A stretch of 43,142 nucleotides of DNA from a virus. A program made the position numbers and the translations under genes. The notes under the pieces are model-generated. The model was not told the DNA's origin. It was given only the letters and a program-made list of their open reading frames with translations, and ran no database searches. Shown here piece by piece: positions 1 to 43,142 of the stretch (position 1 is the stretch's first letter; every line of letters starts with the position of its first letter). The stretch covers positions 1 through 43,142 of IMG/VR virus record IMGVR_UViG_3300042288_001793, one strand, 5' to 3'.

Positions 1-2
1 CC

Positions 3-530
3 CCACACCTTTGTAAGAACGGATTAGCAATAGTTCAAATCATGGAAAAGGGGGGCATTTTAAAAACCCAATTATTCCATGAATCGGGTGAAGTTCTGAC
101 TTCGGAATATGAACTTCCTGATATTCAGGACTCTCAGAAAAAGGGCGCGGCTCTCACTTATGCCCGTCGTTATTCGGTGTGTGCTTTATTGAGTATTACA
201 GCCGACGAAGACGACGACGCAAATAGCACAAAAACTAACGGCAATGGCAAACAATCAGCACTGGCTATTGGCGACACCATTAAACAAGTCAGGGAATTTT
301 TAAAAGTTGATAAAAGCTGGGTTCTAGCTTGGTTGTCCAGTCATCAAGTTCCATCAATTAATGATTTAAAAAATGCCGATCAACTCATTAAAGATATGTG
401 CATTGATTGGGCGATTTCCCAAGGGGCTGAAAATTCATCAGCCCTTGAAAGTTACACGGATAATGTTAAAAAAACAGATTTAACATCGGTTCAAAAATGG
501 CAACAAGTGTTGTTTAGAGGTGGTCAATAA
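3..530 (+). CDS. erf: ERF-family single-strand annealing protein, 5' end cut by the window edge
   Basis: ERF proteins anneal single-stranded DNA during phage recombination. The frame is open from base 3, so the gene starts before the window; the first visible ATG (42) is internal. Read from base 3 the protein shows a stretch like KNGLAIVQI, then QLFHESGEVL, then ALTYARRYS followed by an acidic ADEDDDAN tail. These are the typical consecutive blocks of the ERF core. The last ~90 residues are a looser C-terminal part that I do not recognise. The stop overlaps the next ATG by one base (TAATG at 528-532), suggesting translational coupling to the following gene. Confidence 0.85.
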   Translation, partial: PHLCKNGLAIVQIMEKGGILKTQLFHESGEVLTSEYELPDIQDSQKKGAALTYARRYSVCALLSITADEDDDANSTKTNGNGKQSALAIGDTIKQVREFLKVDKSWVLAWLSSHQVPSINDLKNADQLIKDMCIDWAISQGAENSSALESYTDNVKKTDLTSVQKWQQVLFRGGQ

Positions 531-859
531 TGCCTGATTTTAATATGCGGTGTAGATTGTCTGATCCAGGACAATACAGGTTGTCAAAGACTAAAATTAG
601 TAGACTTGAGTTTGGCTGGTGGTATGTACGTTATTGCTTTGTTTTTCATCCATACGCAGCTTTTGACGTATTTTGCGAAGAATACAAAAAACAGAACAAT
701 ATTGACGATGATGTTGAGGTTTTAGATATTTTTGATCATTACAAAGACTTCAAAGAACCATCAGGAATTTTGCCGACGCTAATTAATGAAGTGAGCAAAT
801 GTGTTTTCAGAATAAAACTCTTATTTAGTAAAGTAAAAGCTAAGGGTCTGCCATTTTAA
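530..859 (+). CDS. hypothetical protein coupled to ERF
   Basis: A 109-residue protein I do not recognise. It is rich in aromatic residues near the N-terminus (a FGWWYVRYCFVFHPY block at about residues 28-42) and has an acidic middle part. No signal peptide is evident. The start overlaps the ERF stop in a TAATG arrangement, so it probably belongs to the same recombination or replication transcript. Its 3' end overlaps the convergent terminase gene by four bases. Confidence 0.6.
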   Translation: MPDFNMRCRLSDPGQYRLSKTKISRLEFGWWYVRYCFVFHPYAAFDVFCEEYKKQNNIDDDVEVLDIFDHYKDFKEPSGILPTLINEVSKCVFRIKLLFSKVKAKGLPF

Positions 860-2355
860 CCCGCCAAACCCCTGACCTGTTTCTTCCCTAACTTCCGTTC
901 TCGCGTCTCTTTCTTGAACGGATAGATTGAATGAATTAGATAACCCGCTGCGTCGCTTAAATGTGATAGCAGCGGGTTATCGCTTTTATTGATGCCCTCA
1001 TCACTCCATGTCACCTGTTCCAAATCCTTGATAAAGTTTTGGCAGTTGGCAAAGTGAATATAGCAACGGTTTTGGCGGAAAAGTTGATTAACTGAGTGAA
1101 CCCGATTCACAACAAACGGGTTAGCGTCGGCAAACTTGCGAACCAAATAACCTTTGCCTCCCAGTGCTGCTAGTGGCTCTAATCCCTGAAAAACGATATC
1201 CCACGATGACAACCGACTAGCCGCAGTTCGAGCGCGTCCGGTGGCATCCCCAAATATCTGGATTTCTGGGGGTATGCCGTATTTCTCTACCCAGTCCACA
1301 ATACTTTCTGTGAGTTCCCAAATGTCGGAGTCCATGATTGACCATTCCCGACAAAAATGAACCTCATTGCCCCGTTGTTGAGCCGCTAGACAAACTATAG
1401 GCGTGTGGTTAAAGTCAAAGGTTAGGAGTAGTGGTAAATTTGGGTCGTACTCCAGTAATTCGGCATCTTCACCCTGCAAAGCATGAACGGAGCGGGTAAA
1501 ATATTTGTAAACTATACCGATGCTGGTATTAATAAATTTACCTTCAATCTCCTGAAGATACATTTCATCGGTATAGTTGGCTTTTAACGACTCTACATAA
1601 TCCTCACCTGAATGAATATTCTCCAGTGAGGACAAAGAGGCCATCTTGTAAAGTTTCTGTATCTTCTCTTCTCTAGTAGGGTCGCCAAATTTGTGATAAA
1701 CGTAATTGTACCCGGCGGGTGAAGTCGTCATTATCCCTTGTCCTTTCATCTCACCCGGTCCACGCCCCAGCCGTCCATCAATAGTTAAAAATGCCTGTTC
1801 CGATGCGTAGGCAAATTCATCAGCCCAAACCCATCTAATCTGCAAACCCCGCCCCGCTTGTGTTTTCCCTGCGAAATTGTTGGCAGATATCACGTAAACG
1901 AACGCCTTCTGATGTCCTATGTAGCATCGTTGACAATTAGCGATCGCTAATGCCTGATCTTCCGGTGATTCACGCCACGGCTCTAACGGAATATTGAACA
2001 GGCGACAAACTTCAACTAATGTTACCAAAGATGCCCTCGATAATTGCCCGTAATCGTTGGCGGTAATCATGCCCCGTGCTTTGGGGTCAAGTAATGCCCT
2101 GGTACACGCCCATACAGCACCAGCAAAGGATTTACCGCTATTTATTCCCCCAATTGCACCAACCCATCTATGATCTAACGGATCGGGCGTGTTCCATCCT
2201 GCCAACTCCAGAAATTCAGATTGTCCGCCGGGGTTAGGCGTGAACTTATCAAAGATTGTAATTGCACCAGCAGCCGGCGTTACCCTCGCTCTGGTATTTT
2301 GCTGTGTCTTGATCTTGTTCTTAGGATTTAATCTGGCAGGGGATGGAAAAATCAT
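856..2355 (-). CDS. terL: terminase large subunit (TerL)
   Basis: This is the packaging motor ATPase and nuclease, 499 residues. The ATPase part has Walker A GGINSGKS (residues 69-76), Walker B WVWADE ending at D179-E180, and a coupling-type TTSPAG motif near 210-215. The C-terminal RNase H-like nuclease part has an acidic residue in each expected block: D314 in TFDFNHTP, D370 in FGDATG and D468 in SDAAGY. All motor and nuclease motifs are present, so the gene looks functional. It is transcribed leftward, opposite to the tail operon. The TerS-like gene lies about 2.7 kb upstream on the same strand, separated by regulatory and modification genes, which is an unusual gap. Confidence 0.93.
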   Translation of the reverse strand: MIFPSPARLNPKNKIKTQQNTRARVTPAAGAITIFDKFTPNPGGQSEFLELAGWNTPDPLDHRWVGAIGGINSGKSFAGAVWACTRALLDPKARGMITANDYGQLSRASLVTLVEVCRLFNIPLEPWRESPEDQALAIANCQRCYIGHQKAFVYVISANNFAGKTQAGRGLQIRWVWADEFAYASEQAFLTIDGRLGRGPGEMKGQGIMTTSPAGYNYVYHKFGDPTREEKIQKLYKMASLSSLENIHSGEDYVESLKANYTDEMYLQEIEGKFINTSIGIVYKYFTRSVHALQGEDAELLEYDPNLPLLLTFDFNHTPIVCLAAQQRGNEVHFCREWSIMDSDIWELTESIVDWVEKYGIPPEIQIFGDATGRARTAASRLSSWDIVFQGLEPLAALGGKGYLVRKFADANPFVVNRVHSVNQLFRQNRCYIHFANCQNFIKDLEQVTWSDEGINKSDNPLLSHLSDAAGYLIHSIYPFKKETRERKLGKKQVRGLAG

Positions 2356-2372
2356 AATAAATTATCTTAAAT

Positions 2373-2705
2373 ATGCCTAATTATAAAGCCCGTTATGGCA
2401 ACCTGAAAAAGCATAAGAAGAAATGCAGAAAAGCACACCTCAGAACTCATGGACTCTGTACGGTGTGCTTAATCAATAAGTCTGAACAGGTGCATCATTC
2501 TAGTTATCGTAAGTCGGGGGATAGGTACGGAGTTAATATTTTTCCAACGTGCCGGAGGTGTCATTTCAATATCTGTCATAGTCCTAAAAACTGGATTGTT
2601 CACCCTACAGATCCGGAATGGAAGAATCACAACACCCCGGCATTTACCAAGATGCTACAAAAGAATTATAGGAAGATTCAGAAGTTTTACAATAAGAAAC
2701 CCTAG
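2373..2705 (+). CDS. HNH-family endonuclease, small
   Basis: A 110-residue basic protein with a CxxC pair (CTVC at about 29-32), a VHH motif (about 41-43) and a second CxxCH (CRRCH, about 60-64). This is the zinc-bound HNH arrangement of small phage nucleases. HNH proteins next to terminase genes are known to assist DNA cleavage at packaging in several siphoviruses, and here it starts 17 bases from the divergent terL start. A homing-type role is the alternative. It is followed directly by a strong terminator. Confidence 0.82.
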   Translation: MPNYKARYGNLKKHKKKCRKAHLRTHGLCTVCLINKSEQVHHSSYRKSGDRYGVNIFPTCRRCHFNICHSPKNWIVHPTDPEWKNHNTPAFTKMLQKNYRKIQKFYNKKP

Positions 2706-2728
2706 ACAAATAATAGTCCAGGGTTTTT
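2697..2728. terminator. intrinsic terminator after the HNH gene
   Basis: AAACCCTAGAC pairs with GTCCAGGGTTT (one mismatch) around an 8-base A/T loop and is followed by a T run at 2724-2728. It overlaps the HNH stop codon and lies between convergent genes, so it may also serve the leftward transcript. Confidence 0.8.
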
Positions 2729-2748
2729 GATTAGTTGCTGTTAATTGA

Positions 2749-3535
2749 CTATTTTACCGCTTGAATAACCAGTGTAGTTGTTTCCGGTAATGCGATACCA
2801 GGATAAGCGACACGCCAAGCATCGTGGCTGTATAAATTTTTCTCAACAAACCTTGGACATGGTACTTTTTTGATTTCCAGTCCCATTTGATTTGATACAG
2901 TTTTGAGTCTGTGCCACTTAAACCGAGTTTCTGAGATACCGTTAAATTTGGCTACACGAACCAATACTATTGCCAAACCCCTGAAACCCTATTGATATCG
3001 TCACGATTTTATTGGGTTTCAGACATATTTGGGAAAATTGGCAATAGTATTGACGAACGATAGAGGAATAATTGAACAACTCATCAACTGCTTCTGATAG
3101 TTGCTCATTTTGTTGCTCTAAAAGGATGTTTTGCGCTTCTAGTCGTTCGTTCTCTTCTGCTAACTTTGCGGCTTCTAGTAACGCCTGAGAATAGGTTTTT
3201 GGTATTTGGTGAGCGATCGCCGTAGTGCCAGTTGACATCAAATTAAAGATGTGTCCATCACACCACACGGCAAATTCTGGGCTAATCCAACGGGCTAAAT
3301 TGATCGCTAAACTAGGATGTCCCCAAGTACCACCGTTAACGCCCTCTTCTGAACAAACTACCTCAGATGTGAGTGAGTTACCTAAAACCCTTGTGTAGTC
3401 TTGAGTTTGCTTTAGTCGCGTCCAGTTATCAATTCGCTTATCATTTGCTTGACACATCTGGGTAAGGTTGATAAACCCATCGTGACGACGCGAAATTGTT
3501 TGTCCGTTGTAGTTAAAAACTGCTAAATTATTCAT
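2749..3535 (-). pseudogene. KilA-N domain protein split by a 91-bp MITE
   Basis: KilA-N proteins are phage DNA-binding regulators. The 5' part, from ATG at 3535 with an AGAGG ribosome site just before it, encodes FNYNGQTISRRHDGFINLTQMC and HPSLAINLARWISPEFAVWCD, the KilA-N core, then a coiled coil ending at SSIVR. There a small inverted-repeat element (2962-3052) with a 6-base target duplication interrupts the frame, and the first frame stops at 2942. The C-terminal domain continues in another frame to 2749: VAKFNGISETRFKWHRLK, then a NLYSHDAWRVAYPGIALPE-like segment common in cyanobacterial KilA-N proteins. Removing element plus one target copy (97 bp) restores one frame of 258 residues. Confidence 0.85.
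2962..3052. mobile_element. 91-bp MITE-like element with 15-bp terminal inverted repeats and 6-bp target duplication
   Basis: The ends are perfect inverted repeats: CAATACTATTGCCAA at 2962-2976 and its complement at 3038-3052. ACGAAC is directly repeated at 2956-2961 and 3053-3058, exactly at the two borders. A second nested inverted repeat, CTGAAACCC (2981-2989) with GGGTTTCAG (3014-3022), lies inside, so the whole element can fold into one long hairpin. It has no coding capacity. It lies inside a KilA-N gene whose frame is restored by its removal, so the insertion is shown by the sequence itself. The mobilising transposase is not in the window. Confidence 0.88.
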
Positions 3536-3675
3536 GTGACCTCTTGCTAGGTTGCCGTTCCCCTGTTGGACTCGGTGCTGATAACACCATCCGGTGAGGG
3601 GATTACATGATAATTGTAACACAATTTATAGGTATTTCAAACAGTTGTACTATGGTTTCGATAAGCAACGTTAAA

Positions 3676-3746
3676 GCGAGTAGGTAGGATTTGAACCTCC
3701 GATCATGGGTTGGACACCCACGGCTTTACCACTCAGCTATACTCGC
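3676..3746 (-). tRNA. tRNA-Gly(UCC)-like gene with atypical features
   Basis: Read on the minus strand, 71 bases fold as a cloverleaf. The acceptor stem is GCGAGTA with TACTCGC (7 perfect pairs), the D arm has GCT with AGC, the anticodon stem is GTGGG with CCCAT around TGTCCAA, and the T loop is TTCAAAT. The anticodon read is UCC (Gly), and the following base is T, the usual glycine discriminator; CCA is not encoded. Oddities: the base before the anticodon is G instead of the nearly universal U33, and the T stem has a mismatch and an extra base. It is either a divergent phage tRNA or a decaying copy. It lies three bases from the end of the mom-like gene. Confidence 0.6.
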
Positions 3747-3749
3747 AAT

Positions 3750-4483
3750 CTAATTATATACTATTTTCTCACCTTTATACATTGAGAAACCACGTTTTTT
3801 AATCTCATCAAACGGGATTATAGGAGCTGTTAATTTTTCTCTGTAGGTAGGGTCTAAAAAATAGATATATCTCATTTGGCAGCCGCTTAATAATTCTCCA
3901 CCATGATCTTGCTGCAATTTCTTTAATGGTGTATTTGGGTTTCCATAGGTGTTTGTTACCCAATGGCTAATTGCAGATGTTTTTGTTTGTACGGTAATTC
4001 TATGAACCGTATCCCCCCCCGCGAGAGGTGTCTTAACTTATCAGGCAATCGCCAAATCATATCAGACTTACTATTTATCCCAGTCAAAATAAATCCAGAA
4101 GCCCTATAAATAGTACCGTCTCCACACTGACAAGCATCAGAAAAGCTAAGAACCCATTTTAGATGCGGCGCGTGTTTTCTTAATAGTTTAAATGCAATTG
4201 ATAACGCCCTGCTTTCACTATTTCTTGGCAGATTGTCACTAAATGCCATGCGGTTTAATTCAACAAAATCATTCCATTTTGTATCTTCAACTAACCCGAT
4301 GACCTTGCTTTTGTCCAGTGGTGAACCGAACTGCATCGCACCTTCAAGACTACCATTGTAGAAAACACCAATATGTATCCGTGAGTTATTAACAACCTTC
4401 CCTGAGTAATGAAGTTTTTTAATAATAGCGTTAGCTTCCTGGCTGGTGATAGGTTTTAGAATAATGTTTTTAGCTTTACCCAT
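3750..4483 (-). pseudogene. mom: Mom-like DNA modification protein, frameshifted in a run of eight G
   Basis: Mom-family acetyltransferase-like enzymes modify adenine in phage DNA and protect it from host restriction. The first frame (from 4483) has the family blocks GVFYNGSLEGAMQFGSP, ELNRMAFSDNLPRNSESRALS and a CGDGTIYRASGF block. At 4013-4020 there is a homopolymer of eight C (G on the coding strand). As written the frame then runs off and stops at 3956. In the neighbouring frame the expected C-terminus follows, including GELLSGCQMRYIYFLDPTY and LTAPIIPFDEI, to a stop at 3750-3752. Nine G would give one intact protein. This can be a real mutation, a phase-variable switch, or a sequencing error. 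The start overlaps the upstream parB-like gene by eight bases. Confidence 0.82.
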
Positions 4484-5123
4484 GACTCCCTACAAACATT
4501 TCACATATTCTCGCTAATGAATTGCCGTTTGAATTTTGATTCGGACTCTCATCAAATTCTCCCATCCCCTTCGCCACGCTAATAGCATCTTTCACGGTGG
4601 CAACCTGTTCCTCTGTTAACGTAAAATTCATACTTGATAACGTAGCGCGATCGCCAGACGGAATATCGCCAAGCGCGTCCCCCCATTCTGAATCATCGGG
4701 CTTTTCCTCATCCAAAAAGCTCAACTCCAACTCACTAAACCCGGTCAAATCCAGATCAAACCCTTCATCCTGCAAAAACTCAAAATCAATCTTCAGCAGT
4801 TCCGGGTCAAAGCCCGTATTCATTGTCAACTTATTGTGAGTTAACCTATAGGCGACTTTTTGGGCTTCAGTCAGTCCCGTTACCTGAATCACTGGGATAG
4901 TGGTGTCGCCTCGCTTCTTAGCTGCTAAAAGCCGTCCGTGACCCTCTAGCAATTCTCCCTTCTCATCAACTGCCACCGGATCTAAAAATGTAAATTCCTC
5001 AATGGAGTTTGCTATCTGATCCACATGGGAATCAGGATGTAATTTGGCGTTGTGTTTATACGCCATTAATCTGTCAATATCCCATTCCTCAATCTGACTA
5101 CGCTTAATCGTCTGTTTGTTCAT
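4476..5123 (-). CDS. ParB/Srx-like domain protein
   Basis: A 215-residue protein whose N-terminal half has the ParB-type fold signature: NAKLHPDSHVDQIANSIEEF (about 25-44), FLDPVAVDEKGELLEGHGRL and a following IPVIQVTGLTEAQK block. Phage ParB-like proteins of this type are usually linked to DNA methylation or modification genes, and here it is joined to a mom-like gene by an eight-base overlap. The C-terminal half is acidic (LSFLDEEKPDDSEWGD) and not recognised. It overlaps the upstream TerS-like gene by 20 bases, so the three form one leftward operon. No partner parA is seen, so plasmid partition is unlikely. Confidence 0.82.
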   Translation of the reverse strand: MNKQTIKRSQIEEWDIDRLMAYKHNAKLHPDSHVDQIANSIEEFTFLDPVAVDEKGELLEGHGRLLAAKKRGDTTIPVIQVTGLTEAQKVAYRLTHNKLTMNTGFDPELLKIDFEFLQDEGFDLDLTGFSELELSFLDEEKPDDSEWGDALGDIPSGDRATLSSMNFTLTEEQVATVKDAISVAKGMGEFDESPNQNSNGNSLARICEMFVGSHG

Positions 5124-5688
5124 TTGGTTTCTCGCTTGGATCTATTATTTCGTAACCTTCCCTAGATAGCTTGTCAGCAGCCGCATTAATGTCAATGAAG
5201 TATTTAATACCCCTCACCTCATTAATGGCATCTGTTGACCGTTTTAACGCCTGTGACCATTGATTAACTTCCGCCGCGTTATGTTGAGCGATCGCTTTCT
5301 TCTTTTCCTCCCCTGCTAACTTCAAATCTTCCTGTAATTGTCGAGCTTTAAGTTCAATAATTTTAGCAACATAATCCCTTGCTAATTTGTGAACTTTGTA
5401 GTTTTCAATAACTATATCTGACAATTCATCTGATATTTTCTCAGATGTTTTTTCAATAGTCTTCTCCTGAATGGTCGTCTTGAGGGTGTCACGATACTGT
5501 CGCCTCTGATCTAGCCACAATTCTCGTTTTACCCAGCCTTCGACCGTCCCCTTTGACTGTCCAGATGCGTCTGCTAGTCCCCTAATTCCTATGTCATCAT
5601 CAGCCTCAACATAGCGGCGGCGACATTGTTCTTTAGTCCAAGGTCGTGGTAATTTCTCCCATCTCAATTTAGTAATTCCTATTAGCAA
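5104..5688 (-). CDS. terminase small subunit-like / HTH DNA-binding protein
   Basis: About 194 residues. The N-terminal 60 residues look like a small-terminase helix-turn-helix that senses DNA (ADDDIGIRGLADASGQSKGTVEGWVKRELW), followed by a long helical, highly charged region (residues 65-165) suited to oligomerisation. This matches small terminase subunits and Mu Gp-like HTH packaging proteins. It is read leftward ahead of parB-like, mom-like and terL genes. The start is uncertain: the longest frame begins with TTG at 5688 with no clear ribosome site, and a later TTG at about 5667 is possible. Confidence 0.6.
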   Translation of the reverse strand: MLIGITKLRWEKLPRPWTKEQCRRRYVEADDDIGIRGLADASGQSKGTVEGWVKRELWLDQRRQYRDTLKTTIQEKTIEKTSEKISDELSDIVIENYKVHKLARDYVAKIIELKARQLQEDLKLAGEEKKKAIAQHNAAEVNQWSQALKRSTDAINEVRGIKYFIDINAAADKLSREGYEIIDPSEKPNEQTDD

Positions 5689-5747
5689 CTAACTCAATAA
5701 TTGCACATTAATAAAAAATCGCCATCTTGTGACAGCGATCGCAATTA

Positions 5748-6884
5748 CTATTTTCCAGGTTTCGCCGTCGTAGATTTAACCGCCGTCGTCACAGAACAAG
5801 CCAATTGTGATTTTGACATTGCCACAGTCAACGCCTCTAACGCCGCTTCGCGTTCCACAGTAGCAGGGCATTTTTTAACTATAAAATCTGCTAAATCAGC
5901 AAACTTTGCGGTCAGTTGCCATTGCTCAGATAGTGCCATGTGCCGGGTAATCAATAGATTTATAGATTTATCAATAACATATTTTTTCCGCCATTTACAA
6001 GCGGTTGTGGAGTCTACGCCCAAAAATATCTCACACCACTGCAAAGATTTTCCAAGCTCAATTGCTTCAATAACTTTTAGCTTTAATTCAATATCAAAAC
6101 CGACAGGCGCGGTCGGCTTGGGATTGACCCTAAACCAATATTTACAACTTTTGCAAGAATACCTAACGCCACGCCTAACGGTGTTGTAACTCTGGCATCT
6201 AGGACATTTAACACGCCCGTCAGCAATGGCGCGTAACTTTTCCAATCCCTCTTTTTCAATTTGGCGGATCTTCCTGGACCCCATGCCGTGAAGTCTGGCA
6301 AGTTCGCCAATGGGGATTCTGTTAATATAAAGTCCGTTGATAACAGCGGCGTGTAGTTCCGGCAACTGGTTTATCAATGGCGTGATTCTATCCAGTTCCT
6401 CCTGTCGTTCATCCGTCAAAGCCTCCGGTAATTCAGAATTATGCTGATTACACGCCGTTGCACATTCTTTAGCTAAGTCCAATGGAATATCAAGAGATAA
6501 AGCAGCTTGTTCATAGGTAACGCCGTGCTTTTGTGCATACCGTTTAATCTTTTGGTGAGTTTCTTGTAGTGTTCTAGGAACTTTGATCAGCCGCCCCTTG
6601 TCACGGATAAATTGCAAGATTGCACCATTAATAAATAGAACCGCAATACTTGATAATTTACACTTCTTTTCAGGGTCAAATCTCTCAATTGCCCTAATTA
6701 ATCCAGTTGCCCCAATTTGGACTAAATCATCATAGGGTAGGTCACAGCAGAAGGTCATTTTATGAGCAACTTTATGGACTAGTCCCATGTTGTTAATAAC
6801 AATCTTGTTTCTAATTCTTATATCTTTAGTGGCGTGATAATTGATTAATAATTGAAGATTGTCTTCATAATTGGTATTTGACAT
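5748..6884 (-). CDS. sigma-70-like factor fused to a transposase-type zinc ribbon and HTH
   Basis: A 378-residue protein with two parts. Residues 1-225 look like a group 3/4 sigma factor: LINYHATKDIRIRNKIVINN and MGLVHKVAHKM (region 2.1), YDDLVQIGATGLIRAIERFD (region 2.2-2.4), then a spacer and a C-terminal HTH (IPIGELARLHGMGSRKIRQI, region 4). Residues 227-252 are a zinc ribbon, C227-x2-C230 and C244-x2-C247, of the kind seen in InsA-type transposases. It is followed by a second HTH-like stretch (about 265-300) with ACKWRKKYV. I do not know this combination as a standard architecture. A phage sigma factor would redirect host RNA polymerase to late genes. The start has no strong ribosome site; the divergent small gene begins 53 bases away. 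Confidence 0.75.
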   Translation of the reverse strand: MSNTNYEDNLQLLINYHATKDIRIRNKIVINNMGLVHKVAHKMTFCCDLPYDDLVQIGATGLIRAIERFDPEKKCKLSSIAVLFINGAILQFIRDKGRLIKVPRTLQETHQKIKRYAQKHGVTYEQAALSLDIPLDLAKECATACNQHNSELPEALTDERQEELDRITPLINQLPELHAAVINGLYINRIPIGELARLHGMGSRKIRQIEKEGLEKLRAIADGRVKCPRCQSYNTVRRGVRYSCKSCKYWFRVNPKPTAPVGFDIELKLKVIEAIELGKSLQWCEIFLGVDSTTACKWRKKYVIDKSINLLITRHMALSEQWQLTAKFADLADFIVKKCPATVEREAALEALTVAMSKSQLACSVTTAVKSTTAKPGK

Positions 6885-6896
6885 AAGTGATTGAAG

Positions 6897-6926
6897 TTGT
6901 GATAAAATTATCTGAATATCTATAAT
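6897..6926 (+). promoter_or_regulatory. promoter for the small-protein and dCTP deaminase transcript
   Basis: TTGTGA (6897-6902), an 18-base spacer and a perfect TATAAT (6921-6926) point rightward. The ATG of the next small gene is only 12 bases after the -10 box and has no ribosome site, so that gene may be translated from a leaderless or nearly leaderless mRNA. Confidence 0.6.
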
Positions 6927-6937
6927 CTAATACAATC

Positions 6938-7111
6938 ATGGATGATTTAACGCAGAAACTTCAATCATTATTAGACGGATTTGGGAATAGAGGCAGTGGC
7001 AGAATTGAACGACGGAGCGACGGTTTTTATTATGTGAATAAAATCGTTGTCATGCACCTTGACCGCAACTATCACAACGCAGTTTCAATATTAAAGCAAT
7101 TGTTTATTTAA
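6938..7111 (+). CDS. small hypothetical protein, 57 aa
   Basis: A short open frame from ATG 6938 to TAA 7109-7111 encoding 57 residues. It begins MDDLTQKLQSLLDGFGNRG and ends with a helical SILKQLFI tail. It lies directly behind a good promoter and nine bases before dcd. I do not recognise it. Support is position, spacing and an amphipathic, ordinary amino-acid composition; there is no homology argument from reading alone. Confidence 0.5.
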   Translation: MDDLTQKLQSLLDGFGNRGSGRIERRSDGFYYVNKIVVMHLDRNYHNAVSILKQLFI

Positions 7112-7120
7112 GAGTTAATC

Positions 7121-7732
7121 ATGATTTTAAACGATGCACAGATAACGGAATTGGCAGCTAGTGGGATGATCAACCCATTTCAGCCTCAATTAATTAGAGA
7201 GGTTAGTATCTGCGGTCATGAACTAATGGAGAATCAGATCAGGAAAGTGATTAGTTATGGGCTGTCGTCTTACGGTTACGATATCCGATTAAGCCCTAAA
7301 GAATTTAAAGTTTTTAAGCATATTCCGGGTACAATTGTTAACCCTAAAAACTTTAATTCTGGTAATTTAGAGTCAGTAGAATTACAGCGTGATCAATGGG
7401 GTGATTTTTTCATAATCCCCGCTCATTCTTACGGGCTGGGTGTGGCAATTGAAAGGTTAGAAATGCCGTCAGATTTAACAGCTATTTGTGTGGGAAAATC
7501 AACTTATGCGAGAGCTGGTTTAATAGCTAATTTAACACCTGTAGAAAGTTCGTGGCGAGGGAATTTAACTATCGAGATATCCAATTCATCAAGTGCAGAT
7601 TGTCGAGTGTATGCGAATGAAGGTATTTGTCAACTGCTATTTTTCAAAGGTGAACCATGCGCTGTTTCTTATGAAGATAGGCAGGGTAAATATCAAGATC
7701 AACCTGAGCAAATTGTATTGGCGAGGGTGTAA
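7121..7732 (+). CDS. dcd: dCTP deaminase (Dcd family)
   Basis: Deaminates dCTP to dUTP in the thymidylate supply route, or both deaminates and dephosphorylates it if bifunctional. The 203 residues carry SYGLSSYGYDIRLSP (about 45-59), GKSTYARAGLIANLTPVESSW (about 125-145, with the likely catalytic glutamate E142) and a GNLTIEISN block followed by YANEGICQLLFF. Length and motif order match the trimeric Dcd/dUTPase superfamily. A TAATG overlap (7730-7734) couples it to the broken HTH gene downstream. A phage copy suggests it adjusts nucleotide pools during replication. Confidence 0.92.
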   Translation: MILNDAQITELAASGMINPFQPQLIREVSICGHELMENQIRKVISYGLSSYGYDIRLSPKEFKVFKHIPGTIVNPKNFNSGNLESVELQRDQWGDFFIIPAHSYGLGVAIERLEMPSDLTAICVGKSTYARAGLIANLTPVESSWRGNLTIEISNSSSADCRVYANEGICQLLFFKGEPCAVSYEDRQGKYQDQPEQIVLARV

Positions 7733-8123
7733 TGGCAAGACAGAAGGGCAATAAATGTTGGAGTTAAAAAGAGATAGAGATAGTGCAGGATAACGCCGGG
7801 TTTATACTTCCAAGTAGAATTGTCAATGAGCTTAGTAAACATGGGTTTAGCAGAACGGAGGTAGCCGTCAGGCACTATTGCAAAAGCATAATATTTCCAT
7901 TATTTGCCATTACGATAGCTTATCTTTATGCAAGGTTGCTAAATTATTAGGAGTTAGTAGAGCGGCTGTGTCGCACTGGTGTGATTCAGGGCAGTTGCCA
8001 ATACAAAAAGTTAACAAAACTCGTTTAATGGTGACGTTTAAAGATGTCAAGAAATTCTTGCAAAGTCGAGATTTTAAAGTCAAGCTTAACGAAGATGGGT
8101 TAAATTTCTTTTTGGGGAAATAG
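7732..8123 (+). pseudogene. HTH DNA-binding protein broken by a stop codon and a frameshift
   Basis: The gene starts in the TAATG overlap with dcd and reads MARQKGNKCWS, then meets TAA at 7765-7767. The same frame continues coherently (EIEIVQDNAGFILPSRIVNELSKHG, a Myb/SANT-like HTH) to about VRHYC near 7880. The sequence then makes sense only one base back, where the frame from 7878 reads LCKVAKLLGVSRAAVSHWCD, a MerR/excisionase-like HTH, to 8123. An ancestral protein of about 130 residues with two DNA-binding helices explains both pieces. The 3' half could still be expressed alone from TTG 7878. Confidence 0.65.
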
Positions 8124-8138
8124 TCAAATGAAAAGACA

Positions 8139-8177
8139 AAAACGCGATTATTCAGATATTTTGAATAGTCGCGTTTT
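8139..8177. terminator. bidirectional intrinsic terminator
   Basis: A stem of about 16 bases (AAAACGCGATTATTCA with its near-complement, one mismatch) encloses a short loop, with A-rich and T-rich flanks on both sides. It sits between the convergent HTH remnant and the helicase gene and can stop transcription in both directions. Confidence 0.85.
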
Positions 8178-8199
8178 ATATTGTCGGGCATCTAGGCAA

Positions 8200-9813
8200 T
8201 TAAAACGGTATCAGTAACTTTTCAAAAGAACTTAACACTGGTTCGGCTGATTTCATTCTTTTTTCGCCAAACTCATATATGTAATATTGCTGGCAATAGT
8301 TCTCATCATCCGGTGACTTGCTTACAAGAAATTGCCAATATCTTTCTTTATCTAGCTCCGTAGGATTTTCACCAAATATCCCCTGATAAAACAAATCCCT
8401 AGCTGGGATTTTCCCGTATTTATCTTTAAATTGGAAATAGACCCATCCGGGCTTCATTTTGTATTTCCACACTTTAGCTAGTGCCTCTTTTACAAATGCC
8501 CGTTTTTCCTCAATTAGAGGATCTGGAGTTACCTGCTTAGGTGCGGGGGCTGTTTTCGGTTTTAATTCAACCATCATCCCTAGTGGTTTTGCAGCTTCAT
8601 TTTTAGGGAAAATATAACCACAATCGCACTTTTCAACAAAGCAATAATGGAGTTGATGACAGTCAGGACATTCCTTCATGGGCGCGTCGCCATCTTCATT
8701 CCTGCCACTGGTTAGCCAAAATCCTTTGATTGATTCAACAAACCCGAACCGCTTTACATTTCCAGCTTGGTCTAATACCATGCAATTCGCTTTACCAGGA
8801 AACGGACGTAACCCGCGACCCAGTTGTTGAAAATAGATTGATTTAGACTTGGTGGGACGGCACATTAAAACGCAGTCAGCCGGCGGGCAATCAAATCCTA
8901 TTTGTAATGCTTGACAGGATGATAAAACTTGAGTTTGTCCACTGGCTAAACGCCTAAACATTTGCTGTCTAACGGGTATTGGCGTGTTCCCGTCTAAATG
9001 TTCCGCTACAATTCCGGCGTTGTTAAATGTGCGAGCGATCGCTTGTGAATGTTTTACGTCAACTGCAAAGGCAATTGTTTTCCGGTCACTCGCTAACCGT
9101 TGCCAGTTTTGCAACATTGACTGAAGCACGTCGCCATCATTCATTACGTCACTTAGCCCACTATCAGAGTAGTCACCTGCCACAGTTCGGATTTTTGATA
9201 AATCAGGGGCTTTCAATCCGTAGTAAACGGGTGAACATAAAAAACCGCGCTGCATTAGCTCCCCTGGCGTGGGTGCAGCCACTAAAACATCATACTTATC
9301 ACCCATACCCTGTTTTTTAGACAATCGGTATGGTGTGGCCGTCAATCCAATTACTGTAGCCTGTTCATTTTCATTGAGTAACTGAGAAACTACCGTTATC
9401 CAGCTAGTTTCGTGAGCTTCATCACAAATAATTAAATCTGGCACAAATCCTTGTTTCCACCAATTCCGACGCGGTAATGTTTGAGCCGATGCAATCTGAA
9501 CTAATGCGTCTTGATTCTCTTTCCACCCTGCTTTGATAAACCCGCACTCAATCCCAAAGGCTGCAAATTTTTCATGGGTTTGTCCAACCAAAACATCAAG
9601 GTGGACGATAAATAAAACTTTTTTGCCCTCACTTACGGCATCAGCCACAATTTTAGATGCTATTACGGTTTTACCTGACCCTGTGCCAGATACCCCTAAA
9701 ATACGTTTATACCCTTCTTCAATTGCTTTGTAAATGTCTTCGATAAACCCAATTTGATAATCTCTCAAAATTGGAGGGTTTATTTCTTGCTTAATCAACT
9801 CTAATTGTGTCAT
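8200..9813 (-). CDS. SF2 DEAD/DEAH-box helicase with C-terminal zinc-binding motif
   Basis: A 537-residue helicase of the UvsW/type III restriction Res-like group that probably acts on phage replication or recombination intermediates. It has a Q-like LRDYQ, motif I SGTGSGKT (42-49), motif II DEAH (130-133), motif III GLTATP (155-160) and motif VI QQLGRGLRPF. A cysteine cluster follows (CPDCHQLHYC and CDCGYIFP), then about 110 residues of low similarity to anything I know. All core motifs are intact. It is monocistronic, ending at the shared terminator. The upstream 323 bases hold no gene I can support. Confidence 0.9.
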   Translation of the reverse strand: MTQLELIKQEINPPILRDYQIGFIEDIYKAIEEGYKRILGVSGTGSGKTVIASKIVADAVSEGKKVLFIVHLDVLVGQTHEKFAAFGIECGFIKAGWKENQDALVQIASAQTLPRRNWWKQGFVPDLIICDEAHETSWITVVSQLLNENEQATVIGLTATPYRLSKKQGMGDKYDVLVAAPTPGELMQRGFLCSPVYYGLKAPDLSKIRTVAGDYSDSGLSDVMNDGDVLQSMLQNWQRLASDRKTIAFAVDVKHSQAIARTFNNAGIVAEHLDGNTPIPVRQQMFRRLASGQTQVLSSCQALQIGFDCPPADCVLMCRPTKSKSIYFQQLGRGLRPFPGKANCMVLDQAGNVKRFGFVESIKGFWLTSGRNEDGDAPMKECPDCHQLHYCFVEKCDCGYIFPKNEAAKPLGMMVELKPKTAPAPKQVTPDPLIEEKRAFVKEALAKVWKYKMKPGWVYFQFKDKYGKIPARDLFYQGIFGENPTELDKERYWQFLVSKSPDDENYCQQYYIYEFGEKRMKSAEPVLSSFEKLLIPF

Positions 9814-10136
9814 AATAGTTTTGCTATTAGCCTGTGTAGAGGTTATGGCAATAGTGGATCTGTTCGCACAGGTTCACTATTTTAATTTATATATTACAAC
9901 ATATTGTGTTTATCCCTGCAAGCCCAAAAACCTTATCCTGTCTACACTCCCAGCTTTCCCTACAGAATCTTATTCATGGTTGCCAAAAGTGAAGAATTTA
10001 ATTAATTTTTTCTTCTGATTGATCTGTTTCCCCTAAAATCCTCTTTTTGATTAAGCGCATTTAAGTTATATGGCATGAAGAAAAAGATTCTGTATGGAAA
10101 ATCCAGAACCTAGTCACAGCAAGGGTTATTGAAATA
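9814..10136. other. gene-free stretch between helicase and type IV-B operon
   Basis: No convincing gene in about 320 bases; the open frame at 9821-10018 has no ribosome site and a composition unlike a protein. Near its start CCTGTG..CACAGG and an AGTGG..CACT-like inverted repeat occur around 9828-9880, possibly an operator for the leftward helicase gene. Its right part has a 15-base element that recurs beside the type V array, listed separately. Confidence 0.5.
10099..10113 (+). repeat. 15-base element shared with the type V CRISPR leader
   Basis: AAATCCAGAACCTAG at 10099-10113 is identical to 25303-25317, in the same orientation. In both places the next ~18 bases stay similar (an AAGGG followed by a TTA core, with a few changes). 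One copy is 24 bases before the -35 box of the type IV-B operon, the other lies between tracrRNA and array. Function unknown. Confidence 0.7.
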
Positions 10137-10165
10137 TTGATAATCTTATCGAAATAGCCTATAAT
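10137..10165 (+). promoter_or_regulatory. near-consensus promoter of the type IV-B operon
   Basis: TTGATA (10137-10142), a 17-base spacer and a perfect TATAAT (10160-10165). A start of transcription is expected near 10172, about 100 bases before the first likely start codon. It is one of the best sigma-70-type promoters in the window, so the operon is probably read by the host polymerase. Confidence 0.8.
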
Positions 10166-10173
10166 ACCTATAA

Positions 10174-10227
10174 CGGACAAAACGCCCCAGTGGACCTGAA
10201 CCCACCAAGACGTTTTTTATCAGTCCG
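10174..10227 (+). promoter_or_regulatory. leader stem-loop at the 5' end of the type IV-B mRNA
   Basis: Three nested complementary pairs line up: CGGAC (10174-10178) with GTCCG (10223-10227), AAAACG (10179-10184) with CGTTTT (10211-10216), and GTGG with CCAC inside. The right arm contains a run of six T. The structure begins at the predicted first transcribed bases and resembles an attenuator or a 5' stabilising hairpin. Which of the two cannot be decided from sequence. Confidence 0.5.
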
Positions 10228-10270
10228 CTCAATCTGCTCATTTTTCACCCGCACAGATCAAGAAATATAT

Positions 10271-11149
10271 ATGAATAATAACGTAAAACTCCCAGAATTG
10301 CAAGGTACAACCGTACTCACCCGCCAACAAATTTTAGACACCCGTGAAATGGCGTTTGGCGTGGCGGACAAGATGAGCGATCGCCAATTACTAACGCACA
10401 TGGGTATACTGAACTCATTGATATGGCGAGCTGCTACTGATTATCAGGCTATACGCAAGGATAACGACGGCGTGGAAAGGATTATTCCTGAGAACTGGAA
10501 TAATTTATTAGCCTGTTCGGTTCAGGGTGAGGTACAAATAACAATCCCTATTGACTGGACTGACAAGTATTTAAAAACCTATTGGACGGGCGCGTTCCAT
10601 GACCAGAAAACCGTGAGAACCTACCGGAAACAGCAGTTATCATGGGGACTATTTTATTTTGATATTGAGAACCGTCCCAAGGGCGCTATGTGGGGAGCAT
10701 TCACAGGCACTCCCAACCAAGGAATAGCTACACCGCCCGTATTAGAACGGGTTGACGTTGCCAGAATATTAATTTTTTATCAGATGTTTGATCAAATTAG
10801 GCGCTCCAGAATTAACGAAAAACTTAAAAATTCTGAGGATGTAACCGCGTTTGACTGTATGCCGGATCATGGCGGTATGGTGATGGTTGAACTCTACAAC
10901 GCCTTATTTTTTGGTGTCTCAGAGTTTTTTGGGGGTTCTTATGGGAGTTCCGATATAGTCATCGGGAGCATAGAGCCATTGCCAGCGACTAAAGTTATTG
11001 TGTGGCAGTGGCAGAAACGAAAAGGACTGTTTAGGGCATTGTGGGAACGGATGGTGATTAAGGCTGGATTTGTTGCTAAACAGGCGTTAAAGATTGTCAC
11101 TCAGATGGTAGTCGAGCCGATGGGAGAATTAGCAGAAGTTCCGTTTTAA
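10271..11149 (+). CDS. unknown protein, first gene of the type IV-B operon
   Basis: 292 residues from ATG 10271; the same frame is open further upstream (GTG at 10190) but that part lies in the leader hairpin. I do not recognise the protein. It has a helical N-terminus, a WDTDYK-free aromatic middle (IDWTDKYLKTYWTGAFHDQ), a glycine-rich segment (ALFFGVSEFFGGSYGSSD) and a basic C-terminus (KVIVWQWQKRKGLFRALWERM). No cysteine pairs, no Walker motif and no membrane segment. It is separated from the Cas11-like gene by 46 bases, so co-transcription is likely. It could be an added subunit, a regulator or an unrelated phage gene. Confidence 0.65.
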   Translation: MNNNVKLPELQGTTVLTRQQILDTREMAFGVADKMSDRQLLTHMGILNSLIWRAATDYQAIRKDNDGVERIIPENWNNLLACSVQGEVQITIPIDWTDKYLKTYWTGAFHDQKTVRTYRKQQLSWGLFYFDIENRPKGAMWGAFTGTPNQGIATPPVLERVDVARILIFYQMFDQIRRSRINEKLKNSEDVTAFDCMPDHGGMVMVELYNALFFGVSEFFGGSYGSSDIVIGSIEPLPATKVIVWQWQKRKGLFRALWERMVIKAGFVAKQALKIVTQMVVEPMGELAEVPF

Positions 11150-11195
11150 ATGTCCAATTTTCTCCGATAATAATGTTAGTTAATTTAAAATTAAG

Positions 11196-11714
11196 ATGAA
11201 CAATAATAATTATGGAATGTCTCAAACACGAGACAAATGTTATGGCGTAGCCGCTTGTCTTACCTATTGGGCTTTCAAGTGCCGTGACAGAAAACGTAGT
11301 CCCGCAATGGGTACTAAAACCTGGACTTACTTGGAATCAAGTATTAGAAACTCTGCTGAAATATCAACTAATTTAGAAGATTATTTGCAGCGACTTTGTG
11401 ATAAACTTTGTTCACAATTACGCCCAATCGAGTTAACTAAAATAATTCAGCCAACACAACGGATACTAAGAGTAAATGAAGATGTAACGGAAATAAAAGA
11501 ACTTCCCGTTGACCAAAATCTTGTATTTATGGGATGGTTGGATTTAATTGCTGACATTCAACCACACGGATTTAGTGAGTGGGATGTACTTGAACTACTG
11601 AGAACCAAAGCAGGGATTATTCAAGTAATTTGTAGATTACGGTTTGAGGAAGACCGCAGTTTAGGGTTAGATGAACCAGAAGAATTTATAGAAGTTGAGA
11701 ACATTGAGGTATAA
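11196..11714 (+). CDS. putative small subunit (Cas11-like) of the type IV-B complex
   Basis: A 172-residue, predominantly helical protein with no recognisable catalytic motif. Position is the main argument: type IV-B loci carry a cas11 small-subunit gene with csf1, csf2 and csf3, and this gene is the right size and precedes csf2 with only one small gene between. Its N-terminal half (KCYGVAACLTYWAFKCRDRK) and charged C-terminus (DEPEEFIEVENIEV) fit a helical bundle protein. Cas11 sequences diverge too fast to be sure by eye. An alternative is an unrelated phage protein. Confidence 0.4.
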   Translation: MNNNNYGMSQTRDKCYGVAACLTYWAFKCRDRKRSPAMGTKTWTYLESSIRNSAEISTNLEDYLQRLCDKLCSQLRPIELTKIIQPTQRILRVNEDVTEIKELPVDQNLVFMGWLDLIADIQPHGFSEWDVLELLRTKAGIIQVICRLRFEEDRSLGLDEPEEFIEVENIEV

Positions 11715-11718
11715 AAGT

Positions 11719-12030
11719 ATGGTAGATTTTTCATTTCTTTTAAATCTTTCAGAGACTCAGTTGAAAGCGTTGTTTTACAAAAACAATCTTCAACTCATAG
11801 AAACAGAATTTAAAAATAACAGCTATTGGCTGCTCAGAAACGGAAAAAGGATAGGAGAAGTTCTTTGGGATAATGGGTATTGGATATCAAATATTCAATG
11901 GATAAAATTGAATTTTGACAATATATATGGTGCTGCCCTCCTGGAGCTAATGCAGCAGCCAATACAAGGCATTTACTCCGAGGAATACTCTGCAAAAATA
12001 ATCAAGGAAGTTGAGGTGACAAATGTTTGA
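11719..12030 (+). CDS. unknown 103-aa protein inside the type IV-B operon
   Basis: Start chosen at ATG 11719 because GAGGT lies nine bases before it; an earlier in-frame TTG (11695) would overlap the previous gene. The protein has an N-terminal helix (FLLNLSETQLKALFYKN) and a beta-rich middle with paired tryptophans (SYWLLRNGKRIGEVLWDNGYW). I do not know the family. Its stop lies inside csf2 (eight-base overlap), so it is translated together with the effector genes and may be part of the system. Confidence 0.6.
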   Translation: MVDFSFLLNLSETQLKALFYKNNLQLIETEFKNNSYWLLRNGKRIGEVLWDNGYWISNIQWIKLNFDNIYGAALLELMQQPIQGIYSEEYSAKIIKEVEVTNV

Positions 12031-13153
12031 TAATTACGATGTTTTTGACCGTGAAAGATTGACTTTACACTGTGTAATCACAACACAAACGCCGTTGTCA
12101 CATATTGGCGAGGTGTCAGGCAATGTTAGTAATTTAAAAACTTTAAAATTACTGGATTTTGAAGGTAATCCTAGAAGTGTTTTCACCTATTCTGGAAATG
12201 CCTTGAGAAATGGTTTGTTACGGCGTGTAGGTGTAGCTGCGGCGTTAACTGAATTAGGATTACAGGTAAATCCTGATACACACCATACAATGTTTGCAGG
12301 TGGCAGGATTGATGCCGGTACAGCTTCAGATATGGAACTTGATAAAAAGATCCGGGTTCTAATGCCTTGGTTGTCGGTCTTAGGAACTGCTAAACCCGCC
12401 AAGGTTTTTGGCTCTAAAGATGCTCAAATGGTGCAAGGCAGAATTAATGTAGGATCTGCTTATTTGTCTTGTTACGAGTCAGCAGAATACATTTACAATC
12501 AAGTTCCGGCGATACTACCACCGGAAGTACAACCCGCTATTCAGAAGCTAATTGAGGCTAAAAATAAATTATCTTCAGACCCATTCACTCCCACAAAAAC
12601 TGAAGATTTGGATAATTGGAATCAAGCAAAAAATGACTACTTGCCTTTGATTAGAAAAGTAATGAAAACATGGTCTGAATATTTAACGGTTGATCAAACT
12701 ACCCGCAGAGATGCAACTTTAGATCCTAATTTGATTAAATTTCTGCCAACAGAAGTACAGGCGCAACTCAAGGGAGATGGTGCAGCTAAAGAGAAAAAAT
12801 CGGATCAAATGATTGCTTCCGATAGATTAATTATGCCAGGAGCAAAACTATACTCAAGATGGGATTTGAACTGTACGCAAGTTGAGCAGGGATGGATTTT
12901 TGATACTTTATTGAAGTTTGCACAATTCCCGTATTTAGGTGGTAAAGGCAATCGCGGAAATGGTCGAGTCAGCATGAATTTCTGGTTTAGTTCTGAGTCA
13001 GAACGTGGTTTATTGTGGAGTTCTGAAAGTGGTGTAGAGAGCGATAGATTTAACCTGGCACACGCTAAATATAGAGAATATATCAATCAATATCAACAGT
13101 TTTTGAGTGAGGCGAAAACATCAACTGAGTTAAGGAGTTTGTTGGGTGGATAA
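12023..13153 (+). CDS. csf2: type IV CRISPR-associated Csf2 (Cas7-like backbone)
   Basis: Cas7 subunits polymerise along the guide RNA and form the effector backbone. The 376-residue protein starts with a RAMP strand (LTLHCVITTQTPLSHIGE), continues with FTYSGNALRNGLLRRV (about 54-69, the typical region before the thumb) and has a late block SDRLIMPGAKLYSRWDL (about 266-282). It ends with the glycine-rich loop GGKGNRGNGRV (306-316). Order and length are those of Csf2. It overlaps both neighbours by eight bases. No Cas6-like gene follows, as is usual for subtype IV-B. Confidence 0.85.
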   Translation: MFDNYDVFDRERLTLHCVITTQTPLSHIGEVSGNVSNLKTLKLLDFEGNPRSVFTYSGNALRNGLLRRVGVAAALTELGLQVNPDTHHTMFAGGRIDAGTASDMELDKKIRVLMPWLSVLGTAKPAKVFGSKDAQMVQGRINVGSAYLSCYESAEYIYNQVPAILPPEVQPAIQKLIEAKNKLSSDPFTPTKTEDLDNWNQAKNDYLPLIRKVMKTWSEYLTVDQTTRRDATLDPNLIKFLPTEVQAQLKGDGAAKEKKSDQMIASDRLIMPGAKLYSRWDLNCTQVEQGWIFDTLLKFAQFPYLGGKGNRGNGRVSMNFWFSSESERGLLWSSESGVESDRFNLAHAKYREYINQYQQFLSEAKTSTELRSLLGG

Positions 13154-13835
13154 CTTAAAAATTACAGCACATTTGGCGACATCTTTGGGTGCTTATGACA
13201 ACTGGAGTCCATCGCTAGAAGGGATTTTAGTTTATAGGCTTTTAGAACAAAATAATCTACTTTCACCTAATCCCACGCCAGATCAAGTAGCAGAAACCAA
13301 AGAGTTTATTGAGCAGAATTTACCACTAAAACAAGGTGTCATTAAGTCAGAGAAATATTGGTGCGTGAGTTCACCTTGCTATGTTTTGCAGGGTGAAGCT
13401 ACAGACAAATATAGAAAACGATGGGATAATCACGAAAACAATTTAGACTGGGGTAAGCGTAAGCCCAAATTTTTAACAGGTGAAGGGGCGGAAAAATCCT
13501 ATGATTTACCGCTTTACACAAGGTTAATTAATTCTATTTCTTGGTTTGCTGTAGGCGATAAAACGGCAATCAAAAATCTTTTGTCGTCTGTTACTCACAT
13601 TCAGAAAAAGCGTAGTTACGGCAATGGTGAAGTCAGGGAATGGGAAATAGGGGTGATTTACGATAATTACCATCTGTGGCGTGATAGTAAATTAATGCGT
13701 CCTATCCCTGTTAGATTACTTGATCAAAAAATAGATAATCCTCAGATGGTTTGGGGGTGGAGAAGTCCCGCTTGGTTAGCGGCAAACAAGGAGTTGTGCT
13801 ATATGCCAAAGGATAACGTGATTTATGCTAAGTAA
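13146..13835 (+). CDS. csf3: type IV CRISPR-associated Csf3 (Cas5-like)
   Basis: Csf3 is the Cas5-like subunit that caps the 5' end of the guide. The 229 residues begin MDNLKITAHLATSLGAYDNW followed by SLEGILVYRLL, the family's N-terminal strand-helix pattern. The later block IQKKRSYGNGEVREWEIGV (about 157-175) is the glycine-rich loop of this family. The start is GTG at 13146, eight bases inside the csf2 end; the stop lies inside the cysH-like gene (11-base overlap). The tight coupling suggests balanced synthesis of complex subunits. Confidence 0.8.
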   Translation: MDNLKITAHLATSLGAYDNWSPSLEGILVYRLLEQNNLLSPNPTPDQVAETKEFIEQNLPLKQGVIKSEKYWCVSSPCYVLQGEATDKYRKRWDNHENNLDWGKRKPKFLTGEGAEKSYDLPLYTRLINSISWFAVGDKTAIKNLLSSVTHIQKKRSYGNGEVREWEIGVIYDNYHLWRDSKLMRPIPVRLLDQKIDNPQMVWGWRSPAWLAANKELCYMPKDNVIYAK

Positions 13836-14571
13836 CGGATCTGGCGTTCAATATCCCTGGTTAAAAAAGAAAATAACCAGGGCAAAAGACTTAATTAAAA
13901 CATGGTTAGAGCAATGCGATTATCAGGTTTACGCTAGTGTGTCAGGTGGTAAAGATAGCCTAGTGATGTCACATTTGATTAGGCAAGTTTACTCAGATTG
14001 TCCATTGGTCTGGGTAAATCAGGGAATGTTTGCTGAATGGGATGATTGCATTGAATTATTAGAGTTTTTGAAAACTCAGGGGTGGAATATTATTGAACTT
14101 TGTCCAGTGCGTGATTTATGGCATTTGTATCTGGATTATGGCGTTCCCCTTGAAGGGACGATGGACACAAAAGCCGATAAATTGATAAATCAAAAACTGA
14201 TTTATGACCCGCTTAATGAATACCAAGAATTGAATAATGTTAAGGGTTATGCGTGGGGAATACGTAAGCAAGAAAGCAAAAACCGCGCATTTTATCTCAA
14301 CAAATATGGTGAAGTGCATACGCTCAAAAACGGGTTGATTTGTTGCTCACCCGTGGCATTTTGGACTACTCAAAATATCTGGGAATATATTGATATGCAC
14401 TCGTTAAAATACCCTGCTATTTATGATGTTGATAGAATGACAGTTAGGAATGGATGCCCAATCGGTACAACAGGTGCTAACTGGGGAAGATTAGCAGAGT
14501 TAAGAAAGCATTACCCAGATATTTATAATCAATTTGCTACTAAATTTCCACAGGTATCAACCTATGTCTAA
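13825..14571 (+). CDS. cysH: CysH-like PP-loop protein (type IV-B accessory)
   Basis: A PAPS-reductase-family protein of 248 residues. It has the PP-loop SVSGGKDSLVMSHL (about 39-52), an early VWVNQG block, GIRKQESKNRAFYLN (about 145) and a C-terminal part with ICCSPVAFWTTQNIWEYID. CysH-like genes are the diagnostic companion of subtype IV-B loci; their role there is unknown. Being embedded between csf3 and csf1, rather than next to sulfate assimilation genes, argues against ordinary sulfur metabolism. It overlaps csf3 by 11 and csf1 by 8 bases. Confidence 0.88.
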   Translation: MLSNGSGVQYPWLKKKITRAKDLIKTWLEQCDYQVYASVSGGKDSLVMSHLIRQVYSDCPLVWVNQGMFAEWDDCIELLEFLKTQGWNIIELCPVRDLWHLYLDYGVPLEGTMDTKADKLINQKLIYDPLNEYQELNNVKGYAWGIRKQESKNRAFYLNKYGEVHTLKNGLICCSPVAFWTTQNIWEYIDMHSLKYPAIYDVDRMTVRNGCPIGTTGANWGRLAELRKHYPDIYNQFATKFPQVSTYV

Positions 14572-15316
14572 TTGCTACCTTTGCGCTAAACCCGGATCTA
14601 ATGCTTTGGAATTATCCAATACATTCACGATGCACTCGTCAGCTAAATGTCCAGAGTCTAAAGTGCTATGCGATCGCTGTCACTCTACAATTTCCGGTAA
14701 TCAAAAGCAGCTTTGGTACTGGAATGAAGGTAAAAATAAATGGTCAAAGCTGTGGGGACGTTCTTTGTCCAGGGTTTATCAGGGTGATAAGCTAATTGCG
14801 CCTGTCGTTGAAGGTGAATATACAGAAGGCAAGGATACTTTTTCAATAGTTAAAAACTTGCTGACTAGGGTGGGAATTAGGCAATACTTGTTAAATCCAC
14901 CTGAACCGCCTTTTACTATAGCCATAGCAGAATCGGGGCAAAAACATATTATCCCTTGGGCGTTAGAAGGTCAAAACAGAGATTTATTCCCTGTGCAATT
15001 TGAACTCGACACTATTTATATTGACAATAGATTTAGAGAATATTTGGAAATTTACGAACAATTGATGGGATTAGGTTTTAGTAAGTCTGAAATTGATTCT
15101 GGAGATTATCGAAGCGATCGCCTAATGAAAGTTTTTGATCAATATGGGGAACTTGAGGAACGGATAGCGCGTATTAGGGGAACGAGATTAATGCAATTAA
15201 TTAGCTATGTTGCCCAAGTGCAAGACGCGCCGCCAATTACGGAAGTAGTGCAAATTCCCGTAATGCCTGTTTCACCAAAAACACTTGAGAAGCCACTGCA
15301 ATTATCTTTGTTTTAG
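14564..15316 (+). CDS. csf1: type IV CRISPR-associated Csf1 (Cas8-like), with C-terminal clamp-type motif
   Basis: Csf1 is the zinc-finger-bearing large-subunit-like protein of type IV. The start is ATG 14564, overlapping the cysH stop by eight bases; a longer frame upstream is less likely. The 250 residues open with MSNCYLC and CDRCHSTISG, giving C4, C7, C36 and C39, the expected four-cysteine finger. The middle contains PFTIAIAESGQKH, and a helical part follows. The protein ends exactly in PLQLSLF, which matches the bacterial sliding-clamp binding pentapeptide QL[SD]LF. The operon ends here or continues into the structural gene 18 bases downstream; I see no terminator between. Confidence 0.82.
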   Translation: MSNCYLCAKPGSNALELSNTFTMHSSAKCPESKVLCDRCHSTISGNQKQLWYWNEGKNKWSKLWGRSLSRVYQGDKLIAPVVEGEYTEGKDTFSIVKNLLTRVGIRQYLLNPPEPPFTIAIAESGQKHIIPWALEGQNRDLFPVQFELDTIYIDNRFREYLEIYEQLMGLGFSKSEIDSGDYRSDRLMKVFDQYGELEERIARIRGTRLMQLISYVAQVQDAPPITEVVQIPVMPVSPKTLEKPLQLSLF

Positions 15317-15334
15317 GCAAAAATAAAATCAAAA

Positions 15335-15778
15335 ATGTCCAAACTATTCATCCCCAATTTCATCATTTACGCCACGCTCCCAACCATAGAAGCGACTTGT
15401 GGAGACTATGAAGTTGACCCGGAAACCGGAAACCCGATTGCAGTCAATACCACCCTGGAGATTAAGGCATGGATGCAAGGCTATGATCAGCTACGGCAGG
15501 GGCGAACCACGGCTAAACCGGAACATCCAAGCGTAGATTTTAACACCGTTTATTTGTCAGGTTATGCCGTCACACCTAAAGCCATACCCGCCCGGACATT
15601 GTTGGCGCGTGAAAAATATAACGCCAAATACATAGAACCAATTACAGGAACGGAACAGCAGGGAACTTTCGTACTAGCACCTCAAGTAAACGAACAACGC
15701 CCTAGAGTTGCTAAGGCGTTGGCAAAAAGATTGGGGATGGAACTGCAAGGAACTTTTGAATTTGGTTATGGAAGTTGA
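15335..15778 (+). CDS. putative phage head-tail or tail structural protein
   Basis: A 147-residue protein that I cannot assign to a family. It is beta-rich and proline-rich with a KPEHPSVDFNTVYLSGYAVTP middle and a basic helix (RPRVAKALAKRLGMEL) near the end. It starts 18 bases after csf1 and points in the direction of the tail genes, which resume at 17536 after a leftward cargo block. A connector or neck role is inferred only from this position. Confidence 0.5.
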   Translation: MSKLFIPNFIIYATLPTIEATCGDYEVDPETGNPIAVNTTLEIKAWMQGYDQLRQGRTTAKPEHPSVDFNTVYLSGYAVTPKAIPARTLLAREKYNAKYIEPITGTEQQGTFVLAPQVNEQRPRVAKALAKRLGMELQGTFEFGYGS

Positions 15779-15984
15779 GAATTAATAAACTGTTTTAACC
15801 TGTTATCCCAGTCTACCCAGCCACAATCAAATACTGGGTTATTGTCTTGATCGTGAATTACATTTGATTCGCCGTCAATTTCTCTATCAATACTACCGTC
15901 AACCAATATTTTCTTACACTTGAATTTATCGCCTAATCCTTTACTTACCAATATTTCGTTGATACTGTCTCTAGTTAATGCCAT
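15766..15984 (-). CDS. hypothetical protein, 72 aa
   Basis: A small acidic protein (SIDREIDGESNVIHDQDNNPVFDCGWVDWDNRL) that I do not recognise. It is the last of four leftward genes that share the 5' leader element AAGATTAAACAAC, here 15 bases before the start. An AGAGG ribosome site is present. It converges with the structural gene, overlapping its 3' end by 13 bases. Confidence 0.6.
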   Translation of the reverse strand: MALTRDSINEILVSKGLGDKFKCKKILVDGSIDREIDGESNVIHDQDNNPVFDCGWVDWDNRLKQFINSQLP

Positions 15985-16014
15985 GATATAATACCTCTAG
16001 TTGTTTAATCTTAT

Positions 16015-16038
16015 CCCCTGTAATTTGCGTTACAGGGG
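16015..16038. promoter_or_regulatory. intergenic hairpin with shared leader element, copy 1
   Basis: CCCCTGTAA and TTACAGGGG form a perfect nine-pair stem. On the plus strand it is followed by TTTTGTTTT and looks like a terminator. On the minus strand, the direction of the genes here, it is followed by the leader AUAAGAUUAAACAAC and then the ribosome site. A 19-base string (16000-16018) recurs exactly at 16783-16801 beside a second such hairpin. Confidence 0.6.
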
Positions 16039-16045
16039 TTTTGTT

Positions 16046-16480
16046 TTATGCTGCGCTGTATTGATACATTCCGTCAATGACAGTTTCTCGCCCGTATTTA
16101 ATCGCTATTCTCTTTTTGCCCTGACAACAAAATCCATTTTTATCTCCATCAACAATATTTTCAAACCACACAGTCTTATCTGTTCTTTTGGTGATTTGAA
16201 TTTTGAATGACTGGTTAGTGGTTGCGTAGACCTTGCCAACTTCAAATTTAACCACGCTATCAATGCTATCAATTTTGTTTTCAATATCAACCACTTGAAT
16301 TTTGATGAAACTTTCGCCGTTTAATCGTAGTTGCATCTCTTCTTTCATCATTTCTACTACAATCATTCCAAAGTCATCAGTAGTAAAACCTTCTTGTCCT
16401 GCTTCGTTAATTGATTCTGTTAATACTTCAGTTGTTAATGTGGCTACTTGCAATCTGGTGTAATCTAAATCGTAAGTCAT
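16046..16480 (-). CDS. hypothetical protein, 144 aa
   Basis: Not recognised. Acidic N-terminal helical part (LTTEVLTESINEAGQEGFTTDD), then a beta-rich C-terminal half with KVYATTNQSFKIQITKRTDKTVWFE. It has an AAGGA ribosome site and is transcribed from its own strong promoter within a 52-base block that is repeated upstream of the 185-aa gene. Small size, tight regulation and location between tail genes suggest a moron or early-type gene; function unknown. Confidence 0.65.
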   Translation of the reverse strand: MTYDLDYTRLQVATLTTEVLTESINEAGQEGFTTDDFGMIVVEMMKEEMQLRLNGESFIKIQVVDIENKIDSIDSVVKFEVGKVYATTNQSFKIQITKRTDKTVWFENIVDGDKNGFCCQGKKRIAIKYGRETVIDGMYQYSAA

Positions 16481-16500
16481 TTGTCCGCTTCCTTGTTGTT

Positions 16501-16552
16501 GTTTAATCTTCTTTTATAATAGTGGATAAGCTACATAATGTCAACCCCTAAA
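16501..16552 (-). promoter_or_regulatory. duplicated 52-bp promoter block, copy A
   Basis: On the minus strand it holds TTGACA (16544-16539), a 17-base spacer and TATTAT (16521-16516), followed by the leader AAGATTAAACAAC. The 52 bases are identical to 17410-17461, including spacer and leader, so the same regulator or RNA element controls both genes. Confidence 0.85.
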
Positions 16553-16606
16553 TTAAAATAATTTCAGACAAAATAAAACCCCGATAAACTCAGGGTTGCA
16601 CAATCA

Positions 16607-16768
16607 TTATTCTTCCTGCTGTTTTTTCTCCGCTCGTTTCCGCCGCATATAATCCCGTTTCCGTATCCGTTGCAATTCCTTCTGCTCAGGCGATAAATTA
16701 GCCTGTGCTTTACGGTTTCGTGCCTTTCCTTTCTCGGTTTGATTGTAGCGGCTAAACCTGTCTGTCAT
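16607..16768 (-). CDS. small highly basic protein, 53 aa
   Basis: Start at ATG 16768 chosen because AGGAG lies eight bases upstream; a longer frame would run into the leader hairpin. The protein is rich in Lys, Arg and Gln (RIRKRDYMRRKRAEKKQQEE at its end) and is probably a nucleic-acid-binding helix. It shares the 19-base leader of the 72-aa gene and lies directly behind the 185-aa gene. Confidence 0.65.
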   Translation of the reverse strand: MTDRFSRYNQTEKGKARNRKAQANLSPEQKELQRIRKRDYMRRKRAEKKQQEE

Positions 16769-16797
16769 GATATAATGCTCCTGTTGTTTAATCTTAT

Positions 16798-16821
16798 CCC
16801 CAGTAGTTTCGGTCACTGGGG
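16798..16821. promoter_or_regulatory. intergenic hairpin with shared leader element, copy 2
   Basis: CCCCAGT and ACTGGGG pair around a 10-base loop. The plus strand continues with ATTTTATTTT (terminator-like). The minus strand continues with the same 19-base leader as copy 1. The stem sequence differs between the two copies while base-pairing is kept, which suggests an RNA structure under selection. Confidence 0.55.
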
Positions 16822-16829
16822 ATTTTATT

Positions 16830-17387
16830 TTAAAAACTTATTAGTTTTTTCTCGAAGGGTTTTACATCTTGGCTCAACGCTTCAATTATTTTACTAATTG
16901 ATTTAATCATTTTTTCACTCATATTAGGCAAGATTTCGTTTGCTATGTCGCTTACACCAATTTTTTTATTTTCATAGTAAAAAGATTCTTGGAAATGAGC
17001 TATTGTGTAACCTTTTTCGCTCCCAGCCACAAACTTCAATGATTCATATACACCATTGCTGCAACCGATTCGCCCTGTAGTAAACAAGAAATATAATTTA
17101 TCAAGATTAATGTTTTCTCTTTTCAGAAAAGACAATAAAATCTGCATTCTTTTACTAGGAGTAGACTGGTTTATCATCTTTGTCGTCTTGGCTTTTTTTG
17201 CCTTTACTAGCTCAGATTGTTTTTCTATTCTTGCAAATACAAGCGTAACTTTCCCACTTAAATGATTGATAATTTGATAGTTTAATCCTACAGGACGATC
17301 TTTTGTTGCCACGAAATCAGATTGATTGCTGTAGTAGTAATCGTAGGCATCATCTTCTTTGTTAAAAGTTATAGCTGAATACTTCAT
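16830..17387 (-). CDS. hypothetical protein, 185 aa
   Basis: Not recognised. An N-terminal mixed part (DDAYDYYYSNQSDFVA), a central LVFARIEKQSELVKAKKAKTTK basic helix and a C-terminal helical part. It is the first gene of the leftward cargo block and is driven by copy B of the 52-base promoter block. It probably continues into the 53-aa gene through the intergenic hairpin. Confidence 0.65.
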   Translation of the reverse strand: MKYSAITFNKEDDAYDYYYSNQSDFVATKDRPVGLNYQIINHLSGKVTLVFARIEKQSELVKAKKAKTTKMINQSTPSKRMQILLSFLKRENINLDKLYFLFTTGRIGCSNGVYESLKFVAGSEKGYTIAHFQESFYYENKKIGVSDIANEILPNMSEKMIKSISKIIEALSQDVKPFEKKLISF

Positions 17388-17409
17388 TTTGCCCGTTTCC
17401 TTGTTCGTT

Positions 17410-17461
17410 GTTTAATCTTCTTTTATAATAGTGGATAAGCTACATAATGTCAACCCCTAAA
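17410..17461 (-). promoter_or_regulatory. duplicated 52-bp promoter block, copy B
   Basis: On the minus strand TTGACA (17453-17448), 17 bases, TATTAT (17430-17425) and the AAGATTAAACAAC leader; identical over 52 bases to 16501-16552. It lies about 75 bases before the next rightward tail gene, so the tail operon is split by this leftward unit. Confidence 0.85.
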
Positions 17462-17535
17462 GTTAAAATAATTTTCAAATCCCTAAAACCATTACCAGTA
17501 GTGGGAAAAATCAGATCAACCTCACAAAACCCGCT

Positions 17536-17928
17536 ATGGTTCAAGTCAACTGGAATAAAATCAACATCCCTCGCAAGCAGACGGCGACACTCACCTGGTC
17601 AGCAGATCACGCCGCGCTAGTCCATGAGGGTGCGACTTTAAAAAACGGAACAGAATTACCCGCGCGCCCTTGGGTAGATGAAGCAGTGCAACAATTCAAC
17701 GCCCCCGAAAGTTATGCTGACAGTTTTCAAAAATCAGAAGATTTTGCACAAGCATTTACAGAAATGGCGGAGGGCTTTGGGGAGAAGGCACAGGAAATTA
17801 TAGAAACTCAAATGTGGGAATGGCCACGCGAAACCGTCAGGCAAAATGGAACGGTAGCCGGCTCACCCCGTGACATCGTAGATACTGGAGAATTACGAGA
17901 CTCCTATTCTATAGAGGTGCAGTCATGA
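17536..17928 (+). CDS. HK97 gp10-like neck / minor tail protein
   Basis: A 130-residue protein with the pattern of head-tail joining proteins of the HK97 gp10 group: an early ALVHEGATLKNGTELPARPWVDEA segment (residues about 28-51, containing the typical ARPW) and a late segment ending SPRDIVDTGELRDSY. It precedes the tail terminator candidate with a four-base overlap (ATGA at 17925-17928) and thus sits where this protein is expected. Confidence 0.7.
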   Translation: MVQVNWNKINIPRKQTATLTWSADHAALVHEGATLKNGTELPARPWVDEAVQQFNAPESYADSFQKSEDFAQAFTEMAEGFGEKAQEIIETQMWEWPRETVRQNGTVAGSPRDIVDTGELRDSYSIEVQS

Positions 17929-18302
17929 CTACAGTTGCAGAACTACGGACAAAACTAGCCGCGCTGTTAGCTCCCGACTTGGGCAAATACACCAATGGCT
18001 GTCCATCTGTTTGGACTTACGGATCTAACGCAGATCCGCCGTCTGCCAGTGACGGACTTGAATGTTTGATCAAGCAAGTGCCAATGGGATCCGCGCAGGG
18101 TTCTAGTGGCGGACAAAGGTATAAACCCCAGCAATGGGAAGTGGTGCTTAAAAACTTCAAGAGGTCGTCCAATCTAGCTAACGCACTACGCAAAATTGAG
18201 ATTAATTTTGTAGTTTATCGCTATTCCCACACACCAGCGACGGACACGACATTTGAGCAAGCAAGGATTATAATTTTCGCGCCAATTACTATCAATATTT
18301 AG
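17925..18302 (+). CDS. putative tail terminator / completion protein
   Basis: 125 residues with a helical start (TTVAELRTKLAALLAPDLGKY) and a beta-rich remainder (WEVVLKNF, INFVVYRY, ARIIIFAP), the fold pattern of minor tail gpU/terminator proteins. Gene order neck protein, this gene, tail tube supports the assignment. No specific motif proves it. Confidence 0.55.
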   Translation: MTTVAELRTKLAALLAPDLGKYTNGCPSVWTYGSNADPPSASDGLECLIKQVPMGSAQGSSGGQRYKPQQWEVVLKNFKRSSNLANALRKIEINFVVYRYSHTPATDTTFEQARIIIFAPITINI

Positions 18303-18340
18303 CGATGGGAAAGCTATAAAAAATTCTCACAGGAATTACT

Positions 18341-19051
18341 ATGACTAGACCCGTGCAAGATATTATTCTTCAGGATTACACCCTAGATATCCTGCTACTT
18401 AATCCCAATAGCAGAGCAGTGACTAAAGCCGTGATCACTTTTGATGCGCCGGCTGTTATTGGCGCAACTAGCGTTAGCCTGACAGCCGCTACCAGTACGA
18501 CAATCAAGGCAGGAACTTCCCTTAGCTTTGCAGCACCATCAGCACCTACCGACCGCCAACAAGTTCTATTTACCGCTGACGCAACCATTACAGCAACAGC
18601 CGCGTCTTTTGCCGTCGCACCTCTCAAGAAAGCAATCGCTGATTCTTCGGTTGGCGATTTTGTGGTTGGAACTGTGCCATTGTTTGGGATTCAGACAATG
18701 GACAAAACTAACCAAGAAACCCAAGTTGACACCACTAATTTCCAAAGCGGTTCAGGTACAGAAATGGCCATTGTTCGGAATGCCCGGACGTTGAATATTT
18801 CAGGAATCGTCAAAGCTGGTGATTTAGCTTACGTCAATATCATCAAACGTGTATCTGATAATTCTGCATTCTTGAATAGAGAGATTTACGCGATCGCGAC
18901 CTTACCGGACGGCGAAAAATTTGAGGGCGCGACTAAACTCATGGGATTGAACGAACCAGCGAACCAGAACGAAATCAAAAAATACACTTTTAATCTAACT
19001 TTCCAAGGTGACTCATTCATTTGGACACCTGGTTATTACGCTGCTGCATAA
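18341..19051 (+). CDS. major tail tube protein
   Basis: A 236-residue protein with low-complexity Ala/Thr-rich beta strands in the N-terminal half (SVSLTAATSTTIKAGTSLSF), and a C-terminal half with QVDTTNFQSGSGTEMAIVRNARTLNISGIVKAGD and KKYTFNLTFQGDS. This NF..G.G......R...+...G pattern is common in siphovirus tube proteins. It is followed by two small genes and a giant tape measure gene as in other long-tailed phages. The end overlaps the next start (TAATG). Confidence 0.75.
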   Translation: MTRPVQDIILQDYTLDILLLNPNSRAVTKAVITFDAPAVIGATSVSLTAATSTTIKAGTSLSFAAPSAPTDRQQVLFTADATITATAASFAVAPLKKAIADSSVGDFVVGTVPLFGIQTMDKTNQETQVDTTNFQSGSGTEMAIVRNARTLNISGIVKAGDLAYVNIIKRVSDNSAFLNREIYAIATLPDGEKFEGATKLMGLNEPANQNEIKKYTFNLTFQGDSFIWTPGYYAAA

Positions 19052-19290
19052 TGCAACTTTTGACTGACAAAACACAAGTATTGGCAGTTTTAATAAACTG
19101 CCGACTTGATGGCAATTATATCAAGTGTGGCGCGGCTGTATTTAGGGGTGGGATGTCTGGAGAAATTGAAGTTTCAAACGAGTCCCAAAAGTTTAAAATC
19201 AAAATCCCTGAATCAGTCCAAAATTGCGCCACACATCAAATTTTCTCTGACAAAAACGATAACCTAGAAATTGAATTATGCGCCCAGTAA
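19051..19290 (+). CDS. small tail-operon protein, 79 aa
   Basis: Start at ATG 19051 in the TAATG overlap with the tube gene; upstream codons of the same frame lie inside that gene. A beta-rich protein (KCGAAVFRGGMSGEIEVSNESQKFKIKIPES) I do not recognise. Its end overlaps the next gene by 13 bases. Probably translated with the tube and chaperone genes. Confidence 0.65.
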   Translation: MQLLTDKTQVLAVLINCRLDGNYIKCGAAVFRGGMSGEIEVSNESQKFKIKIPESVQNCATHQIFSDKNDNLEIELCAQ

Positions 19291-20132
19291 TTAACAGAAA
19301 ATCTCGTTCCGAAGTAGTAGCCATTGGTGATGAAAATATTGGTATCCTCTATTTAGAAAAACGCGGCTTTATTTCCGTTGGGGAACGGATGGAAATTGAT
19401 GAATATGAACTGAGCAGAAGCAAAGCCCAAATTGTTGCCACAAAATTAATTAAGACTATTGCCAAAGATAGAAATATTAGTTTTGAAGCTGCACAAGAAT
19501 TGTTATCACCAAAACCAGTTGACGGCGTGGCAGTAGATAATAGCGATATTGTCTATGATTACGTGGAAGAATTTGCGGAATTACAGTCATTAAGCGCACT
19601 TAACAGCAATACTTTAGCTGTAGCAATTGCAACTATTTTCATTCAGAATCGCGCTGCATATCCTATTCAAATTGATTATGACGCTGCGATTAATGCCACT
19701 GCATTGGACATTATTCCGCAGTCGTTACACCTCAAAAATAAACAACAAATTGCATTTGGTGGATTCACTGGACACAAGGTAATTATCAAGGGTAATCAGT
19801 CTAGTGATGTTTCTGTAATTCAAGTTGAACCAATTGAACAACCATTATCGGAGGGTGATATTGGCTTTTTAATTGATGGTAGAAAATACATTGTTGGTTC
19901 GGATGAGTGGACAATTGAGGATACAAAATCACTTGATGAAAACCTAATTTCCGCTATTTATGAGTTCTATCAAAATGAGCGTTTAGGCTGGGTAAAACCT
20001 GAGCCAGTGGCAACTACAAGCGAGGATGAAGCTGCGGGGGAGTCCCTACAATTGACTGGAACGGACTCTACTGGAGAATCCAATACTACGGAATTAGAGA
20101 CTCGCGTTTTAGTAGCTGGGAACGCTTCCTAG
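19278..20132 (+). CDS. putative tail assembly chaperone, long N-terminal part
   Basis: 284 residues located between tube and tape measure, where tail assembly chaperones lie. N-terminal half: MEIDEYELSRSKAQIVATKLI and a helical EEFAELQSLSALNSNTLAVAIATIFIQNR segment, seen in gpG-like chaperones of cyanobacterial phages by position only. The last ~45 residues are low-complexity (TSEDEAAGESLQLTG), and the -1 frame is already open there. A middle portion from about residue 130 to 190 looks like an inserted beta domain. Function inferred from synteny. Confidence 0.5.
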   Translation: MRPVINRKSRSEVVAIGDENIGILYLEKRGFISVGERMEIDEYELSRSKAQIVATKLIKTIAKDRNISFEAAQELLSPKPVDGVAVDNSDIVYDYVEEFAELQSLSALNSNTLAVAIATIFIQNRAAYPIQIDYDAAINATALDIIPQSLHLKNKQQIAFGGFTGHKVIIKGNQSSDVSVIQVEPIEQPLSEGDIGFLIDGRKYIVGSDEWTIEDTKSLDENLISAIYEFYQNERLGWVKPEPVATTSEDEAAGESLQLTGTDSTGESNTTELETRVLVAGNAS

Positions 20133-20146
20133 AACAACCCGACTAC

Positions 20147-20425
20147 GTGGTTTTTGATTGTGTTAGCAACCTTGAAAAACTGCGTAGGGAAAATGCAAAT
20201 ACAGAAGCCAGAATACACGCTATAGGGTGGTCTGGCTTGTTTAATGCCTTCAAGGGTAAAGACGACGCGCCGATGGATTTTGTGGACTTATTGCCGTTTG
20301 CAGATGATATTAAAACTGGCAACAAACGGATAAGTTTCGCCACAGAAAAGGTCATTAAAAAGTTGGTCAAAGACGAATCTTTGCCAACTCAAATATTATC
20401 TATTTTGGGGATGTTGTTAGAATGA
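20147..20425 (+). CDS. tail chaperone C-terminal partner, possibly made by -1 frameshift
   Basis: A 92-residue frame from GTG 20147. The same frame is open back to 20030 without stop and reads a plausible peptide there (SRFSSWERFLEQPDYVVFD), overlapping the end of the upstream gene in the -1 frame. Siphoviruses usually make two chaperone forms by programmed frameshift at this place. A candidate slip site is the GGGGGAG at 20036-20042; it is not a classic heptamer, so internal start at GTG remains possible. Core sequence ARIHAIGWSGLFNAFKGKDDA is not known to me. Confidence 0.55.
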   Translation: MVFDCVSNLEKLRRENANTEARIHAIGWSGLFNAFKGKDDAPMDFVDLLPFADDIKTGNKRISFATEKVIKKLVKDESLPTQILSILGMLLE

Positions 20426-20428
20426 TTT

Positions 20429-20466
20429 GTGTTATAATAGTCGCATATATTGAACTTTTATAACAC
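20429..20466. repeat. 9-bp inverted repeat after the tail chaperone gene
   Basis: GTGTTATAA (20429-20437) and TTATAACAC (20458-20466) are perfect complements separated by 20 bases, just after the stop of the chaperone gene. It could be an mRNA-end structure or an operator; a TATAAT is embedded in the left arm without a matching -35 box. Confidence 0.5.
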
Positions 20467-20486
20467 TGCTATCTTCGTCTTGGTTG

Positions 20487-20780
20487 TCAGGTTTCCCCGT
20501 CCCCTTGGATGGGGTTTTGTTGTTTACAGATGAAACGATCTTTTAGTGACGGAAATTCCTCTAGAAATTGTTCTAAATTTAACAACTGAAACTCATTTCT
20601 GAAATATGAATCTGGCACAGAATTAATGGCATTAGGGAAGGTTATTTTCCCATTTATGTCAACAGAAGGATCGTTACAAGTTTGTTGTAGCTCAACTGTT
20701 CCGTCATCTGCTATTGCGCGAACAGAATAGTGAGTGCCATTGGTTTTAAGCCGAACGCCATAAGGATAATCTTGGTTCAT
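20487..20780 (-). CDS. hypothetical protein, 97 aa
   Basis: Not recognised. Beta-rich N-terminal half (YGVRLKTNGTHYSVRAIADDGTVELQQTC) suggesting a small barrel, then NEFQLLNLEQFLEEFPSL. It is the last gene of the second leftward cargo block, 15 bases after the membrane protein gene. Confidence 0.6.
   Translation of the reverse strand: MNQDYPYGVRLKTNGTHYSVRAIADDGTVELQQTCNDPSVDINGKITFPNAINSVPDSYFRNEFQLLNLEQFLEEFPSLKDRFICKQQNPIQGDGET
20501..20525 (+). terminator. terminator-like hairpin of the tail operon before the cargo block
   Basis: CCCC and GGGG (20501-20504, 20511-20514) with a six-base loop, followed by TTTTGTTGTTT. It would stop rightward transcription of the tube and chaperone genes before the cargo block. 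It lies inside the 3' end of a convergent gene. Confidence 0.5.
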
Positions 20781-20795
20781 CTTGGTTTTTGTTCT

Positions 20796-21014
20796 TTACT
20801 TCGTGAAATACCACACGCAAAATATTAACACTACCAACTGAATTATTGTTGCTGCAATTGCGATCCTGACAAAATTGTTAAACCATCTAGCGTTAGCTTG
20901 CTGGCGTTTTTTAAAGTCATTCTGCCACGCTTTCCAGATATCATCCAATTGCGGATCATTCATAGCTTTAGTTAATTGATTCAGTTGTTTGTTTGCTTCT
21001 TTAATTGACAGCAT
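20796..21014 (-). CDS. small protein with one C-terminal membrane segment
   Basis: Start at ATG 21014 preferred over 21029 because the shorter form begins MLSIKEANKQLNQLTKAM, a clean coiled coil. About residues 50-70 (FVRIAIAATIIQLVVLIFCVWYF) form one transmembrane helix close to the end. This resembles small phage tail-anchored or haemolysin XhlA-like proteins, which help in lysis, but no lysin is next to it. Overlaps the upstream gene by 14 bases. Confidence 0.6.
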   Translation of the reverse strand: MLSIKEANKQLNQLTKAMNDPQLDDIWKAWQNDFKKRQQANARWFNNFVRIAIAATIIQLVVLIFCVWYFTK

Positions 21015-21384
21015 AATTTCCCCATGCACGGTTAGTTAATAGTCCCGCTTCTCCGACGGAAACTGTAAGCGGATCTACGGCTTCTACCGGACATCCAGTG
21101 CTGTAAAGTCCATCGGGTTGCAAGAATCTATCGTAACTTTTTAACCAAAATATTCTTCGACTAAAACAGCCTGGGTTCCCATTGTTTGGTGCTGTTTGGT
21201 GTAATTCTGTCCATCCTACTACTTTGAAATCTTGATATTTTATCCTGCCTTTTCTGCCTCTGCAATTGTGTAGCAAATACTCCCTGACATAAGGTATATT
21301 TGCAATATTTTCAAGCCACACAATATGAGATTCATATTTTTTTATCCAGTTCATTGACTCAATAGATGTTATTGGATGCGCCAT
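21001..21384 (-). CDS. hypothetical protein, 127 aa
   Basis: Not recognised. Tryptophan- and cysteine-containing (LHNCRGRKGRIKYQDFKVVGW, GCFSRRIFWLKSYDRF, STGCPVEAVDPLTV). It starts two bases after the GIY-YIG gene and overlaps the next gene, so it is part of the same leftward transcript. Confidence 0.6.
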   Translation of the reverse strand: MAHPITSIESMNWIKKYESHIVWLENIANIPYVREYLLHNCRGRKGRIKYQDFKVVGWTELHQTAPNNGNPGCFSRRIFWLKSYDRFLQPDGLYSTGCPVEAVDPLTVSVGEAGLLTNRAWGNYAVN

Positions 21385-21386
21385 AT

Positions 21387-21992
21387 CTACCTCACTACGG
21401 GGTATATTGAAACTGATTTAATTGTAGCAATTCCTTCTGATTCTTCCTGTTTTTTGCGCTCCTTAATTATCCTCTCATCGTGTTCCAATTTACGAGAATA
21501 TTGATAGGTGACACGCCTGCTAACCCATGCGCTACAATCATTGGTTTTGATTTTCCCGTCGTTACCTTCAATCAGTGTTACTAGATTGGGCTTCAGTTCT
21601 TCTAGTTCCTGCTCTAGTGCCTTCTGAATCAGCTTTATCTCTTTATACCGTGCGAGATATTGGCTTTTATCGTACCCTAAATCAATAATAGGTAATTCAG
21701 GGTCAACGTCGTTATTATTTAGCGGTGGGTTGAATTTTTGGATGTATTCATGTTCCCATTCTTCTAAATCATCCATATCATTCCATAGCAAATAGCAGAT
21801 GTATTGCACATTGTTAGCGCGAAATTCACTCTCTTGAAGACAGGGGATAAATTCTTCTTTTAGACTAAATGAAGTGCCGATATACCAGACACGATAAGCC
21901 GCGTCACAGGCAAAATATATGCCGGGTGAATCGGGTAGGTTTTGGGCGTTGTTCAGTGTTACTTTGGCGAGTTTTTTGATTGTTAGGTTCAT
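21387..21992 (-). CDS. GIY-YIG domain protein
   Basis: A 201-residue protein whose N-terminus has PGIYFACDAAYRVWYIGTS (about 23-41), the GIY ... YIG pair of this nuclease family in its usual spacing, and later WEHEYIQKFNPPLNN, a block with the conserved glutamate region. A central coiled coil (about 105-135) and a basic C-terminus follow. GIY-YIG proteins in phages act as homing or restriction-like nucleases. The conserved arginine expected after YIG is not obvious, so activity is uncertain. Confidence 0.68.
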   Translation of the reverse strand: MNLTIKKLAKVTLNNAQNLPDSPGIYFACDAAYRVWYIGTSFSLKEEFIPCLQESEFRANNVQYICYLLWNDMDDLEEWEHEYIQKFNPPLNNNDVDPELPIIDLGYDKSQYLARYKEIKLIQKALEQELEELKPNLVTLIEGNDGKIKTNDCSAWVSRRVTYQYSRKLEHDERIIKERKKQEESEGIATIKSVSIYPVVR

Positions 21993-22005
21993 TAGGTTTA
22001 TTGCA

Positions 22006-22233
22006 CTAATCTAGATTATTTCTAACGTCGGTAAAATGTGGGTTAATTTTTAGATCATCTAGTTTCACCCATTGCCTTCTTAGACCTGATCTGCCTTGCG
22101 GGTGAATCTCGATAAATCTTGAATTTTTCCTCTTGTTTTTACTCCAGTCAATTTGAGTTATGATCGCTGGGTATTCATTCTGCCATGCAAGGACGTGGCG
22201 TGGTTTCAGTTCTCTTAATTCTTGCTCAGACAT
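22006..22233 (-). CDS. hypothetical protein, 75 aa
   Basis: Not recognised. Short, basic and tryptophan-rich (RHVLAWQNEYPAIITQIDWSKNKRKN). Located 13 bases before the GIY-YIG gene in the same direction. Confidence 0.55.
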   Translation of the reverse strand: MSEQELRELKPRHVLAWQNEYPAIITQIDWSKNKRKNSRFIEIHPQGRSGLRRQWVKLDDLKINPHFTDVRNNLD

Positions 22234-22321
22234 AATAAATCTTTCCTATTCAATATTTGTTCAATATTTGCGATGTTTACGAAAGCGCGGTCGTCTCTTT
22301 TGGGGCGATCGCCTAAATTAA

Positions 22322-23008
22322 TTATTCAAATGAAGCTAACGCCATTTCTACTAATTGATCCGGCGTGGCTTGCGCGTGTAGTTTTGCTTTACGTTCCGCC
22401 ATGCGTTCAAATAGTTCTATTGATTCCTGTTCCAGTTGGTTCATGTTATCTCGATTGCACTGGAAATGACGCTTATTAAACAGCCGTTCATTTACCTTGA
22501 CCGTCCAATCTCGATAATTGTTAGGCGTGGGAGTTACGCCAAATAAAGCGGTGGAACGGTCGCGTAAAATGTCAGTCCAAAGCTTACGGGCTAATATTCG
22601 TTTCATCCGTAATGCCAAAAGCTTATTACGTTCTGACTCTTCAACTTGTTTGCCGAACGCTTTATCAAATCGTCTTTCCAGTCCCTCTTCAAGAATGGCA
22701 TCAACAAAAGCCCTGGCAACCAAGTTACCTTGTTTGTCTAATTGCCGTATAAGCTTAGACAGATCGGAAAGTACGATTATGTTGACGGCTTTTGGGTGTA
22801 AGTCGCTTTTAACTTTTTGGTGGGATTGGAAAGCTATGCTACACAAGGATTCTAACTGTTTTATGCTTCTTCCTGATGGGATTAATTTTATGTCGGCTAG
22901 TTGGGGAATAGAGGCAACATAACTGCCGTCGGGCATCATCAAGCCATCAATCTTGGCAAATCCTAAATCAACTGTCGCAACAACAGCTTTTGAGGTATCA
23001 TTAGACAT
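22322..23008 (-). CDS. putative phage antirepressor-like regulator
   Basis: A 228-residue protein that looks like a recurrent cyanobacterial and phage family: an N-terminal IPQLADIKLIPSGRSIKQLESL block, a middle GNLVARAFVDAILEEGLERRFDKAFG (about 95-120) and a C-terminal WTVKVNERLFNKRHFQCNRDNM block. The EEGLERRFD part occurs in antirepressor-like proteins, hence the tentative call; a defined biochemical role is not known to me. It is divergent from cas12 and separated from it by 222 bases containing palindromes, so a regulatory link to cas12 is possible. Confidence 0.5.
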   Translation of the reverse strand: MSNDTSKAVVATVDLGFAKIDGLMMPDGSYVASIPQLADIKLIPSGRSIKQLESLCSIAFQSHQKVKSDLHPKAVNIIVLSDLSKLIRQLDKQGNLVARAFVDAILEEGLERRFDKAFGKQVEESERNKLLALRMKRILARKLWTDILRDRSTALFGVTPTPNNYRDWTVKVNERLFNKRHFQCNRDNMNQLEQESIELFERMAERKAKLHAQATPDQLVEMALASFE

Positions 23009-23038
23009 AGTTCACTAAGTGGTTAAGTAAAGTGGACT

Positions 23039-23087
23039 AACCATTGAAACCACCGGAATACCGCAAATATTCCTGCGTGGTATGGTT
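23039..23087. repeat. nested imperfect palindrome between the regulator gene and cas12
   Basis: Three complementary pairs are nested: AACCAT (23039) with ATGGTT (23082), CCAC (23050) with GTGG (23077), and GGAATA (23055) with TATTCC (23068). The element lies 31 bases before the leftward regulator start. It can be an operator in DNA or a hairpin in the 5' leader of that mRNA. Confidence 0.6.
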
Positions 23088-23165
23088 TAAATAATTATAT
23101 CATGTTTTCAATAGTCTTATTAATTTTTCAATAACTTAGGATACAATATTATCCAGTCGCGTGAT

Positions 23166-23180
23166 GGTGTTGGTAGCACC
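23166..23180 (+). promoter_or_regulatory. leader hairpin before cas12, shared with a KilA-N leader
   Basis: GGTGTT, three bases and AGCACC form a short stem 51 bases before the cas12 start. The first KilA-N gene has the same stem with a different loop in its leader (minus strand 3588-3574), and the flanks also match (GAT before, GANTC after). A TACAAT near 23150 may be the -10 box of the cas12 promoter, with a poor -35. Confidence 0.4.
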
Positions 23181-23230
23181 GATTCACCACTGGCTGTAGG
23201 TCTTGTACACCCACATTGATATTATTCCCA

Positions 23231-25099
23231 ATGAAAACTATTAAAATCAAGGTCAAACTTCTTGCTGAACAGGCGCAATCATGCGATCGCTACCTAGAAG
23301 AATTGACATGGCTATGGAATCAGGTATTGGCTAATCAATTGCATAACCATTGCATCACCTGGTACAACTGGGCTGGTAAGTTGAGCGCAGATTTAGCTAA
23401 GGCGACGGAAAAGTTAGAGAAGCTAAAACCGGAACAACAGCAGCTTGTTAGGAACTACTACCGCAGCAAAGACAAGCCAAAACTCAACAAAAAAGAACAG
23501 GAATTAGTTGCCAAATTTGATATATTTTCCCGGTGGTTGCCGTTTGACTTAGAAAATATTATTCCCGTACCTTTACGAGTTGGCAATAGCGGCTATGAAG
23601 GACTATCGTGTCAGATTGCTACAGGCGGAAGTTACTGGAAACGGGACGATAATTTTAATATTCCCATTAAAACCAAAAAGGGGATTATTCACGTCAAAGG
23701 GTCTAAATTAGTTAAGGGTGATTACCCCTGGAAACGAATACAAATAATGCCACATCAATATAAAACTTTCCCCAGTGGTAAGTTTGAGGGGAGGGAATTA
23801 ATAGATTTAATGAAGTTTGATAATTTGAACGGGTTAAACGGGTTAAGAGCGATGCAAAATCTACCTGATTTATCCGTTTCCTCGCACTACGTCGGAGGCT
23901 TGTTAGGGTTTTTCAAACAGTCATGGTTAGCATTTTTAGACCCCAAAAGGATAAACAGCAGGAAGCCAAAATTCAAAAAAGATGCTGATAAGATTAGCAC
24001 TTTATTTAATAAGCAATGTCCACCAAATAAGATAGACATAAAGAATAATTCAGTTGAAATTACTGGATTTGGCAATTTAATCGTTACTGATAGAAGTTGG
24101 GGGGAAAGACTGAACCTAGATAGCAGTCTTCCTCGGGCGTATATGCTAACCAAAAAAGCATCTGGCTACTATATCAATATTGTCCTTGCTCACCCATTGC
24201 AAGAAGAAAAAGCGGTTTTAACAAAGAAATTACCCAAGGTTAAAAAGGAGCTTGGAGAAGACAGCCAAGAGTACGAAGATATTAAGTCTAAAATCAAGTT
24301 TATTGAACAGCAAATCAAGGATTCGTTAATCGTAGTGGGAAAGAATTTAAGTGTAGGGATTGACCCTGGAGTACAGGCTATTGTGGCGACAGATCACGGG
24401 GCGTTATTCCTCCCAAATCTAAGCAGGGAAAGAGTGTCAATCCATATAGAGGAACTACAATCAAGGCTTGATAACCTTGAATTAATTAATGATAAAAAGT
24501 GGAAAGATTCAGGAAGCAAAGGTGCTAGACCTAAGACAAAAAACGAGATTAAGATACAAGATAAAATTACCAGATTACATGAACGTGGGGCTAATTCTTC
24601 TAATGCCTTTAATCATAAAATGTCAACTAGATTAAGTAGGACTTATGAGCATATAGCCTGGGAAGATACCCAACTAACTAATCTACTGAAGCAAACAGAA
24701 GCTAAAGCATTGCCTGAAGGGGTGGGATATGCTCACAACGGCGCGTCTGCTAAACGGGGTTTAAATTGGATTATGAGACAAAGATGCTTGGGTGATTTAA
24801 AAACTAAAACTAAGCAAAAAGTTGAGAACAGAGGCGGTAGTTTTCATGAACCACCTGCTAACTACAGTTCTCAACTATGCCATTGTTGTCATCAGAAAGG
24901 TGAGCGATTATCACAGTATGAGTTTGTCTGCAAAAACTCTGAATGTGAGTTATTTGAACAGGTGCAACAAGCTGACACCAATGCGGCTAGGAATCACAAA
25001 CATAATAGTAGTTTTGAACTAGGAGAAGTCAAATATCACAACACTAGATTGGTTTACCAAAAACCCAAGAGATTTAAAAAGAAACGCTTGACAAAGTAG
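23231..25099 (+). CDS. cas12: compact Cas12-like (type V-U class) RuvC nuclease
   Basis: A 622-residue effector, start at ATG 23231 (a TTG 15 bases upstream is in frame). RuvC-I is SVGIDPGVQAIVATD with D378, RuvC-II is HIAWEDTQLTNLL with E478, RuvC-III is QQADTNAARN with D582. All three acidic residues are intact. A zinc ribbon with C550, C553, C567 and C572 lies between II and III as in TnpB and small Cas12 proteins. The N-terminus (KTIKIKVKLLAEQAQ, TWLWNQVLANQ) is TnpB-like. It is much longer than TnpB (~400) and much shorter than Cas12a (~1200). The gene is followed by a tracrRNA gene and a repeat array, so it is a CRISPR effector and not a transposon nuclease. No tnsB, tnsC or tniQ is near, so it is not a CAST. 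Among named groups the cyanobacterial V-U2 (c2c8) is a possible match; unproven. Confidence 0.85.
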   Translation: MKTIKIKVKLLAEQAQSCDRYLEELTWLWNQVLANQLHNHCITWYNWAGKLSADLAKATEKLEKLKPEQQQLVRNYYRSKDKPKLNKKEQELVAKFDIFSRWLPFDLENIIPVPLRVGNSGYEGLSCQIATGGSYWKRDDNFNIPIKTKKGIIHVKGSKLVKGDYPWKRIQIMPHQYKTFPSGKFEGRELIDLMKFDNLNGLNGLRAMQNLPDLSVSSHYVGGLLGFFKQSWLAFLDPKRINSRKPKFKKDADKISTLFNKQCPPNKIDIKNNSVEITGFGNLIVTDRSWGERLNLDSSLPRAYMLTKKASGYYINIVLAHPLQEEKAVLTKKLPKVKKELGEDSQEYEDIKSKIKFIEQQIKDSLIVVGKNLSVGIDPGVQAIVATDHGALFLPNLSRERVSIHIEELQSRLDNLELINDKKWKDSGSKGARPKTKNEIKIQDKITRLHERGANSSNAFNHKMSTRLSRTYEHIAWEDTQLTNLLKQTEAKALPEGVGYAHNGASAKRGLNWIMRQRCLGDLKTKTKQKVENRGGSFHEPPANYSSQLCHCCHQKGERLSQYEFVCKNSECELFEQVQQADTNAARNHKHNSSFELGEVKYHNTRLVYQKPKRFKKKRLTK

Positions 25100-25116
25100 A
25101 TGGTTTTAGTTATTAT
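25088..25116 (+). promoter_or_regulatory. consensus promoter for the tracrRNA
   Basis: TTGACA (25088-25093), exactly 17 bases and TATTAT (25111-25116). It overlaps the stop codon of cas12 and predicts a transcript beginning near 25123, just before the first tracrRNA hairpin. The -35 and -10 boxes match those of the 52-base promoter blocks in this window. Confidence 0.8.
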
Positions 25117-25122
25117 CAATTT

Positions 25123-25266
25123 ACCGCAGTTTGGACGGGATGACTGGTTCTGTCAGTCTATGACTTGATGATTTTACGATCAAAAAGTAAGGGAGATGGT
25201 GACTACTCCCATAGACCAGCCGGAACTATGGCTGGCAATCCTCAGAAGGGATTAATCATTTTGCAA
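25123..25266 (+). ncRNA. tracrRNA with three hairpins and an anti-repeat
   Basis: After the promoter come hairpin GACTG/CAGTC (25142-25158), hairpin GGGAG/CTCCC (25191-25210) and hairpin CCAGCC/GGCTGG (25216-25235). Immediately after the third stem, 25236-25266 is the reverse complement of the CRISPR repeat: CAATCC, then TCAGAAGGGATTA, then TCAT, then TGCAA match, in total 28 of 32 aligned positions with one gap. Two of the mismatches become G-U pairs in RNA. The orientation is the one needed to pair with crRNA from the plus strand. The 3' end is not marked by a terminator; the RNA may extend toward the array. Confidence 0.82.
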
Positions 25267-25302
25267 TCATCGAAGCAGCGTGGCTAAAACAAACCCGCGC
25301 GC

Positions 25303-25377
25303 AAATCCAGAACCTAGACAAGCGAAGGGATTAGAGCTATCTTTGCAGAATATCAAAAGGGATTTAAGCGGCTGCAA
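25303..25377 (+). repeat. leader with further anti-repeat-like segments and the shared 15-base element
   Basis: The element AAATCCAGAACCTAG (25303-25317) is followed by GAAGGGATTAG (25324-25334), complementary to the repeat core. At 25353-25377 there is a second segment, TCAAAAGGGATT then CTGCAA, that keeps the spacing of the anti-repeat with about two thirds identity. These can be extra pairing sites or old inverted repeat copies. The array starts 16 bases later. Confidence 0.5.
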
Positions 25378-25393
25378 TGGACTTTTTGGATTC

Positions 25394-26406
25394 CTTGCAG
25401 GATGACTAATCCCTTCTGAGGGATTGAAACTCAGGTTGCCGCACTTGCAGGATGACTAATCCCTTCTGAGGGATTGAAATGAGTGATTAATTTTTTGAGT
25501 TGACGCCTTGCAGGATGACTAATCCCTTCTGAGGGATTGAAACTTCCCTCTACTGTTGTTAATGGAAGTTGAGTAGATCTTGCAGGATGACTAATCCCTT
25601 CTGGGGGATTGAAACGCGCGTGTCATGAAACCTTTTCCCTGTCTTGATTTGAACTTGCAGGATGACTAATCCCTTCTGAGGGATTGAAACTCTGGTTCGA
25701 TGCTTAGGTTATGCCCCTCACAGTTAGCTTGCAGGATGACTAATCCCTTCCGAGGGATTGAAACAGAACAGGCGCGGGGTGATGCTGGCAAATCCGATCC
25801 GCTTGCAGGATGACTAATCCCTTCTGAGGGATTGAAACGCGCTAATTCTTTCACTGCAAATACTCCTATTGATCTTGCAGGATGACTAATCCCTTCTGAG
25901 GGATTGAAACAAACAGCAGAAACAGTACAGCAATTAAAGAGTGAGCTTGCAGGATGACTAATCCCTTCTGAGAGATTGAAACTTTGTCTGAAGGCGAGAT
26001 GAAAATATTCTAATGGAACTTGCAGGATGACTAATCCCTTCTGAGGGATTGAAACGATACTGAGATTGTGGTTCAGGTTGCCGCACTTGCAGGATGACTA
26101 ATCCCTTCTGAGGGATTGAAACCAATCTGTGATGGCTAAAATGCCACATATTAGCCCTTGCAGGATGACTAATCCCTTCTGAGGGATTGAAACCGGCGTG
26201 TGAGGGGCATAACCTCGGCATTGACCCCTTGCAGGATGACTAATCCCTTCTGAGGGATTGAAACAGCAAGTAATAAAGATTGCTTAATTGCTTCTATCCT
26301 TGCAGGATGACTAATCCCTTCTGAGGGATTGAAACTTCCTGTTTAACTTCCCTGGTTTCTCGCCACTCTCTTGCAGGATGACTAATCCCTTCTGAGGGAT
26401 TGAAAC
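25394..26406 (+). CRISPR. CRISPR array, 15 repeats of 37 bp and 14 spacers
   Basis: The repeat begins CTTGCAGGATGACTAATCCC and ends TTCTGAGGGATTGAAAC; the inner AATCCCT and AGGGATT can form a hairpin, and the GAAAC end is typical before spacers. Repeat starts: 25394, 25444, 25507, 25579, 25654, 25728, 25802, 25874, 25946, 26019, 26086, 26157, 26228, 26299, 26370. Repeats 2, 4, 6 and 9 each differ by one base. Spacer lengths in order: 13, 26, 35, 38, 37, 37, 35, 35, 36, 30, 34, 34, 34, 34. Spacer 1 is the last 13 bases of spacer 10. Spacers 5 and 12 share 17 bases in opposite orientation. Transcription is inferred rightward from tracrRNA pairing. No cas1, cas2 or cas6 is in the window. Confidence 0.98.
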
Positions 26407-26450
26407 GAGGCGTGGCAACTATAAGGAAAATCCCTTACCAGTTGCCAGTT

Positions 26451-29400
26451 ATGAACTTAGGCGAATTAATCGTTGACCTCTCCCTAGACTATGCAGAATT
26501 TAACCAGTCATTAGAACAGGCGAAAAAAGCCGCATCTAGCGCCGCCGCAAGTATTGAGAAATCATTCCAGAAATTATCCCTATCCGTTGACATTGACGAC
26601 AAGTCACTAACGGATTTAAACCAGCACATCAACATATCCGTACAACACTTAAAGCAAGCTAATACCTTCTTTAGAAACAACCCGATTACAACTTACGTCA
26701 ATGATGACAGCCTCACGGACTTAAACGAACACCTCAACGTGAAAGTCCGTCATTTAAAAGAGGTTAACCATTTTTACGCCCAAAATCCTATCACCGTCCG
26801 CACCAATACCGGACAACTTGATGAGCTAGAGGAACGACTAGACAGACTTGGTAATAGAAAGGTGACGATGGAAGTTGACACCATAGTTCTGAACCAATAC
26901 CAGGACAAAACCGCAGAAGTTGTGGAACAGGCTATTTCTAATGCCATCCGTCAAATGCAAGTTCCCCAATCTAGCGGACAATCGGCGCAACAATCACCAC
27001 AATCTCAACAAAATAGAGTCCAGCGGGTTCAACTGGGATTAGACCCTTTGAGGTCAATTGGCGAGGGCGTTTTTGAAAATGTCGGGAAACAGTTGAGCAA
27101 AGGCGTTGGATCGTCAATGCAGGACTCATTGGGCGTGGATATGAAGGCTTTTACTCAAATAGCCTCTAACTCAGTTTTGAGGTATTTTGGCGTAGGCAAA
27201 AAGGCGCAAAAAGACCCCAAAAACAATAAATCAAAAATCAAATCTATTGTTGAGGATGCAATCAAGGATTATTCTACGGCTGTTGACAAAGGGTCAGGAT
27301 CTATCAGAGGTGAACTTGACGACGTTGATTTGAGTTCGGTTGATGCGATCGCTAGAAATAGTTTATTGAGATATTTTGGAGTAGGCAAAAAAGCACAATC
27401 AGACCCCAAAAATAACCAAGCTAAGATTAAATCTATAATTGAAGATGCTGTTAAACAATATTCAGGAACTGATGTAAAAAAAGAAAATTCCGGCGTTATA
27501 TCAAATACATTCTCTGAAATAAATAAAGCATTTTCAGAAACAGTTAATAAAGGTGTTCAGGGAATAGCAGAACGAGCTAAACTCGCAACTATCAAGGAAG
27601 TTAGAAGGGCATCAACTAACGTTTTAGCCAACTCATCAAGTGGCGTTAGAGATAGCGTAAATGGTCTTTTTGACGCTGCCGAAAGTGGTAAAAAAGGGTC
27701 TGTCAGTCAATATATCGGGCGTGGTTTAGCATCACAATCTAGGAAGGCTGTGGAAGGAACTTTTAGCAATTTATTCCCTACAGTTGCACCGATAGTTAAA
27801 GAATTTTTAGCTACTGGGAATAAGCCACCTGTGGAAAAACAAGCTCCTAAACAACGCCCAGCAGACGGATTATTAGAAGCGGCCAATCAACTCAAGGAAG
27901 CCGCGAAGGCAATCAGTGAATCAGCGATTAAAGTACAATCTGTAGCACCTGTTATTCATGAACAAATAGCAGATCCTTGGGGTAGTGCTGACTTAACGCC
28001 AGTTCAAATTCCACTGAAACCAGCGAAACAGAAAACCAAGAAACAAGAGCCTGAACCAGAATTAGTTTTACTAGAACTTCCACAACAAACACAACAGCAT
28101 TTTAAGACATTAAATGCAGAAGTAGGGAAGAATACCGCTAAATCTCTGGAGTTTTTAAAAGCAACTACACAGGAAAATATTAAGCAACAAACTACACAAT
28201 CAATCGCTAATATTAAGGCTGCTTTAGCTGCTATTAATCAATATTTCAAAACAGAATACAAGCAGGTAAAAGACGCTGTAGATAATGCAAAATCTACAGG
28301 GCATATTGACGATATTAACGCTGCTAGAAGTGCAGCTAAAAATTATCAGCGTAGATTATCTGGTGCGGTTAAAGAGATAGATAGAATTGTTAAATCTGGC
28401 GAGGATGCTGGTTTTAGTAAAGAATTTGGATCTGAATTAAGTCAAGTACACGCAACTGGCAAAGGTCAACTTGTAGCTAGTGACAAGCGTGTTGGACAGC
28501 AATTAGGTGGATTAAACTTACTCGAAGCTAATCAGTTTAAGAAAGACGTAAAAACCTACACAGAACTAGCTAAAAAAGCGGGCATTGAGATTGACGCAGG
28601 ATTAATCAAAGGATTAGATATTGGTTCAGCGGGTGTAACGGCTGAAACACGCGACCTGCTAAACGGATTGATCGCCACTGTTAAGAAAACAATGGGTATT
28701 CAGTCGCCATCATGGGTAATGATGGGAATTGGTGCGATGATTGCGGCTGGTTTAGGACTAGGTATTAAAAACGGTGTCGTTGACGTTTCTAGTGCCGTTG
28801 GGCTGTTAACGGATGCTATTGGGGATGGATTAAAAGATATTCAGTCTATTCCATCAGAAGGAATTGAGGCATATAATCAGGCGTTAGAAAATGCAGTAAG
28901 CGACAAATCGGAACTGACCAAGAAAGTATTTGAGGAAGCTAAGGGAGCAAGCAAAGCGACATTACCTGGAATGGTATTAGGTACAACCATGATGGGTGTT
29001 GCTAACGCGGGTTTAGTCCCTAAATCAATTGAAACACCGTTAAGGCATTTAGGAGCATTTTATCAAGGGAAAGCAGGGGTTCATCAGATGAATCCGCAAT
29101 TGGCTAGAGAGGCTGAAATTGCAACTATCTTTAATATGATGCAATTGGCTGAAAAAGGCGACGGGTATTTTCCTGATAGTGGTTTTGTGGGCATGGTTAA
29201 ACACAAAACTTTGCCTACTTTAGCTCATACATTGGGAGGTTTTAACTACACACAAAACAAAGACAAGGGGTTGCAAATTAACGATGTTTACGACTGGCAT
29301 CAAGATACTAATACAGACAAAAATACACCATTCAAACTACCTAAAAATTTAGGTAGTAAAATATATAAATTCCTGGAGTCAAAGAAATGGCTACAAGATT

Positions 29401-32400
29401 TATTAGGAGTTGAAGAGAATTTATTTGGTAATACCAAAGCATTTACTAAATACAATAAAAAAACAGGGCGTGAATTATTCTCAGTCCTTAACACTCAATC
29501 TGGGAATGATTTTCAATTAGGACACTCGGTTCATTCCGAATTAATTGGTGGTAATCCCTACATTCAAACGCACCGATTGGATGGGAAAGGGCTGGATGAT
29601 TTAACAGACTTAGCAACAAACCCTTATATTGCATCTAAAGGCAATTTTGGACAATTCTTGAATCACCCTAAAATTCAAGAATACGTTTTAGGCGGTAGTC
29701 AACAAAATCAACAACCGTCTGGATTATTAGGACAATTATTACCAGCATTAAAGAAAGATTTAGGCAGCAATCCCATACTCACAAATCTATTCAGTAGTGC
29801 TACAAAAGCAATTGGTAAAGGTGGCAGTTTCAAGGATATTGGCACTAATCTAATAACGTCATTCGGGCAGGGTATTTTATCATCAGATGATGGTGTTTTT
29901 GGAATACTTGGAACTTTTGCTAAGTCTGCAATTGGTTTAGTTAAAAAGATTTTTGGTATTGCATCACCATCTAAGATATTTCATTGGATAGGATTGATGC
30001 TTGGGCTAGGATTGGAAGAAGGTGCAATGTCTTCTTTGTCTAAGGCAAATCAAAAAATAACTGGTTCAGTAAAAGCTACGACAAATAACGCAAAAACAAT
30101 AATTCAGGGGGATCATTCACTTGGATTAATTGGGAACATACCCCTAGGCGTTAAAAAAGAAGTTTCAATAGGCAATCAAGTACAGGGGGCTGACGGCACT
30201 GTGTCTGGTAGTGCTGGGTATGTAAAAAACGTTCCTTACACAATAAATGACTTACGGAATCACGTAGGAGATATACTATCTGCTAACAAAAATTACGGGA
30301 CTTCGGTAGTACCAGGACTGAGTGGTATCTTGGAAAATAATTTATTTCCGACTTTTAGCAAGGCGTTTAAAACAATAAAGTCTTCTCCTGTTTATACTCA
30401 AAAAAATCAACAAAAAAATCCTCAAGCTGTATATGCTGCAACACCAAATATTCACTCACAGCCTACGATACTAAACCACGCTCAACATGCATTTAACACA
30501 TTATCAAGTATTCACTCACAGCCCACTAGGTTAAACGCACCTCAGCAATCACAAGCTACAGTTTTACCACCTACCAATACAATTTTACAGCCCTTACAGT
30601 CGAATACTCTAAGACAATCGGCTAATACAGTTTTACAGCCTACCAATACAATTTTACAGCCCTTACAGTCGAATACTCTAAGACAATCGGCTAATACAGT
30701 TTTACAGCCTAATTGGATGTTCCACAATCCAACAAGTCCCCAAACCGTATCTGCTGCTATCCCCCTACAGCAAATTACGCAGCTAGGGACTGAATTAGGG
30801 AATAACGTAATTTCCGCAGTCGGGAACAGCATTAAACAGACAAGGGGGTTAAGCTATCCAACATTAGGGCAATATATGAGAAATGCCGTAGTTGCGGCTG
30901 GTACAGCGATGTCAGGGTCACTTATGGGGATGTTAGGAGGGCATTTAAAAACCCTCTTCCCCATGATCATGAAAGTTGCTTTACCAATGGCAGGTGTAGC
31001 GGCGTTGAAACTTGGTGACGGCATTACAGGCAACTTGCTGAAAAACGGCATATTCAAACAAGGCGGATTTTTAACCGAATTACTCAGTGCTTTTAGTGGC
31101 ATTAAACTGGGTTCTATGGGTGGTGCAGGTATTAAATCTGCGATTACCGGGATTACACAGTTTTTGGGCGTATTTCCGATGCTGTCACCATTGGCAAGAA
31201 TTGGATCAATGGCTGCTAATGCGGGTGTAGTGGCTCACGATGTTTTTAGTGGTGGCAACGGGGGACGGAAATCAGTTAATACAGTTTTAGAAAACAAGAC
31301 TACTGAAAACCTGAAAGAAGCGGGTTTAAACTCTACAGGAAATTCCACCGCAGATTTAGTAGAGAATTTGGCAGAAACTACCGTCGGTGCTTTGTTTAGG
31401 ATGATTGGGTTCGATGGTGTAAAAGCATCCGCCGTACAAGCATTAATCAAGGGTAAAGTTAAGCAACATTCTGAACAAATCGCTAACGCCGTTGGTGGTG
31501 TTGGTAACGGTCAAATATCCGCATTGATAGATGGATACGTAAAAGGCGATTCTACTCAGTTGGCAGGAACAGCAGAATCCATGCTTAAAAACATGGGTAT
31601 CACTGGATTAGACCCTAAGCAAATTAAGCTTGCTGCTAATGCAATTACGGCTACCCTATCAGGTCTTCATGCCAAATTCGGACAGGAAGGATTTGGACTT
31701 GGTGAGTCAATTAATAAGGGATTTAGAAAATCTTTAGCAAATCTAGCTAACGCCAAAGATGATCTAGAATACAACCTCAAAAAGGCTGTAGGAAAAGCCA
31801 GCGCAGGTGACGTAATTGGCAACATCTTCAAACGGATGTCACGCGGTTTCGTTGTTGACAAGGGGATGTTTGATGAAATGTGGAATCAGGTGGGAGCATC
31901 CTTTAAAAAAGGTGCTTTCAAAGGCATGAGTGGTAACGAACAAGAGGGAATGTTCGGGAATATGATGGGATTGATGGCATCCGCTACAGCTATGTTTGCG
32001 CCGATTACCGCAATGGCTGCATCTCTAGCTCCTTTATTCCTCCCTCTAATGCCTATAATCGCGGGTATTGGCGGTGCTATCAGGATGGTAATGCCCCAAT
32101 TGAGCAAGCTGTTTGAGGGTATGCAACGGGTAGAAACCTTGCAACGCCGATTCACCTTTTTGGGTGGCTCTAAAGCGGGCGGTATCGCCGAATTGAACTA
32201 CGCCAAGGGTGTCGCCAATCAAATGAATGTTCCGTCAGAAGTTGCGGCCAACTCATATTCTCAGTTGGCAATTGCGTCCAAAGGAACAAAGATGGAGGGG
32301 CAAGGCGTAAAAGACTTGTTTGAAGGTATCACCGCTTCCCTAAGTGCTTTAGGCATCAGCGGTCAAGATGCCTCCCTGGTATTTATGGCATACACTCAGA

Positions 32401-35400
32401 TCATGGCAAAAGGCAAGCTGTCAATGGAAGAATTGAGACAGCAGTTAGGCGAGAAATTCCCACCGGCAATGGGTGTATTTGCTAAAGCAATGGGTGTTTC
32501 TGTGGCAGAAATGAATGATTTAGTCGCAAGCGGTTCTATTCTGTCACAGGATATTTTACCCAAGGTCGCCAAAGTCTTAAAGCTGGATTACGGTAAATCA
32601 GCTTCAGGTAGTGCCGACAGCCTAGTTTTGGCACTTACTAAACTTGGTAACGTAGGGTTTGAAATCACTTCAATATTTACTGATAAACTATCTGGAGCGC
32701 TTGCAGGGATTGTTAATTTTGCATCGAACGGACTGGGGTTTCTAAAAGATTCTCTAGGTACTTTGATCCCATTAGGGCAATCTTTTGTAATCGGTTTTAC
32801 CGCAACGATAGCGGTAGGATTGACGGTCATGATGACAAAAATTAAGCCTGTAGTAGTGCTATTGGGAACTCTACAAAGCCTTGTATTATCAACCTTTTCA
32901 GCGATTGCATCCAATTTAATGCCAATGATCATAGGCATAACCTCAGACGTTGCAGACGGTTGGTTAGGGGCTGAAAGTGATTTGATGCAAAACATGACGC
33001 GCGGGTTCACCAATATGTTTACCGGATTGTTTTCGGCAATTGATTCCGGTGTCCGTGCCATGTCAGGCAAACCACTATTTGCTGAAGGTTTAATCGGTGG
33101 TAAAGGTGTAAATCTAATAGTCGCTGGTATAGATGCTATCAAGGGAGCGTTGGGTGCGGTGTTTTCGATTATTCCCCCTGGAGTCGTTGAACTTGGGGCG
33201 TTGGTGTTCATGCTTGAGCAAGCGATCGCTCTTGGAAGTATGGCACTTGGTCCGGCGTTAGTCGGTGGCGGAAAAGCATTATTGGGAATGGTAGTAGGCA
33301 TCAAAAACGCTTTCATCGGAACAGTTGGGACGGTGAAGATTTGGGGTGAGTTAATGATGACCTCAATGAACGCTGGTGCAGTAGCTACAGAAAAAGCAGC
33401 GGCTAGAGCGATGATTGCTAATCAAGGTTGGAAAATGAGTCTGATAGCACTCAGATCAATGGCTACTCACGTGGCTATTGCGATGGGTATCTTGATGTTT
33501 TCCAAAGGTGATTTCAGCAATCCACTGGGTGACAAGATTGGCGAAACTAGCAAGAAAGTTACAGTAAATCTAAATAACATGAAATCGGCTGCTTTATCGC
33601 TGGGTGAGGCGTTTGATAAAGCCGCTGGACAGTTGGTGAACTTAAACAATAAATTGACGGATACCCTGCCATCTAAAGGCGTACAGCTTGATATTCGTAA
33701 CTTCTGGGATAAGACGAAAAGCACTACTTCAGATGATTTGATTCGGAATAGTAACCGCGCAGAAGTTGAAAGACGACAACGCGAAAAAGACGGCAAGCAA
33801 ACTTTTGGCGATAAAGCCTTAAACGTTGCGGACAAAGCTCTAAAATACAGCGGGATTACAACACCAATGTATTTGTACAACTCTTGGTTAAGCGATCGCT
33901 TAGTCCCAAAAACGGACGATGCAACGATTGATTTAGTCAAGAAATACGGACTAGAAAAATATATTGCCCCTGACAAAAACCTACGGGTTGATATGGCGCA
34001 ATCCCAAGTAATCAAGGCTTTGCAGGATTCAGAAGCTAACACCAAAGCATTAGCAAGCACCTATTCTAAATTAGGACTAACGAAACAGACTCAACAAAAT
34101 TATTTAATCCCTGAAAAAATGGGTCCAGTCGGCAACACTTTTGATATTGACGCGCAGATTAAAGCCGCTAACGACAAAATAGCGCGGCTTAATGAATTAG
34201 ATAAAAAATATACTTTTTATCAAAGCAGTAGAGCTGATGGAAGAATCTCAAAAGAAGAGGATCTATCAGGTTTTAGTTTTGGCGGAAAAACAGCAAATCC
34301 AGAAAGAATAATCAGGGGTGATTTGGATATTGAAAAAAACATTATCAGGGAACAAATAAAACAACTTGAAAACCAGCGTGCATCAACAGCCCAAGGTGTG
34401 GAACGGTTCAAATCTAACAAAGAAATTCAACTGATTGACGCGCAGATTTTAGCTAGAGTTAAGCGTGGTGTACAACTTGAAAAAGCCAACCCTTCTGATG
34501 CTACAAGAAAGGAGCTTGGTGGAATTGATACCGCAGTCCTGGAACTCAAAACCAGACGGGAGAAAATCATCAATGGCATGGGTTCAGATGTCAAAGACGC
34601 AAAAGAAACCCTTGATATATTAGAACAGCACAAGAAAGACATCCTGGATGGTGCTGATGAAGCCACTAAATCATTTAACATCCAAATCCGGCGAGCGATC
34701 GCCAAAAACATAGATCAGCAAATTGAGCTTGCTAAAAATGCTTTTGACATTGCACAAAAATCCGTACCCGCGCAGTTTGGAGACGACCTGTACACAAATG
34801 CAGCTAACAAGTTACGAGACACACAAATTGCATTTGATAGGACTTCCAATGCTGATAAAATTGCATCTGCAACCTTCAGGGCATCGGTTAATAGTTCTTC
34901 TGAAAGATCCGCTAATGTAGCCCCTATTCTGGCGAATAGACAAGTTGCTGATTTAGAAAAACAGCAGAAAGAATTAGACAATTTAACATCTCGCAAAAAA
35001 GAAACTATTGACGCTTATGCAGCTATTCTCAGATATGGTGCGAACAAAGATGTTAAAGATGAACTAGAAAAACTCAAAGCCGAAGTTTTAAAAGATGATG
35101 AAAGCTTGGCTCAACTACAAGATGATGTTGCTACAGCAAAGCGCGGTATCCGTCAAACTTTAGTGGATCAAACTAAGCAAGTAGCCGACTATTACCGCAC
35201 CGCAGTTAGAGAAGCGCAAGCTGTTAGCATCGAGTTCCAAAAAGCGCAAAAGACCCTTGAGAACTCCAGAATGCAAAATAAGCTCAGAGAGGCTTTAATA
35301 GGGGCTGGTGACAACATTTACACTCAGTTTATTGAAGGAATTATTAATATAATTTCGCAAACAACTGAGATTGAAAAACAACAATTAGAAGCCAGGAAAC

Positions 35401-38400
35401 AACGCATTGACTATGAGAATAATATTGAGGATATCCGGTTACAAGCGGCAGAATTACAGCGCAGCTTACCAGGGAAGATAATTCCGCTAGATTCTAGCAT
35501 GGCGGATAATTTTAATCTCAGTCTTGAGGAGATAAACGGCACAGTTGGCACGATTAACGGCAGTGTTAAAGATGTTGCAAATACTCTCTCTAATGACGTT
35601 GTAGAGGCTGCTAAAAAAGCTAATGCGGAACTGGATAAACTAAATGGTACATTCAAGAATCTGCAATCAGTTACCGACAACTGGATAGACGGGTTTGGTA
35701 ATAAAATAACTGATACTTTGAGTAAACTTAATTTAACCGTAGGTGTCAATACCAAGCCGATCAATTCTCCCGTATGGGCTGCAAATGCAATGAATGTGCT
35801 GAAAGACATCCCAGTAAACACAAACACCAATAGTAATATCCAAAATCAAATTGCAAAAGGAAAAGTGCGGTTTGTCGAAAATAGCAGATCGTCAATGGAT
35901 TCACGCGGGGGACACATTGGTGATGATATTGTCGCTCCAATAGGCTCTAAGATTTTTAGCCCTCTCGCTGGTACTGTGGTGCAAAGTCGAGTAGGTGGAA
36001 CTAAGAATACAGACGATGCAAACCCATTAGTTCCTGGGTATCAACCTCAACAGCTTGTGATCATCAAGCTAGATATGCCTATAGAATTTGAAGGCAAGAA
36101 AATTACTCACTTAAACATGAGACATCTGCTAGACAGAAATGTACAGGTGGGACAAAAGGTTAAGATGGGTGATCTACTAGGTACTGTGGGTGAGGCAGGC
36201 GGAAGAGGTACGCAATTCGGGACTCGAAACCCTGGTACTGCGAGGGATGCCGACGCTGCACACCTACATATTGAATACGCCCCTAGCGAGAACAATCAAC
36301 GTAACTCATTGCCAGACTCGCAAGCAAGTAGGCTGACCGCTAAGTTATCAAAAGAATATTCAGGTGGCGTGCAAAACACTGTTAATACGCCCAAGACATC
36401 AAGAAATCGTCAACCAGTCCCCAAAGTCCCGCCCATTCCCGGTCTAGATCCACGCATAGATACCAAATTCCTGCAAACTGTAGCTAATATAGCTCAAAGC
36501 GTGGGAGCGAAACCTGAAGACCTGCTCAAAACAATGCTGTATGAAACAGGTGGTACACTTTCACCATCTGCCAGAAACAGCCGCACCAGTGCCACAGGCT
36601 TAATTCAGTTCATGCCAGCTACAGCTAGAGGGCTGGGAACGAATATCAACGCTTTAGCACAAATGAGTCCACAAGATCAATTAGTATTTGTTCAAAAATA
36701 TTTGAAACAAAATAGTAGGGGGCAAAAACTGGACTCTTTTAGAAAAGTTTTGTCAACTGTTTTTGCTGGTAATCCTAACGCTTCATTGGGAATAGGTGAT
36801 GGGGACATTACCCTTGGTAATTACCTCAAAAAAGCAGAAAGCCGATATGGAAACACAGCACGACAATTAACACAAATTGCTATGCAAGGCGGAGCAATAG
36901 ACCCAAATTCAATGCAGCAAGCGGTAACTCAAGCGGGTAGACTCAAGTTAAATACAGCAGCCCAGCAACTCCAAACCAACCAAATCAACAGCAATTTAAC
37001 TCCTGAACAAATCGAGGAAAATGCACTGAGGCAAAGGTTAGAAGCTTACAGATTTATTAGATCAACTCGAAAATCGGCATTGGGAGACATCAGCAGCACG
37101 AAAGATTCCACATTAGGAACGCAAAGAACCGTATTAGAGGGACTATCCCCTAATATGAGCAATGCTGACAGATTTGGAATTCAGCTTGCCGATTTGCGCC
37201 GAAAAATAGAGAAGGATATGGAGGCACTACAGCAGATTATTGATGATACGGATGGAGCGATCGCACAAAAACCAGATTTACAGGCTGCTTTTAATTTGGC
37301 GATGAAGAAATTCCCCAATGATCCAAAGTTAGCGGCTGATGCAGTTAAAACAAATGATCTGACTTTCAAAGCGACAGCGTTCCGTAATGCAGAAGCCAAA
37401 AAGGATCTGGCTTTCTTGAAATCTAATGCTGACGACATACTCAAAGCGTCAATAGCAGATTTTGACAAAAAAGAATTTTTCAGATTAAGTGAACAGGATA
37501 TAGCGCAACAAACGAAGGTTATTGAGCAACTACAACAACAGCTACAGTCAATACAAAAATTAGAAGAGATTGACCCGCTGAATCCGTTAGTCTTGAAGAT
37601 TCCGTCACTCCAGAAAAATATTGACTTACTATCATTAAACCGTGATCAATACCAACAATTACTAGACCTTCAAAAGCGGTATTACGACGGTGGTGGCAAG
37701 GGTGGCAACATGAGTGAAGAGGCTTATCAGAAGGAGTTTAAAGCCATCCTCAATGTTAATTCTGTTAAAAAAGAAGGCATTAATCTTAACTTCAATTACG
37801 CGAATACAGTTAAGAAGATTGAGCAAGCTACTAAGGAATTAACCAAGGCGCAAACAATCCAAGAATCACGGGCAGATGCAATTAAAATAAGATCAGATAG
37901 ATTTAGCTTACAGAACAAAGAAACAGGATTTGTAAACATACAAGGGATAAAAGATCAGTTTGCATTGGATTCTGAATCATCTGATATTGCATTCAAAAAG
38001 CTTGTACTTGAGAATACTGGCAACTTCTCTCTAAAACCTCAAGAAAGGTTGTTGAAAACTTTACGTGATTATAGGAATTTTGTAGAAAGACAAAATTTGT
38101 CAATTGCAGAAAATGTTAATGCAATCAAGGATGGAGAACTTAAGAACCAGCAAATTATCATTAATAAAGCCTTTGCTGAAAGAGAGGCAGGACTCAAGTA
38201 CGAAAGCAGATCATCGAATATTGAGAACCTTAAATCAGATTATGCCAACCCTTTCTATGTGAACTCACTGAAGCGGAAGTTGGAAGGTGAAAAACTAAAA
38301 TTAGAATATGACAAATCATTGACAGAACTAAACAACAGGCTTGAAACAGAGTCACTTGGTGGTATAGTTCGACCAGAGGGTTACGCAGAAAGCCTAAGAA

Positions 38401-39062
38401 CCGATTTACTTGATAATTACTTAGAGAAAGTTAAGCAAGTAAACAGAGAGAGCAAAGATTTTAACTCCACTATCAAAGATATAGCCCAACAACAACTCAC
38501 TTCATTAAGTAGTGGACTAACAGACGTGATCATGGGGACAAAAAGCCTTGGCGACGTTCTGTCCAGTCTAGCTGACAGCGTTCTAAGCGGTGTCCTAAAT
38601 ACTGTTCTCAATAGTGTAATTAGCGGGAAAGGTGGCATAGGCGGGCTGTTTAACTTCAACAAAGGTGGTAAAGTCCCCAACTATGCCGACGGTGGAGTAA
38701 TTGGGGCAATTGGTGATGCACTTCAAATGGAGCGTCAAGCATCAGGAGTAAAACCAGTATTAGCGGCGTTGACTCCGGGTGAAAGGGTGCTAACGGTACG
38801 CCAGAACAAACGGTTTGAGGAATTGCAAATGGAACGGGTTCTCAATTACGCCGGAGGTGGCGTGGTTGGCGGTTCAGTTCCCAACATGAACTTTACCGCT
38901 CCCAGTCAATCATCAACCGTTAATGTCAATGTACCCGTCAATGTGAATGGGGGACAGGGTGATACATCTGTTAATGTGCCACAACTACAAAACGCCGTCC
39001 GGTCTGCGGTATTGTCAGAAATTCAGAAACAGCAAAGGCCAGGTGGTGCGTTGAATAAGTAG
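26451..39062 (+). CDS. giant tail tape measure protein with M23 peptidase and lytic transglycosylase domains
   Basis: 4203 residues from ATG 26451 (MNLGELIVDLSLDYAEF); the frame is open back into the last CRISPR repeat, and no strong ribosome site marks the start. It sets tail length and helps DNA entry. A TIGR02675-like tape measure domain is at about 1890-2060. Long coiled-coil segments occupy 2500-3000 and 3480-3950. An M23 peptidase domain has H3155, D3159 and the HLH at about H3271. A lysozyme-like transglycosylase domain has E3365 in YETGG and TGLIQFMPATA. Hydrophobic stretches near 760-800, 1480-1520 and 1850-1890 can insert in membranes. A duplicated RYFGVGKKAQ block and a 23-residue tandem repeat occur in the N-terminal third. 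The C-terminus has the usual YADGGV glycine-rich ends. At 0.15 nm per residue the tail would be about 600 nm. Confidence 0.95.
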   Translation: MNLGELIVDLSLDYAEFNQSLEQAKKAASSAAASIEKSFQKLSLSVDIDDKSLTDLNQHINISVQHLKQANTFFRNNPITTYVNDDSLTDLNEHLNVKVRHLKEVNHFYAQNPITVRTNTGQLDELEERLDRLGNRKVTMEVDTIVLNQYQDKTAEVVEQAISNAIRQMQVPQSSGQSAQQSPQSQQNRVQRVQLGLDPLRSIGEGVFENVGKQLSKGVGSSMQDSLGVDMKAFTQIASNSVLRYFGVGKKAQKDPKNNKSKIKSIVEDAIKDYSTAVDKGSGSIRGELDDVDLSSVDAIARNSLLRYFGVGKKAQSDPKNNQAKIKSIIEDAVKQYSGTDVKKENSGVISNTFSEINKAFSETVNKGVQGIAERAKLATIKEVRRASTNVLANSSSGVRDSVNGLFDAAESGKKGSVSQYIGRGLASQSRKAVEGTFSNLFPTVAPIVKEFLATGNKPPVEKQAPKQRPADGLLEAANQLKEAAKAISESAIKVQSVAPVIHEQIADPWGSADLTPVQIPLKPAKQKTKKQEPEPELVLLELPQQTQQHFKTLNAEVGKNTAKSLEFLKATTQENIKQQTTQSIANIKAALAAINQYFKTEYKQVKDAVDNAKSTGHIDDINAARSAAKNYQRRLSGAVKEIDRIVKSGEDAGFSKEFGSELSQVHATGKGQLVASDKRVGQQLGGLNLLEANQFKKDVKTYTELAKKAGIEIDAGLIKGLDIGSAGVTAETRDLLNGLIATVKKTMGIQSPSWVMMGIGAMIAAGLGLGIKNGVVDVSSAVGLLTDAIGDGLKDIQSIPSEGIEAYNQALENAVSDKSELTKKVFEEAKGASKATLPGMVLGTTMMGVANAGLVPKSIETPLRHLGAFYQGKAGVHQMNPQLAREAEIATIFNMMQLAEKGDGYFPDSGFVGMVKHKTLPTLAHTLGGFNYTQNKDKGLQINDVYDWHQDTNTDKNTPFKLPKNLGSKIYKFLESKKWLQDLLGVEENLFGNTKAFTKYNKKTGRELFSVLNTQSGNDFQLGHSVHSELIGGNPYIQTHRLDGKGLDDLTDLATNPYIASKGNFGQFLNHPKIQEYVLGGSQQNQQPSGLLGQLLPALKKDLGSNPILTNLFSSATKAIGKGGSFKDIGTNLITSFGQGILSSDDGVFGILGTFAKSAIGLVKKIFGIASPSKIFHWIGLMLGLGLEEGAMSSLSKANQKITGSVKATTNNAKTIIQGDHSLGLIGNIPLGVKKEVSIGNQVQGADGTVSGSAGYVKNVPYTINDLRNHVGDILSANKNYGTSVVPGLSGILENNLFPTFSKAFKTIKSSPVYTQKNQQKNPQAVYAATPNIHSQPTILNHAQHAFNTLSSIHSQPTRLNAPQQSQATVLPPTNTILQPLQSNTLRQSANTVLQPTNTILQPLQSNTLRQSANTVLQPNWMFHNPTSPQTVSAAIPLQQITQLGTELGNNVISAVGNSIKQTRGLSYPTLGQYMRNAVVAAGTAMSGSLMGMLGGHLKTLFPMIMKVALPMAGVAALKLGDGITGNLLKNGIFKQGGFLTELLSAFSGIKLGSMGGAGIKSAITGITQFLGVFPMLSPLARIGSMAANAGVVAHDVFSGGNGGRKSVNTVLENKTTENLKEAGLNSTGNSTADLVENLAETTVGALFRMIGFDGVKASAVQALIKGKVKQHSEQIANAVGGVGNGQISALIDGYVKGDSTQLAGTAESMLKNMGITGLDPKQIKLAANAITATLSGLHAKFGQEGFGLGESINKGFRKSLANLANAKDDLEYNLKKAVGKASAGDVIGNIFKRMSRGFVVDKGMFDEMWNQVGASFKKGAFKGMSGNEQEGMFGNMMGLMASATAMFAPITAMAASLAPLFLPLMPIIAGIGGAIRMVMPQLSKLFEGMQRVETLQRRFTFLGGSKAGGIAELNYAKGVANQMNVPSEVAANSYSQLAIASKGTKMEGQGVKDLFEGITASLSALGISGQDASLVFMAYTQIMAKGKLSMEELRQQLGEKFPPAMGVFAKAMGVSVAEMNDLVASGSILSQDILPKVAKVLKLDYGKSASGSADSLVLALTKLGNVGFEITSIFTDKLSGALAGIVNFASNGLGFLKDSLGTLIPLGQSFVIGFTATIAVGLTVMMTKIKPVVVLLGTLQSLVLSTFSAIASNLMPMIIGITSDVADGWLGAESDLMQNMTRGFTNMFTGLFSAIDSGVRAMSGKPLFAEGLIGGKGVNLIVAGIDAIKGALGAVFSIIPPGVVELGALVFMLEQAIALGSMALGPALVGGGKALLGMVVGIKNAFIGTVGTVKIWGELMMTSMNAGAVATEKAAARAMIANQGWKMSLIALRSMATHVAIAMGILMFSKGDFSNPLGDKIGETSKKVTVNLNNMKSAALSLGEAFDKAAGQLVNLNNKLTDTLPSKGVQLDIRNFWDKTKSTTSDDLIRNSNRAEVERRQREKDGKQTFGDKALNVADKALKYSGITTPMYLYNSWLSDRLVPKTDDATIDLVKKYGLEKYIAPDKNLRVDMAQSQVIKALQDSEANTKALASTYSKLGLTKQTQQNYLIPEKMGPVGNTFDIDAQIKAANDKIARLNELDKKYTFYQSSRADGRISKEEDLSGFSFGGKTANPERIIRGDLDIEKNIIREQIKQLENQRASTAQGVERFKSNKEIQLIDAQILARVKRGVQLEKANPSDATRKELGGIDTAVLELKTRREKIINGMGSDVKDAKETLDILEQHKKDILDGADEATKSFNIQIRRAIAKNIDQQIELAKNAFDIAQKSVPAQFGDDLYTNAANKLRDTQIAFDRTSNADKIASATFRASVNSSSERSANVAPILANRQVADLEKQQKELDNLTSRKKETIDAYAAILRYGANKDVKDELEKLKAEVLKDDESLAQLQDDVATAKRGIRQTLVDQTKQVADYYRTAVREAQAVSIEFQKAQKTLENSRMQNKLREALIGAGDNIYTQFIEGIINIISQTTEIEKQQLEARKQRIDYENNIEDIRLQAAELQRSLPGKIIPLDSSMADNFNLSLEEINGTVGTINGSVKDVANTLSNDVVEAAKKANAELDKLNGTFKNLQSVTDNWIDGFGNKITDTLSKLNLTVGVNTKPINSPVWAANAMNVLKDIPVNTNTNSNIQNQIAKGKVRFVENSRSSMDSRGGHIGDDIVAPIGSKIFSPLAGTVVQSRVGGTKNTDDANPLVPGYQPQQLVIIKLDMPIEFEGKKITHLNMRHLLDRNVQVGQKVKMGDLLGTVGEAGGRGTQFGTRNPGTARDADAAHLHIEYAPSENNQRNSLPDSQASRLTAKLSKEYSGGVQNTVNTPKTSRNRQPVPKVPPIPGLDPRIDTKFLQTVANIAQSVGAKPEDLLKTMLYETGGTLSPSARNSRTSATGLIQFMPATARGLGTNINALAQMSPQDQLVFVQKYLKQNSRGQKLDSFRKVLSTVFAGNPNASLGIGDGDITLGNYLKKAESRYGNTARQLTQIAMQGGAIDPNSMQQAVTQAGRLKLNTAAQQLQTNQINSNLTPEQIEENALRQRLEAYRFIRSTRKSALGDISSTKDSTLGTQRTVLEGLSPNMSNADRFGIQLADLRRKIEKDMEALQQIIDDTDGAIAQKPDLQAAFNLAMKKFPNDPKLAADAVKTNDLTFKATAFRNAEAKKDLAFLKSNADDILKASIADFDKKEFFRLSEQDIAQQTKVIEQLQQQLQSIQKLEEIDPLNPLVLKIPSLQKNIDLLSLNRDQYQQLLDLQKRYYDGGGKGGNMSEEAYQKEFKAILNVNSVKKEGINLNFNYANTVKKIEQATKELTKAQTIQESRADAIKIRSDRFSLQNKETGFVNIQGIKDQFALDSESSDIAFKKLVLENTGNFSLKPQERLLKTLRDYRNFVERQNLSIAENVNAIKDGELKNQQIIINKAFAEREAGLKYESRSSNIENLKSDYANPFYVNSLKRKLEGEKLKLEYDKSLTELNNRLETESLGGIVRPEGYAESLRTDLLDNYLEKVKQVNRESKDFNSTIKDIAQQQLTSLSSGLTDVIMGTKSLGDVLSSLADSVLSGVLNTVLNSVISGKGGIGGLFNFNKGGKVPNYADGGVIGAIGDALQMERQASGVKPVLAALTPGERVLTVRQNKRFEELQMERVLNYAGGGVVGGSVPNMNFTAPSQSSTVNVNVPVNVNGGQGDTSVNVPQLQNAVRSAVLSEIQKQQRPGGALNK
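30571..30708 (+). repeat. 69-bp tandem duplication inside the tape measure gene
   Basis: Two adjacent 69-base units starting CTACCAATACAATTTTACAG give two copies of a 23-residue unit containing NTILQPLQSNTLRQSANTV. The copies are virtually identical, so the duplication is recent, and it adds 23 residues in frame. Confidence 0.85.
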
Positions 39063-39383
39063 TTATCGAGACCGCATTAACACAAACTCTACTTCCCAAT
39101 TCCGATCATCTAATTCTTGTTGGGAAAAAACGGCTGCCCCTCTATTTCCTACTCCAATGCTGTAAAACCTTGATTTTGGTATGTTTTTGATGCTGAAAGA
39201 AAAGATACATCTAACACCAGAGTCTTCTGTTGGACGCTTGCCAAGTCCAGTAGATCCTGAAGTAATTATCTTTTCTTGCTCATCTTTCACAATCACAGGC
39301 ATTGGTCTGGTTACATTTCTAAACCTTTCTGTTCCATAACAGTCATCGTCCGTTCCTTTAATACCAGCCGCTAATGTTTTCAT
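39063..39383 (-). CDS. hypothetical protein, 106 aa
   Basis: Start at ATG 39383 chosen because it follows the KilA-N stop by four bases and has GGGGAG upstream; a longer frame overlaps KilA-N in antiphase. Mixed protein with VTRPMPVIVKDEQEKIITS and FSFSIKNIPKSRFYSIGVGNRGAAVFS; not recognised. It is probably co-transcribed with KilA-N and meets the tape measure gene end to end. Confidence 0.6.
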   Translation of the reverse strand: MKTLAAGIKGTDDDCYGTERFRNVTRPMPVIVKDEQEKIITSGSTGLGKRPTEDSGVRCIFSFSIKNIPKSRFYSIGVGNRGAAVFSQQELDDRNWEVEFVLMRSR

Positions 39384-39387
39384 TGTT

Positions 39388-40155
39388 TTACTCCCCAAAC
39401 CACAATTGGCGGGAATCATCGAGAATCTTCTTATCCAATTCTTCAAGGTAGTCGCGGCGTAATTCTTGGTTTTCACGGACGCTCGACACATTTTCCCAGG
39501 CATAATCAGGAATTTTGATTGACTCAAGATGCTTGTTTAGCTTTTTGTAGTCAGGATTACCACTTTTAGTCATGAACCCGTACCGTTTGCACAGTTCCGT
39601 TTTGTTGACTGTTGAGCCGTCGTTGATGACGTTACCGTCCTGAATTACCCGATCCCTGTATTCAACCTTTTCGACGGTTTGATAACCGAATATTTTTTGT
39701 TGCATGGGTTCAGGTAGTGCCGTTACTACATATTGTCTGACCTGCAATAGCTTCAATTCTGCCTGTGCCTTGTCATTTTCCAGTTTTGCTAGTTCTAGCT
39801 TTAGCTTCATTTCTTCAACAGGGTTTATCTCAATTGAAGTTGAGCCGGAAACCATTAGATTGAATATGTGAGCATCGCACCAAATAGCAAACTTAGTGCT
39901 GATCCAACGGGCCAAATTAATCGCCAAGCTAGGGTGAACCCACGTCTGACTTCCGTTTTGCACAGCCATCAAATCAGCTATGGGAATTCCCATAGCTACC
40001 GAAAGTTCCGCTACGTAAGACTTTGTGGATTTTAGCCGACTCCAATCAGCAAGTAATTTATTATTGGTTTGGCACATCTGAGACGCATTGATGAATCCAT
40101 CGGCACGGCGTTGAATTAATTGCCCGTTGTAGTCAAAATTTTGTATCATGTTCAT
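39388..40155 (-). CDS. KilA-N domain regulator, intact copy
   Basis: 255 residues. KilA-N core: FDYNGQLIQRRADGFINASQMC (about 6-27), then WVHPSLAINLARWISTKFAIWCDAHIFNL (about 91-119). A coiled coil follows (residues ~130-165), then a C-terminal DNA-binding-like part (TELCKRYGFMTKSGNPDYKKL). It is a paralogue of the broken gene at 2749-3535: the N-terminal halves match closely and the C-terminal domains differ. Phage KilA-N proteins are often antirepressors or replication regulators. Confidence 0.85.
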   Translation of the reverse strand: MNMIQNFDYNGQLIQRRADGFINASQMCQTNNKLLADWSRLKSTKSYVAELSVAMGIPIADLMAVQNGSQTWVHPSLAINLARWISTKFAIWCDAHIFNLMVSGSTSIEINPVEEMKLKLELAKLENDKAQAELKLLQVRQYVVTALPEPMQQKIFGYQTVEKVEYRDRVIQDGNVINDGSTVNKTELCKRYGFMTKSGNPDYKKLNKHLESIKIPDYAWENVSSVRENQELRRDYLEELDKKILDDSRQLWFGE

Positions 40156-40199
40156 AAGTTCACTGGATAATGCGTGAGTGGACGGTCAGTTGTAACGGC

Positions 40200-40218
40200 G
40201 GGAGTGTTGACTACTCCC
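40200..40218 (-). promoter_or_regulatory. leader hairpin of the intact KilA-N gene, related to a tracrRNA hairpin
   Basis: GGGAGT and ACTCCC pair around a seven-base loop. The plus-strand string TGACTACTCCCAT (40208-40220) is identical to 25200-25212 in the second tracrRNA hairpin, whose stem is also GGGAG/CTCCC. The meaning is open. Confidence 0.45.
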
Positions 40219-40295
40219 ATCCCGTGCTGACACTATTTATTGATTATACGATGAGATTACTGATTTTTCGATAAGTACGGGCAAATGAAAACGCC

Positions 40296-40559
40296 CTAGT
40301 GTAGATGCCAACAAATACTAATCAGTCCCAATAAAGAGTTGGATGTTGCTGAGTCTTGGATTGGTACGGACATGACGACTACATAGTGCCAATCAACCCA
40401 GAATTTAAAGCAAGCGAATTGAATTATCAAGTTGCCGTAAAGCGTGGTGAAGTAAAACCATTTCCAATTGAGTAAAGTTATTTGGAATTTTACCTCAATT
40501 CCATCAATAGTTTGTCCGTTATATTTGCCTTTGGGAAGTTTATTTTTGAGTTGGTTCAC
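40296..40559 (-). CDS. hypothetical protein, 87 aa
   Basis: GTG start at 40559, with TATAAT about 35 bases upstream on the same strand (in the 40590s). The first half (KGKYNGQTIDGIEVKFQITLLNWKWFYF) reads as a normal folded protein; the C-terminal third (SLLGLISICWHLH) is unusual and may reflect a frameshift near the end. Not recognised. Confidence 0.45.
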   Translation of the reverse strand: MNQLKNKLPKGKYNGQTIDGIEVKFQITLLNWKWFYFTTLYGNLIIQFACFKFWVDWHYVVVMSVPIQDSATSNSLLGLISICWHLH

Positions 40560-40606
40560 GGTTTTTAATAATTGTATTAATCTATAACATTATACATACT
40601 TAAGAT

Positions 40607-40636
40607 CAAAAAAAAGCCCCTGATTTCTCAGAGGCT
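40607..40636 (-). terminator. intrinsic terminator on the minus strand
   Basis: Minus-strand AGCCTCTGA and TCAGGGGCT pair (one mismatch) around a four-base loop and are followed by eight T. It stops transcription of the 72-aa gene before the 87-aa gene. Confidence 0.88.
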
Positions 40637-40691
40637 AATTTCTAAAATGGCAGAAAATCGTATAAATTTCTTTTTAAATTCCTCCAAAAGA

Positions 40692-40910
40692 TTAATCTTC
40701 ATCAGCTTCATAGTCAGGGCGATCGCCAGTGAGTAGCTGAAATATTTCTTCAGCCGCGCAAAGAATTGATTTTTCTGTTGGATGCTGGGAATTAAAAAAA
40801 TAGCCCGGATTTTGCCGTTTTGCATACCCTAGATACCCGTAGATGATCCAACAAAGGTCTTCAATAAACTCTTTTTGATTGCAGTCAAATGATGTGTCGA
40901 TCTTCATCAT
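40692..40910 (-). CDS. hypothetical protein, 72 aa
   Basis: Begins MMKIDTSFDCNQKEFIEDLCWIIYGYLG and ends in an acidic tail (DRPDYEADED). Not recognised. It is chosen over the overlapping frame at 40628-40825 because its composition is protein-like and it ends before the terminator. Confidence 0.6.
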   Translation of the reverse strand: MMKIDTSFDCNQKEFIEDLCWIIYGYLGYAKRQNPGYFFNSQHPTEKSILCAAEEIFQLLTGDRPDYEADED

Positions 40911-41018
40911 GCTATTTGCTCTTTTGAATTAAATAAAACTTCTCCAACAAATCCTTTCTGTCTTTGATCGTTTGCGCGATCGCTGAAATATTTTAACTAA
41001 AGCGATCGTGCTAACTAA

Positions 41019-42038
41019 TTAAATTGATAAAACAATATCAATTATTTCTTGCGGATTTAACCGACTTGGTGTGTTCCAACCGCTTCCACCAACTGTTTTA
41101 CGCCCTCCCCAACCGTCTGCATTAGGGTTAATTTTGCGTTCGGCTTCTGTCAAGGCTTCAAAAGTGCCTTGTGTGTAGTCTAGGGTTGAGAGTTTGGGGT
41201 GTAGCGGAATACAACCGATTGTGTAACTAAATCCTTTAAATTCGTTGTCTACGAATACTTCTCGCTGCGCTAGAGTAATCGGTGTTGCACAGTCGTGACC
41301 GTGATTTTCCCGAATAAAATCGTAGGCTTTTAGAGCGCAACGCGGATCTATGTACCGCCCTTGTAAACCTTTGTAGTCAATTAACAAAGTATCTTTGTAG
41401 AAAGTTACACGGTTTTCATCAAGTAGTAGCTGCGTATTACTTTCAACCTTCTCCCAATATTCCTTAGCTTCCCCACATTCTCCAGGGAATTTACGTTCAC
41501 CCTTGCAAGCAGCTATTAGGGATTCTGTACCGCGTTGGAAAGCTAGAGAAGCATATTCTTCTTTTTGCTCAATTGTCCACTGTTTACGGTCTTTCGGAAG
41601 ACCTAATTCAATAATTAAACTATCTGAATCGGATTTCATTGCTGCTACGCATTGAGCGGCAAAGTTGGATAGGTGCGACAATTCGGACGGAACACCAAGA
41701 TGATCGCAGTCGTAGGCGATCGACCGGAGTTTGTTCAATGTTTCTTGGCTTAAATTATTAATCTGAAGATAAGCAGCAGCTACGCAAGCATCTGCATCAA
41801 CCTGAGTAGTCACAATCAACCCTTGTAAATCAGAATTGATCATCAACTCATTACTTTTAGGCATTTCATCAATCTGAATGTCTGCACCATCTTGGCGATG
41901 ATGATCAAAATGGTAATCCTCCCCTTTCATTGAGTTTATTAACCATCCCGGAACAGTCCCATCAACCATGAAAACTTGGCATCCAGATGATGCTTTTTCT
42001 AAAACTTCTAAACGAGTTGTCACCAAATATTTGACCAT
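41019..42038 (-). CDS. DHH-like phosphoesterase family protein
   Basis: 339 residues with an AAGGAT ribosome site. FDHHRQDGADIQI (about 44-56) and TTQVDADACVAAAY (about 76-89) match the metal-binding DHH and D-x-D blocks of DHH-type phosphoesterases. Later NENHGHDCATPIT and GWGGRKTVGGSGWNTPSR resemble the C-terminal substrate block. Families like this cleave oligonucleotides or cyclic nucleotides. In a phage with a CRISPR system a nucleotide-clearing role is conceivable but not shown. Confidence 0.68.
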   Translation of the reverse strand: MVKYLVTTRLEVLEKASSGCQVFMVDGTVPGWLINSMKGEDYHFDHHRQDGADIQIDEMPKSNELMINSDLQGLIVTTQVDADACVAAAYLQINNLSQETLNKLRSIAYDCDHLGVPSELSHLSNFAAQCVAAMKSDSDSLIIELGLPKDRKQWTIEQKEEYASLAFQRGTESLIAACKGERKFPGECGEAKEYWEKVESNTQLLLDENRVTFYKDTLLIDYKGLQGRYIDPRCALKAYDFIRENHGHDCATPITLAQREVFVDNEFKGFSYTIGCIPLHPKLSTLDYTQGTFEALTEAERKINPNADGWGGRKTVGGSGWNTPSRLNPQEIIDIVLSI

Positions 42039-42098
42039 TTTGAATCCTTTTAGGTAAATTAATTAGCAGTTTAACGACTTACTCAGGTCAATTGATGT

Positions 42099-42797
42099 TT
42101 ACTTTCCTGCAAGCTCATAGGCATTTTCAACTAATTCTGCCACAGCTTCATAGGGCGTAGTTAGCAGACTTATACTGAGGCTGGTTATCCACAGCCCTGA
42201 ATAATTGCACGATATTTCACCCATCAACTGATTGCCTTGATAAACATCCCAGACAGTTGCACAGCCTGGGGTTGAAATCTGAACGCATTTGAGGATGAAA
42301 CTGCCAGCCACAAATACATCACCGACTTGAGGCTCTTTATCACGACCACTGCCACGCTCCAAAACAATGTCATCGTGGAACAAATAGTCGTCAATTACTT
42401 CTTTTTCTGATTCTAATTGCAGATTTTCTAAATGCTGTTCAAATTCTGCTTGGGCTATTTCTTGGGGATCTACCAATTTATAGCCATTGCGTGTAATCCA
42501 GTTTTCGGCTTGAGAGTAGGATTTGAACCCACCGCAGACGACATTCTCGCCAACAATTACTGAATAGCTTTCTAGCTCGCATTCTTCAATGCCATCACTG
42601 TATTCAATCCGAGCGGCTACAGGTTCAACCGCTTCAATTTTTTGGACTTTGGAGGCTTGATGGGCAACGATCGCATCAACATGAGACTGGATACTTCTGC
42701 CATCACTGGGGGTTACTCCTAGCTCTTTTGCTATTTTTCTTAACCGAACAATGCCTTTAGCAGATAAAATTCTTGCAGAATAAATTGGATGTGTCAT
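42099..42797 (-). CDS. hypothetical protein with N-terminal SAP/Rho-N-like motif
   Basis: 232 residues. The first 45 residues (SAKGIVRLRKIAKELGVTPSDGRSIQSHVDAI) resemble the small helix-extended-helix motif (SAP or Rho N-terminal) found in many cyanobacterial and phage proteins. The remainder has a central acidic helix and a beta-rich VGDVFVAGSFILKCVQIST part. AAGGATATT precedes the start. Role unknown. Confidence 0.6.
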   Translation of the reverse strand: MTHPIYSARILSAKGIVRLRKIAKELGVTPSDGRSIQSHVDAIVAHQASKVQKIEAVEPVAARIEYSDGIEECELESYSVIVGENVVCGGFKSYSQAENWITRNGYKLVDPQEIAQAEFEQHLENLQLESEKEVIDDYLFHDDIVLERGSGRDKEPQVGDVFVAGSFILKCVQISTPGCATVWDVYQGNQLMGEISCNYSGLWITSLSISLLTTPYEAVAELVENAYELAGK

Positions 42798-42918
42798 AAT
42801 CAGAATATCCTTTGTGGGATTTCCACAGTTGGTTTACATCAAGGCGATCGCTTTCTTCTTTGCCGGAGGGGCGATCGCTTTGCTTATACAATAATTCTAT
42901 GTCCATAGAATAAATTTG

Positions 42919-43122
42919 TCAAGCTATTTTTGAAGATTTTTTGTTCTCAATAAAAACAGCCAAACCCCTTGCTACAGAAGGAATACGAACTACTTGCTCT
43001 AGTAGCTCACTCAGTTTTAAATTAAGATTAGCAGCATATTCCTCATACAATGCGATCGCTGTAGGAGTGAGGTTAATGTGCTTAGAAACCTTCTTTTCAC
43101 TATATTTCTGACTTCGTGCCAT
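42919..43122 (-). CDS. small ribbon-helix-helix-like protein
   Basis: 67 residues with a strong AAAGGAGAG ribosome site. KVSKHINLTPTAIALYEEYAANLNLKLSELLEQVVR has the strand-helix-helix pattern of RHH regulators. It may control the leftward genes at the end of the window. HIP1 octamers lie around it. Confidence 0.65.
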   Translation of the reverse strand: MARSQKYSEKKVSKHINLTPTAIALYEEYAANLNLKLSELLEQVVRIPSVARGLAVFIENKKSSKIA

Positions 43123-43142
43123 ATCTCTCCTTTCTATGTCCA

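What the first reader, a model, noticed from the sequence alone, without database searches (positions are those of the whole stretch)
25706..26215. Two spacers match the same target site on opposite strands
Spacer 5 contains AGGTTATGCCCCTCACA (25706-25722) and spacer 12 contains its exact reverse complement (26199-26215). Four more bases (ATGC) match beyond a two-base difference. So the array holds two guides against overlapping, opposite-strand protospacers of one locus or of two related variants. This shows repeated sampling of the same invader and fixes part of the target sequence.
Basis: seen in the sequence. Interest (0 to 1): 0.75.

Follow-up and report, generated by a model that had tools for sequence, protein, structure and literature searches.

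The report
Cyanophage CRISPR guides aimed at plasmids
A virus of filamentous cyanobacteria carries its own small CRISPR system, and the two odd "mirror-image" guides in it recognise the same spot, on opposite DNA strands, in two versions of a plasmid replication gene, which suggests the virus uses CRISPR to fight plasmids living in its host.

Summary
In detail: spacers 5 and 12 share an exact 17-mer in opposite orientation (26 of 34 aligned bases identical); 1,000 shuffled arrays never exceeded 13.

The array is not a host array. The window is a virus record. The effector beside the array is a close relative (79% identical) of Cas12p, solved together with thioredoxin, with an intact RuvC triad and a tracrRNA anti-repeat.

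In one reading frame the two spacers encode [N/A]CEGHNL[S/G]I[E/D]. This is the zinc-binding motif CPxCEGHNLxIxP of a primase–helicase (D5_N/DUF5906) on Nostocales plasmids such as pANA02. So they are two guides against two alleles of one plasmid replication gene, on opposite strands, both compatible with a 5'-GTN PAM. An exact protospacer was not found for either (closest: 6/34 and 10/37 mismatches).

Other spacers of this phage and its relatives hit plasmids much better: spacer 3 (34/35) just upstream of a RepA-like gene, and four spacers of related phages on pANA03. Replication genes recur (DUF5906, DUF3987, CyRepA1, AAA_25). Reversed spacers and phage databases gave almost nothing.

Most likely this is a phage-borne anti-plasmid CRISPR. 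Interference is inferred, not shown.

The parts
25706..25722 (+). 17-mer AGGTTATGCCCCTCACA in spacer 5
26199..26215 (-). exact reverse complement of the 17-mer, in spacer 12
25691..25727 (+). spacer 5; antisense to codons (P)NCEGHNLSIEP of a plasmid primase zinc motif
26194..26227 (+). spacer 12; sense to codons (P)ACEGHNLGID(P) of the same motif in another allele; best PLSDB match pANA02 DUF5906 gene
25544..25578 (+). spacer 3; 34/35 match 32 nt upstream of an AAA_25 (RepA-like) gene on a 7.7-kb Nostocaceae contig
25394..26406 (+). CRISPR array, 15 repeats CTTGCAGGATGACTAATCCCTTCTGAGGGATTGAAAC, 14 spacers
23231..25099 (+). Cas12p / V-U2 effector; RuvC D-E-D motifs GIDPG, AWED, QADTNAA intact
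25232..25267 (+). tracrRNA anti-repeat (approximate limits); duplex with repeat -44.5 kcal/mol versus -21.7 mean for shuffled leader
25431..25443 (+). 13-nt spacer 1 TCAGGTTGCCGCA, a leader remnant
   Evidence: L007 second leader ends TTTCAGGTTGCCGCA
26056..26085 (+). spacer 10, whose 3' half is the same leader remnant; seam between two fused arrays

Best explanation
The window is part of a tailed cyanophage genome that carries a Cas12p (V-U2) CRISPR system. Spacers 5 and 12 were taken from two alleles of one plasmid gene, the primase-helicase replication protein (zinc knuckle, D5_N, DUF5906) of Nostocales plasmids. They cover the same conserved zinc-motif codons, one on each strand. During infection the array is transcribed, crRNA pairs with the tracrRNA encoded between effector and array, and Cas12p binds 5'-GTN-flanked sites, probably with host thioredoxin, then cuts or blocks plasmid replication genes so that resident plasmids are lost or silenced. 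Shown here: array, anti-repeat, intact effector motifs, target identity at the codon level, plasmid matches of other spacers, common PAM. Inferred: expression, thioredoxin dependence, cleavage versus silencing, benefit to the phage (less competition for replication resources, removal of plasmid-borne defences, or both).
For: The window is a virus record with terminase, ERF, ParB-like and tape-measure genes. The effector is 483/612 identical to Cas12p 9jfs, whose PDB entries also hold a TrxA chain. Anti-repeat duplex: -44.5 versus -21.7 kcal/mol; the diverged repeat of relative L007 pairs with its own anti-repeat at the same place. The motif pattern found only two places in 257 Gb of genomes; one is the primase gene of a cyanobacterial contig. 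The best PLSDB match to spacer 12 is the same codons in pANA02, a complete plasmid. Spacer 5 has its best hits at the same site, also in loci fetched by a protein query that did not use the spacer. Spacer 3: 34/35 on a contig that is also hit by a CL131 spacer (31/34). pANA03 is hit by four spacers of related phages, with 33/35, 33/34, 30/35 and 34/37 (one 3-nt gap) matches. CL131 spacer 9 and an L007 spacer hit CyRepA1 plasmid replication genes. Control: reversed spacers gave 4 hits, best E 0.0067, against 13 + 51 hits, best 3.6e-9. No convincing phage targets. PAM 5'-GTN in 6 of 7 protospacers other than those of spacers 5 and 12.
Against: No exact protospacer is known for spacer 5 or 12; the closest sites differ at 10/37 and 6/34 bases, so the true target plasmids are unsequenced. 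Only 3 of the 13 spacers longer than 20 nt have an assigned target. Part of the evidence for spacer 5 rests on the 17 bases it shares with spacer 12. No transcripts, no interference assay. Cas1/Cas2 were not found among the window proteins scanned and the repeat is absent from 218 Nostocaceae genomes, so how spacers are gained is unknown. Spacers of the more distant Cas12p phage L120 found no plasmid hit.
Confidence: 0.72

Rival explanations
1. The spacers guard against rival phages or phage satellites that carry a related primase, so the array serves inter-virus competition and the plasmid matches reflect a shared gene family.
For: P4-type primase-helicases also occur in phage satellites (one search finds remote DUF5906-region similarity in streptococcal satellites). 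Viral mini-arrays usually target related viruses (PMC11656645).
Against: No spacer of four Cas12p arrays or CL131 has a convincing match among 50,697 phage records. The zinc-motif pattern occurs in no other IMG/VR contig, and no IMG/VR contig encodes a relative of the pANA02 primase at the sensitivity used. Best matches are complete plasmids pANA02 and pANA03.
Confidence: 0.12
2. The target plasmids matter because they carry anti-phage defences: the array is a counter-defence weapon, as in phage ICP1 against PLE, rather than a tool of replicative competition. (This is a sub-case of the best explanation, not exclusive of it.)
For: pANA02 carries a complete type I-D CRISPR-Cas operon; pANA03 carries a protein whose UvrD region resembles GajB-like helicases.
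Against: The spacers hit replication and hypothetical genes, not the defence genes. Only two complete target plasmids could be inspected, and defence genes are common on plasmids.
Confidence: 0.35
3. The 17-bp inverted match arose inside the array (inverted duplication of a spacer fragment) and says nothing about a target.
For: The array shows recombination: a leader remnant as spacer 1 and inside spacer 10.
Against: The eight differences fall in codon register (five at third positions; three silent if the preceding Pro codon is counted), and each spacer extends beyond the shared part into further conserved codons of the primase (P before, P or PE after).
Confidence: 0.03

Closest known systems
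Cas12p (PDB 9jfs, 9jg3; V-U2-like type V effector solved with TrxA)
   Same: Effector 79% identical over 612 aa, same RuvC motifs
   Different: The structure entries give no array or targets; the work behind them could not be read here (no Cas12p paper in the library)
V-U2 CRISPR of cyanophage vB_AphaS-CL131 (PMC6293099)
   Same: Phage-borne, single V-U2 effector next to an array; published hit of one spacer to a 'DNA primase pseudogene', which here is best explained by CL131 spacer 9 matching CyRepA1 plasmid replication genes
   Different: Effector only 34% identical, different repeat, flank TTA/CTA in place of GTN; authors saw no tracrRNA and proposed gene regulation
Type IV-A and V-M (Cas12m) CRISPR systems of plasmids (PMC11656645)
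   Same: Guides directed at essential plasmid genes; inter-element competition
   Different: Carried here by a phage; effector with an intact RuvC triad; different families
ICP1 phage CRISPR against PLE
   Same: Phage-encoded CRISPR aimed at a resident mobile element (from general knowledge and PMC6293099)
   Different: ICP1 has type I-F with its own adaptation genes (own knowledge) and its target is a satellite; here class 2 and plasmids

Membership tests
Cas12p / V-U2 CRISPR effector | Sequence homology over the whole effector | tested here: met
   9jfs 483/612 identical; PADLOC Cas12u2 E 4.6e-56
Cas12p / V-U2 CRISPR effector | Intact RuvC D-E-D and TNB zinc ribbon | tested here: met
   GIDPG, AWED, QADTNAA shared with 9jfs; Pfam Cas12f1-like_TNB 4e-8
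Cas12p / V-U2 CRISPR effector | Adjacent CRISPR array and tracrRNA anti-repeat | tested here: met
Cas12p / V-U2 CRISPR effector | Thioredoxin-dependent RNA-guided DNA cleavage | not testable with these tools
   TrxA chain present in 9jfs/9jg3; no assay possible
Plasmid-targeting CRISPR | Spacers match plasmids more than phages or reversed controls | tested here: met
Plasmid-targeting CRISPR | Exact protospacers for the two spacers in question | tested here: not met
   closest 6/34 and 10/37 mismatches; this lowers the certainty about these two, not about spacer 3 (34/35)
Plasmid-targeting CRISPR | Common PAM at matched protospacers | tested here: met
   5'-GTN in 6 of 7 protospacers other than those of spacers 5 and 12
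Plasmid-targeting CRISPR | Loss or silencing of the plasmid | not testable with these tools
   needs an experiment
Type V-K (Cas12k CAST) | Cas12k with tnsB/tnsC/tniQ and degenerate RuvC | tested here: not met
   effector is Cas12p with intact RuvC motifs; none of the window proteins annotated here is a Tn7-like transposition protein

The most novel reading that the evidence does not exclude
A lineage of cyanophages keeps a Cas12p CRISPR whose main job is to destroy resident plasmids by hitting conserved replication-gene codons, often with several guides, on both strands and for several alleles of one site, thereby removing plasmid-borne defences such as type I-D CRISPR-Cas.
Probability: 0.4. 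Interest if true: 0.82.

Novelty: new variant of a known kind. Interest (0 to 1): 0.66.

Why it matters
Phage CRISPR systems are known to hit satellites, host defences or rival viruses. A phage array aimed at plasmid replication genes would make phage–plasmid conflict visible and testable, give a natural role to Cas12p, supply its likely PAM, and reinterpret the CL131 'primase pseudogene' hit. It also shows a way to read targets when no exact protospacer exists: overlapping spacers that differ in codon register reveal the protein motif.

Tried and rejected
Exact 17-mer in IMG/VR: only near-copies of the phage. Concatenated spacers versus phages: chance-level hits only. The other plausible reading frame (GSM[L/P]RLCPS) was considered by eye and dropped once the CEGHNL frame found the primase; the Akkermansiaceae hit (L009) lies in a reading frame antisense to another gene and is taken as chance. 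IMG/VR relatives of the primase: none. Same repeat in Nostocaceae genomes: none. Spacers of L120-L123 plus a few from V-U2 phages: no plasmid match and only three weak genome hits, best E 0.0046. The L120 triple-overlap site encodes H[VI]P[KR]LDLVPVE but its target was not found. A structure prediction was judged unnecessary, since a 79% identical structure is solved. The candidate anti-repeat scan for CL131 and L120 was inconclusive.

Full report
OBSERVATION. The array runs 25394-26406: 15 repeats of 37 nt, 14 spacers. Spacers 5 (25691-25727) and 12 (26194-26227) share AGGTTATGCCCCTCACA in opposite orientation, with ATGC beyond a two-base difference, as reported. Shuffling the spacers 1,000 times gave longest shared words of 6-13 nt. 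In IMG/VR the 17-mer occurs only in a near-identical phage.

WHAT CARRIES THE ARRAY. The window is a virus record with a large terminase, Erf-like annealing protein, ParB-like protein, sigma factor, helicase and a 4,220-aa tape-measure ORF that begins at the array's end. The gene left of the array (23231-25099) matches Cas12u2 in PADLOC and is 483/612 (78.9%) identical to Cas12p of PDB 9jfs; the entries 9jfs and 9jg3 also contain thioredoxin TrxA. The RuvC motifs are intact. Between gene and array lies an anti-repeat that pairs with the repeat at -44.5 kcal/mol (shuffled mean -21.7). In relative L007 the repeat has diverged and its own anti-repeat, at the same place, pairs with it (-34.0), as expected for a co-evolving tracrRNA.

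WHAT THE TWO SPACERS ARE. Read in one frame, spacer 12 gives (P)ACEGHNLGID(P) and the reverse complement of spacer 5 gives (P)NCEGHNLSIEP; of eight differences in 34 bases five are at third codon positions. A degenerate pattern for this motif was absent from other IMG/VR contigs and found in two places in 257 Gb of genomes. One is L010, a cyanobacterial MAG contig, where it is the zinc knuckle CPVCEGHNLGID of a primase followed by an SF3-helicase ORF with DUF5906. Homologues are on 35 plasmid records, nearly all cyanobacterial. Independently, blastn of all window spacers against 72,556 plasmids returned two records; the better one is spacer 12 on Anabaena sp. 90 plasmid pANA02 (28 nt, 92.9%, E 0.6), in the gene of WP_015081705.1 (D5_N + DUF5906), at CPVCEGHNLSID. 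Spacer 12 differs from the closest sites at 6/34 bases. Spacer 5 differs at 10/37 from two Nostocaceae contigs, one encoding CPACEGHNLSIVPETG on a contig with a MobV relaxase. Neither exact target is in the databases; they are probably two alleles on unsequenced plasmids.

OTHER SPACERS. Spacer 3 matches 34/35 on a 7.7-kb Nostocaceae contig, 32 nt upstream of an AAA_25 RepA-like gene. A CL131 spacer matches the same contig at 31/34. Relatives of the phage (L005-L007, effectors 93-99% identical) have other spacers; four of them match complete plasmid pANA03: one 34/37 with a single 3-nt gap inside the DUF3987 gene, one (30/35) over the ribosome-binding region of that gene, one 33/34 and one 33/35 in other genes. 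CL131 spacer 9 and an L007 spacer match CyRepA1 plasmid replication genes. Reversed spacers gave 4 hits, best E 0.0067, in the same 218 genomes where the true spacers gave 64, best 3.6e-9; many of the 64 are one CL131 spacer on homologous genes, and the true spacers were searched as two queries. Phage records gave no convincing target.

PAM. The flank 5' of the protospacer reads GTT, GTT, GTT, GTC, GTT, GTA and once ATA in the seven other Cas12p protospacers; GTN by chance in at least 6 of 7 has probability about 3e-7 under base composition, though the seven were chosen by match quality. For spacer 5 homologous sites show GTT, GTC or GTA in most cases; for spacer 12 GTC (pANA02) or GCC (L010). 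The Cys codon forces GYC there, so a TTN PAM is excluded while GTN is possible on both strands.

ARRAY HISTORY. The second leader of L007 ends TTTCAGGTTGCCGCA directly before a repeat. The 13-nt spacer 1 and the 3' half of spacer 10 are this same leader end. The window array thus looks like two arrays fused, with spacer 5 in the left and spacer 12 in the right part, so the two were probably acquired separately (inference).

MECHANISM AND RIVALS. Best reading: Cas12p guided against plasmid replication genes, causing plasmid loss or silencing during infection. Target class and PAM are supported; expression, thioredoxin dependence and outcome are inferred. pANA02 carries a complete type I-D CRISPR-Cas operon, which makes counter-defence attractive, but the spacers do not hit the defence genes and only two complete plasmids were seen.

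NOVELTY. The effector and phage-borne V-U2 systems are known (PMC6293099; PDB 9jfs). Plasmid-directed CRISPR is known on plasmids (PMC11656645). I found no report of a phage array directed at plasmid replication genes in the searched library, which lacks most subscription papers; the Cas12p publication itself could not be read.

Noticed in passing
window 11196-15316: A type IV CRISPR module (Cas11-like, csf2, csf3, CysH-like PAPS reductase, csf1) resembling IV-B lies on the same phage genome; such modules are typical of plasmids.
   Followed up: partly
L120 array b (IMGVR_UViG_3300042378_000447): Three spacers of one array share the core of TCCACCGGCACTAAATC, one of them on the opposite strand, and encode variants of H[VI]P[KR]LDLVPVE: the same redundancy as in the window. 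Target not found.
   Followed up: partly
window 25431-25443 and 26056-26085: Leader remnant as a 13-nt spacer 1 and as the 3' half of spacer 10, marking fusion of two arrays.
   Followed up: yes
L007 12229-13312: A related phage carries two arrays with different repeats in tandem behind one effector, with a second leader between them.
   Followed up: partly
L059/L060 (pANA02): The plasmid with the best match to spacer 12 carries a complete type I-D CRISPR-Cas operon and diversity-generating retroelement genes.
   Followed up: partly
L011, CL131 spacer 9: The published CL131 hit to a 'DNA primase pseudogene' is probably a CyRepA1 plasmid replication gene (PMC6293099).
   Followed up: partly
L120 and L129-L132: The second repeat of Cas12p phage L120 is nearly the same as the repeat of more distant V-U2 phages (L130, L132), suggesting array exchange between the two effector lineages.
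   Followed up: no
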